From Halogeometricum rufum (lineage in GTDB: Archaea > Halobacteriota > Halobacteria > Halobacteriales > Haloferacaceae): a stretch of 64,000 nucleotides of DNA. Below the pieces are notes generated by a model. The model was not told the DNA's origin. It saw only the letters and a list, made by a program, of their open reading frames with translations, and did no database searches. Made by a program: the position numbers and the translations under genes. Shown here piece after piece: positions 1 through 64,000 of this stretch (position 1 is the first letter of the stretch; each line of letters opens with the position of its first letter). The stretch is taken from assembly GCF_900112175.1 (NCBI RefSeq), contig NZ_FOYT01000002.1, positions 868,001 through 932,000 of the forward strand, written 5' to 3'.

Positions 1-591
1 GGGGACACGAGCGCGATCTCCGGCGTCGCGGCGACGGACGACGGCGGCGCGGAGACGGTCCTCCTGACGGACGGGTCGGGGCGCGTCCGCCGCGGACGCT
101 ACCGCGACGGCGAACTCTCGTGGGCGGACCCGACGAAACCGGGAAGCGGGTCGAGCATCGCCGGCGTCGAACTGGACGAGGACGTCGGCCACGTCTGCGA
201 CACCGGCGGCGGTGCGTTCCGGACGTCGGACGCCGGACGGACGTTCGAGAGCCTCGGATTCGAGGCGGACGGGACGGCCGCCGACGTGACGAGTCGTGAG
301 GCGGGCGACGTGCGGACGGTCCTCGTCGCCACCGACGACGGTGCGGTCCACCGGTACGACGGGTCGGCGTGGACGCCCGCGTCGGTGGCCGAGGGGCCGT
401 TGCTCGCCGTCGCCGCCGGCGACAGCGGGGACGTCGCCGCCGGCGAAGCGGCGACGTACGAGCGGTTCGACTCGTCGGCGTGGTCGCGCGCGGAACTCCC
501 CGCCGTCGAGTCGATTCGGGGCGTCGCCGTCCGCGGGTCCGGGGCCGTCGCCGTCGGTGACGGCGGGGCGGTCGTAGAGCGGACGGCGTGA
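1..591 (+). CDS. Beta-propeller-like protein, 5' end outside window
   Basis: An open frame runs from the first base to a TGA at 589-591, so the start lies outside the window; 196 residues are visible. The sequence is a chain of short beta-strand units with Gly/Asp-rich turns: TDDGGAETVLLTDGSG, then FRTSDAGRTFESLGF, then TDDGAVHRYDGSAWTPASV, then AVGDGGAVVERTA. The phrase TSDAGRTFE resembles the Asp-box (S-x-D-x-G-x-T-W) of BNR/sialidase-like propellers. That motif fits a ligand-binding or photosystem-assembly-like (Ycf48-type) propeller, but the function cannot be fixed from this part. It converges with arcS, with a 27-nt gap between the stops. Confidence 0.6.
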   Translation, partial: GDTSAISGVAATDDGGAETVLLTDGSGRVRRGRYRDGELSWADPTKPGSGSSIAGVELDEDVGHVCDTGGGAFRTSDAGRTFESLGFEADGTAADVTSREAGDVRTVLVATDDGAVHRYDGSAWTPASVAEGPLLAVAAGDSGDVAAGEAATYERFDSSAWSRAELPAVESIRGVAVRGSGAVAVGDGGAVVERTA

Positions 592-618
592 GAGCGAGCG
601 ACGACCGGACCGAGTCGG

Positions 619-2376
619 CTACTTCTCCTCGACGTGGCGCACTTCGACGGCGACGCCGCGGGTGCTCTCGGCCATCTCCGCGCCGAACATCTCCGCGCGG
701 CCGACGGCGAACGCCTTCGGCCCCTCGACGACGACTTCGTCGCCGACGCGGATGTCGTCGTCCGCGTCCACGACGCCGGGCGCGAGGACGCTCCCGTGCG
801 GCGCGAAGTTGTCTATCTCGACGCGCTTGGTCGGCGCGTCCGACTCGCTCCAGACGCGCGCGCCGGCGAGCGTGAACGAGAGGACGCCGTACTGCGGCAC
901 CATCGTCGCCAACTGCTCGCCGTCGCCGTTCCACACCTGCAGTTTGGGGTAGCGGCTGTTCATCCGCACGTCCGCGTCGGCGAACAGGTCCTCGCCCGCG
1001 TCGGGGCCGAACTGGTAGTCGGCGATGGCCTTCACCGTGTTGTGCTGACGCTCTCGCTTCGCGTACTTCAGTTCGCCCTGCAGCGTGGACATCAGGTTGG
1101 CCAGCGAGTCCGTCGTCGTCGGGTGGTCCTCGACGGTGTACTCGAACGGCACGTCCACCTCGCTCTCGACGCGTTCGCAGATGTCGCGGTAGCCGTGGTC
1201 GGGCACGTGCGCGACGACCCGCGGGTAGTCGTTGCGTTCGAGGTAGCGCCGGAGGACGCTCGCGACGAACCCCTTCTCGTCCTCGGACCACCGGCCCGTC
1301 ACGACGGAGTCGTAGTGCTGGGCGGGGTAGGTGAGTTCCAGTTCCGTCGGGACGACGCCGATGGGAGAGGTCATCGACGCGACGTGGGCGCGGAACTGAA
1401 TCGCGTCGTGGAACTGGCTGTGGCTCTGCGACTCGCTGTAGGGCTTCGTCGCCGAACACGGGACGAGGACGAGGGGGTTGTCGAACCGGTTTCGGTACCG
1501 CGTCGTCACCCGTTCGGCGAACCGCTGAATCTCGACGCGGCGGATGGTGTCGGACGTGGCCGCCGAAATCTCCGCGTTCCGAATCACCGGCGTCCGCTCC
1601 TCGAGGTAGCCGTACTGCTGGTCGAACTCGCGGAACGCGGCGGTCAGCCACTGGTCGTGGCGGGCCTGCCCCTCGACGTAGTCGCGCAGGCGGCCGTCGC
1701 GGATGCGGCGGCGGACGGTTGCCAGTTCCGCCCGGAGGACGTTCACGTTGTGCGTCGCGCAGTCCTCGCGGGTGAACTCCTCGCGGGGGGTCCGACAGGC
1801 CGCACAGGTGCAGGGCAGTTCGTCCAGGTCTTCGAGGAAGTACTCGCTCTCGGTGGTGAGGTACATCCCCTGCCGGCCCTTCACGCGGGCGAGTTTGCCG
1901 TCCACGAGGTCCACGCCGGCGTAGGCGAGCGTCGAGACGTTCCGCGGAGTGGCGACGCCGGAGAGGTAGAGGGCGGTGTCGGCGGGAAGCGCCTCTTTCG
2001 CGGCGACGACGGCGTCGCGAAACGCCGAGGCGTGGCCGACGAAGCCCTGCGCGTTCGAGAGGATGTAGGCGTCAGCACCCGTGTTCTCGGCCGTCTCCGC
2101 CGTGACGACGGACGCCGAGGGGAAGTCCACCTCGGGCGAGTCGACGGCGAACGACTCCTGCACGCGTTCGTCCGTGCCGGCGGGGAACGACCGGTGCGGG
2201 AGCACCGTCAGCACGTCGTCGGAGCCCTCGGGAACGTCTCGCTCGGCGGTCCAGAGACTCCCGGCGTCCTCCACCACACCGTCCGCCAGGGCGGGCGTCG
2301 TCACGGACTCCGCGAGTCGGAGTTCGCCGAGTCGGGCGGCCCCGTCGCGCCCGAGAATCTCGAAGTGGTCGGTCAT
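619..2376 (-). CDS. arcS: Archaeosine synthase ArcS (TgtA2)
   Basis: 585 residues. ArcS converts preQ0 at position 15 of tRNA into archaeosine after TgtA has inserted the base. The N-terminal two thirds is a TGT-like TIM barrel without the usual catalytic DSGSFQ. A zinc site CTCAACRTP lies near residues 190-200. The ArcS signature PC-x3-KPY-x2-S-x2-H is exact (PCSATKPYSESQSH, about residue 305). The last 75 residues form a PUA RNA-binding domain (VRVGDEVVVEGPKAFAVGR). The start at 2376 fits a TATA-like gatagttc about 27 nt upstream, so the mRNA is probably leaderless. tgtA, the partner enzyme, lies 3.8 kb away on the same strand. Start and product are both well supported. Confidence 0.95.
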   Translation of the reverse strand: MTDHFEILGRDGAARLGELRLAESVTTPALADGVVEDAGSLWTAERDVPEGSDDVLTVLPHRSFPAGTDERVQESFAVDSPEVDFPSASVVTAETAENTGADAYILSNAQGFVGHASAFRDAVVAAKEALPADTALYLSGVATPRNVSTLAYAGVDLVDGKLARVKGRQGMYLTTESEYFLEDLDELPCTCAACRTPREEFTREDCATHNVNVLRAELATVRRRIRDGRLRDYVEGQARHDQWLTAAFREFDQQYGYLEERTPVIRNAEISAATSDTIRRVEIQRFAERVTTRYRNRFDNPLVLVPCSATKPYSESQSHSQFHDAIQFRAHVASMTSPIGVVPTELELTYPAQHYDSVVTGRWSEDEKGFVASVLRRYLERNDYPRVVAHVPDHGYRDICERVESEVDVPFEYTVEDHPTTTDSLANLMSTLQGELKYAKRERQHNTVKAIADYQFGPDAGEDLFADADVRMNSRYPKLQVWNGDGEQLATMVPQYGVLSFTLAGARVWSESDAPTKRVEIDNFAPHGSVLAPGVVDADDDIRVGDEVVVEGPKAFAVGRAEMFGAEMAESTRGVAVEVRHVEEK

Positions 2377-2597
2377 ACCTCGGGTTCGGCCGCGGAGGGT
2401 GAACTATCTTCCCTTCTCCGCCGGTGTGCCGGTGGTGAGAGGGGTGCTGGCATCTCGCACGCGTGCGGAAACTGTATATTAGTGGGCAGAACCGACCACC
2501 AACCGTCGATACCGTCCGCCATCGGGCGACACTGACCGTCGGTTCTCGCCCGCGAGTCTCCCCGCGCGCTTTTGCCGCGGGCGACCGAACGGCGAAC

Positions 2598-3068
2598 GTG
2601 AGACGAACCGGTCCGTGGTCGGCGGACGAGGCGGCGGCGTTCCTCCGCGAGTCGACGGTCCCCGTCCGTCTGGCGTGTCGGACGCCGTCGGACCAGTTGT
2701 GGATGCTCTCGCTGTGGTACGAGTGGGTCGAGGGCGACGACGGGCCGGAACTGTGTTGCGCGACGAGTGCCGGCGCTGACGTGGTGGGCTTCCTCCGCGC
2801 GAACGACGGCGTCGCGTTCGAGGTGTCGACGAACGACCCGCCCTACCGCGGCGTCCGCGGGCGCGGGACGGCGACGATAGAGCCAGACGAGGGGAAGACG
2901 CTGTTGCGGACGCTTCTGGAGCGATATCTCGGCGGGACGGAGAACGAACTCGCGACGTTCCTCCTGGGCGCCGACCGCGAGGAGGTGCGCATCCGCGTCT
3001 CGCCCGCGCGCCTCCACTCGTGGGACTACACCGACCGGATGCGCGACGTGAGCGGGGCCGACGAGTAG
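2598..3068 (+). CDS. Pyridoxamine 5'-phosphate oxidase-like (PPOX-fold) protein
   Basis: 156 residues from a GTG at 2598. A longer frame reaches back to 2463, but that extension is low-complexity. The T-rich box gcgcttttgccg about 27 nt before 2598 favours this start and a leaderless mRNA. The visible order is WSADEAAAFLRES, then strands VPVRLACRTPSDQLWMLSLWY, then a central FRANDGVAFEVSTNDPPYRGVRG and a C-terminal helix pair. This matches the split-barrel flavin/heme-binding fold of small PPOX proteins. The substrate is unknown. It is divergent from arcS across a 221-bp gap, which also contains an unused-looking gtatatta near 2470. Confidence 0.75.
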   Translation: MRRTGPWSADEAAAFLRESTVPVRLACRTPSDQLWMLSLWYEWVEGDDGPELCCATSAGADVVGFLRANDGVAFEVSTNDPPYRGVRGRGTATIEPDEGKTLLRTLLERYLGGTENELATFLLGADREEVRIRVSPARLHSWDYTDRMRDVSGADE

Positions 3069-3127
3069 GAGACGGCGTCGCCACTGGCGGGGAGAGCGGT
3101 CGAAAGAAATGCGGCGCGGTTCGAGGT

Positions 3128-5152
3128 TCAGTCGCGAAGGACGGCCAGAAGCGCCGCAGCGACGAGTGCGACGAGTGCGCCGGCGACGCCGAAGCCGGGC
3201 ATGCTGGTGTCGGTGGTCTCGGACTGGCCGCTCATCGCCGTCTCGCTGGCCATCTCGGTGTCGGCCTCCTGACCCATCTCCGTCTCCGACATCTCCGTCT
3301 CGGTTCCGTTCATCTCGCCCTCGAGGGTGGCTTCGGCCGTGGCGACGACTGCGCCGCCGCGGGCGACGTACGGACCGTCTTCTGCGCCCTCGCTGGTGAC
3401 GAAGTCGTACACTTCGTTCCCGTTCGTGTCCATGTGCGCCATCGGGACGATGGTCGTCGTCTCGTTCAGGGGCGCGTCGAGTTCGACGGTGACGTTCTCG
3501 TGGGTGCCGGGCGCGAGGTAGTCGGAGGTGCCGCGGACGCTCTCGAACACCGCACCCTCGGTCACCGTCGCGTCGTGCACGGTGACGAATCCGCCGTCGT
3601 GGAGCGTGACGGAGTCGATGGTGACCGTCTCTCCGTCGGTCGTCTGGTCGGACGCGGTGACGACGGCGTTCACGGAGACGTGCGTCGTGTCGACCACCGC
3701 GCTCCCGTTGGCCGTGTACGGCCCGTCAGCCTCGGGGAACGTGTAGTTCTGGTCGCCGTCGGTGTCCATGTGCGCCATCGGCACGAGCGTCTGCGACGCG
3801 CGGATGGGCTCGGCGAACGTCACGGTGACGTTCTCGTGGACGCCGGGCGCGAGGTAGTCGGAGGTGCCGAGGATGCTCCCTTCGACTTCGCCCGCGAACA
3901 GGGAGGCGTCGTGGACGGTGACGAATCCGCCCTCCGAGAGGTCGACGCGGTCAACGACGACGCTGTGGCCGTCGGACGCCTGCGCGGCCATCTCGACGCT
4001 CGCCGAGACGGTGACGTTCGCCGGCGCGACGACGGCGGAGCCGTCAGCGGTGTAGGGGCCGTCGGCCTCACCCTCGCTCTCGGGGAAGGTGTAGTTCTGG
4101 TCGCCGTCGGTGTCCATGTGCGCCATCGGCACCAACGTCGTGGAGTTGTTCACCGGCGCGTCCAACGTGACGACGACGTTCCGGTGCAGGCCGGGCGCGA
4201 GGTAGTCGGAGGTGCCGCGGATGCTCTCGAACACCGCACCCTCGGTCACCGTCGCGTCGTGCACCGTCACGAACCCGCCCTCGGGCAGGAACGTCGAGTC
4301 CACGACGACGGCGTGGCCGCCGGTGACCTGCTCGGAGAAGGCGACGCTCGCGGTGTCGGACGGCGTCACCGCGGCGGTGTCGACGACGGCGCTGCCGTTC
4401 GCGGTGTAGGGGCCGTCGGCCTCACCCTCGCTCTCGGGGAAGGTGTAGTTCTGGTCGCCGTCGGTGTCCATGTGCGCCATCGGCACCAGCGTCGCGTTCT
4501 CCTCGACGGGCACGTCGAGCGTCACGCGGACGTTCTCGTGGACGCCGGGCGCGAGGTAGTCGGAGGTACCGCGGATGCTCTCGAACACCGCACCCTCGGT
4601 CACCGTCGCGTCGTGCACGGTGACGAACCCGCCCTGCGAGAGTTCGACGCGGTCCACGACGACGGACGCGCCGTCGGTGGGCTGGTCGGACATCGACACC
4701 GTCGCGGAGACGGTGACGTTCGCCTGCGAGACGACGGCGCTGCCGTTCGCGGTGTACGGACCGTCCGTCTCGCCGTTGTCGGCGACGAAGTCGTAGACGC
4801 GGTCACCGTCGGTGTCGAAGTGCGGCATGGCGACGAACGCGCCCGACTCGCGGAGCGGTTCGTCGAGGTGGACGGTGACGTTCTCGTGCGTCCCCGCGTC
4901 GAGGTACGCCGAGGACCCGACGACGCTCCCGAGGACGTTGCCCTCGGCGACGCTCGCGTCGTGGATGGTGACGAACCCGCCCTCCGAGAGCGTGACGTTC
5001 TCGACGACGACGGTTGAACCGCCCGACGTCTGGGCGGCGAACGATACTGACGCGTCCGACGACTGCTGCGTCGCGGACGTCGCGGCCACGCCCGCCGGAA
5101 CGGTTCCGACGAGCACGACCAGCGTGACGAACACTGTGAGTGCGCGTTGCAT
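3128..5152 (-). CDS. Secreted five-repeat DUF7282 protein with PGF-CTERM tail
   Basis: 674 residues from the second Met (5152). The first ATG is at 5161, but a TATA box (tttaaata on the minus strand, 5171-5178) sits about 24 nt before 5152, which fits a leaderless mRNA from the second ATG. The N-terminus is a Sec signal (MQRALTVFVTLVVLVGTVPA). Five tandem units of about 115 residues follow, each with GGFVTVHDA, GTSDYLAPG, HENVTV, PMAHMDTDGDQNYTFPE and DGPYTANGSAVV. Unit 4 lacks the SEGE step. Then comes a Thr/Glu/Met-rich linker ending in a PGF motif, a hydrophobic segment and a basic end: the PGF-CTERM signal processed by archaeosortase A. It is expected on the cell surface, lipid-anchored; its binding target is unknown. 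It shares a promoter element with the ferritin-like gene at 13893-14615. Confidence 0.85.
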   Translation of the reverse strand: MQRALTVFVTLVVLVGTVPAGVAATSATQQSSDASVSFAAQTSGGSTVVVENVTLSEGGFVTIHDASVAEGNVLGSVVGSSAYLDAGTHENVTVHLDEPLRESGAFVAMPHFDTDGDRVYDFVADNGETDGPYTANGSAVVSQANVTVSATVSMSDQPTDGASVVVDRVELSQGGFVTVHDATVTEGAVFESIRGTSDYLAPGVHENVRVTLDVPVEENATLVPMAHMDTDGDQNYTFPESEGEADGPYTANGSAVVDTAAVTPSDTASVAFSEQVTGGHAVVVDSTFLPEGGFVTVHDATVTEGAVFESIRGTSDYLAPGLHRNVVVTLDAPVNNSTTLVPMAHMDTDGDQNYTFPESEGEADGPYTADGSAVVAPANVTVSASVEMAAQASDGHSVVVDRVDLSEGGFVTVHDASLFAGEVEGSILGTSDYLAPGVHENVTVTFAEPIRASQTLVPMAHMDTDGDQNYTFPEADGPYTANGSAVVDTTHVSVNAVVTASDQTTDGETVTIDSVTLHDGGFVTVHDATVTEGAVFESVRGTSDYLAPGTHENVTVELDAPLNETTTIVPMAHMDTNGNEVYDFVTSEGAEDGPYVARGGAVVATAEATLEGEMNGTETEMSETEMGQEADTEMASETAMSGQSETTDTSMPGFGVAGALVALVAAALLAVLRD

Positions 5153-5170
5153 GGCCGACACGTTGGCCGA

Positions 5171-5209
5171 TATTTAAAAGAAGATTTTCCGGACTCTCAC
5201 CCAAATTCG
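5171..5209 (-). promoter_or_regulatory. Promoter of the DUF7282 gene with a 27-bp element
   Basis: On the minus strand the core AATTTGGGTGAGAGT, followed by CCGGAAAATC, covers 5183-5209. Four nt further downstream comes the TATA-like TTTAAATA (5171-5178). The same element, 26 of 27 bases identical, sits at the same distance from the TATA box of the ferritin-like gene (14668-14694). It occupies the region where haloarchaeal activators bind just upstream of BRE/TATA. The regulator is unknown. Confidence 0.65.
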
Positions 5210-5316
5210 CCCCCGATTGGGCCGGCGTCCGTCGGTTTCGTTCCCCGGATGAGGACTCTCACGAACGCCGAACTATGTGTCGGCGGCGAGACGAGACGCC
5301 GCTGGCGGGAGGAGGA

Positions 5317-5396
5317 CGCGGGAGAACGGGCGAACGGCGCGGGACGGGACGGACGGCGCGGGAGAACGGGCGAACGGTGCAGGACGGGACAAACGC
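5317..5396. repeat. Two tandem copies of a 40-bp unit
   Basis: Copy 1 is 5317-5356 and copy 2 is 5357-5396. Both begin CGCGGGAGAACGGGCGAACG and continue with a GGACGGGAC-containing half. The copies differ at only a few bases. No gene covers them: they lie between the promoter of the DUF7282 gene and the 3' end of the DUF7521 gene. Function unknown; probably a recent slippage duplication. Confidence 0.7.
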
Positions 5397-5454
5397 TGGC
5401 GGACAGGGAGACGGGACGGACCGCGTGGTGAGGGTGCGGGGCGAAGGGAGCGCG

Positions 5455-5760
5455 TCAGTCGAACGTTATCCACGAGAGGAACAGCAGACCGATGGTCTCG
5501 AAGACGTGCAGGAGCATCATCGCTCGCCACGCGATGGCGGGAACGTCGGTGCTGAACCACCCCGAGAGCGTCGGGTCGACGATGTACATGTAGAGCGCGA
5601 GCGCGTTCCGTGCGAGGAGGAAGACGGCGAAGACGAGCAGTCCGAGCGGGTACTTCGAGCGGATGTCGAGGTAGTTTCTGGCCCAGACTGATGCGAGGGC
5701 GAGCAGTAGCACGACGTTCACGGCGCTGGAGACGCGCGCGACGTCAACCCAGATACTCAT
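5455..5760 (-). CDS. Small membrane protein, DUF7521 family
   Basis: 101 residues with three membrane segments: about 10-27 (VSSAVNVVLLLALASVWA), 38-58 (LGLLVFAVFLLARNALALYMY) and 77-96 (AWRAMMLLHVFETIGLLFLS). The sequence matches the haloarchaeal family DUF7521. No catalytic motif is visible. A strong TATA box (tatataaac on the minus strand, 5783-5792) lies about 27 nt upstream of 5760, so this gene has its own leaderless promoter in the 54-nt gap after the winged-helix gene. Family members are often found beside ArsR-type regulators, as here. Confidence 0.8.
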   Translation of the reverse strand: MSIWVDVARVSSAVNVVLLLALASVWARNYLDIRSKYPLGLLVFAVFLLARNALALYMYIVDPTLSGWFSTDVPAIAWRAMMLLHVFETIGLLFLSWITFD

Positions 5761-5779
5761 TCGTTCTCCCTAGCTCCCT

Positions 5780-5796
5780 GCCGTTTATATACACTT
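5780..5796 (-). promoter_or_regulatory. TATA box of the DUF7521 gene
   Basis: The minus strand reads gaaagtgtatataaacgg, a near-consensus BRE/TATA. Its centre is about 27 nt before the ATG at 5760, which predicts a leaderless transcript separate from the upstream winged-helix gene. Confidence 0.7.
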
Positions 5797-5814
5797 TCCC
5801 AAATCTCACCATGG

Positions 5815-6126
5815 TTACTCCATTCCGTCGAGTATCTCCTCTATCGTCTCCCAGTTCTGGCGCGCCCGGTCAGAGGGGAGGTAGACGGCGCCGTAGTCGT
5901 CGCCGCTGCTCTGGACGACGTCGTTCTCCATCAGCACGTCGAGGTGGTGTCTGACCGTCTTGTAGTCCAGTTCGAGGTCCTCGGCGAGTTGATTCGCGTT
6001 ACGAGGCCGCGCGTCGAGGGACCGGAGGATACGCGCACGGTTCGCTCCGCCGCGCGTCCCCGTGAGTACGTACCACAAGACGGCCTCCATCGTCCCCTTC
6101 GACACGCGCACGGCACCTAAGCCCAT
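5815..6126 (-). CDS. Winged-helix (ArsR-like) transcription regulator
   Basis: 103 residues. A classic winged helix-turn-helix spans about 28-80: ANRARILRSLDARPRNANQLAEDL, then DYKTVRHHLDVLMENDVV, then the wing SSGDDYGAVYLPSD. There is no obvious metal-binding Cys pair, so sensing may rely on the membrane partner or on protein contacts. It sits directly upstream of the DUF7521 membrane gene on the same strand (54-nt gap), a pairing that suggests a membrane-linked regulatory couple. That link is inference. Confidence 0.8.
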   Translation of the reverse strand: MGLGAVRVSKGTMEAVLWYVLTGTRGGANRARILRSLDARPRNANQLAEDLELDYKTVRHHLDVLMENDVVQSSGDDYGAVYLPSDRARQNWETIEEILDGME

Positions 6127-6169
6127 CGAACGTGTCTGACGAGAAGAGACTTCGGCGAGCGACGACGAG

Positions 6170-7672
6170 TCAGGCCGTCTCGTCGCCGTCGTCCGGCGAG
6201 ACGCCGTGGAGCGACTCGACGGACACCGCGTCCGGAACCCGTTCGAGGGCCGTCTCGGGCCAGTCGTCGTGCGCGAGGACGAACTCGGTGTCGGGGTTCG
6301 CCGCGACCAGTCGGGCGACGCCCTCGGCGGCCGCCTCTTGGGCGGCGCGGTCGGTCCGGTCTGGCACCTCGGCGGTGAGCGGGTACGTCTCCGAGAGGGC
6401 GCGGGGGAACGGGCCGAACGGCGGGACTACCCGCCACGTCGCGTCGAACCGGTCGCCTTTCGGCGTTCCACCCTGCGTGAGGAGGACGGTTCCCTCGGCC
6501 GCCAGTCGGGCGAGTCGGTCGTGGTGGCGGCGCACCTCCGGCCGACGCGCGCTCTCCGCCGAGAGCGAGAAGAACGACCCCTTCGAGACGGGGTCCTCGC
6601 GTTCGAGTTGGTCGGCGTGGTCCAACAGGGCGCGGTAGCCGTCGAGCATCGCGGGGTGCGAGCGGGCGCGTTCCTCCACGAGTTCGAGCAGGTTGCCCGC
6701 CCGAATCGCCTGCTTCACGCGGCGCAGTTCCTCGAAGGAGACGTGGAGGTTGTGTTCGGCCAGGAGGCGTTCCTGCTCGGTGTCGTCGGCCGCGCGGAGT
6801 TCGTCCGGCGTGTGCGACGCGCAGATGGGGCAGGAACACGGCAGGTAGTCGAGGTCCTCCAGGTGTTCGGTGCCGCGGACGGTGAGGTAGCGGCCGTCGC
6901 GGGCGTACAGGGCGTACGCGGCGGAGTCGAACAGGTCACAGCCCGCGGCGACGGCGAGGGCGAACATCATGGGGTGGCCCGCGCCGAACAGGTGGACCGG
7001 CGCGTCGCGGCCGAGTCCGCGCTTCGCCCCCGCCACCACGTCGACCATGTCGTCGTAGCGGTAGGCGTTCATCAGGGGGACGACGGCGCCGACGGGGAAC
7101 ACGTCGAGGTCCGTCTCGTAGGCCGCCCGCCCCGCCTCCTCGCGCAGGTCCGGGTACGTCGACCCCTGTACCGGCGCGTTGACCAGCATCTCGCCCGTCT
7201 CGACGGCCTCGGCGTCGCGCAGGGCCTCCTCGGTGACGGCGAGTTCGCGTTCGGCCTGTTCGCGCGAGACGTCCGGCGGCGTCGGGATGTCGACGGGCGT
7301 GCCGATGTCGGTCCCGACGTCGTACTGGAACTGCAGAATCTCCTCGGTCGTCACCGCTATCTCGCCGTACTCGGCGAGTTGGAACGACCCCGAGTCCGTC
7401 ATGATGGCGCCGTCGAAGCCGAGCATCTCGTGGAGTCCGACGTCGAGGGCCTCCTCGCGTAAGTCGTCGTTCTTGTGGATGATGTAGGAGTTCGTGATGA
7501 GAATCTGCGCCCCGAAGTCCGATTCGAGGCGCGCGGGCGACACCGTGACGATGTTGGGGTTGACCACCGGCAACAACGCCGGCGTCTCGACCGTCACGCC
7601 CGCGCGGGGGACGTCGAGTTCGCCGATTCGGCCGGCGGCGTCCCCGTCGCGTATCTCGAAGTGGTCGCGCAT
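6170..7672 (-). CDS. tgtA: tRNA-guanine(15) transglycosylase TgtA
   Basis: 500 residues. TgtA exchanges guanine 15 of tRNA for preQ0, the first tRNA step of archaeosine synthesis. The TIM barrel carries the catalytic [13 protein letters not shown] (about residue 90) and the substrate loop [11 protein letters not shown]. The zinc site [14 protein letters not shown] is near residues 278-291. A C-terminal C1-type domain follows ([18 protein letters not shown]). I see no PUA domain at the end; in this window that domain is on ArcS. The start [19 protein letters not shown] is parallel to the ArcS N-terminus, showing common descent. It is on the same strand as arcS but not in one operon with it. 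Confidence 0.95.
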
Positions 7673-7702
7673 GGTTCGTCTTTCCCGGGGGCGTTGCTAA
7701 GG

Positions 7703-7803
7703 GTTGCGTTCGGCGGGCCCTCGCCGCCGGACGAATCGTTGCGTTCGGTCGGTTCGACGTGGCTACCGAGCGAATCGTTGCGTTCGGCCGGCCCTCGCCG
7801 CCG
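7703..7803. repeat. Interspersed short direct repeats upstream of tgtA
   Basis: GTTGCGTTCGGCGGGCCC (7703-) recurs with one change at 7778-, each time followed by TCGCCGCC. CGAATCGTTGCGTTCGG occurs at 7732-7748 and 7771-7787. The set fills the gap between tgtA and the CPBP gene and looks like local duplication of a roughly 40-75 bp unit. No function is visible. Confidence 0.6.
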
Positions 7804-7808
7804 GGCAG

Positions 7809-8615
7809 TCAGACGAACAGGACCGTCTCCTGCGGCATCTCGGCGAACTTCACCGCCAGATAGAGCATCGAGAACAGCGTCGCGTCGTACGCGCCGTGGA
7901 TGAGGACGGGGACGACGAGGTTGTCCGTGTACTCGTAGACGATGCCGAAGACGACGCTCGGGAAGATGAGGAGGCTGATGCTGGTGAAACGGGCCATCGG
8001 CGACCCGGAGACGGCGGCGTAGTGGATGGCCGCGAAGATGACGCTCGCGAGGAGGATACCGACGGCGGGCGAGAACGTCTCGCGGAGGCGCGTCTGGACG
8101 ACGCCGCGGAACAGCAGTTCCTCGCCGACGCCGATGAACAGGAACGACGCGGGCAGGAGGAGCAACAGCACTTCGGGGTTCTCCATCCCCAACTGGGCCG
8201 CCTGGTTCGTCCCCGCTTCGACGCCGAGTTGGCTCACCGCCACGGCCGCCGAGAGACCGAGGGCGAGGGCGGCCACGTAACCGACGACGGCGGCGACCCA
8301 GTCGCGGAACGACGGGACGCGGACGCCGAAGTACGAGAGGTCCTTCCCGCGGTAGCGCAGGTACAGGAGCGCCACCCCGCCGATGCCGCCCCACGTCAGG
8401 AACACGAGCGACAGCGAGATGTTGAGTATGGGCGTTATCTCGACGCCGGCGAACGCCAGCGGTACCACCGCGAGGTTGACGAGGACGATGCCGAGGACGG
8501 GGCCGGCGATGGCGAGGAGGACGGCCACGGCGATTGCGCGGGCGGCACCCCCGGCCGGAGAGGCGTCGGCGTCCGGCGACACCGGCGCCGACTCGGTGTG
8601 AGAGTCGGAGGACAC
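7809..8615 (-). CDS. CPBP family intramembrane metalloprotease
   Basis: 268 residues with about eight membrane segments. The CPBP (CAAX protease/bacteriocin-processing, ABI) motifs are present: EELLFRGVVQTRL (motif 1, Glu-Glu and Arg), then FAAIHYA (motif 2, His) and the late VLIHGAYDATLF (motif 3, His). The N-terminus has a short acidic cytoplasmic tail. The family includes prenyl-protein proteases and proteins of unknown substrate; none can be named here. A second CPBP protein lies at 47560-48306, so the genome has paralogues. Confidence 0.85.
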   Translation of the reverse strand: MSSDSHTESAPVSPDADASPAGGAARAIAVAVLLAIAGPVLGIVLVNLAVVPLAFAGVEITPILNISLSLVFLTWGGIGGVALLYLRYRGKDLSYFGVRVPSFRDWVAAVVGYVAALALGLSAAVAVSQLGVEAGTNQAAQLGMENPEVLLLLLPASFLFIGVGEELLFRGVVQTRLRETFSPAVGILLASVIFAAIHYAAVSGSPMARFTSISLLIFPSVVFGIVYEYTDNLVVPVLIHGAYDATLFSMLYLAVKFAEMPQETVLFV

Positions 8616-8660
8616 AGTCGGTGTTGGGGACGGCCCGTCAAAACGGTTCGTGCTTCGTCC

Positions 8661-16067: not shown

Positions 16068-17762
16068 ATGTCAGATAAACCCAAGACGTTTCACAGTCGA
16101 CTGAACCGTCGCCGTGTCCTTCAGGGCCTCGGTGGCGCAGGTATCGCAGGTCTCGCCGGCTGCGCTGGCGGCTCCGGTAACGAGACGGACGGCGGGAGTA
16201 CGGCCACCGAAGGTGGCTCCGGGTCCACCGGGACAGAAACCACGAGCGGTGGCGACAGCGGCACCGCCGGCGGGAAGCTCAAGATGGCGCTCGTCAAGAG
16301 CCCCATCGAGTTCGACCCCATCGTCCTGAACGACGTTCCGTCGTCGCAGGTCGTCGACCGCATCGTCGAAGGACTCTACACCTACAACGAGTCGACGGGT
16401 ATCGTGCCCGTCCTCGCCGACGGCGAGCCGACCGTCGAGAACGACGGTACGCGCTACACGGTCAGCATCCAGGACGGCGCGACGTTCTCCAACGGCGACC
16501 CCGTCACCGCGTCAGACGTGAAGTACTCCTTCGAGGCACCGGTCAAAGAGGAGACCGAGAACGCCTCCGAACTGAACATGGTCGACTCCATCACCGCGGT
16601 GGACGAGAAGACCGTTCAGTTCGACCTCAAGTACCCGTTCGCGCCCTTCATGAACACGCTGACGTGGTACGTCGTGCCCGAGTCCGTCCGCGAGGAGGAC
16701 AAGGACGCGTTCAACACGGGCGGTAACCTCGTCGGTTCCGGTCCGTTCGTGTTCGACGAGTGGCAGGAAGGTAACTTCGCGCGCATCACGGCCAACGAGG
16801 ACTACTGGGGCGAGCCCAAGCCGAAGCTCGGCGAAGTCGAGTTCGTGCCCGTCGAAGAGGCGACGACGCGCGTGACGACGCTCAAGAACGGCGAGAACGA
16901 CATCATCGAGGAGATTCCGCCGAAGCAGTACCCGACGGTCCGCAGCATCTCCGACGCCAGCGTCGACGAGGTGCCCGGCATCGGGTACTTCTACGCGGCG
17001 TTCAACTGCAACGAGGGCCCGACGACGGACAAGAAGGTCCGCGAGGCCATCGACTACGCGTTCAGCATGGACCAGGCGGTCAGCTCCTACGTGGAGCCGA
17101 CGGGCATCCGACAGTACAGCCCGCTGCCGAAGTCCATCGCCGAGGAGTGGGGCTTCCCGCTCGACGAGTGGAAGCAGATTCCGCACGACAAGGACATCGA
17201 CCAGACGAAGGCGCTGTTCGACGAGGCCGGCGTGCCGGACGACTACTCGTTCAAGATCATCGTCCCGCCGGACGACAAGCGTGAACAGATCGGCATCACG
17301 ATCTCTAACGGGATCAAGGAGGCCGGTTGGGACGCGTCCGTCCAGCGTCTCGACTGGGGTGCGTTCCTCGACAAGTACGTCTCCGGGAAGGAGGACGACT
17401 ACAACATCTACACGCTCGGCTGGTCCGGAACCCCCGACCCCGACGCGTTCACGTACTACATGTTCGGTCGCGACGAGAACACCCTCGGCGTGACGAACGG
17501 GACGTTCTACGGCAACAACAGCGAGAACGGCAAGACGGTGAGCCAGAAGTTCATCGAGGCCCGCGAGACGCCCGAGCGTGAGGAGCGCAAACAGCTCTAC
17601 ACCGAGGGCATCACGATGGCGCTCGAGGACCGCGCGCACCTGCCCGCCTACAACCTGAAGAACAGTTTCGGCGTGAAGGACTACGTCAACGACTTCAGCT
17701 CACACCCCGTGCTCAGCTTCACGCTGTCCACGTCGCACAACAACGTCTCTGTCAACAAGTAA
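16068..17762 (+). CDS. dppA: Peptide ABC transporter substrate-binding lipoprotein
   Basis: 564 residues, family 5 solute-binding protein. A Tat motif NRRRVLQGLGG (13-23) runs into the lipobox LAGC, so Cys32 is lipid-modified. A Gly/Ser/Thr linker (about 33-66) leads to the binding domain. Family blocks are visible: LADGEPTVENDGTRYTVSIQ, SDVKYSFEAPV, LVGSGPFVFDEWQEG, PKLGEVEFVPVEEA and the late NIYTLGWSGTPDPDAFTYY. It captures di- or oligopeptides outside the membrane and feeds DppBCDF, encoded just downstream in the same direction. The true ligand is not decided by sequence. Confidence 0.9.
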   Translation: MSDKPKTFHSRLNRRRVLQGLGGAGIAGLAGCAGGSGNETDGGSTATEGGSGSTGTETTSGGDSGTAGGKLKMALVKSPIEFDPIVLNDVPSSQVVDRIVEGLYTYNESTGIVPVLADGEPTVENDGTRYTVSIQDGATFSNGDPVTASDVKYSFEAPVKEETENASELNMVDSITAVDEKTVQFDLKYPFAPFMNTLTWYVVPESVREEDKDAFNTGGNLVGSGPFVFDEWQEGNFARITANEDYWGEPKPKLGEVEFVPVEEATTRVTTLKNGENDIIEEIPPKQYPTVRSISDASVDEVPGIGYFYAAFNCNEGPTTDKKVREAIDYAFSMDQAVSSYVEPTGIRQYSPLPKSIAEEWGFPLDEWKQIPHDKDIDQTKALFDEAGVPDDYSFKIIVPPDDKREQIGITISNGIKEAGWDASVQRLDWGAFLDKYVSGKEDDYNIYTLGWSGTPDPDAFTYYMFGRDENTLGVTNGTFYGNNSENGKTVSQKFIEARETPEREERKQLYTEGITMALEDRAHLPAYNLKNSFGVKDYVNDFSSHPVLSFTLSTSHNNVSVNK

Positions 17763-17796
17763 TACACTTTCAGACAGAGGCTGAGACGCCATATTT

Positions 17797-17853
17797 ATGT
17801 ACAAACCAGCCGCTAAACGACGCTTAGAGACATACATGGACGAAAACCAGTAG
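17797..17853 (+). CDS. Possible 18-residue ORF in the dppA-dppB gap
   Basis: ATG at 17797 and TAG at 17851-17853, inside the 101-nt gap between dppA and dppB. The peptide is MYKPAAKRRLETYMDENQ. The ATG overlaps a TATA-like atatttatg (17791-17799). The codon use is AT-richer than the flanking genes. It may be a chance frame within a secondary promoter; I give it low weight. Confidence 0.2.
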   Translation: MYKPAAKRRLETYMDENQ

Positions 17854-17863
17854 TGGTCTAACA

Positions 17864-18862
17864 ATGGGACGCCTTCGCTACACAATCAGCCGACTCCTCC
17901 AGGCGATTCCGGTGATCGTCGGCGTGATTACCATCACGTTCTTCCTCACCGACGCCATCCCGGGGGACCCGGTACAGATCATGCTCGGCCCGTCGCCGAG
18001 TGCGCAACAAGCCGCAGCAATCCGTGCGAAGTTCGGACTCGACCGACCGCTCCACGTTCGGTACTTCAGCTACCTATTCGACGTCATCCAACTGGACCTC
18101 GGCACGAGCATCTACTACCAGGTTCCCGTCACCCAGAAGATCGCAGAGCGCCTGCCGGTGACGCTCTACCTGCTGCTGTCGGCCTTCACGTTCGCGCTGG
18201 TGACCGCCGTTCCGCTCGGCATCATCTCCGCGAAGCGACGCAACGAGCCGACGGACCACGTCTCCCGCGTCGTGGCCCTCTTCGGCGTCAGCACGCCCTC
18301 CTTCTGGATCGGGCTGATGCTCATCATCGTCTTCTCGTTCTGGCTGGACTGGTTCCCGGCGACGAACATCATCCTCCCGTGGGTCGCGCCCGCGAGCGTC
18401 GACGGAGCCAGCAACCAGCTGGACGTGATATTCAAATCCATCCACCACCTCATCTTGCCGACCATCACGCTCGGAACGCTGCAGATGGCGGCGTTCACTC
18501 GCATCGAGCGCTCCTCGATGCTCGAAGTGCTCGGCGAAGAGTACGTCAAACTGGCCCGCGCCTACGGCGTCAGCGAGACGACGATCGTGCGCAAGCACGC
18601 TTTCCGGAACGCGCAGCTTCCCCTCATCACGATCGTCGGCCTCCAGCTGACCAGCGCGCTGGGCGGCGCAGTACTGACCGAGACGGTCTTCTCCATCAAC
18701 GGGATGGGTCGCCTCATCATCACGGCCATCCAGAATCAGGACTTCCAGCTCGTGATGGGGACGACGCTGGTGTTCGGACTGGTGTTCGTCATCGGCGTCA
18801 TCCTGACGGACCTCTCGTACGCCTACGTGGATCCACGAGTCTCGTTCGAGGGTGAAGAATAA
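17864..18862 (+). CDS. dppB: Peptide ABC transporter permease DppB
   Basis: 332 residues with six membrane segments. The N-terminal block MGRLRYTISRLLQAIPVIVG and FFLTDAIPGDPVQIMLG is typical of the DppB/OppB family. The EAA-like cytoplasmic loop that contacts the ATPase is EEYVKLARAYGVSETTIVRK (about 225-244), followed by HAFRNAQLPLITIVGLQL. It forms the channel with DppC. Its TAA stop overlaps the dppC ATG (TAATG at 18860-18864), so the genes are translationally coupled. Confidence 0.93.
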   Translation: MGRLRYTISRLLQAIPVIVGVITITFFLTDAIPGDPVQIMLGPSPSAQQAAAIRAKFGLDRPLHVRYFSYLFDVIQLDLGTSIYYQVPVTQKIAERLPVTLYLLLSAFTFALVTAVPLGIISAKRRNEPTDHVSRVVALFGVSTPSFWIGLMLIIVFSFWLDWFPATNIILPWVAPASVDGASNQLDVIFKSIHHLILPTITLGTLQMAAFTRIERSSMLEVLGEEYVKLARAYGVSETTIVRKHAFRNAQLPLITIVGLQLTSALGGAVLTETVFSINGMGRLIITAIQNQDFQLVMGTTLVFGLVFVIGVILTDLSYAYVDPRVSFEGEE

Positions 18863-19881
18863 TGTCGAACGCAACGAGCAGAACTGACGCAGACGAGAGC
18901 GGTCCCGAACAGCCAGAAGCCCGTGTCGGCTTGCGCTACACCCTCTCGCAGGTGAAGCGCGACCCGACGGCGCTCGCCGGTCTGGGCGTCATCGCCGTCA
19001 TGACGACCGTCGCGCTCATCGCGTTCGTCGACGGCATCGTCTTCGACATCCTCGGCGACTTCGAGACGTTCGCGAACATGGGCATCCACCAGTACGTGCT
19101 GGCGGAGACGGTCTGGGTGAACCCGGTGAACGACCCGGCCAACGCGCAGATTCTGCGCCCGCCGGTCTACCTGACGAACCAGCTCTACCCGAACGACCCC
19201 GGAACGTGGGCGCACCCGCTGGGGACCGACCACCGCGGCCGCGACGTCTTCGCGCGCCTGTTCTACGGGACGCGCATCGCCATCACCGTCGGCATCGTCT
19301 CGACGGGCATCGCGATGATCCTCGGGATGCTCGTCGGCGCCATCGCCGGCTACTACGGCGGCTGGATCGACGACGCGCTGATGCGCGGGTCGGAGACGCT
19401 GTACGCCATCCCGTTCCTCGTGCTGGTCATCGCGTTCATGACCGCGTTCGGTCGCAACCTGACCTACGCGATGATCGGTGTCGGTATCGCCACCATCCCG
19501 ACGTTCGCCCGCCTCATCCGCTCCCGCGTGCTGTCGGTGCGCGAGGAGGACTACATCGAGGCGGCGCGGGCGGCGGGGGTCCGCGACCGCGACATCATCC
19601 TCCGGCACGTCATCCCGAACAGTTTCGCGCCCGTGCTGGTGCAGGCGACGCTGCAGGTCGGCGTGAACATCCTCATCATCGCCGGCCTGTCGTTCCTCGG
19701 CTACGGTGCGCAACCGCCGACGCCGTCGTGGGGACAGATGCTCTCGAACTCCCGGCAGTACATGCTGCCCAACCCGTGGTTCAGTATCTGGCCCGGCATC
19801 GCCATCCTGATCACCGTCGTCGGTTTCAACCTCATCGGTGACGGCCTCCGAGACGCACTCGACCCACGGATAAACAACTGA
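18862..19881 (+). CDS. dppC: Peptide ABC transporter permease DppC
   Basis: 339 residues. An N-terminal cytoplasmic tail precedes a first membrane segment at about 40-60. After a roughly 60-residue outside loop comes the DppC/OppC core: THPLGTDHRGRDVFARLFYG (here as HPLGTDHRGRDVFARLFYG), then IAGYYGGWIDDALMR. The coupling loop REEDYIEAARAAGVRDRDII (about 225-245) and RHVIPNSFAPVLVQATLQVG follow. Five further membrane segments complete the pore. It overlaps dppD by one base (TGATG-type junction at 19881). Confidence 0.93.
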   Translation: MSNATSRTDADESGPEQPEARVGLRYTLSQVKRDPTALAGLGVIAVMTTVALIAFVDGIVFDILGDFETFANMGIHQYVLAETVWVNPVNDPANAQILRPPVYLTNQLYPNDPGTWAHPLGTDHRGRDVFARLFYGTRIAITVGIVSTGIAMILGMLVGAIAGYYGGWIDDALMRGSETLYAIPFLVLVIAFMTAFGRNLTYAMIGVGIATIPTFARLIRSRVLSVREEDYIEAARAAGVRDRDIILRHVIPNSFAPVLVQATLQVGVNILIIAGLSFLGYGAQPPTPSWGQMLSNSRQYMLPNPWFSIWPGIAILITVVGFNLIGDGLRDALDPRINN

Positions 19882-20996
19882 TGAGCGAACCACTACTCAA
19901 AGTCGAGAACCTGAAGACGCAGTTCTTCACCGAGGAGGGGACCGTCCGCGCGGTGGACGGCATCTCCTTCGAGGTGAACGAAGGGGAACTCGTCGGCCTC
20001 GTGGGCGAGTCCGGCGCCGGAAAGTCCGTCGCGACGAGTTCGATAATGCGACTCGTCGAGGAACCCGGCGAAATCGTCGGCGGGACGGTGACGTACAAGG
20101 GCAAGAAGCTCATCGACTTCGAGGAGGGGCCGGACGGCGAACTCCGGCAGTCCTCGGAGATGCTCTCCAACGAGCAGATGCGCAAGCAGATTCGGGGCAA
20201 GGAGATAGCGATCATCTTCCAGGACCCGATGGAGGCGCTGAACCCGGTGTTCAAGATCGGGGGACAGCTCCGCGAGTTCATCGAGCTGAACCGCGACGTG
20301 ACGAGCAAGCAGGCGAAGGAGATAGCAGTCGACATGCTCCGGGAGGTCGGAATTCCCGAGCCCGAGAAGCGGTACGAGAGCTACCCGCACCAGTTCTCCG
20401 GCGGGATGCGCCAGCGCGTCATCATCGCGATGGCGCTCGCCTGCGAACCGGACCTCATCATCGCCGACGAACCGACGACGGCGCTGGACGTGACCGTCGA
20501 GGGTCAGATTCTGGACCTCGTCGAGGACCTCCAGCAGAAGTACAACACGTCGTTCGTCTGGGTCACGCACGACCTGGGCGTGGTCGCGGAGATCTGCGAC
20601 CGCGTGAACGTGATGTACCTCGGCGAGATCATCGAACAGGCGGACGTGGACGACCTGTTCCACAAGACGCGTCACCCGTACACGGAGGCGCTCTTGGACT
20701 CCATCCCGCGACCCGACCAGAGCGTCGAGGAACTCAACCCGATAAAGGGCGTCATGCCCGAGGCGATCAATCCGCCGTCGGGCTGTCGGTTCCACACGCG
20801 CTGTCCCGAGGCCCGGACCATCTGCAAGGAGGTCCGACCGGCGTATCAGGACGTGAGCGACCCCGGCGACTCCTCGCACATGGTCTCGTGCGTGAAGTAC
20901 GAGAACGTCGGCTACGACGACGCCGAACCGCTCGAGACCGAGGCCACCGGCGCGTTCAGCGGTGGACTCGTCGAAGCACGAGGTGACGGAGAATGA
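19881..20996 (+). CDS. dppD: Peptide ABC transporter ATPase DppD
   Basis: 371 residues. Walker A is GESGAGKS (about 38), the Q-loop lies in [15 protein letters not shown], the signature is [11 protein letters not shown] and Walker B is [14 protein letters not shown], followed by the His switch WVTHDLGVV. The C-terminal oligopeptide-transporter domain has the GCRFHTRCP and ARTICKE Cys pattern, which in some relatives holds an Fe-S cluster. It pairs with DppF. The last bases overlap the start of dppF by 4 nt. Confidence 0.93.
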
Positions 20997-22285
20997 GCAA
21001 AGGAATGGTGACGGAGAGTTCGGACGGAGTCGGCTTCGGGGAGACGCTCCTCAAAGTCGAAGGGTTGACCAAGTACTTCAGTCAGGGCAGCGGCCTCATC
21101 GCGAGCCTGTTCAACGACGAGGAGGTGAAAGCCGTCGACGACGTGACGTTCGACATCGCGAAGGGCGAGACGCTCGGACTCGTCGGCGAGTCCGGGTGTG
21201 GCAAGTCCACGCTCGCACGGACCGTCCTCCGTCTCCTGGAGCCGACCGACGGCGCGGTGTGGTTCAAGGGCGACAACCTCGCGGAGATGAGCGGCGAGCA
21301 ACTCCGCTCGATGCGCGAGGACATGCAGATGATCTTCCAGGACCCGCAGTCCTCGCTGGACCCCCGGATGAAGGTCGGTCCAATCGTCGAGGAGCCGATG
21401 AAGGCCCACGGCCTCTACAAGGGCGAACGCGAGGAACGGGCGCGGATGCTGCTGGAGAAGGTCGGCCTCGACCCCCAGCACTACAACCGCTACCCGCACC
21501 AGTTCTCCGGCGGACAGCGCCAGCGCGTGAACCTCGCGCGGGCGCTCGCCGTCAACCCGGACTTCATCGTCTGCGACGAACCCACGTCGGCGCTCGACGC
21601 CTCCATCCAGGCGCAGGTGCTGAACACGATGCGGGACCTCCAGGACGAGTTCGGTCTCACCTACCTGTTCATCAGCCACGACCTCTCCGTCATCCGGCAC
21701 ATCTCCGACCGCGTGGCCGTGATGTACCTCGGACAGTTGGTCGAACTCTCGGACACCGAAGAGCTGTTCGAGAACCCCCAGCATCCGTACACGAACGCCC
21801 TCCTGCAGTCGATTCCGGTGCCCGACCCACGGCACGGCGGTCAGCGCGGCGTCCTCGAGGGCGACGTGCCGTCGCCCATCGACCCGCCGTCGGGCTGTCG
21901 GTTCCGGACGCGATGTCCGCGACTCATCGCGCCCGACCAGTACGACCTGACGCTGGAGGAGTGGGACGACGTGAAGGCGTTCATGCGCGAGACGGAGCGT
22001 CGTACCTTCGAACCGGAGGGCGAGGCGTCCATCCGCGAGGAGTTCTTCCCGAACGGGACGCCCGACGGAGAGGCGGGCTCGCTCGTCGAGACGAGCATCG
22101 ACGACGTGCTGAACGACGACTGGGACGCCGCCGAGGACCGACTGCGAGAGTCGTTCGCGGAGCAGAGCATCTGCGCGAAGGAGGTTCCCTCCTACGAGGT
22201 CGAGCCCGAACACGGGACGGACGTCCACTTCGCCGCCTGTCACCTCCACCGCGACGACATCGAGGGCAGCGCGAACGCCGACTGA
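20993..22285 (+). CDS. dppF: Peptide ABC transporter ATPase DppF
   Basis: 430 residues. Walker A is GESGCGKS, the Q-loop lies in [12 protein letters not shown], the signature is [16 protein letters not shown] and Walker B is [14 protein letters not shown], with the switch [11 protein letters not shown]. The C-terminal domain [20 protein letters not shown] is longer than in DppD: about 100 extra acidic residues with a late Cys ([12 protein letters not shown]) and a final AACHLHRDD. It overlaps dppD by 4 nt and ends the operon. There is no clear T-tract terminator after it. Confidence 0.92.
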
Positions 22286-22376
22286 CCGGCCCGTCCGGTT
22301 CGCTCTCACTCGTCTCGAACGCGCGCTCGAACTCACATCTCGTCTTCCGCGTACGCTCGAACCGCGAGCGACGGCG

Positions 22377-22880
22377 TCAGCCGCCGATTCGTATCTCGGT
22401 GGTGTCCTCGGGCCGGTCGCCGTCGAGTGCGAGGTACGCGCCGATCTCGTGGACGCCGCGCGTCGGTTCGACCCACCGCGTCGGCGCGTCGCCGTCCCCG
22501 ACGCGCTTGAACAGGCCGTTCCACGTCTGCGTGAAGACCTTGCGTTCGCCCGCCCGGAAGGTGAGTTTCGCGGGGCGCTCCGGGAGGTAGATTCGCTCGT
22601 CGCTGGCCTCCAGTTCGCCGTCCACGGTCCACCCCCAGAGCCGTCGCGTCGGCGTCTCGACGGCGACGGGCAGGGGCAACTGGTTCTCGACTTCGACCGT
22701 CAGTTCGACCGGGTCGCCGGGGGCGTACGTCTCCCGGTCCGTCCGGACCGACAGCGAGAGGGCGCGTCTGACGACCGCTTGCGGGACGAACTTCCCGAGG
22801 GCGTCGGCTATCGGACTCTTGGTGTCGTCGAAGCCGTAGCGGTCCTCCCGGTTCCCGACGGGGCCGTTCGCGGGTGGCAT
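22377..22880 (-). CDS. BsuPI-like beta-sandwich protein
   Basis: 167 residues from the ATG at 22880; the frame is open further upstream, but the extra residues are Arg-rich read-through of a neighbouring region. The core has LSLSVRTDRETYAPGDPVEL, TVEVENQLPLPVAVETPTRR, then FRAGERKVFTQTWNGLFKRV and RGVHEIGAYLALDG. This is the order seen in intracellular proteinase inhibitor (BsuPI)-type domains. No signal peptide is visible. Function unknown. It converges with dppF. Confidence 0.65.
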   Translation of the reverse strand: MPPANGPVGNREDRYGFDDTKSPIADALGKFVPQAVVRRALSLSVRTDRETYAPGDPVELTVEVENQLPLPVAVETPTRRLWGWTVDGELEASDERIYLPERPAKLTFRAGERKVFTQTWNGLFKRVGDGDAPTRWVEPTRGVHEIGAYLALDGDRPEDTTEIRIGG

Positions 22881-22932
22881 TGCTCGACCCGTCGGTAGGC
22901 CCGCGCGGCGTTTACCTCCGTCGGTCGCACGG

Positions 22933-24300
22933 TCAGTCGTCGCGCCGCAGGACGTACGCCGACACGGCCGCCCCGGCGGCCGCACCGGCGGCGAGACTGG
23001 GCACGTCGAGTCCGCGCACGACAGTCGAGAACGGGTACGCCTCGCGTTCGCGGAGCGTCGCCTCCGCGTCGGGCGACTCGGGGACGGTGACGACGTACTC
23101 GCGGACCTCGCCCGGACGGACCGTCGCCGTCACGGAGCGTTCGAGGTACGAGCCGTCGAGTCCGGCCGCCTCCGCGGTCAACTCGTACGTCGCGTCCCGT
23201 TGGCCGACGACGGAGACGCGGTAGTCACCGGGCGGAGCGTCGTAGCGGTAGCGCATCGCGTACACGTCGGTCCGACTGCGGTCCATCTTCGCCGCCACGT
23301 TCCGACCGACCGTCCGCCCGTCGGGCGCGACGACGGACAGCGACACGTTCGGCGAGGTGACGGAGAACCGCACCGCGCGTTCGAGGAGGTGCGAGAAGTC
23401 GTCGCCGTCGCTCTCGGCGGTTCGCTGCGGCGTCTGGACGTCGGCGTCCGCGCGGATGGCCCGGTCCCAGCGGTTGAAGACCAGACTGTCGAAGTCGGGG
23501 TGGCCGGTGAGCGGCGGCGTCCGGGTCGGTCGGACCGTCAGTCGCCGCCGGTAGCCGCGCTGGTACGCCCGGGCGGGCACGTTCGGGTCGTAGACGCGGA
23601 GCCGCGTCTTCGCGCCGTCCGCTTCGTAGTCGTACACCAGCACCTGATGCGACCGGCGGGTGGCGGTGTCCACGAGGGTGACCCCCGCCGTCCCGAACGC
23701 GTCGACGGCGGCGGTCAGCGCCGCCAGTTCCGCCTCGAAGTCGATTCGGTGCGGGCGGAGCATCCGGTGGCGACCCAGCCACGAGTGGACGTCGAGCAGT
23801 TGCGTCGACTGGTACTCGTCGATGTGCACGCCGATGGTCTCCCCGGACTCGCGGGGGACTTCGGGCGTCCGGAGCGACGCCGCGTCGTCGACGTCGGCGG
23901 GGAGCAGCGACGGGTTCTCGAAGAACTCCTGCGCGGAGAACGTCATGCCGTAGCAGTGGCCGTCCGTCGAGGACAACTGCGCGGCGGCGACGCGAATCTG
24001 CGAGGAGAGCAGTCCGACGAGGGCGTCGGGGAGTCTCGCGACGGGCGTGCCGAACAGGTCGGAGAACGGGCCTTTCCAGTCTTCCTCGACGCACTCGCGC
24101 ACCTCTGACTTCGCGACGGCGCGGTGGTCGTGGGCGGGGTACGCCGGTTCGTTCCCGCGCCAGTTCCGGAATCCGAACCCGTGCGTCGCGGGCGAGAACC
24201 CCTCGTCCTCGCGGGCGTCGGCGACGCCGGGGGCGGCGGCGAGCGTCGCCGCCCCCGCGCCGAGACTGGCGAGGAATCCGCGGCGTCCGAGTCTCCTCAT
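22933..24300 (-). CDS. Tat-exported protein with possible Cys-His-Asp catalytic site
   Basis: 455 residues. A Tat signal RRGFLASLGAGAATLAAAPG is at 6-25. The first half carries STDGHCYGMTFSAQEFFENP (Cys116), later RRSHQVLVYDYE (His218) and VYDPN (Asp238, Asn240). This Cys, then His, then Asp/Asn order with G-x-C-x-GM is what papain-like/C39-like peptidase folds show, but the assignment is inference. The second half (about 300-420) is a beta-sandwich (FSVTSPNVSLSVVAPDGRTV; YRVSVVGQRDATYELTAEAA). It ends with a C-terminal membrane helix (LAAGAAAGAAVSAYVL) and a basic tail, so it is probably surface-bound. Confidence 0.7.
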   Translation of the reverse strand: MRRLGRRGFLASLGAGAATLAAAPGVADAREDEGFSPATHGFGFRNWRGNEPAYPAHDHRAVAKSEVRECVEEDWKGPFSDLFGTPVARLPDALVGLLSSQIRVAAAQLSSTDGHCYGMTFSAQEFFENPSLLPADVDDAASLRTPEVPRESGETIGVHIDEYQSTQLLDVHSWLGRHRMLRPHRIDFEAELAALTAAVDAFGTAGVTLVDTATRRSHQVLVYDYEADGAKTRLRVYDPNVPARAYQRGYRRRLTVRPTRTPPLTGHPDFDSLVFNRWDRAIRADADVQTPQRTAESDGDDFSHLLERAVRFSVTSPNVSLSVVAPDGRTVGRNVAAKMDRSRTDVYAMRYRYDAPPGDYRVSVVGQRDATYELTAEAAGLDGSYLERSVTATVRPGEVREYVVTVPESPDAEATLREREAYPFSTVVRGLDVPSLAAGAAAGAAVSAYVLRRDD

Positions 24301-24364
24301 CGAGCGTGTGTTCTGGTCGGACTAACTTGACCGTTTCCCGAACTGTGTGGCGGAACATGATTCT

Positions 24365-24386
24365 GCCCGCCGCCACGAAGGCGGGC
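24365..24386 (-). other. GC hairpin downstream of ggt
   Basis: Arms GCCCGCC (24365-24371) and GGCGGGC (24380-24386), with an 8-nt loop. It lies 10 nt after the 3' end of the gamma-glutamyltransferase gene. No T-tract follows, so a terminator role is unproven. Confidence 0.35.
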
Positions 24387-24395
24387 GCTCCCTGG

Positions 24396-26027
24396 TCAGT
24401 AGCCCTGCGCGTTCCCGTCCTTCCGGGGTTCCGTCGCCGCCGAGAGCGTCCCGCCGTCGTTCCGGGCTATCTGCGCGCCGCCGAACAGACTGGGGTAGAG
24501 GAGTCGCACGTCGTGGCCTCGGCGGGTGAGTTTCGTCCCGAGGCTGTCGCTCGTCCGTTCCTCGATGGCGAGCGACCCGTCCTCGCGGTAGCGCCAGCGC
24601 GGGTAGTCCAGCGCCGCCTGCAGGGGCATCCCGTGGTCGACGACGTTGGAGACCACCTGCACGTGCCCCTGCGGTTGCATGTAGCCGCCCATGACGCCGA
24701 ACGCCGCCCAGTCGTCCTCGTCGAACCTGAGCAGGCCGGGGATGAGCGTGTGGAACGGGCGCTTGCCGGGTTCGATGCGGTTCGGGTGGTCGGGGTCCAG
24801 CGAGAACGAACTGCCGCGGTTCTGCAGGGCGATGCCGGTGTCGCCCGCGACGAGGCCCGAACCGAACCCGGCGAACCGAGAGTTGATGTAGGAGACGACG
24901 TTGCCCTCGTCGTCGGCGACGGTGAGGAGGACGGTGTCGGAATCCTCCGCGTTCGCGTCGGGGACGCCGAACGACACGTCGTCGTTCGCCTCCGGGCCGA
25001 TTTCGGCGGCGCGGCGTTCGGCCCACTCCTTCGAGGCCAGCGGCGGAATCTCCTCGTACTCGGGGTCGGTGATGTAGCGGTGGCCGTCGTGGAACGCGAG
25101 CTTCATCGCCTCGCCGAAGTAGTGGACGCGTTCGGGGGAGTCGAGGTCGTACTCGCCCGCGCCGACGGCCTCGGCGATGTTCAGCGCCTCCAGCGCGATG
25201 AGCCCCTGATTGTTCGGCGGGAGTTCGTACACCTCGACGCCGTTGTACGTCGTGGAGACGGGGTCGGGGTACTCCACCTCGAAGTCGGCGAGGTCCTCGA
25301 CGGTCATGAACCCGCCCTGCGACTGCACCTCCGCGGCTATCTGCTCGGCGATTTCGCCCTCGTACACCACGTCCGCCCCCTCGTCGGCGATGCGCTCCAT
25401 CGTCGCGCCGAGTTTCGGGAGCGTCACCGTCTGCCCCACGTCGGGGGCCTCGCCGTCGAACAGGAACGCGTCGCGGGCGTTGTCGGTCTGGAACAACTCC
25501 TCGCCGTGCGTCCACGCGTCGGCGATTATCTCGCTGACCGGGTAGCCCTCGGTGGCGTAGCGGATGGCGGGCCCGAGGGCGTCCGCGAGCGTCAGTTCGC
25601 CGAACTCCTCGCTGGTCGCCTCCCACCCGCGGGCCGTGCCGGGGACGGTGACGGCGTGCGCGCCGGTGTCGGGCATCTCGGCGTCCTCGGGCGCGACGCC
25701 CTCCTCCTCGGCGACGGCGGCGCGGACGTTCTCGATGGTCGCGTCGGCCGGCGCGCCGCCGCAGGCGCGCATCGCCCCCACCTCGCCGTCGGCGGTGCGG
25801 TAGAGGGCGAACACGTCGCCGCCGAGGCCCGTGGAGGTGGGTTCGACGACGTTCAGCGCCGCCGCCGTCGCCACGGCGGCGTCGAAGGCGTTGCCACCCT
25901 CCCGGAGCAGTTGGATGCCCGCCTCCGCGGCGAGCGGTTGGCTGGTGGCGACGACGCCGCGCTGTCCGTACACCGTCGAGCGTCGGGACGTGAACCGGTC
26001 TAAGTCCGCGTTTCCGTCGATGTCCAT
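24396..26027 (-). CDS. ggt: Gamma-glutamyltransferase
   Basis: 543 residues from the ATG at 26027 (a GTG at 26033 is also in frame). The family opens gamma-glutamyl bonds of glutathione or related compounds and is made as a precursor that self-cleaves. Seen here: VVATSQPLAAEAGIQLLREG, GGNAFDAAVATAAALNVVEP, TGLGGDVFALYR and the catalytic region DTVLLTVADDEGNVVSYINS. The nucleophile would be the Thr in DTV, which aligns with the first Thr of the usual TTH. A glycine-rich FAGFGSGLV and GSSFSLDPDHPNR follow. There is no signal peptide, so it is probably cytoplasmic. Haloarchaea use gamma-glutamylcysteine, a plausible substrate. Confidence 0.9.
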   Translation of the reverse strand: MDIDGNADLDRFTSRRSTVYGQRGVVATSQPLAAEAGIQLLREGGNAFDAAVATAAALNVVEPTSTGLGGDVFALYRTADGEVGAMRACGGAPADATIENVRAAVAEEEGVAPEDAEMPDTGAHAVTVPGTARGWEATSEEFGELTLADALGPAIRYATEGYPVSEIIADAWTHGEELFQTDNARDAFLFDGEAPDVGQTVTLPKLGATMERIADEGADVVYEGEIAEQIAAEVQSQGGFMTVEDLADFEVEYPDPVSTTYNGVEVYELPPNNQGLIALEALNIAEAVGAGEYDLDSPERVHYFGEAMKLAFHDGHRYITDPEYEEIPPLASKEWAERRAAEIGPEANDDVSFGVPDANAEDSDTVLLTVADDEGNVVSYINSRFAGFGSGLVAGDTGIALQNRGSSFSLDPDHPNRIEPGKRPFHTLIPGLLRFDEDDWAAFGVMGGYMQPQGHVQVVSNVVDHGMPLQAALDYPRWRYREDGSLAIEERTSDSLGTKLTRRGHDVRLLYPSLFGGAQIARNDGGTLSAATEPRKDGNAQGY

Positions 26028-26173
26028 GCGCACCGGTTTCGAACGAGGGAGAAAAAGTCCACCTCAAGGGGCACGGCAGGGTGGGTAGATGGGCGGGGCG
26101 TACCCGCCGGTGACGGCGGCGACGGCGGCCCCCGCAAGTTTCGAGGCGCTCGGCCGTCAACTCGGGGCGAGAG

Positions 26174-26515
26174 ATGAGCCAACGAAACCTGATAGAGGAG
26201 GTCGAAGCGCGACTCCGGTACGTCCCTCGGTGGCGGTTGATTCTCGGCGTCGTCCTGCTGATACCGCCGTTCAGCATCGTCGGGATGGCGATTCTGGCCT
26301 ACGAGTTCCTCCGGGCCGGCGAACCGCTACGGGAGGCCGAAGGGGAGTCGCTCGTCGGTGGCGACGCGGAGGCGGACGAAGTCGCGGCCGTCGGGGACGA
26401 CGCTACCGAGTCCGGCGCTGTCGAACCCGACGTGACCGAGTCCGACGCAACCGACGAAAACGACGCGAGCGACGAAAACGACGCGAGCGACGAAAACGAC
26501 GCTGAGGACGCGTAA
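26174..26515 (+). CDS. Small membrane protein with repetitive acidic tail
   Basis: 113 residues. An amphipathic start (MSQRNLIEEVEARLRYVP) precedes one or two membrane segments at about 21-45 (WRLILGVVLLIPPFSIVGMA). The rest is a cytoplasmic or extracellular acidic tail that ends in three DENDAS/DENDA units. At DNA level the tail has three copies of gacgaaaacgacgcgagc or a variant (26454-26507). Function unknown. Confidence 0.65.
   Translation: MSQRNLIEEVEARLRYVPRWRLILGVVLLIPPFSIVGMAILAYEFLRAGEPLREAEGESLVGGDAEADEVAAVGDDATESGAVEPDVTESDATDENDASDENDASDENDAEDA
26454..26507 (+). repeat. Three tandem 18-bp repeats in coding sequence
   Basis: GACGAAAACGACGCGAGC occurs twice and GACGAAAACGACGCTGAG once, in frame, giving DENDAS, DENDAS, DENDAE. 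Slippage would change tail length by whole 6-residue steps. Confidence 0.75.
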
Positions 26516-26565
26516 CGCGGCTATCGGGGTCCGCGGTGGTTCGGTGTCTCTACCGCCCCGCGGCG

Positions 26566-27402
26566 TCACCGGCCGAGCAGTCCGCGGACCGTCCCCACGA
26601 GGCCGGCGCGTTCGACTTCGGTCCGCACCAGTCGGTCGAACGCCCACGTCGGGAGGAGGGTCCGCAGGAGAGGGAGCAGACGCGCCTGCCACGTCACCGG
26701 GTAGCGCGCCTTCGGGTCAGCCGCCTCGACGGCGGTGACGACGGTGTCCGCCACGCGTTCGGGGGCGACGCCGCCGGGGTCGAACCCCGCTCGCACGTCG
26801 CGGTACGTCGCCGCGTACGGCGTCTCGTCGTAGCGGTCGAGTCCCGCCTTCGCGCGTTCGTTGAACCCGGTCCGCACCGGGCCGGGTTCGACTATCGCGA
26901 CGCGCACGCCGTGCGGTTCGAGTTCGACGCGAAGGGCGTCCGAGAGCGCCTCAATCGCGTGTTTGGTCGCGCCGTAGACGCCGTGGTACGGGAGCGTCAC
27001 CCGGCCGAGGACGGAGGCGACGGTGACGATGCGGCCGCCCGACTCGCGGAGGGCGGGCAGGGCGGCGCGGACGACGGAGAGGACGCCGAAGACGTTCACG
27101 TCGAACTGGCGTTCCACCGTCGCCGCCGGCACGTCCTCGACGGCGCCGAGTTCGTAGACGCCCGCGCAGGGGACGAGGGCGTCGATACCGTCGACGGCGA
27201 CGGCGGCGACGCGTTCGCGCACCGTCTCGTCGTCGGTCACGTCGCAGACGTGCGTCGCCACGTCGTCGGGGAGGCGTTCGAGGGCGGCAGCGTCGCTGTC
27301 GAGGACGACCACGTCGTGGCCGCGGGCGCGGAGGCGGCGCACCGTCGCGCGGCCGATGCCGGACGCGCCCCCGGTGACGAGGACGCGGAGCGATTCGGAC
27401 AT
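26566..27402 (-). CDS. Short-chain dehydrogenase/reductase
   Basis: 278 residues. The Rossmann motif TGGASGIG (11-18) binds NAD(P)H, and the acidic residue after the second strand (VVVLDSD) suggests NAD(H) preference. PCAGVYELG replaces the NNAG block. The catalytic Ser lies in VTVASVLGR and Tyr/Lys in YGATK (Y-x-x-x-K). The C-terminal half (VEPGPVRTGFNERAK) fits classical SDRs of the retinol-dehydrogenase-like group. The substrate is unknown. It is a single gene between the small membrane protein and the ABC exporter. Confidence 0.87.
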   Translation of the reverse strand: MSESLRVLVTGGASGIGRATVRRLRARGHDVVVLDSDAAALERLPDDVATHVCDVTDDETVRERVAAVAVDGIDALVPCAGVYELGAVEDVPAATVERQFDVNVFGVLSVVRAALPALRESGGRIVTVASVLGRVTLPYHGVYGATKHAIEALSDALRVELEPHGVRVAIVEPGPVRTGFNERAKAGLDRYDETPYAATYRDVRAGFDPGGVAPERVADTVVTAVEAADPKARYPVTWQARLLPLLRTLLPTWAFDRLVRTEVERAGLVGTVRGLLGR

Positions 27403-27526
27403 TGGCGGGACTGTCCGGCCGAGGCGATTGAGCGTTTCGATGACTGCGAAGGGGGTGAGCGGGCGACGGCAGGCGCGGCGGGGGAGCGGCGACGGAGCGA
27501 CGTGAGCGTCGGCGAGTGACGCCCGG

Positions 27527-28294
27527 TCAGTCCGTCAGCCCGTAGCCGCGACGGAACAGGGCGACGTTGAGGGCGGTGACGGCGACGGTGAGGGCGACGA
27601 GGACGGCCAGCGAGGCGTTGGGGTCCACTTCGCTGACGCCGAGGAAGCCGTAGCGGACGCCGTTGACCATGTATATCATGGGGTTCAGGAGCGACACCTG
27701 CTGGAGCGTCGTCGGCAGTTCGTTCAGGGAGTAGAAGACGCCGCCGAAGAACACCAGCGGTCGCAGGATGAACTGGTTCATCATCGTCAGGTCGTCGAAG
27801 TCCTCGGCCCACAGGCCGCCGACGACGCCGAGACTGGCGAACAGCAGGGTGATGACGGCCATGAACGCGGCGAGGTAGAGTGGTCGAGCGAGGCCGACGG
27901 TGGTGAAGAACGCGCCGATGACGGCGACGAGAGCGCCGACGACGACGCCGCGCGTCGCCGAGGAGAGGACGTACGCGCCGACCATCGACCGGTAGGAGAG
28001 CGGCGAGGTCAGCACCTCCTCGATGTAGCGGTTCCACCGGCCGTGGAAGATGGAGAAGGAGGCGTTCTCGAACGCGTTCGACACCGCGCCGAGGACGATG
28101 AGGCCGGGGAGGATGAAGAGGATGTAGGGGACGCCCGCGATCTCGTTGATGCGTTCGCCGAGGATGACGCCGAAGACGGAGAAGTAGAGCACGTTCGTGA
28201 TGAACGGCGGGACGAACGTGTTGCGCGGGCGGCGGACGAACCGCAGGACCTCGCGCTTGAGGAGGGCGAAGAAGCCCGTGCGTTCGACGCTCAC
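27527..28294 (-). CDS. ABC-2 type exporter permease
   Basis: 255 residues with six membrane segments, ABC-2 family (related to drug/polysaccharide exporters of the DrrB/NodJ type). Visible: an N-terminal basic/amphipathic stretch (FFALLKREVLRFVRRPRNTF), membrane spans beginning VPPFITNVLYFSVFGVILG, a soluble loop and the late FSLNELP-like FYSLNELPTTLQQVSLLNPM before the last spans. It overlaps the ATPase gene upstream by 4 nt, so both are one transcript. The exported substrate is unknown. Confidence 0.88.
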   Translation of the reverse strand: MSVERTGFFALLKREVLRFVRRPRNTFVPPFITNVLYFSVFGVILGERINEIAGVPYILFILPGLIVLGAVSNAFENASFSIFHGRWNRYIEEVLTSPLSYRSMVGAYVLSSATRGVVVGALVAVIGAFFTTVGLARPLYLAAFMAVITLLFASLGVVGGLWAEDFDDLTMMNQFILRPLVFFGGVFYSLNELPTTLQQVSLLNPMIYMVNGVRYGFLGVSEVDPNASLAVLVALTVAVTALNVALFRRGYGLTD

Positions 28295-29247
28295 TGGCCC
28301 ACCTCCATCGTCGCGCGGCCCTCCTCCTCGGCCCGGGTCATCTCGACGAACACCTCTTCGAGCGAGGTGCGGGAGATTTCGAGGTCCACGAGTTCGTGGC
28401 CCGCGGCGTCGAGACGCCGGACCACGTCGGGAGCGACCAGTCCGCCCTCGCGGGCGGTGACGACGAGGCGGGTGCCGTCGAGTTCCACCGCCTCGACCCT
28501 GTCGTCCTCGGCGGCGAAGTCGGGGACTGCGGTGGGCGCGTCGCGGAGGGTGACCACGATGTCGTCGGTGCCGCGGTCCATCAGTTCGTCCGGACTCGCC
28601 ACCTCGAGGACGCGGCCGGAGTCGAGGATGGCCACCTCGTCGCAGAGGCGTTCGGCCTCCTCGATGTAGTGCGTCGTCAGGAGGATGGTCGTCCCGCTAT
28701 CGTTCAGTTCGGTGATGGTCTCCCACAGTTCGTGCCGGAGTTGCACGTCCACGCCCGCCGTGGGTTCGTCGAGGATGAGGAGGTCCGGGTCCGTGATGAG
28801 GGCGCGCGCGAGGACGAACCGGCGCTTCATCCCGCCGGAGAGCCAGTCGAACCGCGTGTCGCGCTTGTCGTAGATGCCGACGCGCTTGAGCACTTCGTCG
28901 GCCCGTTCGCGCGCCTCGTCGGCGGGGACGCCGTGGTAGCCCGCTTTCGTCACGAGGACTTCGCGAATCGGGAAGAACCGGTCGACGTTGAACTCCTGCG
29001 GCGCGAGGCCGATTCTGTCCCGCGCCTCGCGGTAGTCGTCCTCCACGTCGTGGCCGAACACCTCGGCCCGGCCGCCGGACTTGCGGACGAGGCCGACCAG
29101 GACGTTGATGAACGTGGTCTTCCCCGCGCCGTTCGGGCCGAGGAGGCCGAAGAACGACCCCTCGGGAACGTCGAGGTCCACGCCGTCCAACGCCTGCACG
29201 TCGCCGTACGACTTGCGTAAGTCGCGTATCGTTATCGCAGAAGCCAT
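28291..29247 (-). CDS. ABC exporter ATP-binding protein
   Basis: 318 residues, DrrA-type. Walker A is GPNGAGKTT, the Q-loop lies in IGLAPQEFN, the signature is WLSGGMKRRFVLARALI and Walker B is LLILDEPTAGVD, with the switch LTTHYIEEAERL. A roughly 90-residue C-terminal domain (LVVTAREGGLVAPDVVRRLD) is typical of the DrrA group. It overlaps the permease gene by 4 nt (ATGA). The start at 29247 lies 25 nt from a weak upstream box. Substrate unknown. Confidence 0.9.
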   Translation of the reverse strand: MASAITIRDLRKSYGDVQALDGVDLDVPEGSFFGLLGPNGAGKTTFINVLVGLVRKSGGRAEVFGHDVEDDYREARDRIGLAPQEFNVDRFFPIREVLVTKAGYHGVPADEARERADEVLKRVGIYDKRDTRFDWLSGGMKRRFVLARALITDPDLLILDEPTAGVDVQLRHELWETITELNDSGTTILLTTHYIEEAERLCDEVAILDSGRVLEVASPDELMDRGTDDIVVTLRDAPTAVPDFAAEDDRVEAVELDGTRLVVTAREGGLVAPDVVRRLDAAGHELVDLEISRTSLEEVFVEMTRAEEEGRATMEVGQ

Positions 29248-29652
29248 CAGATGTCCGTAGGTCGGCGACTGGACGGATTAAGCGCACCGACCGCGGAACG
29301 ATGTGCGATAGCCTGCCACGGGTCCGAGACGGCGGCGGCGGCGGCCGGGCGCACAGACGTGTGCTGGTTAGTCCCACACATATCGATATAAGGCGGTAAA
29401 CTGCATTAAAGAATATTATCACTATCAATCATTATGTTTAACTACCAGATGGTCCTTGCGGCAGACGAGGTGAACGCCGATGGCAGTATCCGGCGCAGTA
29501 CGCGCCCATCGACACACGTTCCGCACGCCGAATCGCTCGACAGACCGCCCCGACCCACCCAGACGACCCAGATGACGACACCCACGACCCGAGAGACGAC
29601 CCGACGTACCACCCGACCGATGACCCGAAACTACCCGAACAACGAGGAGAAC
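29248..29652 (+). other. Divergent gap upstream of the isocitrate lyase pair
   Basis: 405 bp. From 29368 to 29430 it is AT-rich with overlapping TATA-like boxes (atatcgatataag near 29383; cattaaagaatattatc near 29404). A 29434 ATG opens the same frame as the small protein below, and the first 73 codons would be Thr/Arg/Pro-rich (repeats of acgaccc). That part may be coding or an untranslated low-complexity leader of about 200 nt. Confidence 0.5.
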
Positions 29653-29793
29653 ATGGACGCCCCGTTGGTCCCCTTCATCACCGACCCGACAGAGCAGACG
29701 CCCGACGACGAGATTACCGACCTCCGGCGCGACATCGCCGCCCTCGCCGCCCAACTGGACCGCATCGAGACGCGCATGGAGGAGGACCGATGA
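29653..29793 (+). CDS. Small coiled-coil protein coupled to isocitrate lyase
   Basis: 46 residues from the ATG at 29653, with GAGGAGAAC just before it as a ribosome site. The peptide is [12 protein letters not shown], then an acidic hinge, then the helix [20 protein letters not shown] and RMEEDR, likely a coiled coil. Its TGA overlaps the isocitrate lyase ATG (ATGA at 29790-29793), so the two are translated together. An in-frame ATG at 29434 would add 73 low-complexity residues. Function unknown; an interaction with isocitrate lyase is inference. Confidence 0.6.
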
Positions 29794-30839
29794 CGACGAG
29801 CGAGGACCCCTACGAGCGAACGACGGGCGCGGACGTCCACACCCGCGACGTGGACAACGCCTCGGCCCGCGAGTTCCGGCGGATGCTGGACGAGCAGAAC
29901 TTCGTCTTCGCGCCGGGCATCTACCACGCCCTCGACGCGCGTCTGGCCGAACTCGCCGGCCTCGACGCCGCCTACATGAGCGGCTACTCCACCGTCCTCG
30001 GTCAGTTCGGGTTCCCCGACCTGGAGATGGTGACGATGACCGAGATGGTCGAGAACGCAAAGCGCATCGTCGAGGCGACGAACCTGCCGGTCGTCGCCGA
30101 CTGCGACACCGGCTACGGCGGCGTCCACAACGTCCGCCGCGCCGTCCGCGAGTACGAGAAGGCCGGCGTGGCCGCCGTCCACATCGAGGACCAGACGACG
30201 CCGAAGCGGTGCGGTCACATCGCCGGCAAGCAGATCGTCTCTCGGGACAAGGCCCGCGCGCGATTCGAGGCGGCCGTCGACGCCAAGCAGTCCGAGGACA
30301 CGTTCATCATCGCCCGGACGGACGCCTACGGGTCGTCGAACGGCGACTGGGAGGAACACCTCGAACGCGGCCGCATCTACGCCGACGCCGGCGTCGACAT
30401 GGTGTGGCCCGAGATGCCGGACCCGTCCCGCGAGGACGCCGTCCAGTACGCCGAGACCATCCACGAGACGCATCCGGACCTGAAGCTGGCGTTCAACTAC
30501 TCCTCGTCGTTCGCGTGGTCCGAGGAGGAGGACCCGCTCACGTTCGAGGAACTCGGCGACCTGGGCTACGAGTACATCTTCATCACCCTGTTCGGCCTGC
30601 ACTCGGGCGCCCACAGCGTCTACGAGGACTTCCGCTCGCTGGCCGAGACGGACGAGGAGGCGCAGTTCGACCTGGAGGAACGCTACCTCGGCCACCCGAC
30701 CGAGTCGCACCACGAGATGGCCTTCGTCTCCGACTACCAGGAGACCGAGATGCAGTTCGACCGCGAGGCGCGCGACCGCATCGAGAACTCCGAGGGCTTC
30801 TCCGAGGAGGAGAGCACGCCCATCGAGAGCGACGACTGA
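29790..30839 (+). CDS. aceA: Isocitrate lyase AceA
   Basis: 349 residues. It splits isocitrate into succinate and glyoxylate, the first step of the glyoxylate bypass. The signature KRCGH ([11 protein letters not shown], about residue 138) has the active-site Cys; [15 protein letters not shown] supplies the metal Asp residues, and [14 protein letters not shown] follows. FNYSSSFAW and [10 protein letters not shown] complete the PEP-mutase-like barrel. The length matches the short haloarchaeal enzyme rather than the longer bacterial one. No malate synthase gene is in this window. It is coupled to the small protein upstream. Confidence 0.88.
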
Positions 30840-31438
30840 ACGGCCGAACCGACTCGCGCCGGCGGCCGCCGTACCGTGAGGGAGGTCACCGGCGCGTCGC
30901 CCGTCCGTCGGTCGGGGCGGACGGCGCGGCCCCTGCGCTGCGAATCTCCTCGCGCGGCCGGCGTTCCGTCGCTCGCACGCCGTGTCACGATTCTTGCTAA
31001 CTTTTCACACGCCTGAACAAACGTTAAGTTATTCCACCGCATCTGCCGAGACGAGTCCCGCGACCCTGCGGGCAGAGAGACCGATGACCCGGACAGCCAC
31101 CACTCGCCGTCCGCCCCACGCGGTAGCCGCGACTGCGGCCGCCGCCCTCGGCGAGGGAGCCGTCTGGATTATCGGAGGCTTCTCCGGAAACGGGGAGGCC
31201 GCACCCCTCTGCGTCCGGTCCGCGCTCGGCGCGTAACCACGCGCCGCGCGGGCGGGGTCCGGGGAATCCGGCTTCGTTCTCGCGTGTGACTCACGACCGA
31301 GACGAACCGTCCCCGTCCCTTTCTCGCGCGGCCGATACGCCCCGAGCGCGGAGCATCCACACCGGACCGCTCCCGTGTCGGCAGTCTCCGTCGTCGCCGA
31401 CGACGCGAGAGGCGCGTTCGACTCGCGCCGGGAGCCTC
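30840..31438. other. 600-bp stretch with only a weak small ORF
   Basis: No convincing conserved gene. A box cgttaagttattcc at 31021-31034 could drive the small ORF at 31084. GC-rich palindromic patches near 31238-31260 (CGCGCCGCGCGGGCG) are present. The rest has neither long hairpins nor repeats that I can support. Confidence 0.45.
31084..31236 (+). CDS. Possible 50-residue ORF
   Basis: ATG at 31084 with gcagagagaccg before it, about 28 nt after a start predicted from cgttaagtt (31021). The peptide begins MTRTATTRRPPHAVAATAAA and ends with FSGNGEAAPLCVRSALGA. There is no recognisable family. It is the only frame in this gap that has a promoter-like box; low confidence that it is made. Confidence 0.3.
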   Translation: MTRTATTRRPPHAVAATAAAALGEGAVWIIGGFSGNGEAAPLCVRSALGA

Positions 31439-31750
31439 ATGGCAATCTCCCGACCCAGCCAGTCCGCACAGGCAGACCACCACTCGGTTCGCGCCTCGCT
31501 GACGGTCCTCGTCACGCGCGACGCCGACGGCGACTTACAGGAGGGCGTCCGCGCCCGCCTCGCCGCCGTCGACTGCGTCGTCGCCGTGGACCGCGCGGAC
31601 GTGAGCGGCTTACGACCCGCGTTGAACGACCTGCGCGTCGAGGTGGACGCGGACCTCCGCGTCAGCGGTCCGCCCGAGGAGGCGAGCATCGCCGACGCCC
31701 TCGAAGCCGGCTTCGGCGTGAAGGCGGTGCGCGAGGTGGCGAGGACGTAG
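31439..31750 (+). CDS. Conserved-looking haloarchaeal protein, unknown function
   Basis: 103 residues from the ATG at 31439 (ribosome-site-like cgggagcctc before it); an upstream ATG at 31286 would add a Ser/Arg-rich piece that looks non-coding. The core has SLTVLVTRDADGDLQEGVRA, then VDCVVAVDRADVSGLRPALN, VEVDADLRVSG and SIADALEAGFGVKAVREV: a small alpha/beta protein without membrane segments. I do not recognise a family. Confidence 0.6.
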   Translation: MAISRPSQSAQADHHSVRASLTVLVTRDADGDLQEGVRARLAAVDCVVAVDRADVSGLRPALNDLRVEVDADLRVSGPPEEASIADALEAGFGVKAVREVART

Positions 31751-31930
31751 GCCGCCGTCTCGACGGCGTCCGCCGCCCCCGCACCGCACTTCGCCCTCCC
31801 CCTCACCGCCCTCCCGTCCGAGCCACGACCCGCCACGTCGGCTCTCTCACGTCCCCTCGTTCGATCGCCCGCCGTTTCGGCCCTCCCCCACGCGAGAACG
31901 CTCAAGTCCGCCGAGCGCGACGTGTCGGTC

Positions 31931-32482
31931 GTGAGTCCATCAGACGCCGCGACCGACGACGCGACGCCGGGAGACGACGCGCCCGTCGTCGTCTACGACG
32001 CCGTCACCGACGCGGCGGACCCCGAAGCCGAGGCCCTCGCGCGACTCCGCCGGCTGAGTCACTACCTCGACAGCGCCGTCGAGATTCCGGGGACGAACTT
32101 CAGAGTCGGTCTGGACCCGATCGTCGGCCTCCTCCCCGTCGCGGGCGACGTGCCCACGGCGGCCGTCTCGGCGTACATCGTCGCCGAAGCCGCCGCACTC
32201 GGCGCACCGCGGGAGACGGTGGCGCGGATGGTCCTCAACCTCGTCGTCGACGCCGTCGTCGGGTCGGTTCCCCTCGTCGGCGACGCCTTCGACGCGGTGT
32301 GGAAGGCGAACCAGCGGAACGTTCGCCTGCTGGAGGCCCGCCGGACCGACCCCGCGGGCGCGACCCGCGACGGGCGCGTCGTCGCCGTCGCCGGCGTCCT
32401 CCTGTTCGTCCTCCTCGTCGCCCTCGGCGCGGCGGCCGTCGCCGCCTCGTGGTGGCTCCTGACCGCCGCCGGCGTCGTCTGA
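31931..32482 (+). CDS. DUF4112 membrane protein
   Basis: 183 residues from the GTG at 31931 (a GTG at 31922 is also in frame). An acidic N-terminal tail precedes the DUF4112 core: LARLRRLSHYLDSAVEIPGT, FRVGLDPIVGLLPVAGDVPT, then LNLVVDAVVGSVPLVGDAFD and AVWKANQRNVRLLEA. A membrane helix lies at about 155-176 (VVAVAGVLLFVLLVALGAAA). The function of DUF4112 is unknown. It lies 51 nt upstream of pus10, same strand. Confidence 0.85.
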   Translation: MSPSDAATDDATPGDDAPVVVYDAVTDAADPEAEALARLRRLSHYLDSAVEIPGTNFRVGLDPIVGLLPVAGDVPTAAVSAYIVAEAAALGAPRETVARMVLNLVVDAVVGSVPLVGDAFDAVWKANQRNVRLLEARRTDPAGATRDGRVVAVAGVLLFVLLVALGAAAVAASWWLLTAAGVV

Positions 32483-32533
32483 GTCGCGGCCGAAAAGGGG
32501 AAGACAGAAACACGCCCCACCGCATCACTCGGT

Positions 32534-33817
32534 ATGAGTATCTTGGAGGACGCGCGCGAACTCGCGGCGCAGGGGCCCCTCTGCGACCCCTGTCTCGGCC
32601 GGGTGTTCGCCGACCGGAGTCACGGCCTGACGAACGCCGAACGCGGCCGGAGCCTCCGGGTCGCCGCCGCCCTCGAGGACGACGAGGAACCCGAGGACGT
32701 CGCCCGCGAGGACTGCTGGGTGTGCGAGGGCGAGTGCGCCCGTTTCGACGAGTGGGCGGAACGCTGCGCCGCGGCCGTCGAGGACGTGGAGTTCGACACC
32801 TACCAGGTCGGCACGCGCGCGCCGCCCCTCGTCGAGGAGAACGAGATTCTCCTGCGCGAGGGTGCCGGACTGCCCGAGGACGCGGGCGAACTGTTCAAAT
32901 CCGAGTTCAACCGCGAAGTCGGCAAGCGGTTCGGCCGCCTGACCGAGACGACGGTGGAGTTCGGCCGCCCCGACGTGCAGTTCCTCCTCGACATCGACGC
33001 CGACGAGGTGGAAGTCGAGGTGAACTCGGCGTTCGTCTACGGGCGCTACCGCAAACTCGAACGCGACATCCCGCAGACCGAGTGGCCCTGTAACAAGTGT
33101 CACGGGAGCGGCTACCTCGGGAAACAGCCCTGCGACAAGTGTGACGGGACGGGCTACATGTACCAGGAGAGCGTCGAGGGCCTGACCGCTCCCGTCGTCA
33201 CGGACGTGATGGACGGGACGGACGCGAAGTTCCACGGCGCGGGCCGCGAGGACGTGGACGCGCGCATGCTGGGGACGGGTCGACCGTTCGTCGTCGAGGT
33301 GATGGAACCCCGCCGACGGCACGTCGACGTCGAACGGTTGGAGGGCGACGTCAACGCGTTCGCCGAGGGGAAAGTCGAGGTGGAGGGACTCCGCCTCGCC
33401 GAGTACGACATGGTCGAACGCGTGAAGGAACTGAACGCCTCGAAGCGCTACCGCGCCGAGGTGGCGTTCGGCGACGACGTGTCCGAGAGCGAACTCGCCG
33501 ACGCCCTCGCGGAACTCGACGGAGCCACCATCGAGCAGTACACGCCGAATCGCGTGGACCACCGGCGCGCGGCCCTGACGCGAACTCGCGATGTGTTCGA
33601 GGCGACGGGCGAGTGGCAGGACGAACGCCACGCAACCGTCGAGATTCACGGCGCGGGCGGCCTCTACATCAAGGAACTCGTCTCCGGCGACGAGGGGCGG
33701 ACGAACCCGAGTCTCGCCGGCGTCCTCGGCGTCGGCGCCGAGGTGACGGCCCTCGACGTGACGGGCGTCTACGGCGTCGACGAGGAGTTCGAAGACGAGG
33801 AGTTCTTCCGCGACTGA
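32534..33817 (+). CDS. pus10: tRNA pseudouridine synthase Pus10
   Basis: 427 residues. Pus10 makes pseudouridine at positions 54 and/or 55 of archaeal tRNA. The N-terminal THUMP-like/accessory part carries the zinc ligands CDPC and CWVC, and a second Cys cluster CNKCHGSGYLGKQPCDKC lies at about 190. The catalytic Asp is in GREDVDARMLGTGRPFVVEV (the EDVDARMLG block). The C-terminal YTPNRVDHRRAALTRTRDVF and GGLYIKELVSGDEGRTNPSL are family-specific. It supplies the substrate for TrmY, encoded at 15097-15690. Confidence 0.94.
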   Translation: MSILEDARELAAQGPLCDPCLGRVFADRSHGLTNAERGRSLRVAAALEDDEEPEDVAREDCWVCEGECARFDEWAERCAAAVEDVEFDTYQVGTRAPPLVEENEILLREGAGLPEDAGELFKSEFNREVGKRFGRLTETTVEFGRPDVQFLLDIDADEVEVEVNSAFVYGRYRKLERDIPQTEWPCNKCHGSGYLGKQPCDKCDGTGYMYQESVEGLTAPVVTDVMDGTDAKFHGAGREDVDARMLGTGRPFVVEVMEPRRRHVDVERLEGDVNAFAEGKVEVEGLRLAEYDMVERVKELNASKRYRAEVAFGDDVSESELADALAELDGATIEQYTPNRVDHRRAALTRTRDVFEATGEWQDERHATVEIHGAGGLYIKELVSGDEGRTNPSLAGVLGVGAEVTALDVTGVYGVDEEFEDEEFFRD

Positions 33818-33886
33818 CTGTCTCGCTGCCGTCTGCACCCAACGTTTACTACGTTCCGGACCAATCCACCTCTGAGAGGGGCTACC

Positions 33887-34042
33887 ATGTGTCACCACCG
33901 CGAGTCCAGTCCCGAGTGGGAAGCACTGGTCGAGAAGGAACTGCGCACCGAGACCGAACAACCGGACGCGGAGACCGAACCTGACGTGCAGTCCGAGGAG
34001 GAGTCACCCGACCCGGTCGAACCACACGTCGCGGACGACTGA
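33887..34042 (+). CDS. Small acidic protein, 51 residues
   Basis: ATG at 33887 with a good ribosome site (gagaggggc, 5 nt gap) and TGA at 34040-34042. The sequence is MCHHRESSPEWEALVEKELR, then TETEQPDAETEPDV and an acidic end with PHVADD. A box cgtttactacg at 33843-33853 is upstream. The C-H-H start and W-E-A-L-V helix suggest a genuine small protein. Function unknown. It sits between pus10 and the RNase HII gene. Confidence 0.65.
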   Translation: MCHHRESSPEWEALVEKELRTETEQPDAETEPDVQSEEESPDPVEPHVADD

Positions 34043-34178
34043 CCGACCCGCACCAGTCGGCACCGTCGGCCGCGCGCGTCGCCACCGTTCGAGCGACGCG
34101 CCGCCCGCCCCGTCGTCCCCGCGACCGCTCCTCGCCGACATCACAACCGCTTAGTTCTCGCCGGCCGCGCCCAGAGGC

Positions 34179-34853
34179 ATGCACGACCAGTCGTCCGCAC
34201 GCGTCGGCAGCGACGAGGCGGGCAAGGGGCCCGTCCTCGGGCCGATGGTCGCCGCGGCGGTGCGGGCGACCGACGACGCCCTCCCCGACGGCATCGACGA
34301 CTCGAAGCGACTCGCGCCGTCGCGCCGGGAGACCATCGCCGAGACCCTCGAAGCCCGCGACGACGTGTCCGTGGGCGTCGCTCTCGTCGAACCGGCGCGC
34401 ATCGACGACCCCGAGACGGACATGAACTCGTTGACCGTCGCGGCGCACGTCGCCGCCGTCGCCGCCGTCGCGCGGGACGGCGACGAGGTGGTGACCGACG
34501 CCGGCGACGTGGACGAGGCCCGGTTCGGCCGCCGTGTCCGCCGCGGCGTGGCCGACTCCGGAACCGAGGTGTCGGTCGTCTCCGAACACGGCGCCGACGA
34601 GACGTACCCGCACGTCGGCGCGGCGAGCATCGTCGCCAAGGTGGAACGGGACGCGCGGATGGCCGCCATCGGCGACGACTACGCGGCGTACGGTCCGGTC
34701 GGGAGCGGATACCCGAGCGACCCGACCACGCGAGAGTTCCTCCGCACCTACGTCGACGAGACGGGCGAGTTACCCGACTGCGCGCGGGCGTCGTGGTCGA
34801 CGTGCGACGACGTCCTCGCCGCCGCCGCGCAGTCGTCGCTGGCGGAGTTCTGA
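34179..34853 (+). CDS. rnhB: Ribonuclease HII
   Basis: 224 residues. It cuts RNA in RNA/DNA hybrids, including single ribonucleotides in DNA. The catalytic Asp-Glu lies in GSDEAGKGPVLGPMV (10-24); DAGDVDEARF carries the next Asp, and ADETYPHVGAASIVAKVERD holds the Ser-Lys-Asp end of the active site. PVGSGYPSDPTTREFL is the family's substrate motif. A box cgcttagttc about 27 nt before the ATG suggests a leaderless mRNA. It converges with hsp20. Confidence 0.94.
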   Translation: MHDQSSARVGSDEAGKGPVLGPMVAAAVRATDDALPDGIDDSKRLAPSRRETIAETLEARDDVSVGVALVEPARIDDPETDMNSLTVAAHVAAVAAVARDGDEVVTDAGDVDEARFGRRVRRGVADSGTEVSVVSEHGADETYPHVGAASIVAKVERDARMAAIGDDYAAYGPVGSGYPSDPTTREFLRTYVDETGELPDCARASWSTCDDVLAAAAQSSLAEF

Positions 34854-34856
34854 CCG

Positions 34857-34879
34857 AAAAAAGCGACCGCGAATCGCGG
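34857..34879 (-). terminator. Hairpin plus T6 tract after hsp20
   Basis: On the minus strand the palindrome CCGCGATTCGCGG (34867-34879) is followed within 4 nt by TTTTTT (34857-34862). It lies between the stop of hsp20 (34902) and the stop of rnhB (34853), which converge. The hairpin-plus-T shape looks intrinsic, though archaeal termination needs mainly the T-tract. Confidence 0.6.
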
Positions 34880-34901
34880 CGACGCGGGGTCGAGACCCGC
34901 G

Positions 34902-35270
34902 TCAGGACTGAATCGGTATCTCCTTCCCGGTCGTCGGTGTGCCGGTCACGACGGGCAGCGTCACCTGCAGGATGCCGTTGTTGTACGTCGCGGTGATGTC
35001 CTCGTCCTCGACGCTCTTCGGGAACCGGAACCGACGGTGGTACGTCTTCCGTCGGCCGCGCGTCTCGTCCTCGCGTTCGGCCGCGACGTCGAGGATGGAG
35101 TCGTCCCACGTGACCGTAATCTCCTCGGGGTCGAACCCCGGCATCTCGACGCTCAGGACGAACTCGTCGTCCTCCTCGTACAGTTCGTAGTCGTTACTAC
35201 CGGTCGCGAACAGTTGGCTCGGGAAGTCGAGACCCTGTGTCCAGGAGTTTGCCGGCCGGTCCGGAAGCAA
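34902..35270 (-). CDS. Hsp20/alpha-crystallin family small heat shock protein
   Basis: 122 residues from a rare TTG at 35270. An in-frame stop lies just upstream, and GAGGTGA sits 6-7 nt before the TTG, so this start is well supported. The alpha-crystallin domain spans about 27-115: NDYELYEEDDEFVLSVEMPG, FDPEEITVTWDDSILDV, RRKTYHRRFRFPKSVEDEDI, then NNGILQVTLPV. The C-terminal GKEIPIQS carries the I-x-I anchor (IPI) that mediates oligomer assembly. It protects unfolding proteins. An AT-rich box (gaaactatttttgtc, minus strand, near 35316-35332) is the likely promoter. Confidence 0.92.
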   Translation of the reverse strand: MLPDRPANSWTQGLDFPSQLFATGSNDYELYEEDDEFVLSVEMPGFDPEEITVTWDDSILDVAAEREDETRGRRKTYHRRFRFPKSVEDEDITATYNNGILQVTLPVVTGTPTTGKEIPIQS

Positions 35271-35377
35271 CGCTCGTCACCTCTCGAATCCACGCGAACG
35301 TTGGTTCTCGTTCGACAAAAATAGTTTCACATTTTCGAAGACGAGGCGCGGTGAAACGGACCGCGGACGTGGCGTCG

Positions 35378-35587
35378 TCAGCGCATCTCGTCCAACTCGA
35401 CGAACGAGTCGTCTTTCGCCGATATCCACGTCGTGAGTCGCTCGTCCTCGTCTGCGTGGAGGGGGTAGACCGTACACTCGTCGGGGGCGTCGTCGTACTC
35501 GACGACGGTGCCGACCAGCGTCTCGGTCGGGAGTTCGGAAAGCGGGGCGTCGTCTGCGTCACCAGTCAGGGGGACATCAACGGACAT
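35378..35587 (-). CDS. DUF7511 domain protein
   Basis: 69 residues from the ATG at 35587; the open frame extends upstream as an Arg-rich stretch that is probably not translated. The core is ETLVGTVVEYDDAPDECTVY, then PLHADEDERLTTWISAKDDS and FVELDEMR. The DADEDERLTTWI pattern is that of the haloarchaeal DUF7511 family. It is a small acidic cytoplasmic protein of unknown function. Confidence 0.8.
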   Translation of the reverse strand: MSVDVPLTGDADDAPLSELPTETLVGTVVEYDDAPDECTVYPLHADEDERLTTWISAKDDSFVELDEMR

Positions 35588-35716
35588 GGTGTAGATTCGT
35601 CGTCTGCGTCGTCTCCCGCGCGGGGCGGGCAACTCGGTCGTTCACTCGACACCTAGGGGTTCGGGTCTCACCGACGAGAAACGAACCCCTACACGGTTAG
35701 GTCGTCCGCGGAGCGG

Positions 35717-35721
35717 AAAAA
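35717..35721 (-). terminator. T5 tract after secD
   Basis: On the minus strand the sequence ...gtcgggcTTTTTccgctcc follows the secD stop (35752) by about 30 nt. T-tracts of this kind end archaeal transcripts; no strong hairpin is needed. Confidence 0.4.
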
Positions 35722-35751
35722 GCCCGACGAAGTCGAGACGGGCGGGCGTCC

Positions 35752-37323
35752 TCAGCGGTCGACGGTGGTCAGGGCGCGCAGGATGTCGCCGTACGCCGGC
35801 CGGGTGACGAGGACGCCGACGAGGACGCCGAGGATGGTGAAGATGGCGAAGCCCTGCAGGTCGCCCAGCGACAGTACCGCCAGCGGCGACATGGCGATGA
35901 TGGTCGTCGCGGCGGCGGCGCCGATGACCCAGAACGCCTTCCGGAAGCGCGACTGGAAGACGCGCCGGGAGGTGACGTCGCCCTCGGCCATCACCTCGTC
36001 GGCGATGATGATGAGGTCGTCCACCCCCGTCCCGATGACGGCGATGAAGCCGGCGATGACCGAGAGGTCCAGCGGATAGCCGATGCCAGCCGCGAAGCCC
36101 AACAGGATGAGGACTTCCGAGAGGGCGGTCACGATCATCGGCGCGGCCACCTTCACGTCGTTGTAGCGGACGAACACGACGCCGCTGACGGCGAAGACGG
36201 CGACGATGCCGGTGATGAGCGAGTCTATCTTGAAGCTCTCACCCTGACTGGGCGAGACGTAGGACGTGGTGCCGCCGTCCGCGCCGGTGAGGTCGAGTTC
36301 CGCCGGGAGCGCACCCGCGCGGAGGTTGATGGCGACCTGCTGCGCCTCGGACACGTTCCGGGCGGTCAGCACGAACTGCGGGTTGTTCGCCCACGACCCA
36401 CTCCGCATGTCGCTGGCGAGGCCGCCGTCCATCCCGAAGGCGTTGACCACCTCGCCGTCCACGACGAGGAGGAGACACGGTTCGGTGCCGTTGGGGTTCC
36501 GGTCGTACGTACACCGGGTGCCGCCGGGTTGGGCGACGCCCGTCTGGACCATCGACTCCTGGAAGGCGGGCGCGACGGAGGACTTGATGGTGACCGGGAC
36601 CGAGGGACCCGAACTCTGTTCCTGTGCGGTGCCGATGCGCTGGAAGTCGTCCTGTTCGAGGACCACGTCGGACTGGTACGTCGTACTGCCGTTCTGTTGG
36701 ACGGGGTAGTACGCCTCGACGACGACGGTCCCGCGTTCGGAGACGAGTTGGCGGACCTCGCCGGTGTCGCGGTTCGGCACCTCGACGCGGATGAAGTGCT
36801 CGCCCGTCGCCGTCGTCACCTGCTGGACCGACCCGCCGGACAGGCCCGCCTGATTGATCTTGTCCGAGAGGATGCGGACGACTTCGGCGCGCGTCGACTC
36901 GGTGACGCCGTCGCGGACCGTCTCGAACTCGTAGCCCGACTGCTGGAGTGCGCTGCCGAACTCCTCTCGGGTGACGTTCTCGGCCGTCACTTCGACCGTG
37001 CTGGCGTTGGCCGTCTGCCGCGCGATGACGTCGGCGGAGGAGGCGGCCGAGAGGTTCCCGGCGACCTTCTGTTCGACCACGCGCGTGCTGTCGTCGTCGA
37101 ACTGCACGCCCTCGGCCGTCAGTCCGACGAGGGGCGCGCGGATGCGCGTCCCGCCGGAGAGTTCGAGCCCGAACTTGAGGTTCGTCGGGCCGTCGGCGGC
37201 GTTGCCCGGCGCGGCACCGCCGCCCGCGCCGCCCGCCAACGTCGGCGAGAACAGCGCGAACGTCGAGACGAGGAGGAACACGACGAGGAGGACGACCCGC
37301 CAGTTGTCTCGGAGACTCGCCAT
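35752..37323 (-). CDS. secD: Protein-export membrane protein SecD
   Basis: 523 residues. With SecF it forms the RND-type complex that uses the ion gradient to aid protein export through SecYEG. The first membrane helix is at about 8-26, followed by the P1 region with GLELSGGTRIRAPLVG (the D4-like GG motif). A long outside domain (about 60-350) has RQLVSERGTVVVEAYYPVQ and AFGMDGGLASDMRSGSWANN. Five membrane helices follow, with IDSLITGIVAVFAVSGVVFV and IAGFIAVIGTGVDDLIIIAD. The ATG overlaps the secF stop (TGATG at 37321-37325), a translationally coupled pair. Confidence 0.94.
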   Translation of the reverse strand: MASLRDNWRVVLLVVFLLVSTFALFSPTLAGGAGGGAAPGNAADGPTNLKFGLELSGGTRIRAPLVGLTAEGVQFDDDSTRVVEQKVAGNLSAASSADVIARQTANASTVEVTAENVTREEFGSALQQSGYEFETVRDGVTESTRAEVVRILSDKINQAGLSGGSVQQVTTATGEHFIRVEVPNRDTGEVRQLVSERGTVVVEAYYPVQQNGSTTYQSDVVLEQDDFQRIGTAQEQSSGPSVPVTIKSSVAPAFQESMVQTGVAQPGGTRCTYDRNPNGTEPCLLLVVDGEVVNAFGMDGGLASDMRSGSWANNPQFVLTARNVSEAQQVAINLRAGALPAELDLTGADGGTTSYVSPSQGESFKIDSLITGIVAVFAVSGVVFVRYNDVKVAAPMIVTALSEVLILLGFAAGIGYPLDLSVIAGFIAVIGTGVDDLIIIADEVMAEGDVTSRRVFQSRFRKAFWVIGAAAATTIIAMSPLAVLSLGDLQGFAIFTILGVLVGVLVTRPAYGDILRALTTVDR

Positions 37324-38207
37324 CAGCGACCCACCCCCTCGAACTTGTACCAGCGAAGCAGGCTGAGGTTGAGCATGTAGGTGTTCATCAGGTCGGCCGC
37401 GAGACCGAACACGAGGACGGTACCAATGGCCGCGAGCAGTTGGATGCCGAACAGCGTGGCGGTGATGGTCATCACGATCATCGCCGAGATGGAGGTGAGC
37501 GTCATCGTCACGCCGGTGCGCATCGCGCGGTAGGTGGACTCGTAGAAGTCACCGGAACGTCGGAGGATGTGGTTGTTCAGGAGGATGTCCGAGTCCACCG
37601 AGTACCCGATGAGCATCAGGAGGGCCGCCACCGTCCCCAGCGACAGTTCGATGCCGAGGACGTTCATGAGGGCGACGGGGATGATGATGTCGGAGAACGC
37701 CGAGATGACGACGGCGACGGAGGGGACGAACGTGCGGAACATCGCGAACACGAGGATGCTCATTCCGACGAACGCAGCCGCGACGCCGCCGAGGGCCAGC
37801 AGTTGCGTGTCACCGCCGAAACTGGCCGACACGGAGGAGATGGAGCGAATCTCGAAGCCAGCGTTCTCGGCCTGTTGCTCCAGCGCGTTAGTGCCGGGTC
37901 CGGTCGACCCCTCCGCCGACTGGAAGGTGACGATGTAGAGGCCGCTCTCCGCCGGGACCGACTGAATCGACTCGGGTTCGGCGGAGAACGCCTCCTGAAT
38001 CTGTTGCTGGGGGTTCGCCCCGTCGACGACGACCTGTATCTCGGTGCCGCCGGTGAACTCGATGCCTTGATTCACCGGGGCGCCAGTCGCGACGTACCAC
38101 CCCGCGACGACGAGAAGTGCGACCGCCAACACAGCGAGGGGGACCGCCGCGAGTTGGCGATTCGTGTACCGGGTGTAATCGACTTCCGGTACGGTGAACT
38201 CGACCAT
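37323..38207 (-). CDS. secF: Protein-export membrane protein SecF
   Basis: 294 residues, six membrane helices. The first helix is at about 20-42, followed by NQGIEFTGGTEIQVVVDG, the SecF P1 motif. Then FRTFVPSVAVVISAFSDIII and LIGYSVDSDILLNNHILRRS, the D5/D6 motifs with the conserved Asp residues in the membrane. The order secF-secD and the one-base overlap are usual for haloarchaea. Upstream, gcttattcgg near 38230 on the minus strand is a TATA candidate, giving a short leader. Confidence 0.94.
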   Translation of the reverse strand: MVEFTVPEVDYTRYTNRQLAAVPLAVLAVALLVVAGWYVATGAPVNQGIEFTGGTEIQVVVDGANPQQQIQEAFSAEPESIQSVPAESGLYIVTFQSAEGSTGPGTNALEQQAENAGFEIRSISSVSASFGGDTQLLALGGVAAAFVGMSILVFAMFRTFVPSVAVVISAFSDIIIPVALMNVLGIELSLGTVAALLMLIGYSVDSDILLNNHILRRSGDFYESTYRAMRTGVTMTLTSISAMIVMTITATLFGIQLLAAIGTVLVFGLAADLMNTYMLNLSLLRWYKFEGVGR

Positions 38208-38387
38208 GCGTGGCGTTGGTCATAGCTCCCGAATAAGCCTTCCTAAGTACGGATACTACGTGTGGATGCCTCTCACTCGTCTCTCTGAACGTTATTGAGT
38301 CTGAGACGCTTAAATAACTACTTGTGGAAATCAGATCAGAAAGAGGGCATTGAGTACTATTGTAGTGTCTATCTTTCAGAGTCATGT

Positions 38388-38500
38388 GAACTACCCTACC
38401 CTACTCGCTCACCGCTGACGCGGTTCGCTCCTTGAGGGTAGGGCTTCCTGCTTCTATGACGCGCTTTGCAGATACCGAATCGGTATCCACAGGGAGCGCA
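38388..38500 (-). ncRNA. Predicted omega-RNA (reRNA) 3' scaffold of tnpB 1
   Basis: The hairpin arms CCCTACCCT and AGGGTAGGG (38394-38443) enclose a loop with an inner stem ACCGC...GCGGT. The hairpin spans the tnpB stop codon. In characterised TnpB systems the RNA guide starts at the 3' part of tnpB and runs past the right end into flanking DNA, which supplies the guide. Here the guide would be the flank that follows GTAGTTCAC. The 5' limit is not visible. Confidence 0.45.
38394..38443 (-). repeat. Right-end hairpin of element 1
   Basis: Stem CCCTACCCTCA / TGAGGGTAGGG-like arms (minus strand, 38394-38443), with the inner GCGGT/ACCGC stem. It includes the tnpB stop codon TAG at 38401-38403. 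The same shape occurs in the orphan copy at 39867-39930. Confidence 0.65.
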
Positions 38501-39645
38501 GTCTCCACAGGCGTTGATTCGGAGTATCCCACTCCTACGTCTTCGAGGCCGCGAGAAAGGATGTTCCACGCCGCGTTCGCATCTCTGTCCGCCTCGAACC
38601 CGCAGGCAGGACAGGAGTGTTCACGCACCCACAACGGTTTCTCCGTCGAGACGCCGCACGACGCGCACTCCTTGGTCGTGCCGCTCGGGTTGACCGCGAC
38701 AAAGTGCGTTCCCTCACGTTTGCACTTGTATTCGAGCAACGAGAGGAACGTCCGCCACGCGGCAGATGCCGTGTTGCGGCTATTCGACGGCGACTCCATC
38801 ATTCCCTTTACGTTCAGGCCTTCTACCGCTACGAGGTCGTACTCCCGAGCGTAGTAGTTCGAGAGTTTGTGCAAGAAGTCGCGGCGCTTTCGCTTGAGGG
38901 TGGAGTGGCGTTCAGCCACGACCTGCCGTTGTTTCTCCCAATTCGCGGAGCCGTGTTCCTTCCGCGAGAGGTCGCGCTGTTCGCTTTCGAGCCGTTCGCG
39001 CTCGTCAGAGAGGTCGAGCGACCCGACCGCCGTGCCGTCGGTGTCGTGAGCGTACTTGAGAATCCCCACGTCGATGCCGACGCACTTCTCGGGGTTTTCG
39101 GGCTTCGCGGGTGGTTCGCGGTCCATTTCGACGCCGAACGTGGCGAACCACTCACTCGTCGGTTCCTTCTTGAGCGTGACCTGCTTGAGTGTCGCGTCGT
39201 CAGGGATGGCGCGGTGGAGACGAATCGGTATATCTCCGAGTTTCGAGAGTGATAGGACAGTCTGACCGCCCTTCTTGTCGAGCTTGAAGCCAGACTGACT
39301 ATACGTGAAACTGCGGAACTCCCGTGGTGGCTTCCACTTGAGTTGGCCGACGCCGTAGCCGTTCTCCTTGAGTTTGGAGAGTCCTTTGAGGTTGTCGAAC
39401 AGTCGTTCAACGACGGTTTGGAGAACTTTCGAGTACACGTCGGAGAGGTCGTCCCACCACTGTTTGAGGTCGGGCAGTTCCGACCGCAGGGTGGTCATGG
39501 ACGGCAGTTTGCCGTGTTCGTCTTGGTACTCGTTGAGGCGGTAGAGCGTGTGGTTGTAGAGTTGCCTACAAATGTCTCGGTGGCGGTCCAACTCCTTGCG
39601 GTGGGAGTCGGACGGCTTGAGACGGTACTTGTAGGCGTAGTACAT
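38401..39645 (-). CDS. tnpB: TnpB, RNA-guided nuclease (element 1)
   Basis: 414 residues. The N-terminus MYYAYKYRLKPSDSHRKELD is the usual TnpB start. RuvC motifs are intact: RuvC-I Asp in GIDVGILKYA, RuvC-II Glu in VAVEGLNVKGM, the Zn finger CASCG...CPACG (about 325-350) and RuvC-III Asp in DRDANAAWNIL. The last residues PTLKERTASAVSE are encoded by the right-end hairpin. It should cut DNA guided by its omega-RNA. It is preceded by a 39-codon ribbon-helix-helix gene with a 3-nt gap. Confidence 0.9.
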   Translation of the reverse strand: MYYAYKYRLKPSDSHRKELDRHRDICRQLYNHTLYRLNEYQDEHGKLPSMTTLRSELPDLKQWWDDLSDVYSKVLQTVVERLFDNLKGLSKLKENGYGVGQLKWKPPREFRSFTYSQSGFKLDKKGGQTVLSLSKLGDIPIRLHRAIPDDATLKQVTLKKEPTSEWFATFGVEMDREPPAKPENPEKCVGIDVGILKYAHDTDGTAVGSLDLSDERERLESEQRDLSRKEHGSANWEKQRQVVAERHSTLKRKRRDFLHKLSNYYAREYDLVAVEGLNVKGMMESPSNSRNTASAAWRTFLSLLEYKCKREGTHFVAVNPSGTTKECASCGVSTEKPLWVREHSCPACGFEADRDANAAWNILSRGLEDVGVGYSESTPVETALPVDTDSVSAKRVIEAGSPTLKERTASAVSE

Positions 39646-39648
39646 CCG

Positions 39649-39768
39649 TTACTCCCGCTCCTCGATTAGTTCGTCCAGTTGCTCACGGATGAACGACGAG
39701 AGGTTAAGGTGGTGGTCCTCTATCCACTCGTCTTGGTCCTCTCGGATGGTGATTGTCTTCCGCTTCAC
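39649..39768 (-). CDS. 39-residue ribbon-helix-helix (CopG-like) protein
   Basis: GTG at 39768 and TAA at 39649-39651. The sequence KRKTITIREDQDEWIEDHHL then NLSSFIREQLDELIEERE has the RHH pattern: a short beta strand (KTITIRE), a first helix (QDEWIEDHH), then the N-L-S-S-F-I turn and second helix. RHH dimers bind DNA through the strand. It starts 3 nt upstream of tnpB and is translated from the same strand, so it is probably a tnpB-operon regulator. Right in front of its GTG lies an operator-like repeat (39771-39797). Too short for common gene callers. Confidence 0.7.
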   Translation of the reverse strand: MKRKTITIREDQDEWIEDHHLNLSSFIREQLDELIEERE

Positions 39769-39770
39769 TG

Positions 39771-39797
39771 TAATGCACGTTATGCACGTTACACGTA
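39771..39797 (-). promoter_or_regulatory. Repeated palindromic operator before the RHH-tnpB genes
   Basis: Plus strand: atgcacgtt (39773-39781), atgcacgtt (39782-39790), then acacgt. TGCACGTTATGCA (39775-39787) has TGCA half-sites 9 bp apart, an arrangement suited to an RHH dimer-of-dimers. It begins 2 nt upstream of the RHH start codon, the usual place for autorepression. Confidence 0.6.
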
Positions 39798-39865
39798 CAA
39801 AACCTCGGTCGCGTGGGCCTGTGGGCCGGGTGGCGAACGTGTTTGAGAACTGTGCGGCACTGTAT

Positions 39866-39939
39866 CCCCTCCCTACTGCGCTACTCGGTTGCTTTGCTCC
39901 CTGCGTTGCTCCTTGAGGAGGGGGGCTTAGTGCCTCGAT
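39866..39939 (-). pseudogene. Remnant 3' end of a third tnpB with its omega-RNA scaffold
   Basis: Read on the minus strand, 39937-39873 encodes IEALSP- and then, after a one-base shift, -LLKEQRREQSNRVAQ and a TAG stop. Tnp 1 ends IEAGSPTLKERTASAVSE, so the remnant is the same C-terminus in decayed form. The DNA forms the same hairpin (CCCCTCC...GGAGGGGG) as element 1. The rest of that gene, which should lie to the right, is missing; element 2 now occupies that side. Confidence 0.6.
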
Positions 39940-39959
39940 TCAGTTAAGAAAAAAGCACG

Positions 39960-39973
39960 CATAACCGGTTATG
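39960..39973 (+). promoter_or_regulatory. Perfect 14-bp palindrome before tnpB 2
   Basis: CATAACCGGTTATG at 39960-39973, perfectly symmetric, 10 nt upstream of the tnpB ATG (39984). It is flanked by A-tracts (gttaagaaaaaagc upstream). It may be a left-end hairpin, or an operator over the transcription start. Confidence 0.6.
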
Positions 39974-39983
39974 AAGCCAAAAA

Positions 39984-41258
39984 ATGAGTCGGACCATCCG
40001 AACCTTCGAGGCCACGATTACGAACCAGCGACAGGTTCGTGACGACCTCGACCAACTCGGATGGGCCGCCTCAAAACTCTGGAACGTCAGTCGCTACTAC
40101 GCACAAGAACAGTGGGACGAAACGGGCGAGATTCCCGATGACGGGAAACTCAAAGCCGAACTCAAAAGCCACGAACGCTATACGGACTTACATTCTCAGT
40201 CCAGTCAGCGCGTTCTCGAAGAACTCGCTGAAGCGTTCAACGGTTGGTACGGCAAGCGTCGGAACGGCGACGACCGTGCCCGACCGCCCGGCTACCGCAA
40301 AAACGGAGACTCCCACCCGCGTTCAACTGTGTCGTTCAAAGCGGCTGGCTTCAAGCACGATGCACAGTTCACCCGTGTTCGTCTCTCAAAAGGTCGCAAC
40401 CTCAAAGAACACCGTTCGGACTTCATTCTGTGCGAGTACCAGACTCGCCCGGATGTTGACCTGACCGAGTGGGATATTCAACAGGTTCGTGCCGTCTACA
40501 AACGAGACGAGTGGCGACTCCAGTTCGTCTGTCGCACCACCATCGACCCGGAACCGCCGGGCAATGGGGTCGCTGGTGTTGACCTCGGGATTTGCAACTT
40601 CGCCGCCGTCTCGTTCGGTGGCGAATCGGTATTGTATCCCGGCGGCGCACTCAAAGAGGACGAATACTACTTCACGAAGAAGAAGGCTAAGTGCGATGAT
40701 TCTTCGTCCCGAGAGGCGATTCGGCTTGACCGGAAGCGGACGGGTCGCCGGACGCACTTCTTGCACGCACTCTCGAAAGCAATCGTAGAGGAGTGCGTCG
40801 AACGAGGTGTCGGGACGCTTGTCGTTGGCGACCTCGGCGGCATCCGAGATGATGACGAGAACGGCGAAGCTCGGAATTGGGGCGACCACGGCAATCTCGA
40901 CTTGCATGGGTGGGCGTTCGACCGATTCACGACGCTACTCGACTACAAGGCTGAATCGGAAGGCATCGACGTGGAATCGGTTTCGGAACGCAACACGTCG
41001 AAGTCGTGTTCGTCGTGTGGTCGCACCGACGACAATCAGCGAGTTGAACGCGGGTTGTACGTGTGTGAGAAGTGCGACACGGTTGCGAACGCGGACGTGA
41101 ACGGCGCGGAGAACATTCGACAAAAGGTACTCCCGAGTCTCGCCACGGATGGCGGCGATAGGGATAACGGCTGGTTGGCACAGCCAGCGGTTCACCTGTT
41201 CGACCGTAGTGAGGGTCGTTTCGCTCCACGAGAACAGGTCGTGAACCGCGAACCGTAA
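39984..41258 (+). CDS. tnpB: TnpB, element 2, with an unusual RuvC-II
   Basis: 424 residues. RuvC-I Asp is in GVDLGICNFAAV, the zinc ribbon is CSSCGRTDDNQRVERGLYVC ...EKCD and RuvC-III Asp is in ADVNGAENI. The RuvC-II position reads TLVVGDLGGIRDDDENG, where most relatives have VVEDL: the Glu is Gly here. The next Glu is in DDDENGEARNWG. This subfamily may use a relocated acidic residue (such rearrangements are known), or the nuclease may be inactive. N-terminus MSRTIRTFEATITNQRQVRD and a typical long helical domain are intact. Confidence 0.85.
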   Translation: MSRTIRTFEATITNQRQVRDDLDQLGWAASKLWNVSRYYAQEQWDETGEIPDDGKLKAELKSHERYTDLHSQSSQRVLEELAEAFNGWYGKRRNGDDRARPPGYRKNGDSHPRSTVSFKAAGFKHDAQFTRVRLSKGRNLKEHRSDFILCEYQTRPDVDLTEWDIQQVRAVYKRDEWRLQFVCRTTIDPEPPGNGVAGVDLGICNFAAVSFGGESVLYPGGALKEDEYYFTKKKAKCDDSSSREAIRLDRKRTGRRTHFLHALSKAIVEECVERGVGTLVVGDLGGIRDDDENGEARNWGDHGNLDLHGWAFDRFTTLLDYKAESEGIDVESVSERNTSKSCSSCGRTDDNQRVERGLYVCEKCDTVANADVNGAENIRQKVLPSLATDGGDRDNGWLAQPAVHLFDRSEGRFAPREQVVNREP

Positions 41259-41309
41259 TATCCCAACGCGGTCGGGAATCCTCGCCCTTTAGCGCGGGGA
41301 GGATGTCAA
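41200..41309 (+). ncRNA. Predicted omega-RNA 3' scaffold of tnpB 2
   Basis: Hairpin TCCTCGCCC / GGGGAGGA (41279-41304) lies about 20 nt after the tnpB stop and ends before GTCAA. By analogy with known TnpB loci the guide would be the first bases after the right end (from about 41310). The 5' limit is not visible. Confidence 0.4.
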
Positions 41310-41402
41310 ACGGCCTCACGAGACGCTGCGAGGGGTCGAGACGCGTCACCGAGAGTCGTGGACCGTGAGACGCTTTTGTCGCTGGAACCCCTACCGACGC
41401 GT

Positions 41403-41783
41403 ATGACAGACTCGCAGACCGACGCGGCGGCGGCAGCGAGCGACGAACTGGCCCGGCGCGTCGTCGTCTCCCACCCCGACGAACTCAGCGCGTGGGCGCG
41501 CGACCAACTGGAGACGGAGCGGTTCCGCATCTACCTCCGACGGGTGCTGGACGACCTGACGCCCGGCCACACGTGGGAGGAGTTCGTGGACGTGGGTTGT
41601 TGCGGACGCTCGCTGGACGTCCCCCTCCGCATCGAGTCCGTCGACGGCCCCGAGCGCATGGGCCCGGACACCGAAATCGAGTACGCGTCCCGGGAGACGG
41701 AGGACGGCGAGATGGCCGGCGGGTGGCAGGTACAGAGCGAGGCGGGGCCGAACGCGACCACCGGAAAGGCGCGGGACGAGTAG
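41403..41783 (+). CDS. Conserved haloarchaeal protein, unknown function
   Basis: 126 residues from the ATG at 41403 (a T-rich box cttttgtc about 27 nt upstream, so leaderless). An Ala-rich start precedes ARRVVVSHPDELSAWARDQL, ETERFRIYLRRVLDDLTPGH, TWEEFVDVGCCGRSLDVPLR and IESVDGPERMGPDTEIEYAS. A Cys-Cys pair (GCCGRS) is a notable feature. No membrane segment and no named domain are visible. It follows TnpB element 2 and looks native. Confidence 0.65.
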   Translation: MTDSQTDAAAAASDELARRVVVSHPDELSAWARDQLETERFRIYLRRVLDDLTPGHTWEEFVDVGCCGRSLDVPLRIESVDGPERMGPDTEIEYASRETEDGEMAGGWQVQSEAGPNATTGKARDE

Positions 41784-41926
41784 CGAGAACGGGAGCGACG
41801 AGACGATAGCAGCGGGAGGGTCCGACGAGACGAGGACGACGAGGCAGACGGAGCGGTGACCACGGACGGCAGCGGGGTCGTTAACGAGTCGATTCGTTTA
41901 CAGTATCGGCCAGAGACCGTCCGCGT

Positions 41927-42844
41927 ATGAGTCGCCCTCCGCCGACGAGCGTCCTCCTCCCCACGGTTCGGTGGACGGACGCCTGCGACGACGTGGCGGC
42001 GCAACTCCGCCCCGAGGACGAACTGCTCGTGGTCTGCGACGGCGACGACGACCCGGTGGCCGCCCGCGCGGACGAACTCCCGGACGGCGTCAGACTGGTC
42101 CGCGCGGGCGACCCCGAGCGCTGTTCGGGCAAGGCCAACGCCGTCGCGGCCGGGATGGACGCCGCATCCAACGACCGAATCGTCTGGACCGACGACGACT
42201 TCCACCACCCGCCGGACTGGCTGTCGACCCTCCACGCCGACTACGAACGCCACGGCCCGGTGAGCGAGGTGCCGTTCTTCGTCGGCCGCGACCCGCTCTC
42301 GGTGCTGGTGGAACCGCTGTACGCCCTCGGCGGGACGCTCGGCACCCACGCGGGCGACAAGGCGTGGGCCGGCGCGGCGCTGTTCGAGCGCGACGATTTG
42401 GACGCGGACGCCTTCCTGTCGGAACTCCGCCTGACGGTGAGCGACGACGGCCTGCTCTCCGAACACCTCGACGCCACGTCGCTCCGGCGGACGCGGCGCG
42501 TCCCGGTGGGCGGGAGCGTCCGGGAGTCGCTGGAGCGGCACGTCCGCTTCTCGAAGATAGTGTACCGGCACGAACCGCGCGACATGGCGGTCCTGCTCGC
42601 CGTCGGCGCGGCGCTGACGCTCGCCGGCGCGCTTTTTCCGGGACCGGTGGCCGTCCTCGCGACGCTGCTGACGGCGTTCGTCTACGCGTACTTCGGCGTG
42701 GGCCGGTGGACCGTCCTCCTGGCGTACCCCGCGATGATGCTGCAGGTACCGCTGTTCGCGTACGGGTTGGCCCGCCGCACCTTCGTCTGGGGCGGGCGAC
42801 GCTACCGCTGGCCGAGCAAGTTCGACGTGCGCGTGGTCGAGTAG
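41927..42844 (+). CDS. Membrane glycosyltransferase, family 2-like
   Basis: 305 residues. The GT-A domain has VLLPTVRWTDACDDVAAQLR, LLVVCDGDDDP and VWTDDDFHHPPDWLSTL, where the DDD is the metal-binding DxD. EHLDATSLRRTRRVP and HVRFSKIVYRHEPRD resemble the Q/RxxRW-type end of ceramide glucosyltransferase-like enzymes, although the exact QxxRW is not kept. Two or three membrane helices close the protein (VLLAVGAALTLAGALFPGPV; LLAYPAMMLQVPLFAYGL). The acceptor is unknown. A box gtttacagt about 27 nt before the ATG supports a leaderless start. Confidence 0.78.
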   Translation: MSRPPPTSVLLPTVRWTDACDDVAAQLRPEDELLVVCDGDDDPVAARADELPDGVRLVRAGDPERCSGKANAVAAGMDAASNDRIVWTDDDFHHPPDWLSTLHADYERHGPVSEVPFFVGRDPLSVLVEPLYALGGTLGTHAGDKAWAGAALFERDDLDADAFLSELRLTVSDDGLLSEHLDATSLRRTRRVPVGGSVRESLERHVRFSKIVYRHEPRDMAVLLAVGAALTLAGALFPGPVAVLATLLTAFVYAYFGVGRWTVLLAYPAMMLQVPLFAYGLARRTFVWGGRRYRWPSKFDVRVVE

Positions 42845-42861
42845 CGAGGAGAGAGAACGTC

Positions 42862-43338
42862 TCAGGGCATGTACCGGACGGCGACAACGCCGGGGGCGGC
42901 CCGAATCTCGACGCGGTTCACGCCGAGGCGGGCGGCCCGCGACAGCGTGTTCTCCTCGTCGTCGGCCACGTCGGCGACGGCCTGTTCCGTCTCCTCCTCG
43001 GGGACGGTGATGACGTGAATCTCGCCCGTCCCCGCGCGCTCTCGCCGCGTCAACTCGCCGACGGGTTGGTCGGCGGCGATGTCGCGGGAGTCGGCCGTCG
43101 GCGACTCGTCGGACAGTTCGACGGTGACGCCCCACCGCGACTCGATGTCGACCAGTCGGTACGTCACGTCCATCGGCGGGTCGGGGGCGACGACGCCCCG
43201 CACGGCGTCGTGACGTTCGACGCCGGGGTTCGACGACAGCGTGTGCACCTGCCCGCTCTCGACGTTCTTCAGCACCGCCGAGTCCTCGTCGGCGGCGGTC
43301 ACGAGAAACGTCCCTTCGACGCGTTCGTCCTCGGTCAT
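42862..43338 (-). CDS. DUF5812-like haloarchaeal protein
   Basis: 158 residues, soluble and acidic. N-part: GTFLVTAADEDSAVLKNVES, GQVHTLSSNPGVERHDAVRG, a beta-rich OB-like stretch; then DVTYRLVDIESRWGVTVELS. C-part: GTGEIHVITVPEEETEQAVA, DVADDEENTLSRAARLGVNR, VEIRAAPGVVAVRYMP. The layout fits the haloarchaeal DUF5812 family. Function unknown. It diverges from the GNAT gene. Confidence 0.65.
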   Translation of the reverse strand: MTEDERVEGTFLVTAADEDSAVLKNVESGQVHTLSSNPGVERHDAVRGVVAPDPPMDVTYRLVDIESRWGVTVELSDESPTADSRDIAADQPVGELTRRERAGTGEIHVITVPEEETEQAVADVADDEENTLSRAARLGVNRVEIRAAPGVVAVRYMP

Positions 43339-43421
43339 CGCCGGCGAGTACGCCGCGGGCCCTCTTGCCGGTTTCGTCCCCGTCCCGAGCAGTTAATGGG
43401 AGCGACGTGGACGCCTCCGAC

Positions 43422-44000
43422 ATGCCCGCGCTGTGGCGACTGACCCGAACGGACGGCGCCCGACGACTGTACGAGGCGCTGAAGCGCGTCGGCGTCACGG
43501 GGACGCGGATGTACCAGTACGTCGCGGACCCGCGCGACGACGCCGGGGCCGACGCCGACGTCGACGGCGTCACCTTCGAGACGCGGACGCGCGAGGAGGT
43601 GGACGGCGAGTACGAGGCGTTCGCGGAACTCCTGCCGGACGAACGGGTGCTGTGCGCCGTCTCCGAGGGCCGAATCGTCGGCTACCTGTTCGTGAGTCTG
43701 GACGCCCGCCACCACCTCCACCCCCTGGAGGAGACGGTCCGATTCGACGGCGGCTACGTCCGCCGGGTGTTCGTCCACCCGGACCACCGCAACCGCGGCA
43801 TCGCCACCGCGTTGGTGTCGCGGGCGCGGGAGTGGGCGCGGGAACGCGACGCCGACGCCGTCCACGCCCTCGTCGCCCTCGACAACCGGCCCTCTCGGTG
43901 GACGTTCGAGGCCAACGGCTTCGAACCCCGCCACGAACACGTCTACTACCGGCTGTTCGGTCTCACCCACCGGTCGATAGAGCGGTTGGAACCCGAATAG
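43422..44000 (+). CDS. GNAT family N-acetyltransferase
   Basis: 192 residues from the ATG at 43422; gttaatg about 27 nt upstream fixes it as leaderless. The longer frame from 43365 reads through the promoter. The acetyl-CoA motif is VRRVFVHPDHRNRGIATALV (R-x-x-G-I-A), followed by SRAREWARERDADAVHALVA and the C-terminal EANGFEPRHEHVYYRL. The N-terminal 80 residues include an unusual MPALWRLTRTDGARRLYEAL helix. The substrate is not predicted. Confidence 0.85.
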   Translation: MPALWRLTRTDGARRLYEALKRVGVTGTRMYQYVADPRDDAGADADVDGVTFETRTREEVDGEYEAFAELLPDERVLCAVSEGRIVGYLFVSLDARHHLHPLEETVRFDGGYVRRVFVHPDHRNRGIATALVSRAREWARERDADAVHALVALDNRPSRWTFEANGFEPRHEHVYYRLFGLTHRSIERLEPE

Positions 44001-44027
44001 AGCGATGGGGAGCGCTCGGTGTGTATA

Positions 44028-44069
44028 TAGATTTGTTTTTATTATATACTTTGGAGCGTAATTTTATAC
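44028..44069 (+). promoter_or_regulatory. AT-rich terminator/promoter region
   Basis: tttgtttttattat (44030-44043) after the GNAT gene is a likely T-tract end. taattttatac (44059-44069) is a TATA box centred near 44066, which predicts transcription about 10 nt before the ATG of the phosphatidyltransferase (44102). Confidence 0.55.
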
Positions 44070-44101
44070 TTCTTCGGCCGAGTGGTGCGGGTAGAGCCAC
44101 G

Positions 44102-44800
44102 ATGTCAAACGAAGGCCGGTCAGCGCGCGGCGGGTGGACCGAACGACTCGACAGGCGGGCGCGGCGGGTGGTGGCGTCGTCGACCGGCGACAACATGGTT
44201 CGGCGACTCACCGTCGCCGACTGGCTGAGTCTCGCCGCCCTGTTCTGGGCGTGGGTCGGCGCGGTGCTGTTCGTCCAGGGCGAGGTGAACTGGGGCATCG
44301 TCGCCGTCCTCGTCGGGTTCGTCTTCGACAAACTCGACGGCTACTACGCCCGCGAACACGGGACGCCGTCGGCGTTCGGCCGGCAGATAGACTCCTTCAT
44401 CGACATCTTCACCTACCTCGTCTCCGCCGCCCTCCTCTACCACGTCGTCATGCGCCCGCACTGGGTCGCGAGCGCCGTCGTCGGCTTCGTCGTCCTCATG
44501 TTCGGCGGTCTGCGCCTGATTCGCCACAACGACGAGGGCTTCGTCGGCGACGGCGACACGAGATACTACCACGGGACGACGGTGGTCCACACCCACCTCG
44601 TCGTCCTCGCGAACTACTTCGTACTGCAGTTCGTTCCGCCGTGGAACGGCTGGCTCGCCGGCCTCTCCATCGTCGCCGTCTGCCCGCTGATGACCTCCGA
44701 GTACAGGGCGCCGAAGACCGACGACGCCCACCTCCTCGTCGCTCTCGGCGGCGCCGTCACCGTCGCGCTCTGTCTCGCCATCGAGTTCGGCGTCGTATGA
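44102..44800 (+). CDS. CDP-alcohol phosphatidyltransferase
   Basis: 232 residues with about six membrane segments. The motif D-G-x2-A-R-x8-G-x3-D-x3-D is complete: DGYYAREHGTPSAFGRQIDSFID (split: DGYYAREHGTPSAFG and RQIDSFID). The later stretch RHNDEGFVGDGDTRYYHGTT resembles phosphatidylserine/archaetidylserine synthases rather than phosphatidylglycerol-type enzymes. It moves a phosphoalcohol head onto CDP-activated archaeal lipid. ATGA overlap with the TVP38 gene (44797-44800) makes one transcript. Confidence 0.87.
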   Translation: MSNEGRSARGGWTERLDRRARRVVASSTGDNMVRRLTVADWLSLAALFWAWVGAVLFVQGEVNWGIVAVLVGFVFDKLDGYYAREHGTPSAFGRQIDSFIDIFTYLVSAALLYHVVMRPHWVASAVVGFVVLMFGGLRLIRHNDEGFVGDGDTRYYHGTTVVHTHLVVLANYFVLQFVPPWNGWLAGLSIVAVCPLMTSEYRAPKTDDAHLLVALGGAVTVALCLAIEFGVV

Positions 44801-45492
44801 GACTGTTCGCGTCCGCGGCGGCGCGGCGGAGCGCCCTCCGTGGACTCGGACTCCTCGCGCTCTGTCTCCTCCTCGGCGGCGTCGCCGTCCGCGCGTACGC
44901 GCCGTTCGTCCTCGACCCCGCGTGGGTTCGCGCGACGGTGGGCGGACTCGGCCCGTACGCCGCCCCCGCGTTCGTCCTCGTGCAGGCGGCGCAGGTGATA
45001 GTCGCGCCGATTCCGGGGCAGACGCTCGGCGTCGTCGGCGGCTACCTGTTCGGCGTCGTCGCCGGGACGGCGTACAGCATGCTCGGCGTCCTCCTCGGGA
45101 GCGCCGCCGTCTTCCTCCTCGCGCGGCGGTACGGACGGCCGTTCGTCGAACGCGTCGTGGCCGCCGACGCCCTCGACCGGTTCGACTCCTTCGCGGCCGA
45201 CCACGGCGTCGTCGGCCTGTTCGTCGTCTTCCTGCTCCCGACGTTCCCGGACGACGCCATCTGCGCGCTGGCGGGACTGACGACGCTCCGCTTCCGGACG
45301 TTCGTCGCCCTCGTCGCCGTCGGCCGCCTCCCCACCTTCGTCCTCGTCGCCCTCGTCGGCGACGGGGTCGCCGCGGGACGGACGACGACGGCTCTCGGCG
45401 CTCTCGCCGCCGTCGCCCTCCTCTCCGCGGCCGTCTACGTCGCTCGCGACCGGTTCGGCTCGGCGGGGTCGGTGGCGGACGACGCCGGCTGA
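44797..45492 (+). CDS. TVP38/TMEM64 (VTT domain) membrane protein
   Basis: 231 residues, six membrane segments. The VTT (SNARE-associated, DedA-related) domain is clear: VIVAPIPGQTLGVVGGYLFG, VVAGTAYSMLGVLLGSAAVF, LLARRYGRPFVERVVAAD, then HGVVGLFVVFLLPTFPDDAI. The F-P-D-D motif replaces the usual R...G pattern of DedA. Family members are linked to lipid/undecaprenyl phosphate movement. Coupling to a phosphatidyltransferase by 4-nt overlap fits a membrane-lipid role, as inference. Confidence 0.82.
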   Translation: MRLFASAAARRSALRGLGLLALCLLLGGVAVRAYAPFVLDPAWVRATVGGLGPYAAPAFVLVQAAQVIVAPIPGQTLGVVGGYLFGVVAGTAYSMLGVLLGSAAVFLLARRYGRPFVERVVAADALDRFDSFAADHGVVGLFVVFLLPTFPDDAICALAGLTTLRFRTFVALVAVGRLPTFVLVALVGDGVAAGRTTTALGALAAVALLSAAVYVARDRFGSAGSVADDAG

Positions 45493-45498
45493 CCGCGC

Positions 45499-46032
45499 TC
45501 AGCCGAACAATCTGTGCGCGGCGGCGACGAGGAGCGCACCCGCCAGCGGAACCGTCCACGACAGCGCCTGCGGAATCGCGTACAGCAGCGATATCAGGGG
45601 CGCGAACGGACCGGACGCCGCCGGCCGCGTCACCGTCTCGCCGTCGAGGACGAACGTCTCGGGCATCGACGCGACCACCCCGAGATACAGCGACAGGAGG
45701 AACAGGTAGCCCGCGACGGCGAGGGCGGGTTCGTAGCGCGGCGACGACTCGATGCCGCGGCGGTGCCGCCGGGCCACCGCGAGCGTCGGCGCCACCGCCG
45801 GGAGGACGACGAGCAGACCGACGACGATGTAGAACGCCCGCGAGAGCGTCAGCGACCCGCCCTGCACCGACGCCGTCTGTCCGATGAGGACGACGAGGGC
45901 GATGACGACGAAAATGGAGATGAGCGCGACGGCGAGCCCGCTACACACGACGTACGACTTGAACAGGAGCGACCGACTGCGGCGGAAGGCGTACGGGAAC
46001 GCCCCGAAGACGCCGTTGTAACCCGATGCCAT
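45499..46032 (-). CDS. Conserved haloarchaeal membrane protein
   Basis: 177 residues from the ATG at 46032 (the frame continues upstream as a Pro/Arg-rich read-through). Four membrane segments: about 20-44 (FKSYVVCSGLAVALISIFVV), 58-80 (AFYIVVGLLVVLPAVAPTLA), 100-117 (AVAGYLFLLSLYLGVVAS) and 143-172 (LISLLYAIPQALSWTVPLAG). An Arg-rich loop (RRHRRGIESSPRYEP) sits between spans 2 and 3. Function unknown. The stop is 6 nt from the TVP38 stop (convergent). Confidence 0.7.
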   Translation of the reverse strand: MASGYNGVFGAFPYAFRRSRSLLFKSYVVCSGLAVALISIFVVIALVVLIGQTASVQGGSLTLSRAFYIVVGLLVVLPAVAPTLAVARRHRRGIESSPRYEPALAVAGYLFLLSLYLGVVASMPETFVLDGETVTRPAASGPFAPLISLLYAIPQALSWTVPLAGALLVAAAHRLFG

Positions 46033-46170
46033 CGTCGGAGGTTGGGGCGGGTGACTCTTGAGCGAACCGGTCTCTGCTCGAAGGGCCGTCCGTCGGCGTG
46101 AGGGCGGGAACGGCGGCGGCCGCCCCACCGAGTACCCACCTTTTTCACCGCCGCCGTCGCCCGTTCAGGC

Positions 46171-47463
46171 ATGCGAGTTGACCTCGGCAACGCACTCTCG
46201 ACGACGCCCGGCGTCTCGGAGGCGTCGCTCGAACGGCTGGACGAACAGGTCGCCGCGGCGCACGAGACCATCGAAGCGGGCCGCGCCGACGCCGAACACG
46301 GGTACGCGGCGCTGAACCTCCCGGACACCGCCGACCCCGACGCGATTCGGGCCGCCGTCGAACCGTTCGACTCGCCCGACGCCGTCGTCACCGTCGGCAT
46401 CGGCGGGAGCGCACTCGGGGCGGCGACGCTCTCGGCCGGGCTCTCGGAACCGGACGACCCCGAGGCCTACTACCTCGACAACGTGGACCCCGAGCACGTG
46501 ACGCGCCTCCTCGACACCCTCTCGCTGTCGGACACCGTCGTCAACGTCGTCTCGCGCTCCGGCACGACGGCCGAGACGCTGGCGAACTTCCTCGTCGTCC
46601 GCGACGCGATGACCGACGCCGGCGTCGACTGGACCGAGCGCACGTTCGTCACGACGGGCGAGTCGGGCAACCTCCGCGGACTGGCCGAGAAGCACGACCT
46701 GCCGTCGCTCTCGGTTCCCGACGGCGTCCCCGGCCGGTTCTCCGCCCTCTCGACGGTGGGGCTCGCCGTCGCGGCGATTCAGGGCCACGACCTAGACGCG
46801 TTGCTCGCCGGCGCGCGCGACGAGGCGAGTCGCCTCTCGGGGTCGCTGTTCGAGTCGCCCGCGTACGCCTACGGGGCGGCGTCGTACGCCCTCGCCAACC
46901 GCGGCGCGCTGACGAACGCGATGATGCCGTACAGCGAGGACCTCGAGTACTTCGCCGAGTGGTTCGCGCAGTTGTGGGCCGAGAGCCTCGGGAAGGACGG
47001 ACTGGGCCAGACGCCCGCCCGCGCCCTCGGCGCGACGGACCAGCACTCGCAGCTCCAACTCTACCGCGCGGGACCGCGCGACAAACTCGTGACGCTCGTC
47101 CGCCCCACGGAGCGAGCCGACAGGGACATCCCCGAGACCGACCTGGAGGGTCTCAGCTATCTCGGCGGGTCGTCTCTCGGGGAACTCCTCGACGCCGAGT
47201 TCGAGGCGACGGAGGCGAGTCTGGCCGCCGTGGGCGTGCCGAACGTACGCGTCGAGATAGACGCGGTGGACGAACGCGGACTGGGCGAACTGCTGTACGG
47301 GATGGAGGCCGCGTGCGTCCTGTACGGCGAACTCGCCGGCGTCTCCACGTTCACGCAACCGGCCGTCGAGTGGGGCAAGCGCGCCGCGCGCGGACTGCTC
47401 GGCGGCGGCGACTTCGAGGAGGCCGACGCGGTGTCGGAGAAGACGCGTCTCGTCGTGGAGTAG
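46171..47463 (+). CDS. pgi: Glucose-6-phosphate isomerase
   Basis: 430 residues. It interconverts glucose 6-phosphate and fructose 6-phosphate. The SIS fold is intact: VTVGIGGSALGAATLS (phosphate loop), NVVSRSGTTAETLANF, then the second SIS half with GAASYALANRGALTNAM and the Gln/His block TDQHSQLQLYRAGPRD. Active-site Glu lies in AEWFAQLWAESLGKDG. The C-terminal QPAVEWGKRAARGLLGG matches family signature 2. A T-rich box at about 46141 fits leaderless start. Confidence 0.94.
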   Translation: MRVDLGNALSTTPGVSEASLERLDEQVAAAHETIEAGRADAEHGYAALNLPDTADPDAIRAAVEPFDSPDAVVTVGIGGSALGAATLSAGLSEPDDPEAYYLDNVDPEHVTRLLDTLSLSDTVVNVVSRSGTTAETLANFLVVRDAMTDAGVDWTERTFVTTGESGNLRGLAEKHDLPSLSVPDGVPGRFSALSTVGLAVAAIQGHDLDALLAGARDEASRLSGSLFESPAYAYGAASYALANRGALTNAMMPYSEDLEYFAEWFAQLWAESLGKDGLGQTPARALGATDQHSQLQLYRAGPRDKLVTLVRPTERADRDIPETDLEGLSYLGGSSLGELLDAEFEATEASLAAVGVPNVRVEIDAVDERGLGELLYGMEAACVLYGELAGVSTFTQPAVEWGKRAARGLLGGGDFEEADAVSEKTRLVVE

Positions 47464-47559
47464 TCGCCGCGCTCCGCGTCGAGGCTCCGCAGTCGGAGTC
47501 GAATCCGGTAGCGGGACCGGCATTCCTATCCGCCGTCGCGCCGTACCGCCGGCATCGAC

Positions 47560-48306
47560 ATGGCCTCCGACGTGTCCTCGTCTCCGTCCGACGGCCTGCC
47601 GGCCCCCGTCCGGGCGTTCGGCGGCGCCGCCGTCGTCGTCGTCCTCGCGCTCGTCTGCGCTTCCATCTTCCTCTCGCTCGGTGACGCGCTCTTCCGGAGC
47701 GTCGGCATCGAACGCGGGACTGCACTCTACACCGCCCTGCGGAGCGCCTCGCAGTTCGTCGGGTTCGGCGTCGCCGGCGCGGGGTACCTGACGGCCACCG
47801 ACCAGTGGGACCTGATACACCGCGGCCGCCCGACGCGGCGTGACCTCGGGTGGACCGCCGCCGGGTTCGGCGTCCTCCTCGCCTTCTACCTCGTCATCAG
47901 CGTCGGCATCACCGCGCTGGGTATCGACAGCGGACAGAGCGTCCTCGAACAGCAGATTCTGGACCAGCCCGTGCTGGGGCTCTACTACATTCCCGTGACG
48001 CTGCTCCTCGTCGCGCCGACGGAAGAACTCGTGTTCCGCGGCGCCGTGCAGGGGCTCCTGCGCCGGGAGTACGGCGTCCCGTTCGCCGTCGCGGGGTCGA
48101 GCGCGACGTTCGCGTCCATCCACTTCGCCTCGTTCACCGGCGAGGGCGCTCTGGTCTCGCTGACCGTCGTCCTCGTCCTCGGCGCCGTCCTCGGAGTCGT
48201 CTACGAACGGAGCGAGAACCTCCTCGTGCCCGTCGTCGCCCACGGCCTCTACAACGTCGTCCAGTTCGCGATGACGTACGCCGCGGCCGTGGGCGCACTC
48301 GGGTGA
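47560..48306 (+). CDS. CPBP family intramembrane metalloprotease (second copy)
   Basis: 248 residues with eight membrane segments. Motif 1 is EELVFRGAVQGLLRREYG, motif 2 is ATFASIHFASF, motif 3 is VPVVAHGLYNVVQF. A paralogue of 7809-8615, with the same order but only moderate similarity. It has a distinct outside loop (GIDSGQSVLEQQILDQPVLG). Substrate unknown. Confidence 0.86.
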   Translation: MASDVSSSPSDGLPAPVRAFGGAAVVVVLALVCASIFLSLGDALFRSVGIERGTALYTALRSASQFVGFGVAGAGYLTATDQWDLIHRGRPTRRDLGWTAAGFGVLLAFYLVISVGITALGIDSGQSVLEQQILDQPVLGLYYIPVTLLLVAPTEELVFRGAVQGLLRREYGVPFAVAGSSATFASIHFASFTGEGALVSLTVVLVLGAVLGVVYERSENLLVPVVAHGLYNVVQFAMTYAAAVGALG

Positions 48307-48466
48307 CCGGTCGCGACGCCGCGACGACCCGGCGGAGTCGCTCCGCTGTCCGTTCGGCGAGAGAGAGTCGATTCGAGAACGCGGCGGACGGCGCGTCGCC
48401 CCGGAGACGACGGACCGCCGTCGCGGAGCCGGGCCCGTCGGTCGGTAGAACGCCGGTTCGTGACCG

Positions 48467-48925
48467 TTACGCCGGGTTCTTCCGCGCGAGTTCCATCCCG
48501 CAGATGGGGCACCGCTCCTTGTGTTCGTCGAACTCGCGCCCGCAGCCCTGACACTGGAACCGCCAGTTACGCTGTTCCTCGATGCCGTCCTGTGCGATGA
48601 CCTTCACCTGTACGCTGACGCGTTCGGCGACGTTCTGCATCGCGTAGTCGTCGGTGACGAGGGTGGCGTCGAGTTCGAAGGCGGCCGCCAGGAGGCGGAT
48701 GTCGGTGTCCGAGAGCGTCTCCCGGTCGCCCGTCTCCTCGGCGGCGCGGCGAATCTTCTCGACGGTGCCCGACGCGGGGATGTGGATGTGCATCCCCGCC
48801 CCTTCCATCGCGTCGAAGCGGAAGGATGCCTCGTCCTCCAGTTCCTCGCTGACGAGGGGAATCGAGGCCGTCTGGTCGTCGGTGTGATACTCGTGGATGA
48901 ACGCGGAAGAGTCGAGAACCTGCAT
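48467..48925 (-). CDS. nob1: rRNA maturation endonuclease NOB1
   Basis: 152 residues from the ATG at 48925; a longer frame is read-through into the promoter of the next gene. The PIN domain starts MQVLDSSAFIHEYH (catalytic Asp5), with Glu/Asp residues in SEELEDEA and SDTDIRLLAAAFELDATLVT (Asp). The zinc ribbon CQGCGREFDEHKERCPICG is at the C-terminus. NOB1 cuts the 3' end of 16S rRNA (site D). It is 17 nt downstream of the PRC gene and likely in the same operon. Confidence 0.92.
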   Translation of the reverse strand: MQVLDSSAFIHEYHTDDQTASIPLVSEELEDEASFRFDAMEGAGMHIHIPASGTVEKIRRAAEETGDRETLSDTDIRLLAAAFELDATLVTDDYAMQNVAERVSVQVKVIAQDGIEEQRNWRFQCQGCGREFDEHKERCPICGMELARKNPA

Positions 48926-48942
48926 CGGCAGTTTGTCCCTGT

Positions 48943-49188
48943 CTATCTCTGAACGACGATATAGTCTTTTACGGCTTGGACGCGTGAGACGGGGACCTGA
49001 AACCGGCCCTGCTCGTCCTGCTCGAAGGCGAACTGGCCCGGGCGGACCTCCTCGTGCGGCGAGACGAGCAAGTCGTGGAGCGTTCCCGTCTTGAGATTCA
49101 TCGTGATGTTGTACAGCATTCCGAGTTCCGTCCCGTCGGAGCCCATGACGGCCTTTCCGGAGAGGTTCTCGGCGAGTACGTCGGCCAT
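48943..49188 (-). CDS. PRC-barrel domain protein
   Basis: 81 residues from the ATG at 49188; a TATA box (cttatgtta, minus strand, near 49209-49218) is about 26 nt upstream, so it is leaderless. The domain is complete: MADVLAENLSGKAVMGSDGT, ELGMLYNITMNLKTGTLHDL, LVSPHEEVRPGQFAFEQDEQ, GRFQVPVSRVQAVKDYIVVQ. PRC barrels occur in RimM-type ribosome-assembly factors; here it stands alone. It is divergent from infB and co-oriented with nob1. Confidence 0.86.
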   Translation of the reverse strand: MADVLAENLSGKAVMGSDGTELGMLYNITMNLKTGTLHDLLVSPHEEVRPGQFAFEQDEQGRFQVPVSRVQAVKDYIVVQR

Positions 49189-49482
49189 GACGAGAGGTAT
49201 TCGGCCACGGTAACATAAGTGCCACGGGGACCGTCCGACGACCGTCCGACGGCGCTGGCGCGGGGGAGGCCGGCCGCGACGACGAGACGAACGCACCGAC
49301 GAGATGGGCCGCGGACGGCCGAACCGGGAGAACCGAACGCGTCGGCGGCCGAGACCGTCCGTCGGACTGGTCGAAATCGGCGGCGTCCTCGCGTCTCGCG
49401 CGTACGCGCCACGGCGTGACGATGGACTTAACTTCGGCGCCGCCCGCGTATCGGTACAGAACACTTCTCGGAGTGATTTTTC
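49189..49482. promoter_or_regulatory. Divergent promoter region of PRC-NOB1 and infB
   Basis: 294 bp. Toward PRC: TATA near 49214. Toward infB: ggacttaactt at 49423-49434, transcription near 49458, and GGAGTGA (49470-49476) as ribosome site 6-7 nt before the ATG at 49483. The centre is GC-rich without other signals. Confidence 0.55.
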
Positions 49483-51300
49483 ATGTCTGACACCGACGCC
49501 GACGCTCCTCCCACGACCGAATCGAACGCACTCCGAACCCCCATCGTCGCAGTTCTCGGGCACGTCGACCACGGCAAGACGACGCTGCTCGACAAGATAC
49601 GCGGCTCTGCGGTCTCGGAAGGCGAAGCGGGCGCCATCACGCAGCACATCGGCGCCACGGCGGTCCCGCTAGAGACCGTCTCGCAGATGGCCGGCAGTCT
49701 CGTCAAGCCGGAGGACTTCGACCTGCCGGGCCTCCTGTTCATCGACACGCCCGGCCACCACTCGTTCTCCACGCTTCGCTCCCGCGGCGGCGCACTCGCC
49801 GACATCGCCATCGTCGTCGTGGACGTGAACGACGGCTTCCAGCCGCAGACCATCGAAGCGCTCGACATCCTCAAGCGGACGGGGACGCCGTTCGTCGTCG
49901 CCGCCAACAAGATAGACACGACGCCCGGGTGGAACCCCAACGAGGGGTCGCCCATCCAGGGGACGTACGAGGACCAGTCGGACAACGCCCGTCAGCGTCT
50001 CGACCAGAACCTCTACGAGATAATCGGCAACCTCTCCGACGAGGGCTTCTCCGCGGACCTCTACTGGCGCGTCCAGAACTTCCAGAAGAACGTCGGCGTC
50101 GTCCCCCTCTCGGCGATGACCGGCGAGGGCATCCCGGACCTCCTCGCGGTCCTCATGGGCCTCTCCCAGCGCTACATGAAAGAGGAGATGGCCGTGGACG
50201 TGGCCGGCCCCGGGGCGGGCACCGTGCTCGAAGTGAAGGAGGAACGCGGGTTCGGCGCGACGGTGGACGTCGTCCTCTACGACGGCAGCGTCCGCGAGGA
50301 CGACACCATCGTCGTCGGCGGCGTCAACGGCCCCATCGTCACCGAGGTTCGCGCCCTCCTGCAACCGCGTCCGAACGCCGAGATACGGACCGAAAAGCGG
50401 TTCGACAAGGTGGAGGAAGTCGCCGCCGCGGCCGGTATCAAAATCGCCGCGCCGGACCTCGACGACGCGATGGCGGGCGCGCCGATTCGCGTCGTCCGCG
50501 ACCGGAGCGTCGAGGCCGTCATCGAGGACGTCGAGTCCGAACTCGCCGAGATAGAGGTCGACACCGAGGAGGAGGGCGTCGTCGTCAAGGCCGACACCCT
50601 CGGCAGTCTGGAGGCGATGGCCAACGCCCTGCGAGAGGCGGAGGTGCCCATCCTCCGCGCCGAAGTCGGCGACGTCGCTCCGCGGGACGTGGCCGTCGCC
50701 TCGACGGCCCGCGAGGACGACCACAAGGTCATCCTCGGCTTCAACGTGGACGTCCTCTCGAACGCCGAGGACGAACTGGAGAAGACGGGCGACGTGCGCC
50801 TGTTCGAGGACGACGTCATCTACCAACTCGTCGAGGAGTACGAGGAGTTCGTCGCCGAACGCAAGCGCGCCCAACAGGAGACGGTGCTGGACAAGATCAA
50901 GCGTCCGTGTCGGTTCCGCATCCTCGAAGACCACGTGTTCCGGCAGTCGAGTCCCGCCGTCGTCGGCGTCGAGGTGCTGTCGGGGACGCTGAAGAACAAC
51001 GCGCACGTCGTGAAGTGGGAGGGCAACGAACCGAAACGCGTCGGCCAACTCTCCGGCATCCAAGAGCAGGGCGAGGACGTCTCCGAGGTTCGCGCGGGCA
51101 ACCGCGTCTCCGTCGCCATCGACGGCCCCACCGTCGGCCGGCAGATAGACGAGGGCGACGAACTGTGGACCGAGTTGCCCGAGAAGCACGCGAAGATTCT
51201 CGAACAGGAACTCTCCGACGAGATTCCGGCGGACGAACTCGAAGCGCTGACCGGCTATCTGGACAAACACCGCCAGCGCGACCCGTTCTGGGGGAAGTGA
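49483..51300 (+). CDS. infB: Translation initiation factor aIF5B (IF-2)
   Basis: 605 residues. This GTPase joins the ribosomal subunits at the start codon. G1 is GHVDHGKTT (about 24-32), switch/G3 is DTPGHHSF, and G4 is ANKID. Domain II and the linker follow (VLEVKEERGFGATVDVVLYD; TVDVVLYDGSVREDDTIVVG), domain III near 350, and the C-terminal domain IV starts FRQSSPAVVGVEVLSGTLKN and ends PADELEALTGYLDKHRQRDP. The lack of a long N-terminal extension is typical of archaea. Confidence 0.95.
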   Translation: MSDTDADAPPTTESNALRTPIVAVLGHVDHGKTTLLDKIRGSAVSEGEAGAITQHIGATAVPLETVSQMAGSLVKPEDFDLPGLLFIDTPGHHSFSTLRSRGGALADIAIVVVDVNDGFQPQTIEALDILKRTGTPFVVAANKIDTTPGWNPNEGSPIQGTYEDQSDNARQRLDQNLYEIIGNLSDEGFSADLYWRVQNFQKNVGVVPLSAMTGEGIPDLLAVLMGLSQRYMKEEMAVDVAGPGAGTVLEVKEERGFGATVDVVLYDGSVREDDTIVVGGVNGPIVTEVRALLQPRPNAEIRTEKRFDKVEEVAAAAGIKIAAPDLDDAMAGAPIRVVRDRSVEAVIEDVESELAEIEVDTEEEGVVVKADTLGSLEAMANALREAEVPILRAEVGDVAPRDVAVASTAREDDHKVILGFNVDVLSNAEDELEKTGDVRLFEDDVIYQLVEEYEEFVAERKRAQQETVLDKIKRPCRFRILEDHVFRQSSPAVVGVEVLSGTLKNNAHVVKWEGNEPKRVGQLSGIQEQGEDVSEVRAGNRVSVAIDGPTVGRQIDEGDELWTELPEKHAKILEQELSDEIPADELEALTGYLDKHRQRDPFWGK

Positions 51301-51483
51301 GGCACGGTCCGTCGTCGCCGTCGGGGCGAACGCGACGGAGTCGATTCGTATCGGTCCCGTTTCTGAACCGCGGTTGAGACAACACGCCGTCTAAAATGTT
51401 CTTCAGAGAACACTTTTCGGCCGCTGGGTTCTGACAACGACTAGCGCGTCCGGTCGTGGAACGCGCGTCGAGAGGTGGAACAC

Positions 51484-52239
51484 ATGGAGAAGAGACCGGC
51501 GAGAGAGGAGGTATCGCGGCGAGGAGTACTGAGAGCGGGGACGTTCGCGGTCGGAGGTGTCGTCCTCGGTGGCGTCGGACTTCGAGGCGTCTGGCCGGAG
51601 ACCGGCACCGCCCCGGACCAGAGCGGCGGGACCCTCGTGTCGGCCGTCGAACGGCACGGTCACTACGCCTGGTTCCCTCACGGCCCCGACAGTTGGGGGC
51701 GGTCGACCGCGCCGTTCGACGACGGCGACGGAGAGTCGAGGTGGGCGGCGCAACCGACGGACGGCGGCGCCATCCGGTGTCGCGTCGAGGACCTGCCCGC
51801 AGATCGGAACGCGGGGTTCGACGTCCACCTGGGGGCGCTCGGCGACGTCGCGGAGGTGACCGTAGTCTCGCAGACCGTCGAAACGCAACGGACGACGGGG
51901 CCCGCGACGATGTTCGTCGGACTGTTCCTCGACGTCGACCGGGACGGGGAGTTCTTCCTGTGGGAGGACGCCGACGGGCCGACGGACGACTGGGTCGGGT
52001 TGGGAGACGACGAGGAAGGGGTGTCGGCGGCGGCGGCGGACGGGGAGTTGACCGTCGACGCCGACACCGAGTTCTTCGTCGTCGGGACCGAACGGACCGC
52101 GACGCTGGAGGACCTGAAAGGCGGCGACGTCGAAGGCGTCGACGGCGCGACGGCCGCCGCCCTCTACGTCGGCGTCACGAGTAGCGGCGGGGGGACCGAA
52201 GAAATCGTCGTCGAGGCGGTGGACGTCCGTCGAAGCTGA
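51484..52239 (+). CDS. Tat-exported protein, unknown function
   Basis: 251 residues from the ATG at 51484, with GAGGTGG 6-7 nt upstream (a GTG at 51475 is also in frame). The Tat signal is SRRGVLRAGTFAVGGVVLGG (about 11-30). The mature part has HGHYAWFPHGPDSWGRSTAP, CRVEDLPADRNAGFDVHLGA, TTGPATMFVGLFLDVDRDGE and FFLWEDADGPTDDWVGLGDD, acidic and beta-rich. No membrane helix follows the signal. I do not recognise a family. It precedes the DUF7351-type regulator. Confidence 0.65.
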   Translation: MEKRPAREEVSRRGVLRAGTFAVGGVVLGGVGLRGVWPETGTAPDQSGGTLVSAVERHGHYAWFPHGPDSWGRSTAPFDDGDGESRWAAQPTDGGAIRCRVEDLPADRNAGFDVHLGALGDVAEVTVVSQTVETQRTTGPATMFVGLFLDVDRDGEFFLWEDADGPTDDWVGLGDDEEGVSAAAADGELTVDADTEFFVVGTERTATLEDLKGGDVEGVDGATAAALYVGVTSSGGGTEEIVVEAVDVRRS

Positions 52240-52371
52240 GCGGCGGGTCCGACACCGCCCGCTCGGACGGATTCGTCGAGCAGCGCCGCCGAACGAGCGG
52301 TTCGACGACCGGTCGCCGGCGTCCGAGTGCGTGCGAGTCGCTTATTCTCCCCGCGCATGTTGTTTGATAGC

Positions 52372-53382
52372 ATGGTGGGGTCAGAGAGCGACGACTCGCC
52401 GCTCGCGGTGGTCGCCGACGCGGCGGACCCGGCGGTGGTCGAACTGTTCGAACTGCTCGGTAACGAGACGCGGTTGGCGATTCTGCTGGCGCTCTGGGAG
52501 TCGTTCGACCCGTTCGACCCCGCGAACGGGATGTCGTTCACCGCGTTGCGCGACCGAGTCGGCATCCCGCAGGGGGCACAGTTCGGCTATCACCTCGAGA
52601 GACTGGTGGGTCGACTCGTCGAGAAGACCGGGTCGGGATACGCGCTGCGACCGACCGGCCTCGAACTCGTCCAGAGCCTCGTCGCCGGCGTCGGTCGGGA
52701 GGCGACGCTCGACCCCGTCGAGATAGACGTCGCCTGCTGGCGGTGCGGGGGCGAGACGGTGCTCACCTACCGCGACACGTGGCTCTACCACGTCTGTACG
52801 GACTGCGAGACGGTCATCGACGACCAAGAGGTCGACAAGCGGTTCCCCGCCGGTCTGTTGTTCGGCGAACCGTACCCGGCGGCCATCCTCTCGGACAGGA
52901 CGCCCGAGGAGATATACGCCGCGGCCGTGACGCGACTCCTCCAGCAGCAGACGCTCCGTATGAACGGGGTCTGTCCGCGGTGTCTCGGCGTCCTGGACTC
53001 CTCGACGTGGGTCTGTGAGTCACACGAACCCGGGCCCGCCGGCGTCTGCCCGCGGTGTGACGCGAAGTGGGCGGTGAGGATACGTCGGAGCTGTTCGGTC
53101 TGCAAGTACTGGGAACTGGACTCCCCGGCGGGGATGGTGATGCAGCCGGACGTGTCCGCCTTCTATCGCGCCCGGGGCCTCGAACTCGCTCTCGGAGTCA
53201 ACGAGTTCGAGCGCGCGAGAGCGGTCATGACGCAACTACCGACGCACGAGGAGACGGTCCTCTCGACCGACCCCGTCCGAACGCGAGTCGTCGTGCAGTT
53301 CGAGGGCGACGAGTTATGCCTGACGTACGACGAGGCGATGAACGTCCTAGAGGTGGACGAACGCGACGGCGTCGGCGAGTGA
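52372..53382 (+). CDS. Winged-helix regulator with zinc-ribbon domains (DUF7351-like)
   Basis: 336 residues from the ATG at 52372; gcttattctc about 28 nt upstream makes it leaderless (in-frame ATGs at 52327 and 52357 are earlier). Residues about 20-90 form an ArsR-type winged helix: LFELLGNETRLAILLALWES, FTALRDRVGIPQGAQFGYHL, ERLVGRLVEKTGSGYALRPT. Then come zinc-binding pairs: CWRCG...CTDC, CPRCLG...CES, CPRCD and CSVCK. This domain order is that of haloarchaeal DUF7351-containing proteins. It may bind the inverted repeat at 53471-53496 downstream; that is inference. Confidence 0.75.
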   Translation: MVGSESDDSPLAVVADAADPAVVELFELLGNETRLAILLALWESFDPFDPANGMSFTALRDRVGIPQGAQFGYHLERLVGRLVEKTGSGYALRPTGLELVQSLVAGVGREATLDPVEIDVACWRCGGETVLTYRDTWLYHVCTDCETVIDDQEVDKRFPAGLLFGEPYPAAILSDRTPEEIYAAAVTRLLQQQTLRMNGVCPRCLGVLDSSTWVCESHEPGPAGVCPRCDAKWAVRIRRSCSVCKYWELDSPAGMVMQPDVSAFYRARGLELALGVNEFERARAVMTQLPTHEETVLSTDPVRTRVVVQFEGDELCLTYDEAMNVLEVDERDGVGE

Positions 53383-53470
53383 GCCCGGATCGGTCGTGAC
53401 GGACCGCGTGGCGCGGCGAATACGCTCGTCTCCTACGCGGCGAAAGTACTCGTAACGTATCGACTGGTTT

Positions 53471-53527
53471 CTCCGAACGAGTCGGCGGGTTCGGAGTAAT
53501 ATTTAGTACGAACTCTCCAGTACGAAC
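53471..53527 (+). promoter_or_regulatory. Inverted repeat, TATA box and direct repeats
   Basis: Inverted repeat CTCCGAAC (53471-53478) and GTTCGGAG (53489-53496), 10-nt spacer. TATA-like taatattta (53497-53505) abuts it. Then AGTACGAAC at 53505-53513 and again 53519-53527 (14-nt period). Predicted transcription is near 53529 and the ATG is at 53545 after GAGGTGA. This is a dense operator for the small membrane gene. Confidence 0.6.
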
Positions 53528-53544
53528 GACCGAGGTGAGTACGG

Positions 53545-53769
53545 ATGAGTGTCAGAAAGAGACCCACTGGCGAGACTGTCGTCCCGGCGTTGAAATCGCG
53601 ATACGACTGGTTGTTGGCACTCCTCCCGCTCCCGTCGTTGCTCGGCGTCTTCGCGGCGTCGTTCGCCGACGTGCAGGTCGCGTTCGGCGTCGGCGTCGGC
53701 GTCGGCGGCCTCTCCTCGGCCGCGCTGTTGGCGTACGGGCTGTTCGTGGACCCGCCGCTCTCGGGGTAG
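53545..53769 (+). CDS. Small two-span membrane protein
   Basis: 74 residues. ATG at 53545 with GAGGTGA 7 nt upstream. Two membrane segments: about 22-42 (WLLALLPLPSLLGVFAAS) and 48-70 (VAFGVGVGVGGLSSAALLAY). A short basic start (MSVRKRPTGETVVPALKSRY) would face inside. No known function. Its promoter carries the inverted and direct repeats noted above, so it is probably tightly regulated. Confidence 0.65.
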   Translation: MSVRKRPTGETVVPALKSRYDWLLALLPLPSLLGVFAASFADVQVAFGVGVGVGGLSSAALLAYGLFVDPPLSG

Positions 53770-53801
53770 CGTCGTGACCGCACGGCGGCGGCCGAGAACG
53801 G

Positions 53802-54182
53802 TTATCGAGCGGTCGGCGTCAGTTCGTCGCCGACGGCGTTCATCACCTGGAACGCGGCGGAGGCGGCGAGTCCCTGCGCCACCTCGTCGCGGTCCGAATC
53901 GGTGAGCCCCGACTCCAGGTCCTCCTCGTCCGGCGTGAAACCGGCGCTGATGGGCCGACCGACCGGCGGGTGGACGGCCACCGTCGCCTGCGGGCCGTTG
54001 GACCCGTAGGAGAGTTCCGACCCCACGGCGTAGCCTTCCGGCAGGTAGTTCTGCGTCCGCGAGACGATGCCGGCGACGGCCTCACGAAGTCGCCGAACCT
54101 GCGCCGTCGAGAGTTCGGACTCCGCCGGGCGACCTGCATCTACTACACCGGGCGCACCCGCGTAGGGGTTGTTTCCGTTCAT
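53802..54182 (-). CDS. DUF5811-like haloarchaeal protein
   Basis: 126 residues. The start MNGNNPYAGAPGVVDAG is typical of the haloarchaeal DUF5811 family. The core is STAQVRRLREAVAGIVSRTQ, NYLPEGYAVGSELSYGSNGP, QATVAVHPPVGRPISAGFTP then VAQGLAASAAFQVMNAVGDE. Soluble, acidic. Function unknown. It is on the same strand as the arginine decarboxylase gene, 78 nt away. Confidence 0.7.
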   Translation of the reverse strand: MNGNNPYAGAPGVVDAGRPAESELSTAQVRRLREAVAGIVSRTQNYLPEGYAVGSELSYGSNGPQATVAVHPPVGRPISAGFTPDEEDLESGLTDSDRDEVAQGLAASAAFQVMNAVGDELTPTAR

Positions 54183-54260
54183 GAGGATGAGTCACCAACC
54201 CTACGGGAACGCCGCAGTTAAACCCGTCGGAAGCCTCAACATCGCGGTCCCGCTCCCGCC

Positions 54261-54731
54261 TCAGAGGATGGGTTCGCTGCGGCCGTAGGCGGCGACGGTG
54301 ACGGCGGTGGTGTACCCCTCGCCGTCGGCCTCCGCCGTCGTGACCGCGACGCGTTCGTCGTCGAACTCCCAGTCGCGGAGTCCCCGTCCGGCGTCGAGTC
54401 CCTCCTCGACGGCCCGGCGGACGCCCTCGGGGTCCTCGCCCGCCGCCTCGTAGAACAGGCCCGGACCGGGACCCGTCGTCCACCCGAGGCCGGCCGAGAC
54501 GGTGCCGACGCCGCCCGTCGTCGCGCGCGCCTGAACGACGGTGAGGCGGTTCCCCGCCGGTCCGAGGTCCGGCGCGATGTCGACCTCCTCGACGGTGGCG
54601 TCGGCCGGGACGACCGAGGAGACGGGGACGAGGTTGTAGTTGTGGACGTTGGCGGCCGCGAGTGCGGCGTCGTAGGACGCCATCTCGGTGGGCGCGGTGC
54701 CCACCCCGCGAACGACGTAGATGGTGTTCAT
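54261..54731 (-). CDS. Pyruvoyl-dependent arginine decarboxylase
   Basis: 156 residues. The family self-cleaves at a Ser-Ser bond to make a pyruvoyl group, then decarboxylates arginine to agmatine. The cleavage site is at Ser38-Ser39 in NLVPVSSVVPADATV, near the usual position. Other matches: ALAAANVHNYNLVPVSS at the start and GLGWTTGPGPGLFYEAAGED with the acid-binding Glu. Agmatine is needed for the archaeal agmatidine at C34 of tRNA-Ile and for polyamines. The length matches the archaeal enzyme. Confidence 0.9.
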   Translation of the reverse strand: MNTIYVVRGVGTAPTEMASYDAALAAANVHNYNLVPVSSVVPADATVEEVDIAPDLGPAGNRLTVVQARATTGGVGTVSAGLGWTTGPGPGLFYEAAGEDPEGVRRAVEEGLDAGRGLRDWEFDDERVAVTTAEADGEGYTTAVTVAAYGRSEPIL

Positions 54732-54810
54732 TACCGGAGAACGTCGCCGCGGAGAATAAGGAGTTACGAATCGACCGTCGGAGGGAGACGAGCCACGATG
54801 TCCAGTCGGC

Positions 54811-56040
54811 TCAGTACTGGTAGTCCGTGTGCCCCGGAATCGTCCCGGACTCCTCGGCGTCGCGCATCTTCTCGATAGCGTCGTCGAAGTCCTCGCGGCG
54901 GACCTCGGTCCGGTCGTCGCGGATGGCGTACATGCCCGCCTCGGTCGTCAGGGAGGCGATGTCCGCGCCGGACTGTCCCTCGAGTTCCTCGGCGAGGTCC
55001 TCGAAGTCGACGTCGTCGGCGACGTTCATCTCCCGCGTGTGAATCTCCAGAATCTTCACGATGCCCTCGGAGTCGGGGTTCGGCACCTCGATGAGGCGGT
55101 CGAACCGGCCCGGCCGGAGGATGGCCTCGTCCAGCATGTCGAAGCGGTTCGTCGCGGCCATGATGCGAATCTCGCCGCGGTCGTCGAAGCCGTCCATCTC
55201 GCTGAGCAGTTGCATCATCGTCCGCTGAACCTCGGCGTCGCCGGACGTCTTCGAGTCCGTGCGCTTGGAGGCGACGGCGTCTATCTCGTCGATGAAGATG
55301 ACCGCCGGTTCGCGGTCGGCCGCGAGTTCGAACAGGTCGCGGACGAGGCGGGAGCCCTCGCCGATGAACTTGCGGACGAGTTCGGAGCCGGCCATCTTGA
55401 TGAACGTGGCGTCCGTCTCGTTGGCGACGGCCTTCGCGAGCATCGTCTTCCCCGTGCCCGGCGGGCCGTGCAGGAGGACGCCGGACGGCGGTTCGACGCC
55501 GACCTTCTCGAACATCTCGGGGTTCGCGAGGGGGTCCTCGACCGCCTCGCGCACCTCGCGCACCTGCTCGTCGATGCCGCCGATGTCGTCGTACGTCACC
55601 TCGGGCGACGCGTCGACTTCCATCGCCTGCGCGCGGGCGTCCTTCTCGTCGTCGAGGACGGACTGGATGGCGAACGAGTCGTTGATGGCGACCCGGTCGC
55701 CGGCCTCGACCTGCGATTCGAGGTGGGGGGAGGTGTCCGTGAGGACCTCCTGGTTGTTGCCGTGTTGCTTGATGACGACGCCGTCGTCGGTGACCTCCTC
55801 GACCGTCGCGATGTAGAGCGACGAAGTCTTCAGCGTCTCGTTGCGACGCTTGAGTTGGTCGACCTCCGACTGCAGTTCGTCGCGACGGTCGGTCGCCTCC
55901 GTGAGACGGTCGTCGAGTTCTCGGTTGACCTCTGTGAGACGCTCGAAGTGCTGCCGAAGTGCAGACAGGCGCTCGGCGTCCGACATCTCGGGGTCGAGGT
56001 CCAGCCGAGGACGGTCGGGAAGCGAAGGGCTTCTGGACAT
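54811..56040 (-). CDS. pan: Proteasome-activating nucleotidase PAN
   Basis: 409 residues. PAN is the AAA+ unfoldase that feeds the archaeal 20S proteasome. A coiled coil lies at about 15-75, an OB domain follows (NETLKTSSLYIATVEEVTDD), then Walker A GPPGTGKT (about 187), Walker B VIFIDEIDAV and the SRH AATNRFDMLDEAILRPGRFD. The C-terminus is HTDYQY. The usual HbYX motif (hydrophobic-Tyr-any) would need Tyr at the second-last position; here it is Gln, so docking residues are non-standard. On the same strand upstream is a PAS kinase gene. Confidence 0.94.
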   Translation of the reverse strand: MSRSPSLPDRPRLDLDPEMSDAERLSALRQHFERLTEVNRELDDRLTEATDRRDELQSEVDQLKRRNETLKTSSLYIATVEEVTDDGVVIKQHGNNQEVLTDTSPHLESQVEAGDRVAINDSFAIQSVLDDEKDARAQAMEVDASPEVTYDDIGGIDEQVREVREAVEDPLANPEMFEKVGVEPPSGVLLHGPPGTGKTMLAKAVANETDATFIKMAGSELVRKFIGEGSRLVRDLFELAADREPAVIFIDEIDAVASKRTDSKTSGDAEVQRTMMQLLSEMDGFDDRGEIRIMAATNRFDMLDEAILRPGRFDRLIEVPNPDSEGIVKILEIHTREMNVADDVDFEDLAEELEGQSGADIASLTTEAGMYAIRDDRTEVRREDFDDAIEKMRDAEESGTIPGHTDYQY

Positions 56041-56191
56041 CTGCTACCGGGGCTTGGAGGTGCGCGTAAATGTGCCTTTGGGTACCCCGGACGCTTTGTG
56101 ACCGTCTCTCGGCGTCGAGAACCGCCGAAACGGGCGCACTGCGGTGGCGAGCGCCGTCGTCCCGACCGGGGACGGGGGCCGCCGCGGCCGT

Positions 56192-57208
56192 TCAACTCGA
56201 GGCGGGGACGCGGCGGAACCGCAACTCGAAGACGCACCCCGTCGGGTCGCGCGGTCGGTAGGCGACCGACCCGCCGTAGAACTCGAGTAACCGGTCGACG
56301 AAGAAGAGACTGAGGCCCTGTCCGTGGCGGAGTTGCGAGTCCTCGCGCCGCCCGAACAGGTAGTCGACGCGTTCGGGTTCGATTCCCGACCCGTCGTCCG
56401 CGACGGTCACCACCGCCTCCGTCGGCGTCGTCTCGACGTCGACCCAGACAGCCGGGTCTGAAGCGTCGTTGTACTCGACGGCGTTCTCCACGAGGGCGGC
56501 GACGGCGCGCGATACGGCGTCGTCGGCGAGCACCCGAACCGGGTCACCGGGAACGTCGAGGTGCAGCGTCGTCTCGTCACCGACCAAGGGCGGAACCGTC
56601 GTCTCGACCACCGCACAGAGGTCCGTCGGCGAGAGGGCGGCCGGCGACCGGTCGAGGAGTTCGTGGAGGTCACGCGCCGTCTCGGCCCTGTCGAGGAGTC
56701 GTTCGACCCGGTCGACGGCCCTGTCGACGAGTTCGCGCTCGACGCCCGAGATGGCGTCGCGGACCGTCGAGAGGGCGCCGCCGACGACGTTCGCGTCGTT
56801 GCGGATGTTGTGCCGGAGGACGCGGTTCAGCACGTTGACCGTCTGTTCGCTCCGCCGACGCTCGGAGAGGTCGATGAAGATACCCGCGTAGCCGACCCGT
56901 TCGCCGTCGGTGACGAGCGGAAACGTCGCGCCGCGACCGAAGACCCGCTCGTCGGACTTCGTGACGGCCTCCAACTCGCCCTCCCACGGGTCGCCCCGGT
57001 CGAGCGCCTGAATCATCTCCTCGTACGTGTTCGGGTCGTTCACGAGGAACGTCGGCATCGACCCCAACATCTCCTCGCGCGCGTAGCCCGTGAAGTCGAG
57101 ACACGCCTGGTTGACGTCGACGATGGCGAACGAGTCGTCCGTCACGACGGTCGGGTTCGGCGTCTCGTGGAATATCAGCCGGTAGATTTCCGGTGGCGGC
57201 GAGGTCAT
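56192..57208 (-). CDS. PAS domain histidine kinase
   Basis: 338 residues, no membrane segment. A PAS domain covers about 8-120: IYRLIFHETPNPTVVTDDSF, AIVDVNQACLDFTGYAREEM, LGSMPTFLVNDPNTYEEMIQ. The H-box is NVLNRVLRHNIRNDANVVGG (phospho-His in LRHNIRND). ATPase motifs are N-box VAALVENAVEYNDAS, G1 TVADDGSGIE and G2 HGQGLSLFFVDRL. A response regulator is not beside it. It senses something unknown in the cytoplasm. Confidence 0.88.
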   Translation of the reverse strand: MTSPPPEIYRLIFHETPNPTVVTDDSFAIVDVNQACLDFTGYAREEMLGSMPTFLVNDPNTYEEMIQALDRGDPWEGELEAVTKSDERVFGRGATFPLVTDGERVGYAGIFIDLSERRRSEQTVNVLNRVLRHNIRNDANVVGGALSTVRDAISGVERELVDRAVDRVERLLDRAETARDLHELLDRSPAALSPTDLCAVVETTVPPLVGDETTLHLDVPGDPVRVLADDAVSRAVAALVENAVEYNDASDPAVWVDVETTPTEAVVTVADDGSGIEPERVDYLFGRREDSQLRHGQGLSLFFVDRLLEFYGGSVAYRPRDPTGCVFELRFRRVPASS

Positions 57209-57262
57209 CGGGTGGGTACAGTCCTCGGGTGAACTGGCTGGAGGGTGGATTCGGGCACGAAT

Positions 57263-57745
57263 CTACCTTTCGGGTCGGTCGACCCGTTCGCCCTGATAGC
57301 TCCCGTCGTACTCGCCGTCGTGGTTCGCACGGGCGAGGACGAGTTGCGCGACGCGCGCACCGGGTTCGAGTTCGACGTCGCAGTGGACCTGCAACAGGCC
57401 CTCGCCCCGGCCCTCGTAGCCGGCGTCCCAGACGGCGGTGTTGAGCATGCAGGAGTTGCGCATGAGCGACGACCGCGGGTAGAGGAAGCCGACGTGGCCC
57501 GCCGGAATGTGAATCGTCTCGGCGTACTGGAGGATGTACCCGCCGGGTGGGAGGGCGTACGCGCCGACGCTCTCGTCTATCGAGACGGCCTCTCTGTCCC
57601 CGATCTCTTTCCCCTCGGTGTCGAGTCGGCCGGGCGAAATCTGTTCGTACAGCGATTCGAGCGTCAGGTCGACGCCGTTGGGCTGTACCTGCGACTCGTC
57701 GGTCGGTTCGACGTGGTCCGCGACGAACGCGCCGCTTCTGAACAT
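57263..57745 (-). CDS. dut: dUTPase/dCTP deaminase family enzyme
   Basis: 160 residues from the ATG at 57745; the upstream frame is read-through. dUTPase removes dUTP by hydrolysis to dUMP. Motifs: QVQPNGVDLTLESLYEQ (early), FLYPRSSLMRNSCML, TAVWDAGYEGRGEGLLQVHC and PGARVAQLVLARANHDGEYD, then GSYQGE at the end. The trimer fold is shared with dCTP deaminase, and some archaeal members do both reactions; which applies here cannot be settled from motifs. It is 54 nt from the PAS kinase gene on the same strand. Confidence 0.82.
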   Translation of the reverse strand: MFRSGAFVADHVEPTDESQVQPNGVDLTLESLYEQISPGRLDTEGKEIGDREAVSIDESVGAYALPPGGYILQYAETIHIPAGHVGFLYPRSSLMRNSCMLNTAVWDAGYEGRGEGLLQVHCDVELEPGARVAQLVLARANHDGEYDGSYQGERVDRPER

Positions 57746-57839
57746 GTCGGGAGTGGTGAGAGGACAACGAAGACCGTTTCGGTACCGGGGTCGCCGTCTC
57801 GTGACATCGAAACGTAACGGTGACACGAGTCGACGCCGC

Positions 57840-60059
57840 TCAGGACGACTCGGCGTCGGCCACCGCCACTTCGAGAGCATCGAGGCGGTCTTCCAGTTCC
57901 GCCTGCCGCTCTCGGAGCGCCTCGTTCTCGTCTTCGAGGTCTTCGACGCGGCCCTCCCTCGCGGCGAGGCGGTCCCTCAGGCGGTCGATACGGTCGTTCT
58001 TCCGTTCGAGTCGATCCGCGAGGCCCTGTATCGCGGCGAGTGCGACGCCGTCCGCGTCGACGCTCGCGATGGTCTCGTCGTCGTCGCCCAACTCGAACGC
58101 GTCGTGGAAGTCTCCCGCCATCGGCCCCATGTGGCGTCCGTCGTCGGTGTCCGTGAACTCCCACGTGCTCACGTCCAGTTCGGTGACGCCGTCGAGGACC
58201 GCGTCCGGCGAGACGGGGGCGATGGACTGCTTTTTCGCGCGTGCGCTGGTGTTGTTGAACGACGGCGCGTACACCGGCATCTGCGAACGGAACTCGTTGG
58301 GACCCTGCGAGCGGAACTCGCTGTCGGTCGCGTCGGCGAAGACGACTGCGCCGTCGTGTGCAGTCCCGTTGTCCGATTCAGTCTTCGCCAGACGGCCGGC
58401 GGCGAAAGAAAATCGCCCGCTTGCCACGTTCTCGGAGCCACCCGGAACGGTCGAACGGACGCCGGTCGCTGTGTTCCCGCCGCCTCCACCAACAGTAGCG
58501 AACTCTCCACTCGCCACGTTGAGGATGCCACCGGCGACTGTGCCTCGCTCGCCAGTCGCCGCGTTATTGAATCCCCCACCGACCGTCGCAGTCTGGCCTT
58601 CGACGCGGTTTTCGATGCCCCCAGCGGCCGTCGCGCCTTCGCCAGCAGCACGATTCAAGAATCCACCACCGACGGTAGCTGAGTCGCCGTCAGCGTCGTT
58701 CCCGCCACCGCCTGCAGCGGTTGCACCCGGACCACTCGCGGTATTCCCCGTTCCACCGCCGATAGTGGCCCCTGCACCGCTAGCCGTGTGGTTGAAGCCC
58801 CCACCGACGGTCGACTCCTCGCCGCTCGCGGTGTTGTTGAAGCCCCCGCCGACGGTGGCGCGCTTGAAAGCTGTGTTGGCCTCGCCACCACTCACCGTCG
58901 CGAAAGGCGCGCTCTCGGGGTCATCTCCCGGACTCCCGGCCTGATTCCGGCGACCGCCGCTCACCGTGCAGAAGTTGTCGAGAGCACGGTTCCCGTTCGT
59001 TCGGTTGTTACCGACTTCGACAGGGCCTTCACCCTCGCCTCCACCACCGGCGACGGTCGTCCCCCGCACGTCGGCGACGTTGTTAGCGCCGCCGGAGACG
59101 GTCGAGTGTTCCCCGCTGGCGCTGTTTCCGACTCCTCCGGCGACGGTCGCGTTAGTGCTCGCGTCGTTCTCAACGCCACCACCAACGGTGGCGTACTGTC
59201 CCGTTGACGCGTTCCGATCACCACCGGCGACAGTCGCGTCCTGACCGTCGGCCTCGTTTCGCCGACCGCCGCCGACCGTCGCGTTCCGTCCGCCCGCGAC
59301 GTTCCCGCGACCCCCGCCGATAGCCGTCTCGTCGCCGCTAGCGTAATTCTGCCACCCACCGGCTATCGTCGCGTATGCCGCCCGAGTGGTGTTTGCGCGG
59401 CCGCCACCGATAGTCACCCACTTGCCGCCGAAGGCCGTGTTGGCCTCGCCGCCACCGACGGTCGCGGACGCGGAACTCTGTCGGTCGTTCCCCGGACTCC
59501 CCGCCCAGTTACGTACGCCGCCGCTGACCGTACAGAAGTCGTCCCACGCCCTGTTCCCGCCTTGTCGCGTCCCTCCACCGGCCGCGTCCGGTATCGCTCC
59601 GTCGTTCGTGAGTCCGCCACCGGCGACGGTCGACCCCTTCCCCTGAGCGGCGTTGTTGTTCCCACCACTAACCGTCGACTGGTCGCCGAGCGCCTGATTG
59701 AGATACCCGCTGCCGACGAACGACTGGAGTCCGCTCGCGACGTTCTCTTGCCCGCCGGCGATGGCCGTGTAGTCGTTCGTCGCCTCGTTTCGGAATCCGC
59801 CGGTGATGGCGGCGTAGTTGCCTGTTGCGCTGTTTTCTTCACCACCAGCTACAACCTGCGTTTCTTCGGGCGCGTTGTTTCTCACACCGGAGAGGACCTC
59901 GCCCGACGCGGTGTCCGTCCCGACGTATCCCAACAACCCGACCGCTCCAAGCGTCGCCAGCACGCCGCGCCGCGACGCGCGGACGAACGGCGGTTCGTCG
60001 GCGTCCGCGTCATCTTCGGTCGGTTCGGTCCCGTCTCCCGCGAGCGGCTTGTCTGTCAT
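57840..60059 (-). CDS. YadA-head-like repeat protein with S74-type chaperone end
   Basis: 739 residues from the ATG at 60059 (an upstream frame extends to 60254 across the promoter). A Tat signal SRRGVLATLGAVGLLGYVG is at 29-47. Residues about 60-560 are many short units of about 14-16 residues, such as ENSATGNYAAITGG, NNTASGEESTVGGG and GNVAGGRNATVGGG, the YadA/hemagglutinin-head pattern. Two longer inserts share FCTVSGG, AGSPG and ATVSGGEANTAF, a larger duplication. At about 605 SARAKKQSIAPVSPDAVLDG, then GPMAGDFHDAFEL and DGVALAAIQGLADRLERKND form an S74 (intramolecular chaperone) domain, followed by a coiled coil (about 680-735). The S74 Ser position reads Thr-Ser-Ala-Arg. Confidence 0.85.
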   Translation of the reverse strand: MTDKPLAGDGTEPTEDDADADEPPFVRASRRGVLATLGAVGLLGYVGTDTASGEVLSGVRNNAPEETQVVAGGEENSATGNYAAITGGFRNEATNDYTAIAGGQENVASGLQSFVGSGYLNQALGDQSTVSGGNNNAAQGKGSTVAGGGLTNDGAIPDAAGGGTRQGGNRAWDDFCTVSGGVRNWAGSPGNDRQSSASATVGGGEANTAFGGKWVTIGGGRANTTRAAYATIAGGWQNYASGDETAIGGGRGNVAGGRNATVGGGRRNEADGQDATVAGGDRNASTGQYATVGGGVENDASTNATVAGGVGNSASGEHSTVSGGANNVADVRGTTVAGGGGEGEGPVEVGNNRTNGNRALDNFCTVSGGRRNQAGSPGDDPESAPFATVSGGEANTAFKRATVGGGFNNTASGEESTVGGGFNHTASGAGATIGGGTGNTASGPGATAAGGGGNDADGDSATVGGGFLNRAAGEGATAAGGIENRVEGQTATVGGGFNNAATGERGTVAGGILNVASGEFATVGGGGGNTATGVRSTVPGGSENVASGRFSFAAGRLAKTESDNGTAHDGAVVFADATDSEFRSQGPNEFRSQMPVYAPSFNNTSARAKKQSIAPVSPDAVLDGVTELDVSTWEFTDTDDGRHMGPMAGDFHDAFELGDDDETIASVDADGVALAAIQGLADRLERKNDRIDRLRDRLAAREGRVEDLEDENEALRERQAELEDRLDALEVAVADAESS

Positions 60060-60396
60060 CTTTCTGATAGCACCGACTCCAGGATACGGACGAACCCGTG
60101 TTATAATCATTTGGCTGTCATTTTGAAAGTGTGATACGAGAGAGATTCGCACGGACGGAGATGCGCCGAGGACCGAATCCGGCCGCACGTGTCGCGACGA
60201 GTGCAATCGCCACGCGAGAGTCACGACGTAGCACCCGGCGTCGGCCGTCCTCACGGGCGAACTACCAACCGGCGAATCGGCCGCCCTCGCACACGTTCAC
60301 TATTATCCATCGAAGAACAAATATGCGTATTATGAACATACCTCTGACCTCAAACACGCGGGATTTATAATCGTAGACAGTCGAAATCGGGACGTT
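60060..60396. promoter_or_regulatory. Divergent promoter region of the YadA-like gene and aconitase
   Basis: 337 bp. Toward the YadA-like gene: gattataac (minus strand, 60099-60108), transcription near 60077, leader about 18 nt. Toward acnA: ggatttataatcg (60361-60373), centred near 60366, so the aconitase mRNA starts 3-4 nt before its ATG. The region 60300-60370 is AT-rich (tatccatcgaagaacaaata). Confidence 0.55.
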
Positions 60397-62376
60397 ATGG
60401 GACAGACGCTCACCGAAAAAATTCTCGACGACCACCTCGTCGAAGGGGAACTCGAACCCGGAGAGGAGATCGGAATCGAGATCGATCAGGTCCTCACACA
60501 GGACACGACCGGGACGATGGTCTGGCTGCAGTTCGAGGCGCTCGAACTCGACGAAGTCCAGACAGAGCTGGCGGCGCAGTACTGCGACCACCAGACGTAC
60601 CAGTTCGACTTCAAGAACACTGACGACCACCGCTTCCTCCGCTCGGCCGCGGGGACGTACGGGGCACACTTCTCTCGCCCCGGCAACGGTATCTGTCACA
60701 ACGTCCACAAGGAGAACTTCGCCGCACCCGGCAAGACGCTCCTCGGTTCGGACTCGCACACGCCGACGCCCGGCGGCCTCGGCCAACTCGCCATCGGCGC
60801 GGGCGGCCTCGACATCTCCGTCGCCATGGGCGGCGGCGCCTACTACGTCGAGATGCCGGAAGTCGTCAACATCCGTCTGGAGGGCGAACTCCCCGAGTGG
60901 GCCACCGCGAAGGACGTCATCCTCCACCTGCTCCGCGAACTCTCCGTGAAGGGCGGCGTCGGCAAGGTGTTCGAGTACACCGGTCCCGGCGCGGATACGC
61001 TCACCGTCCCCGAGCGAACGACCATCACGAACATGGGGACGGAACTCGGCGCCACCTCGTCCATCTTCGGCACGGACGAGAAGACGAAGGACTACCTCGC
61101 GCGACAGGGTCGTGAGGACGAGTACGTCGAACTCGCCCCCGACGAGGACGCCGAGTACGCCGACCAGATTACGGTCGACCTCTCGGACCTCGAACCGCTC
61201 ATCGCCTGCCCGTCGATGCCCGACAAGGTCGTTCCCGTTCGCGAAGTCGCGGGCGAGTCCGTCGACCAGGTCATCGTCGGCTCCTGTACGAACGGCGGCT
61301 ACGAGGACATCCTCCCGGCCGCGAAGATGCTCGAAGACCGCGAGGTGAACAAGAAGACGGAGATGATCGTCGCACCCGGTTCGAAGCAGGCCTCCGAGAT
61401 TCTGGCGCGTCAGGGCTGGACCGCCGAGATGATGGCCGCCGGTGTCAACTTCTCCGAGGCGACGTGCGGTGCCTGTATCGGCATCGGCCACGTCCCCGCC
61501 TCCGACTCCGTCTCCCTGCGGACGTTCAACCGCAACTTCGAGGGTCGCTCCGGCATCGAGGACGACAACGTCTACCTCTGCTCGCCCGAAGTCGCCGCCG
61601 CCGCGGCGCTGAAGGGCGAAATCGTCGACCCGCGTGACCTCTCCGACGAACTCGGCGACCTGGAAGCGCCCGGCGTCGAACTCCCCGACAAGTACGACGG
61701 CTCGAAGGCCGACCTCATCTCGCCCGACGAGGCCGTCGACGACGAACTCATCAAGGGACCGAACATCGGCAACGCGCCCATCGGCGAACCGCTGGAGTCC
61801 GACATCCGCGGTGAGGCCCTCCTGAAGATGGAGGACAACATCACCACGGACCACATCATCCCGGCCACGTCGGACATCCTCAAGTTCCGCTCGAACATCG
61901 AGAAGCTCTCGGAGTTCACGCTCTCCCGCGTGGACGAGACGTTCGCGCAGCGTGCGATGGACGCCGACGGCGGCGTCCTCGTCGCCGGCGAGAACTACGG
62001 ACAGGGCTCCTCGCGCGAGCACGCGGCCATGTGCCCGCAGTACCTCGGCATCGAGGCCGTGCTGGCGCAGTCGTTCGCCCGCATCCACAAGGCGAACCTG
62101 TTCAACTTCGGTATCCTCCCCCTCGCCATCGACGAGGAGACGTACGAGAAGCTCGAACAGGGCGACGACGTCGAAGTCGTCACCGACGTCTCCGAGGCCG
62201 TCGAGTCCGGCGAGAGCGAGTTCACCGTCCGCGTGAACGACGACTGGGAGGCCACGGCGACGCTCAACGCCTCCGAACGCGAACGCCGCATCCTCTCTGC
62301 CGGCGGCAAGCTCCGACTCACGAAGGAGCAGTACGAGCAAGAGGGCAGTGGCGGCGCGACGCCCGCCGACGACTGA
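60397..62376 (+). CDS. acnA: Aconitate hydratase
   Basis: 659 residues. It isomerises citrate to isocitrate, shared by the TCA cycle and the glyoxylate bypass (isocitrate lyase at 29790-30839). The 4Fe-4S ligands are in SCTNGG and ATCGACIGIGHVP. Other family blocks: LGSDSHTPTPGGLGQLAIGA, GGAYYVEMPE, DKVVPVREVAG, and the swivel domain GENYGQGSSREHAAMCPQYL with the catalytic Ser/Arg. The C-terminal SFARIHKANLFNFGILPLAI is also present. It is nearly leaderless and ends before a T7 tract. Confidence 0.94.
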   Translation: MGQTLTEKILDDHLVEGELEPGEEIGIEIDQVLTQDTTGTMVWLQFEALELDEVQTELAAQYCDHQTYQFDFKNTDDHRFLRSAAGTYGAHFSRPGNGICHNVHKENFAAPGKTLLGSDSHTPTPGGLGQLAIGAGGLDISVAMGGGAYYVEMPEVVNIRLEGELPEWATAKDVILHLLRELSVKGGVGKVFEYTGPGADTLTVPERTTITNMGTELGATSSIFGTDEKTKDYLARQGREDEYVELAPDEDAEYADQITVDLSDLEPLIACPSMPDKVVPVREVAGESVDQVIVGSCTNGGYEDILPAAKMLEDREVNKKTEMIVAPGSKQASEILARQGWTAEMMAAGVNFSEATCGACIGIGHVPASDSVSLRTFNRNFEGRSGIEDDNVYLCSPEVAAAAALKGEIVDPRDLSDELGDLEAPGVELPDKYDGSKADLISPDEAVDDELIKGPNIGNAPIGEPLESDIRGEALLKMEDNITTDHIIPATSDILKFRSNIEKLSEFTLSRVDETFAQRAMDADGGVLVAGENYGQGSSREHAAMCPQYLGIEAVLAQSFARIHKANLFNFGILPLAIDEETYEKLEQGDDVEVVTDVSEAVESGESEFTVRVNDDWEATATLNASERERRILSAGGKLRLTKEQYEQEGSGGATPADD

Positions 62377-62395
62377 GCGACGCACACACTCGACG

Positions 62396-62402
62396 TTTTT
62401 TT
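62396..62402 (+). terminator. T7 tract after acnA
   Basis: TTTTTTT at 62396-62402, preceded by cacactcgacg, about 20 nt after the acnA stop (62376). A T-tract of this length is a good archaeal termination signal. Confidence 0.6.
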
Positions 62403-62520
62403 CGGACGCGGACCGCCGAGCGACGGCGCCGCGAGCACGTCGGCGACGACGCCGTCGGTCGCACCCACGCCGTGGGGGAGACCACCGGACTTTTGCGCTC
62501 ACCGAACGTACCAGCAGAGA

Positions 62521-63060
62521 GTGACTGAGGGTGGCGCAGGGCCGGAGCGCGAGACGACCCGAGGCGAGACGGCGGCGGACGACGGGACGGCGGACCCGCC
62601 GGCCGGCGTGACCGTTCGGCGCGTCGAGCGCGCCGACCTGCTGGACGTGCTGCGAATCGAGAAGACCTGCTTCACGGAGCCGTGGCCGTACACGGCGTTC
62701 GAGTCGTTCCTCGACGAACCGGGCTTTCTCGTCGCCGAACGCGAGGGCGACGTGGTCGGCTACGTCGTCTCGGACGTGATGCCGAACCACGGCCGGGACA
62801 TCGGCCACATCAAGGACCTCGCCGTCGCGCCGGACGCCCGGGGGATGGGCGTCGGTCGCCTCCTCCTCCAGCGCGGACTGGTCTCGCTCTCGCTGTCGGG
62901 GGCGGCGGTGGTCAAACTGGAGGTCCGCGTCGGCAACGAACCGGCGCTGTCGCTGTACCGCGACGTGGGGTTCGAACCGGCGCGGCGGGTCCCCGCCTAC
63001 TACGCCGACGGCGAGGACGCCCTGCTGATGGTCCTCGACGTGGACGCCTGGCGAAACTGA
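62521..63060 (+). CDS. rimI: Ribosomal protein S18-alanine N-acetyltransferase RimI-like
   Basis: 179 residues from a GTG at 62521. The GNAT fold: VTVRRVERADLLDVLRIEKT, CFTEPWPYTAFESFLDEPGF, then the acetyl-CoA loop LAVAPDARGMGVGRLLLQRG and LEVRVGNEPALSLYRDVGFE. The C-FTEPWPY and NEPALSLY blocks match RimI/archaeal N-terminal acetyltransferase. In archaea this enzyme acetylates many protein N-termini. About 28 acidic residues at the N-terminus are not part of the fold. Confidence 0.87.
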   Translation: MTEGGAGPERETTRGETAADDGTADPPAGVTVRRVERADLLDVLRIEKTCFTEPWPYTAFESFLDEPGFLVAEREGDVVGYVVSDVMPNHGRDIGHIKDLAVAPDARGMGVGRLLLQRGLVSLSLSGAAVVKLEVRVGNEPALSLYRDVGFEPARRVPAYYADGEDALLMVLDVDAWRN

Positions 63061-63114
63061 CGCAGGGGTGGCCCTGCGACAAGGTGATAGCGTTCGGGAC
63101 CACAGTTATCGCCA

Positions 63115-64000
63115 GTGACCGACTCGTACACCGTCTCGGTCGTCGGCACGCTCCCCGGACGGTTCGACGTCGCGAGATTCGAGGCGGCGTTCGACGGGAC
63201 GACGCTCAGGTGGAACGTTCCGCCGGACGCCGCGCCCTCGTCGCACGCGGCCGTCGACTGCGTCGTCGCCACCGCGACTGCCGTCAGCGACGGCGGGTTC
63301 GACCCGGCGAGCGTGGCCGCGCCCGTGGTGCTCGTCGGCGACGAGACGGACGACATCGCCGAGATAGCCCTCTCGACGGACGTCGTCGACTACCTCGCCG
63401 TGCAGGGGTCGGCGGCGGAGGCGACGTGGCTGGCACGTCGCGTCGAGGCGGCGGCGGACTCCTACCGGACGGACAGAGAGCGCGCCCAACTCGACAGACA
63501 GCAGCGAGCGCTCTCGGACCTCGGCGCGTTCGCGCTCTCCGGCCCCGCCCGCGAGGAGGTGTTCGCCGAGACGGTGGACTGCGTCGCCGAGACGCTCGAC
63601 GCCGACCGAGTCGCCCTCCTTCGCTACCGGTCGGACGACCGCGACCTGTCGATGGTCGCCGCCGACGGGTGGCCGCAGTCGTACGTCGGCGGCGTCGCCG
63701 TCGGACTCGACTCCGGACCGGGGCGGGCGCTCACCGGCGGAGAACCGGTCGTGCAGAACGACCTCTCCGGGCGGACGACGACGCTGACCGCACACCTCGA
63801 CGCGGGCAGCGAGTTGAGCGTCGTCGTGGGCGGGGCCACCGAACCGTGGGGCGTCCTGACGGTCCACAGTTCGGCCCCCGGCGCCTTCGACGAGACGGGC
63901 GCGCGGTTCGCGGAGAACGTCGCCGCACTCATCGGCGCCGTCATCGAACGCGAGACGCTGCGGACGACGCTCGAAGAGGTGTTCAGCCGCGTCGACCAGG
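63115..64000 (+). CDS. GAF domain sensor protein, 3' end outside window
   Basis: GTG at 63115; the frame stays open to the last base, so the gene continues. 295 residues are visible. About 1-110 resemble a degenerate receiver domain (SYTVSVVGTLPGRFDVARFE; VVLVGDETDDIAEIALSTDV). A helix (RTDRERAQLDRQQRALSDLG) connects to a GAF domain at about 140-280: TVDCVAETLDADRVALLRYR, SMVAADGWPQSYVGGVAVGL and WGVLTVHSSAPGAFDETGAR. In haloarchaea such proteins usually end in a bacterio-opsin-activator HTH domain, but that part is outside. Confidence 0.75.
   Translation, partial: MTDSYTVSVVGTLPGRFDVARFEAAFDGTTLRWNVPPDAAPSSHAAVDCVVATATAVSDGGFDPASVAAPVVLVGDETDDIAEIALSTDVVDYLAVQGSAAEATWLARRVEAAADSYRTDRERAQLDRQQRALSDLGAFALSGPAREEVFAETVDCVAETLDADRVALLRYRSDDRDLSMVAADGWPQSYVGGVAVGLDSGPGRALTGGEPVVQNDLSGRTTTLTAHLDAGSELSVVVGGATEPWGVLTVHSSAPGAFDETGARFAENVAALIGAVIERETLRTTLEEVFSRVDQ

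Follow-up and report, generated by a model that had tools for sequence, protein, structure and literature searches.

A 39-codon minus-strand gene of the ribbon-helix-helix (RHH) type, found directly before a tnpB gene in Halogeometricum rufum, is a real gene that recurs before tnpB across Halobacteria and that, together with its operator, takes the place of the transposase gene tnpA in otherwise near-identical IS200/IS605-type elements. The operator boxes are conserved and co-vary with the DNA-facing strand of the RHH protein. The small gene most likely encodes a CopG-like autorepressor of an RHH-tnpB operon, a reading in which binding, repression and co-transcription are inferred, there being no binding, expression or ribosome data.

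The stretch of DNA analysed (the window, 64,000 nt of contig NZ_FOYT01000002.1) carries the RHH gene at 39649..39768 on the minus strand, with a GTG start and a TAA stop (stop codon at 39651-39649), and its product is MKRKTITIREDQDEWIEDHHLNLSSFIREQLDELIEERE. The ATG of tnpB lies at 39645, leaving 3 nt between the RHH stop and the tnpB start. A second copy in the same genome (G000), locus L002, has an identical layout, its RHH and TnpB proteins being 74% and 71% identical, respectively, to those of the window copy. A profile built on these two copies matches 76 of the 170 genomes of the family (E<=0.001), a few of the genomes being matched through other RHH proteins, and a wider profile finds matches in other families of the order and in a handful of members from elsewhere in the phylum. 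The frame is under purifying selection (median dN/dS 0.18 over 1052 pairs), with most variation at third codon positions. tnpB follows nearly all close RHH homologues at about -4 to +8 nt. In a set of 82 loci the RHH gene is the immediate 5' neighbour of tnpB in 35, with one further remnant, at a gap of -1 to +4, and many additional loci show the same arrangement. More distant TnpB types are also preceded by RHH (L208, L213, and L214); some distant RHH matches with no adjoining TnpB (L137-L140 and L215-L217) were left out. In the 28 matching plasmid records the frame is usually unannotated and otherwise mostly labelled "hypothetical". The initial annotation, made from sequence alone, had claimed this frame and its 3-nt distance from tnpB, and both held; its refuting condition, that the small frame would not be conserved among related tnpB elements, was checked and failed. 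Almost every close homologue is found only a few nucleotides from a tnpB. It had missed the second genome copy, a weaker third operator box upstream, and the position of the gene in the tnpA slot, including its alternation with tnpA.

Individual loci present further variations. AT-rich genomes from other groups in the phylum (L203-L214) hold many RHH copies, some of them before different TnpB subfamilies (the three loci named above). The C-terminal half of RHH is partly duplicated in tandem between RHH and tnpB at L113 and L155, while at L111 the RHH gene and operator are intact and tnpB is lost after approximately 20 codons. Haloarchaeal-type elements were also found on contigs titled as bacterial metagenome-assembled genomes (Syntrophomonadaceae, L013; Halobacteroidaceae, L086), which are probably binning errors.

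A near-minimal CopG/Arc-type fold had been proposed for the product, and this is supported, at weak scores, by structure prediction. The AlphaFold model of the 39-mer (pLDDT 86) shows an extended N-terminal stretch followed by helices 10-19 and 23-38, that is, the predicted strand-helix-helix fold of the RHH (CopG/Arc) type at about 40 residues. RHH proteins make up nearly all of its structure matches, among them CopG in its DNA-bound form (1ea4, one of the best), TacA1, AmrZ, and VapB, with Z of 2.2-3.9, low values as expected for 39 residues. The window 39-mer found no match in Pfam, NCBIfam or PDB sequence searches, and the RHH profile none among PDB sequences. The CcdA profile matched 32 of 54 RHH members weakly (best E 2e-4), the window protein not being among those with a Pfam match. 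Among relatives without TnpB, the nearest are RHH antitoxins encoded next to PemK/MazF toxins. The sites upstream of these antitoxins include TACACA, which is the reverse-complement form of TGTGTA, the box that accompanies RKN strands in the RHH-tnpB loci. Paralogous pairs of an RHH antitoxin and a PemK/MazF toxin occur at L132-L136, with TACACA repeats in most of their promoters, and it is possible that such pairs were the source of the RHH-TnpB cassette.

The tnpB gene of the window (38401..39645, minus strand) encodes 414 aa with the RuvC motifs GIDVG, VAVEGL, and DRDANAA intact, starting at residues 190, 272, and 353. The protein matches Pfam OrfB_IS605 and Cas12f1-like_TNB and NCBIfam guided_TnpB (288 bits), and its RuvC residues and zinc finger identify it as an IS200/IS605 (IS1341-type) TnpB. 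On the same strand, TTAAC lies at the outer left edge of the element (39943..39947; TTAGC in most relatives) and is a presumed target/TAM motif; a left-end hairpin region (39860..39925) is shared with TnpA-type elements. The right-end hairpin (38386..38440) is presumed to be the end of the omega RNA scaffold; the element ends ...GTAGTTCAC at 38386, where conservation among relatives stops, and a guide would therefore run from 38385 downwards. No Rfam family for an omega RNA matched at the RHH-linked tnpB of the window, where the conserved right-end hairpin is present. In both element types the left-end hairpin resembles the right-end hairpin in the same orientation. A second TnpB of another type (39984-41258, plus strand) stands head-to-head with the RHH element and has no slot gene; at the RuvC-II position it has LVVGDLGG, without the Glu, and Rfam sot0042 matches its omega RNA at 41125-41300. 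A perfect palindrome, CATAACCGGTTATG, lies at 39960-39973, 10 nt before the second tnpB start, and is possibly a promoter-proximal operator.

The HUH transposase gene tnpA expected of an autonomous IS200/IS605 element is missing here, and RHH fills its slot instead. Across 78 loci with TnpB relatives of >=300 aa, the gene immediately 5' of tnpB is TnpA in 42, RHH in 32, and DUF2080 in 2, and no locus has two slot genes. In the set of 80 TnpB relatives plus the two G000 copies, too, never more than one of the three is present, and the slot is decayed or unclear at two loci. On the TnpB tree, the occupant of the slot changes at least 3-4 times if only strongly supported branches are counted and 12-16 times under parsimony, many branches being weakly supported. 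The two kinds of element have the same ends, and an RHH-linked TnpB and a TnpA-linked one can be up to 95.6% identical; the slot is therefore an exchangeable cassette. Both element types have the left end TTAGCTGAAT..AGGCGCTAAGCC..hairpin..GGGGATACAGCGCC and the right end ..GTAGGGTAGTTCAC, so that the RHH-linked elements share their subterminal hairpin ends with TnpA-bearing elements of the haloarchaeal IS200/IS605 kind (e.g., ISH12 type). The two types diverge at the promoter, and the swapped cassette is therefore promoter plus gene, RHH and its operator replacing TnpA and its promoter. In phage records only distant TnpBs were found, and the sole viral contig with a relative has DUF2080 in the slot.

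The initial annotation had further read two direct atgcacgtt repeats with TGCA half-sites as the gene's own operator, and this is supported by conserved boxes at a 9-bp pitch that co-vary with the protein strand, binding itself being inferred. On the minus strand, a proximal GTGCAT box (39773..39778) stops 4 nt short of the GTG start codon, a middle GTGCAT box (39782..39787) lies 9 bp from it, and the weaker upstream box TACGTGTA (39790..39797) is located approximately 7 bp further on; some subgroups have three boxes at an exact 9-bp pitch. The unstranded sequence TGCACGTTATGCA (TGCA n5 TGCA) is matched exactly at 39774..39786. With <=2 mismatches allowed, this is the sole match in the 64-kb window; approximately 0.26 would be expected by chance, which is not significant in a single sequence, and the significance of the operator rests on its relatives, namely the conserved frame (dN/dS 0.18) and the lag-9 signal in dissimilar operators. 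In 46 distinct RHH loci the boxes immediately precede the start codon, at about 4-30 nt from it. Lag peaks inside one group prove little, as with the peaks at 5, 8, and 13 that TnpA-type promoters owe to shared ancestry, and the test was therefore run on dissimilar operators: among 23 operators less than 60% alike, lag-9 identity was 0.424 vs 0.276 for shuffled sequences (reached by 0 of 2000 shuffles; z=8.4). The signal is absent from 37 distinct TnpA-type promoters. The motif occurs once in the window; the only other exact operator-like site in the genome was rejected, as it lies inside an unrelated coding region.

The boxes change with the strand of the RHH protein predicted to face the DNA. 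RKTITIR accompanies GTGCAT, RTTITLR accompanies TGCATA with GTATAT, RKNITIR accompanies GCGCAT, RKNISIR accompanies TGTGTA, and RKTISIR accompanies TTACGTAA. The second copy, L002, carries a TGTGTA operator. Operator distance tracks strand distance when helices are controlled for (partial r 0.34, p<=0.001), whereas the reverse comparison gives 0.08 (p about 0.1); the Mantel p-values treat related loci as exchangeable, and ancestry is not fully removed. A natural chimera (L068/L162) places the RTTITLR strand on the helices of another group, and its operator is of the RTTITLR-group type, not that of the helix group. RHH and operator also travel together: TnpBs that differ by only 6-7% are paired with RHHs that differ by 30-36% and have other operators, and RHHs differing by <=2 residues precede TnpBs 36% apart. 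Copies within one genome showed no significant avoidance of shared recognition strands (0.159 vs 0.211, P=0.21). Co-variation of operator and strand is the only support, and an indirect one, for the inference that a dimer binds DNA via its paired strands.

The closest functional model is CopG of plasmid pMV158 (PDB 1b01, 1ea4), the autorepressor of the copG-repB operon (PMC5717011), which is likewise an RHH protein of about 40 residues encoded by the first gene of an operon, before a mobile-element enzyme. The CopG operator consists of TGCA n5 TGCA half-sites, 9 bp apart. The CopG strand KRLTITL aligns with KRKTITI of RHH, and the boxes and the 3-nt gap satisfy the CopG-type layout (first operon gene, operator at its own promoter), with co-transcription inferred. 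Unlike CopG, RHH is archaeal and alternates with tnpA, its downstream gene encodes an RNA-guided nuclease where that of CopG encodes a replication initiator, and its recognition residues and boxes vary between subgroups; sequence similarity is too weak to prove descent. In the proposed mechanism, at least two RHH dimers would sit next to each other on the boxes with the 9-bp pitch, which would cover the promoter (its location being inferred) and the start of a near-leaderless RHH-tnpB operon, and enough repressor would shut off the synthesis of both RHH and TnpB. When the element reaches a naive cell, which has no repressor, TnpB would be made in a burst; at low copy number, too, the operon would be open. 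TnpB would afterwards be held low, as CopG does for copG-repB. These establishment kinetics, and the need of TnpB for such control once tnpA is gone, are as inferential as the binding, repression and co-transcription. The suggestion that the gene is a self-regulating switch on an RNA-guided nuclease cassette is thus supported as a reading, with binding, repression and a shared transcript unproven, and activator, dual or translational roles of RHH cannot be excluded.

The strongest rival, itself unlikely, casts RHH as an antitoxin-like partner: it would bind TnpB, alone or in complex with its RNA, and hold the nuclease in check, DNA binding being secondary. In its favour, the closest relatives without TnpB are antitoxins of PemK/MazF toxins, DUF2080 in the same slot comes from a validated antitoxin family (PMC10440598), and TnpB is a DNA nuclease. 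RHH-fold type II antitoxins (CcdA, RelB, VapB, and MazE-like with PemK/MazF) also resemble RHH in being encoded by a small gene upstream of a nuclease gene with an operator at the promoter, and in the weak CcdA profile match; RHH differs from them in having no toxin-binding tail and in having TnpB as its partner, with neutralization not shown. Against the rival, the protein has 39 aa and no partner-binding tail beyond the RHH fold, its cousins being about 40 residues longer. Near-identical RHHs precede TnpBs that are 36% apart, as noted above. Once the strand is taken out, TnpB distance shows no more than a weak link to the helices (0.12, p 0.096), and this shuffling of RHH-operator pairs among TnpBs is evidence against a specific RHH-TnpB contact. 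It is very unlikely that RHH assists transposition by marking the element or its ends, so helping a TnpA encoded elsewhere to mobilize it in trans. RHH does occupy the tnpA slot, and the ends are the same as in TnpA elements, but the boxes lie at the promoter and not at the ends, the motif is found once in the window, and a search of the window's genome for a TnpA of this type came back empty, though without a control. Less likely still is that the frame matters only for translation, as a leader coupling ribosomes to the tnpB start through overlap or a gap of a few nucleotides and a GGAG-like sequence inside its end; the gap of -4 to +8 nt in nearly all loci fits this, but protein-level conservation and the coupling of strand to operator require a working protein. 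A chance small ORF with chance repeats beside tnpB, for which it can be said that the 2-mismatch TGCACGTTATGCA match is not rare in one sequence (0.26 expected), is all but excluded and already refuted by conservation, given the recurrence in 76 of 170 family genomes and in other families of the order at a dN/dS of 0.18.

The autorepressor reading has a parallel in DUF2080, whose genes fill the same slot before tnpB with a conserved inverted repeat, GTATATCCAAAGGATATAC, just before the start as a putative operator. This family of transposase-associated proteins resembles RHH in being a small DNA-binding-type protein with an operator of its own, and differs in belonging to another protein family and in having inverted, not direct, repeats; a DUF2080 domain has been validated elsewhere as an antitoxin (PMC10440598). 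DUF2080 genes were seen at L182-L202, L159, L083, L086, and L263, several of them ahead of a tnpB and one located on a viral contig; many have a conserved inverted repeat of the GTATATCCAAAGGATATAC type directly before the start codon. The slot and inverted repeat of DUF2080 suggest that the transposase gave way to antitoxin-type repressors on more than one occasion, repression being inferred. The presence of two unrelated antitoxin-type DNA binders in the place of tnpA suggests, as an inference, that selection acts on the control of TnpB or of the operon. A bolder reading, which we stop short of favouring, is that antitoxin-type autorepressors from two or more unrelated families (RHH and DUF2080), each with its own operator, have repeatedly taken the place of tnpA in haloarchaeal IS200/IS605 elements. 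TnpB would then form a toxin-antitoxin-like nuclease cassette under its own regulation, whose persistence would depend on TnpB action and not on transposition of its own.

Transcription control linked to TnpB has a precedent in TldRs, TnpB-derived repressors in which a dead TnpB is the regulator. Unlike these, RHH-linked TnpB keeps its catalytic residues, and the candidate regulator is a separate protein. The initial annotation had considered the cassette a possible addition to known TnpB biology, and no link of RHH or CopG proteins to TnpB was found in the literature searched, although most subscription papers lay outside it and prior notice is possible. Most haloarchaeal tnpB genes have no tnpA beside them (35 of 38 in Natronomonas), a fact recorded without explanation in 2011, when stringent copy number control was suspected (PMC3119063). 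A dedicated repressor in the tnpA slot would be a concrete, testable answer to both the persistence and the control of tnpA-less tnpB. The repressor slot would define which TnpBs are under self-control, and its approximately five natural protein-operator pairs may provide material for reading the RHH recognition code.

Follow-up and report, generated by a model that had tools for sequence, protein, structure and literature searches.

Can a cell complete a long trimeric fiber in its cytosol and export it in folded form? Long trimeric beta fibers usually either leave the cell unfolded and fold afterwards, or arise within a cell infected by a phage. Archaea, to our knowledge, have neither an outer membrane nor autotransporters. 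The 64,000-nucleotide window (the whole stretch of DNA that was analyzed) contains a gene, P0001, that is a good test case for whole-fiber assembly inside the cell before export. We consider that its product is probably a cell-encoded, homotrimeric, exported beta-roll fiber with a C-terminal intramolecular S74 chaperone. The most interesting question that it raises is the timing of fiber assembly, which bears both on the oligomer size limit of the twin-arginine (Tat) pathway and on how archaea display adhesin-like fibers.

The features of the gene and of the related loci are collected in Table 1. The gene lies on the minus strand; the preliminary description had named none. The start codon corresponds to a matching Met also used by relatives in the genus. 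The orthologue in genome G122 has an architecture that is identical in kind, with 43% identity overall and 67% over the C-terminal part. The flanking genes, acn and dcd, are separated by 258, 329, 769 and 774 bp in four other genomes of the genus and by 2652 bp in the genome that carries the fiber gene. The 769 and 774 bp intervals are unrelated in sequence to the fiber gene. About 450 bp of other sequence lies between acn and dcd in G358 and G391 (L086, L087), and thus the site is variable within the genus. Based on these distances, the fiber gene is an insertion of a single gene into a site that varies.

Table 1. Coordinates of the fiber gene, its parts, its neighbors and related genes (window positions unless a locus, L, is named)
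Feature	Coordinates	Strand	Basis or remark
Fiber gene P0001 (Tat signal, beta-roll, S74, coiled coil)	57840..60059, stop included	minus	739 aa from ATG
TTATAA, possible TATA box of the fiber gene	60101..60106	minus	42-47 nt upstream of ATG; direct reading
Twin-arginine motif SRRGVL (residues 29-34), followed by hydrophobic stretch	59958..59975	minus	direct reading
Beta-roll, ~29 repeats of ~15 aa (residues 69-565), left-handed, UspA1-head type	58365..59855	minus	profile, autocorrelation, AF2
Duplicated segment, copy 1 (family D5), ~130 nt	59430..59559	minus	DNA repeat analysis
Duplicated segment, copy 2 (family D5; CTVSGG..N.AGSPG-D module)	58866..58995	minus	DNA repeat analysis; copies 72% alike in DNA
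Core of the S74 domain (intramolecular chaperone, auto-cleavage), residues 605-680	58020..58247	minus	Pfam, profile, AF2
Ser605 codon, predicted nucleophile; predicted cut Thr604/Ser605	58245..58247	minus	aligned with Ser1 of 3gud
Lys610 codon, putative general base in the Ser/Lys dyad	58230..58232	minus	aligned with Lys of 3gud
C-terminal helix/coiled coil (residues 666-735)	57855..58064	minus	Pfam scan, AF2
dCTP deaminase gene (dcd), downstream neighbor, outside the fiber system	57263..57745	minus	Pfam and locus comparison
Aconitase gene (acn), divergent upstream neighbor, outside the fiber system	60397..62376	plus	Pfam and locus comparison
Partner gene	L041 5502-6830	plus
Partner gene	L048 3864-4733	minus
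Partner gene	L053 3565-4728	minus
Partner gene	L039 1312-3141	minus	downstream of haloarchaeal Tat fiber
Partner gene	L038 11552-12928	plus	downstream of haloarchaeal Tat fiber
Partner/histidine kinase fusion	L043 5811-8720
Partner/histidine kinase fusion	L044 5666-8494
Partner/histidine kinase fusion	L045 from about 5686
Same-genus fiber, Peptidase_G2-like end	L058 4967-6916
Same-genus fiber, Peptidase_G2-like end	L059 4869-6800

The first 28 residues are acidic and without predicted structure, and they are followed by SRRGVLATLGAVGLLGYVG, a Tat-type signal. P0001 has the sequence features of a Tat substrate, an RR motif and a hydrophobic stretch near the N-terminus, and the genome (G000) encodes TatC homologues. 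The Tat signal claimed in the preliminary description is therefore borne out. Across the family, haloarchaeal fibers have Tat signals or none and bacterial members mostly Sec-like ones. Classified with a simple home-made rule, 36 of the 50 bacterial relatives with a frame closed at the 5' end are Sec-like and 0 of 50 are Tat. A further Tat-type protein of 254 aa (SRRGVLRAG...; window positions 51475-52239, plus strand) is unrelated to the fiber.

The repeats follow the consensus GG-x-x-N-x-A-x-G-x-x-x-T-V over about 15 residues, and the autocorrelation of Gly across the region peaks at 15, 30 and 7-8. Their best profile match in the PDB is the head of Moraxella UspA1 (3pr7, E 8.3e-25), with a grass ice-binding protein as the second type of match (E 1e-5). 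The reversed protein gave no beta-roll match, and thus the UspA1 match is not due to composition. Pfam YadA_head (PF05658) had no match up to E 1, although HMMER filters can drop weak matches. The nearest Pfam adhesin-repeat family, UspA1_rep (PF18792), was below the cut-off at E 0.22, and the grass antifreeze beta-roll family PF21300 reached 29.5 bits against a cut-off of 30. The "dozens of YadA-like head units" described initially are thus correct in that about 29 repeats of the trimeric-adhesin type are present, but these are of the UspA1 type and are not matched by the YadA_head family. At the DNA level the repeats have a 45-nt spacing with copies that are 63-81% alike, and as protein they are conserved. 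No DNA tandem repeats were detected, and thus there is no slippage hot spot at that level.

The full-length AF2 model, built on 15 aligned sequences, has a pLDDT of 70, is poor in places and gives the S74 region with low confidence. For this reason we used a model of the last 240 residues (500-739), which was built on 87 relatives and has a pLDDT of 95.4. In this model, residues 1-106 match the heads of trimeric adhesins (3ntn at Z 13.3; 3pr7 at 1.3 Å over 87 residues) and also the monomeric ice-binding protein of Lolium (3ult, 1.7 Å over 86 residues). Residues 102-198 match the S74 structures 3gud, 4uw8, 7dc3 and 3gw6 at Z 5.4-6.2, with superpositions of 2.9 Å over 77 residues for 3gud and 2.1 Å over 82 residues for 7dc3. 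Because scores of Z 5-6 are little above those of unrelated entries, the S74 assignment is mainly sequence-based. The C-terminus is modeled as one long helix. The preliminary description had staked its reading on a beta-solenoid and an S74 fold, and the single-chain model has both.

Pfam S74 (PF13884) matched P0001 with 24.6 bits against a cut-off of 22, and with 29.6 bits in the genome search. Profile matches of the region include the intramolecular chaperone/auto-cleavage (ICA) domain of MyRF (7dc3, E 8e-7) and the GA-1 neck appendage (3gud). Together with the AF2 fold these confirm the S74 domain that had been claimed. The accompanying terminal coiled coil is also present, as a helix modeled at high confidence, but it is a normal part of S74 and no fusion of its own: known S74/ICA domains include a triple coiled coil at the C-terminus (MyRF, PMC8326128).

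The chain of 3gud begins at the Ser that is freed by self-cleavage, and the profile alignment places Ser605 on this Ser and Lys610 on its Lys. The nucleophile motif is therefore Ser605-ARAK-Lys610, with the dyad spacing of four intervening residues kept and the next Asp replaced by Ala. It had been read as TSARAK in place of the common SDxRxK, a register that is one residue off, since Ser605 and not Thr604 aligns with the Ser of 3gud. In published cases (endoNF S911/K916 and MyRF S587/K592) both residues of the dyad are essential, and most of the other residues tested only reduced cleavage when changed (PMC8326128). Of the S74 hits with these columns filled, 45 of 46 from haloarchaea and 71 of 71 from bacteria have both Ser and Lys; the dyad was no part of the patterns used for retrieval, and some haloarchaeal rows are near-duplicates. 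An alignment (A4) chosen on S-x4-K, where Ser and Lys are invariant by construction, was not counted as evidence. The Asp after Ser is present in 64 of 71 bacterial versus 4 of 46 haloarchaeal hits, the other haloarchaeal domains having Ala, Ser or Thr. The nucleophile region is thus not odd: the dyad is intact and the loss of Asp is the haloarchaeal norm. As the dyad is kept, the sequence predicts that P0001 is cleavable after Thr604. We know of no experimental export or cleavage of any haloarchaeal member. One haloarchaeal fiber (L056 4773-5945, minus strand, in G203) has an S74 domain that is without both Ser and Lys.

The family is widespread, mostly bacterial and rarely viral, and is annotated publicly as "tail fiber domain-containing protein". 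Bacterial relatives come from Verrucomicrobiota, Chloroflexota, Lysobacterales, Myxococcota, Planctomycetota and others; at least 307 relatives were found in cellular genomes, and the viral relatives are three IMG/VR contigs and one phage (Itty13). The preliminary description had proposed a search for S74 in other exported haloarchaeal proteins. Based on Pfam S74, 22 of 391 sampled Halobacteria genomes were positive, a lower bound that missed the genome of P0001 itself. Based on a profile of the haloarchaeal domain, about 30 of the 391 had hits below about 1e-29 (weaker hits were to the coiled coil only), and a Tat motif of the same type was found in the 24 haloarchaeal fibers examined. The fusion is therefore no rarity, as proteins of the beta-roll/S74 type are frequent among bacteria and occur sporadically across the haloarchaea. 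In a short-domain tree, which has few columns and many open forks, the non-canonical haloarchaeal S74 domains are largely apart from those of bacteria, and P0001 falls in a haloarchaeal clade of 12 members. Our literature search found no paper joining "tail fiber domain-containing" with haloarchaea. Genome G306 has two near-identical fiber genes (L049 3576-5384 and L057 3527-4630), one of them frame-broken inside the repeats, and other truncated or frame-broken relatives are at L085 and L041. Such broken copies possibly reflect repeat recombination, decay or assembly error.

Among known systems, the heads of type Vc adhesins (UspA1 3pr7/3ntn, BpaC, BoaA and CbpF) have the beta-roll repeat sequence and fold in common with P0001. 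In contrast to trimeric autotransporters, P0001 has reversed polarity, with signal and base at the N-terminus and the chaperone at the C-terminal tip. Its signal is of the Tat type, whereas autotransporters use Sec and outer-membrane insertion, and the Pfam scan of P0001 up to E 1 returned no YadA-type C-terminal beta-barrel anchor family. The S74 domains of phages (endoNF 3gw6, T5 4uw8 and GA-1 3gud) and of MyRF (7dc3) are C-terminal on a trimeric beta fiber, as is predicted for P0001, and share with it a Ser-x4-Lys dyad and a globular domain followed by a coiled coil. P0001 differs from them by Ala for Asp after Ser, by an Arg one place nearer to Ser, and by its carrier, which is a cellular, Tat-signaled protein. 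Bacterial "tail fiber domain-containing" proteins mostly share the two-part layout of beta-roll repeats and S74, but have Sec-like signals and an SDRxxK motif, and the haloarchaeal domains are on largely separate branches. None of the parts is new, and proteins that combine S74 with a beta-roll are common among bacteria; the differences lie in the Tat route, in the loss of Asp from a haloarchaeal motif that keeps its dyad, and in a swap of tips within the genus.

Neighbor analysis identified a recurrent gene near many related fibers, in the five partner-gene loci of Table 1 downstream of a haloarchaeal Tat fiber gene, which encodes a Sec-type signal, a domain of about 180 residues, often a CARDB domain, and a C-terminal membrane helix. 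The ~180-residue domain has no Pfam or PHROGs match and carries the motif C..GG..FVADSGLEV (alignment A6). In several loci the partner gene overlaps the stop codon of the fiber gene, and the partner seems to be an anchor or receptor dedicated to the fiber. In three related genomes, including G041, the partner domain forms one protein with a 7TM histidine kinase (HisKA_7TM, HATPase_c), a fusion that suggests sensing of the fiber or of its tip. Hits to the partner that were strong (E < 1e-40) were found in 14 of 391 genomes, and 12 of these 14 are among the 30 with S74 fibers (hypergeometric p 3e-13, uncorrected for kinship). The genome of P0001 lacks a partner homologue (best E 0.06), and thus P0001 represents a simpler, lone class. 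Weak partner-domain hits (L187-L198, E about 1e-11 to 1e-25) were also recorded; some, e.g., L190, are downstream of viral-tail-fiber-like or LamG genes in haloarchaeal genomes, and the weak-hit domain was not found in viral collections.

The two classes also differ ahead of the Tat signal. A heptad-type coiled coil precedes the signal in 16 of 16 fibers whose genes lie no more than about 7 kb from a partner gene (among them L038, L039, L043, L048, L050, L053 and L206-L210) and in 0 of 8 fibers without a partner, P0001 being one of the 8. The scoring was home-made, on windows of 21 residues that no more than 6 of 300 shuffles matched, and the fibers are not independent. Its place ahead of a cleavable Tat signal would limit this coiled coil to a role before export or in the course of it, and so lends circumstantial support to inside-cell assembly in the partner-bearing class.

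The analysis establishes the gene, its Tat motif, the folds of the repeats and of S74, and the intact dyad; from the families to which its parts belong, we infer that P0001 would form a trimer, cleave itself and act at the surface. Three chains would meet via the C-terminal coiled coil, and the S74 domains would seed the winding of the three beta-rolls and check that it is in register. After trimerization, Ser605 and Lys610 would cut the chain after Thr604 so that the chaperone of about 135 residues could leave. The Tat translocon would export the folded fiber by its N-terminal signals, and the mature fiber would reside at or near the surface; its architecture suggests an adhesive or matrix fiber as the most likely role. 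Lacking a signal, the cut chaperone would stay in the cytosol in the case that S74 works inside the cell; with S74 working outside, the chaperone would be released along with the fiber. In a Tat-signaled fiber with a trimer-sensing protease, the place of the released chaperone, cytosol or outside, would therefore report when and where assembly occurs.

The earlier suggestion that Tat export implies trimerization before export is plausible for P0001, because relatives have pre-Tat coiled coils and because a Tat-tagged, tailspike-like native trimer, WceF of Pantoea, is described (PMC7949094). WceF, a native trimer as P0001 is predicted to be, shares with it a tailspike-like fold, a Tat signal and a cellular genome; it differs as a right-handed beta-helix enzyme, and the available part of the source mentions no S74 domain (PMC7949094). 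Handling of a folded P0001 trimer by Tat is likewise plausible, but at 3 x about 75 kDa it would be large compared with FdnGH, which at 142 kDa is among the largest known Tat substrates (review PMC13186574). More speculatively, and in our view somewhat doubtfully, haloarchaea may finish trimeric fibers in the cytosol, using S74 self-cleavage as the check that assembly is complete, such that Tat exports finished trimers only and the cut chaperone stays behind. The pre-Tat coiled coil of the sister group would then hold three chains and their signals together and be lost with the signal peptide. If true, this would be quality-controlled export of a homotrimeric fiber in folded form. There is an appreciable chance, a little short of even, that chains instead cross Tat singly, as folded or loosely folded rolls, and trimerize and self-cleave outside. 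The match to monomeric 3ult indicates that such a left-handed roll can be stable as one chain; moreover, a pre-assembled trimer is very large for Tat, and P0001 is without the pre-Tat coiled coil of its relatives. However, Tat moves folded proteins including some that need oligomerization (PMC6708511), WceF is a precedent, and the coiled coil of the relatives points to events before or during export.

The other alternatives concern the nature of the protein itself. S74 is classic in phage tail fibers and the relatives are annotated as tail fiber proteins, so that P0001 could be a tail-fiber gene of a halovirus or provirus, or its remnant. We regard this as very improbable: the gene stands alone between acn and dcd, themselves neighbors in all four relatives, and it carries a Tat signal. 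Only Itty13 matched among 50,697 phage records, and by the S74 part alone; the IMG/VR relatives are few next to those in cellular genomes, and PHROGs gives no tail family. Based on the phage, IMG/VR and PHROGs searches and on the housekeeping context, phage or provirus origin was rejected, and P0001 is not among phage structural genes. A monomeric beta-roll, e.g., one that binds ice or matrix, with a vestigial S74 end would accord with the near-threshold score of PF21300 and with 3ult, yet by sequence trimeric UspA1 is much the better match (E 8e-25 versus 1e-5), the dyad and coiled coil are conserved in the G122 orthologue, and ice binding would have no obvious role in a hypersaline habitat; we consider it very unlikely. 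Very unlikely, too, is a decaying or unexpressed acquired gene. The patchy distribution (about 30 of 391 genomes) and broken relatives (a truncated copy in G379, a disrupted frame in G043 and, in some matches, stop codons) would fit decay, but the frame of P0001 is intact over 739 codons, its repeats have diverged in DNA while conserved as protein, and dyad and tip are conserved with G122. The exported homotrimeric fiber thus remains our preferred reading.

At another locus than that of P0001, fibers in two genomes of the same genus (L058, L059) have a Peptidase_G2-like end and coiled coil in place of S74. They share with P0001 the Tat region, the first repeats (GYxGTxxASxEVLSGVxNxAPxxTQVxAGG) and the beta-roll, and the G358 fiber is 52% identical to P0001 over residues 8-104. 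Peptidase_G2 is described as an auto-cleaving intramolecular chaperone domain. The match to PF11962 (E 1.7e-4, 21.5 bits versus a cut-off of 25) was obtained in G358 only, so that this identity of the end is suggestive. If the end piece serves folding, such a trade between two self-processing chaperones on one kind of fiber would be expected. As a widespread haloarchaeal alternative tip, Peptidase_G2 was rejected, with 0 of 194 genomes over threshold in a search of the class at large in which the sibling match is itself sub-threshold.

A comparable arrangement is described for the mosaic adhesive trimeric (MAT) fibers of Bdellovibrio bacteriovorus, which have S74 and NS74 subgroups (PMC10769870). 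These too are cell-encoded, exported long beta fibers with a C-terminal S74 Ser/Lys dyad and tip-swapped sister proteins, and have a signal peptide, a conserved beta-rich domain of about 130 aa and triple-beta-helix shafts (PMC10769870). Judged by that description, P0001 and its siblings share the MAT layout of signal peptide, beta fiber and S74 or other tip. P0001 differs from MAT fibers in its Tat signal, its UspA1-type left-handed beta-roll shaft and its host, an archaeon without an outer membrane; it enters the beta-roll repeats by residue 69. Three further Tat beta-roll fibers (L207, L208 and L209) have another C-terminal domain (YVLRNET..VATIRTTETEF) that is not S74, with a partner gene adjoining.
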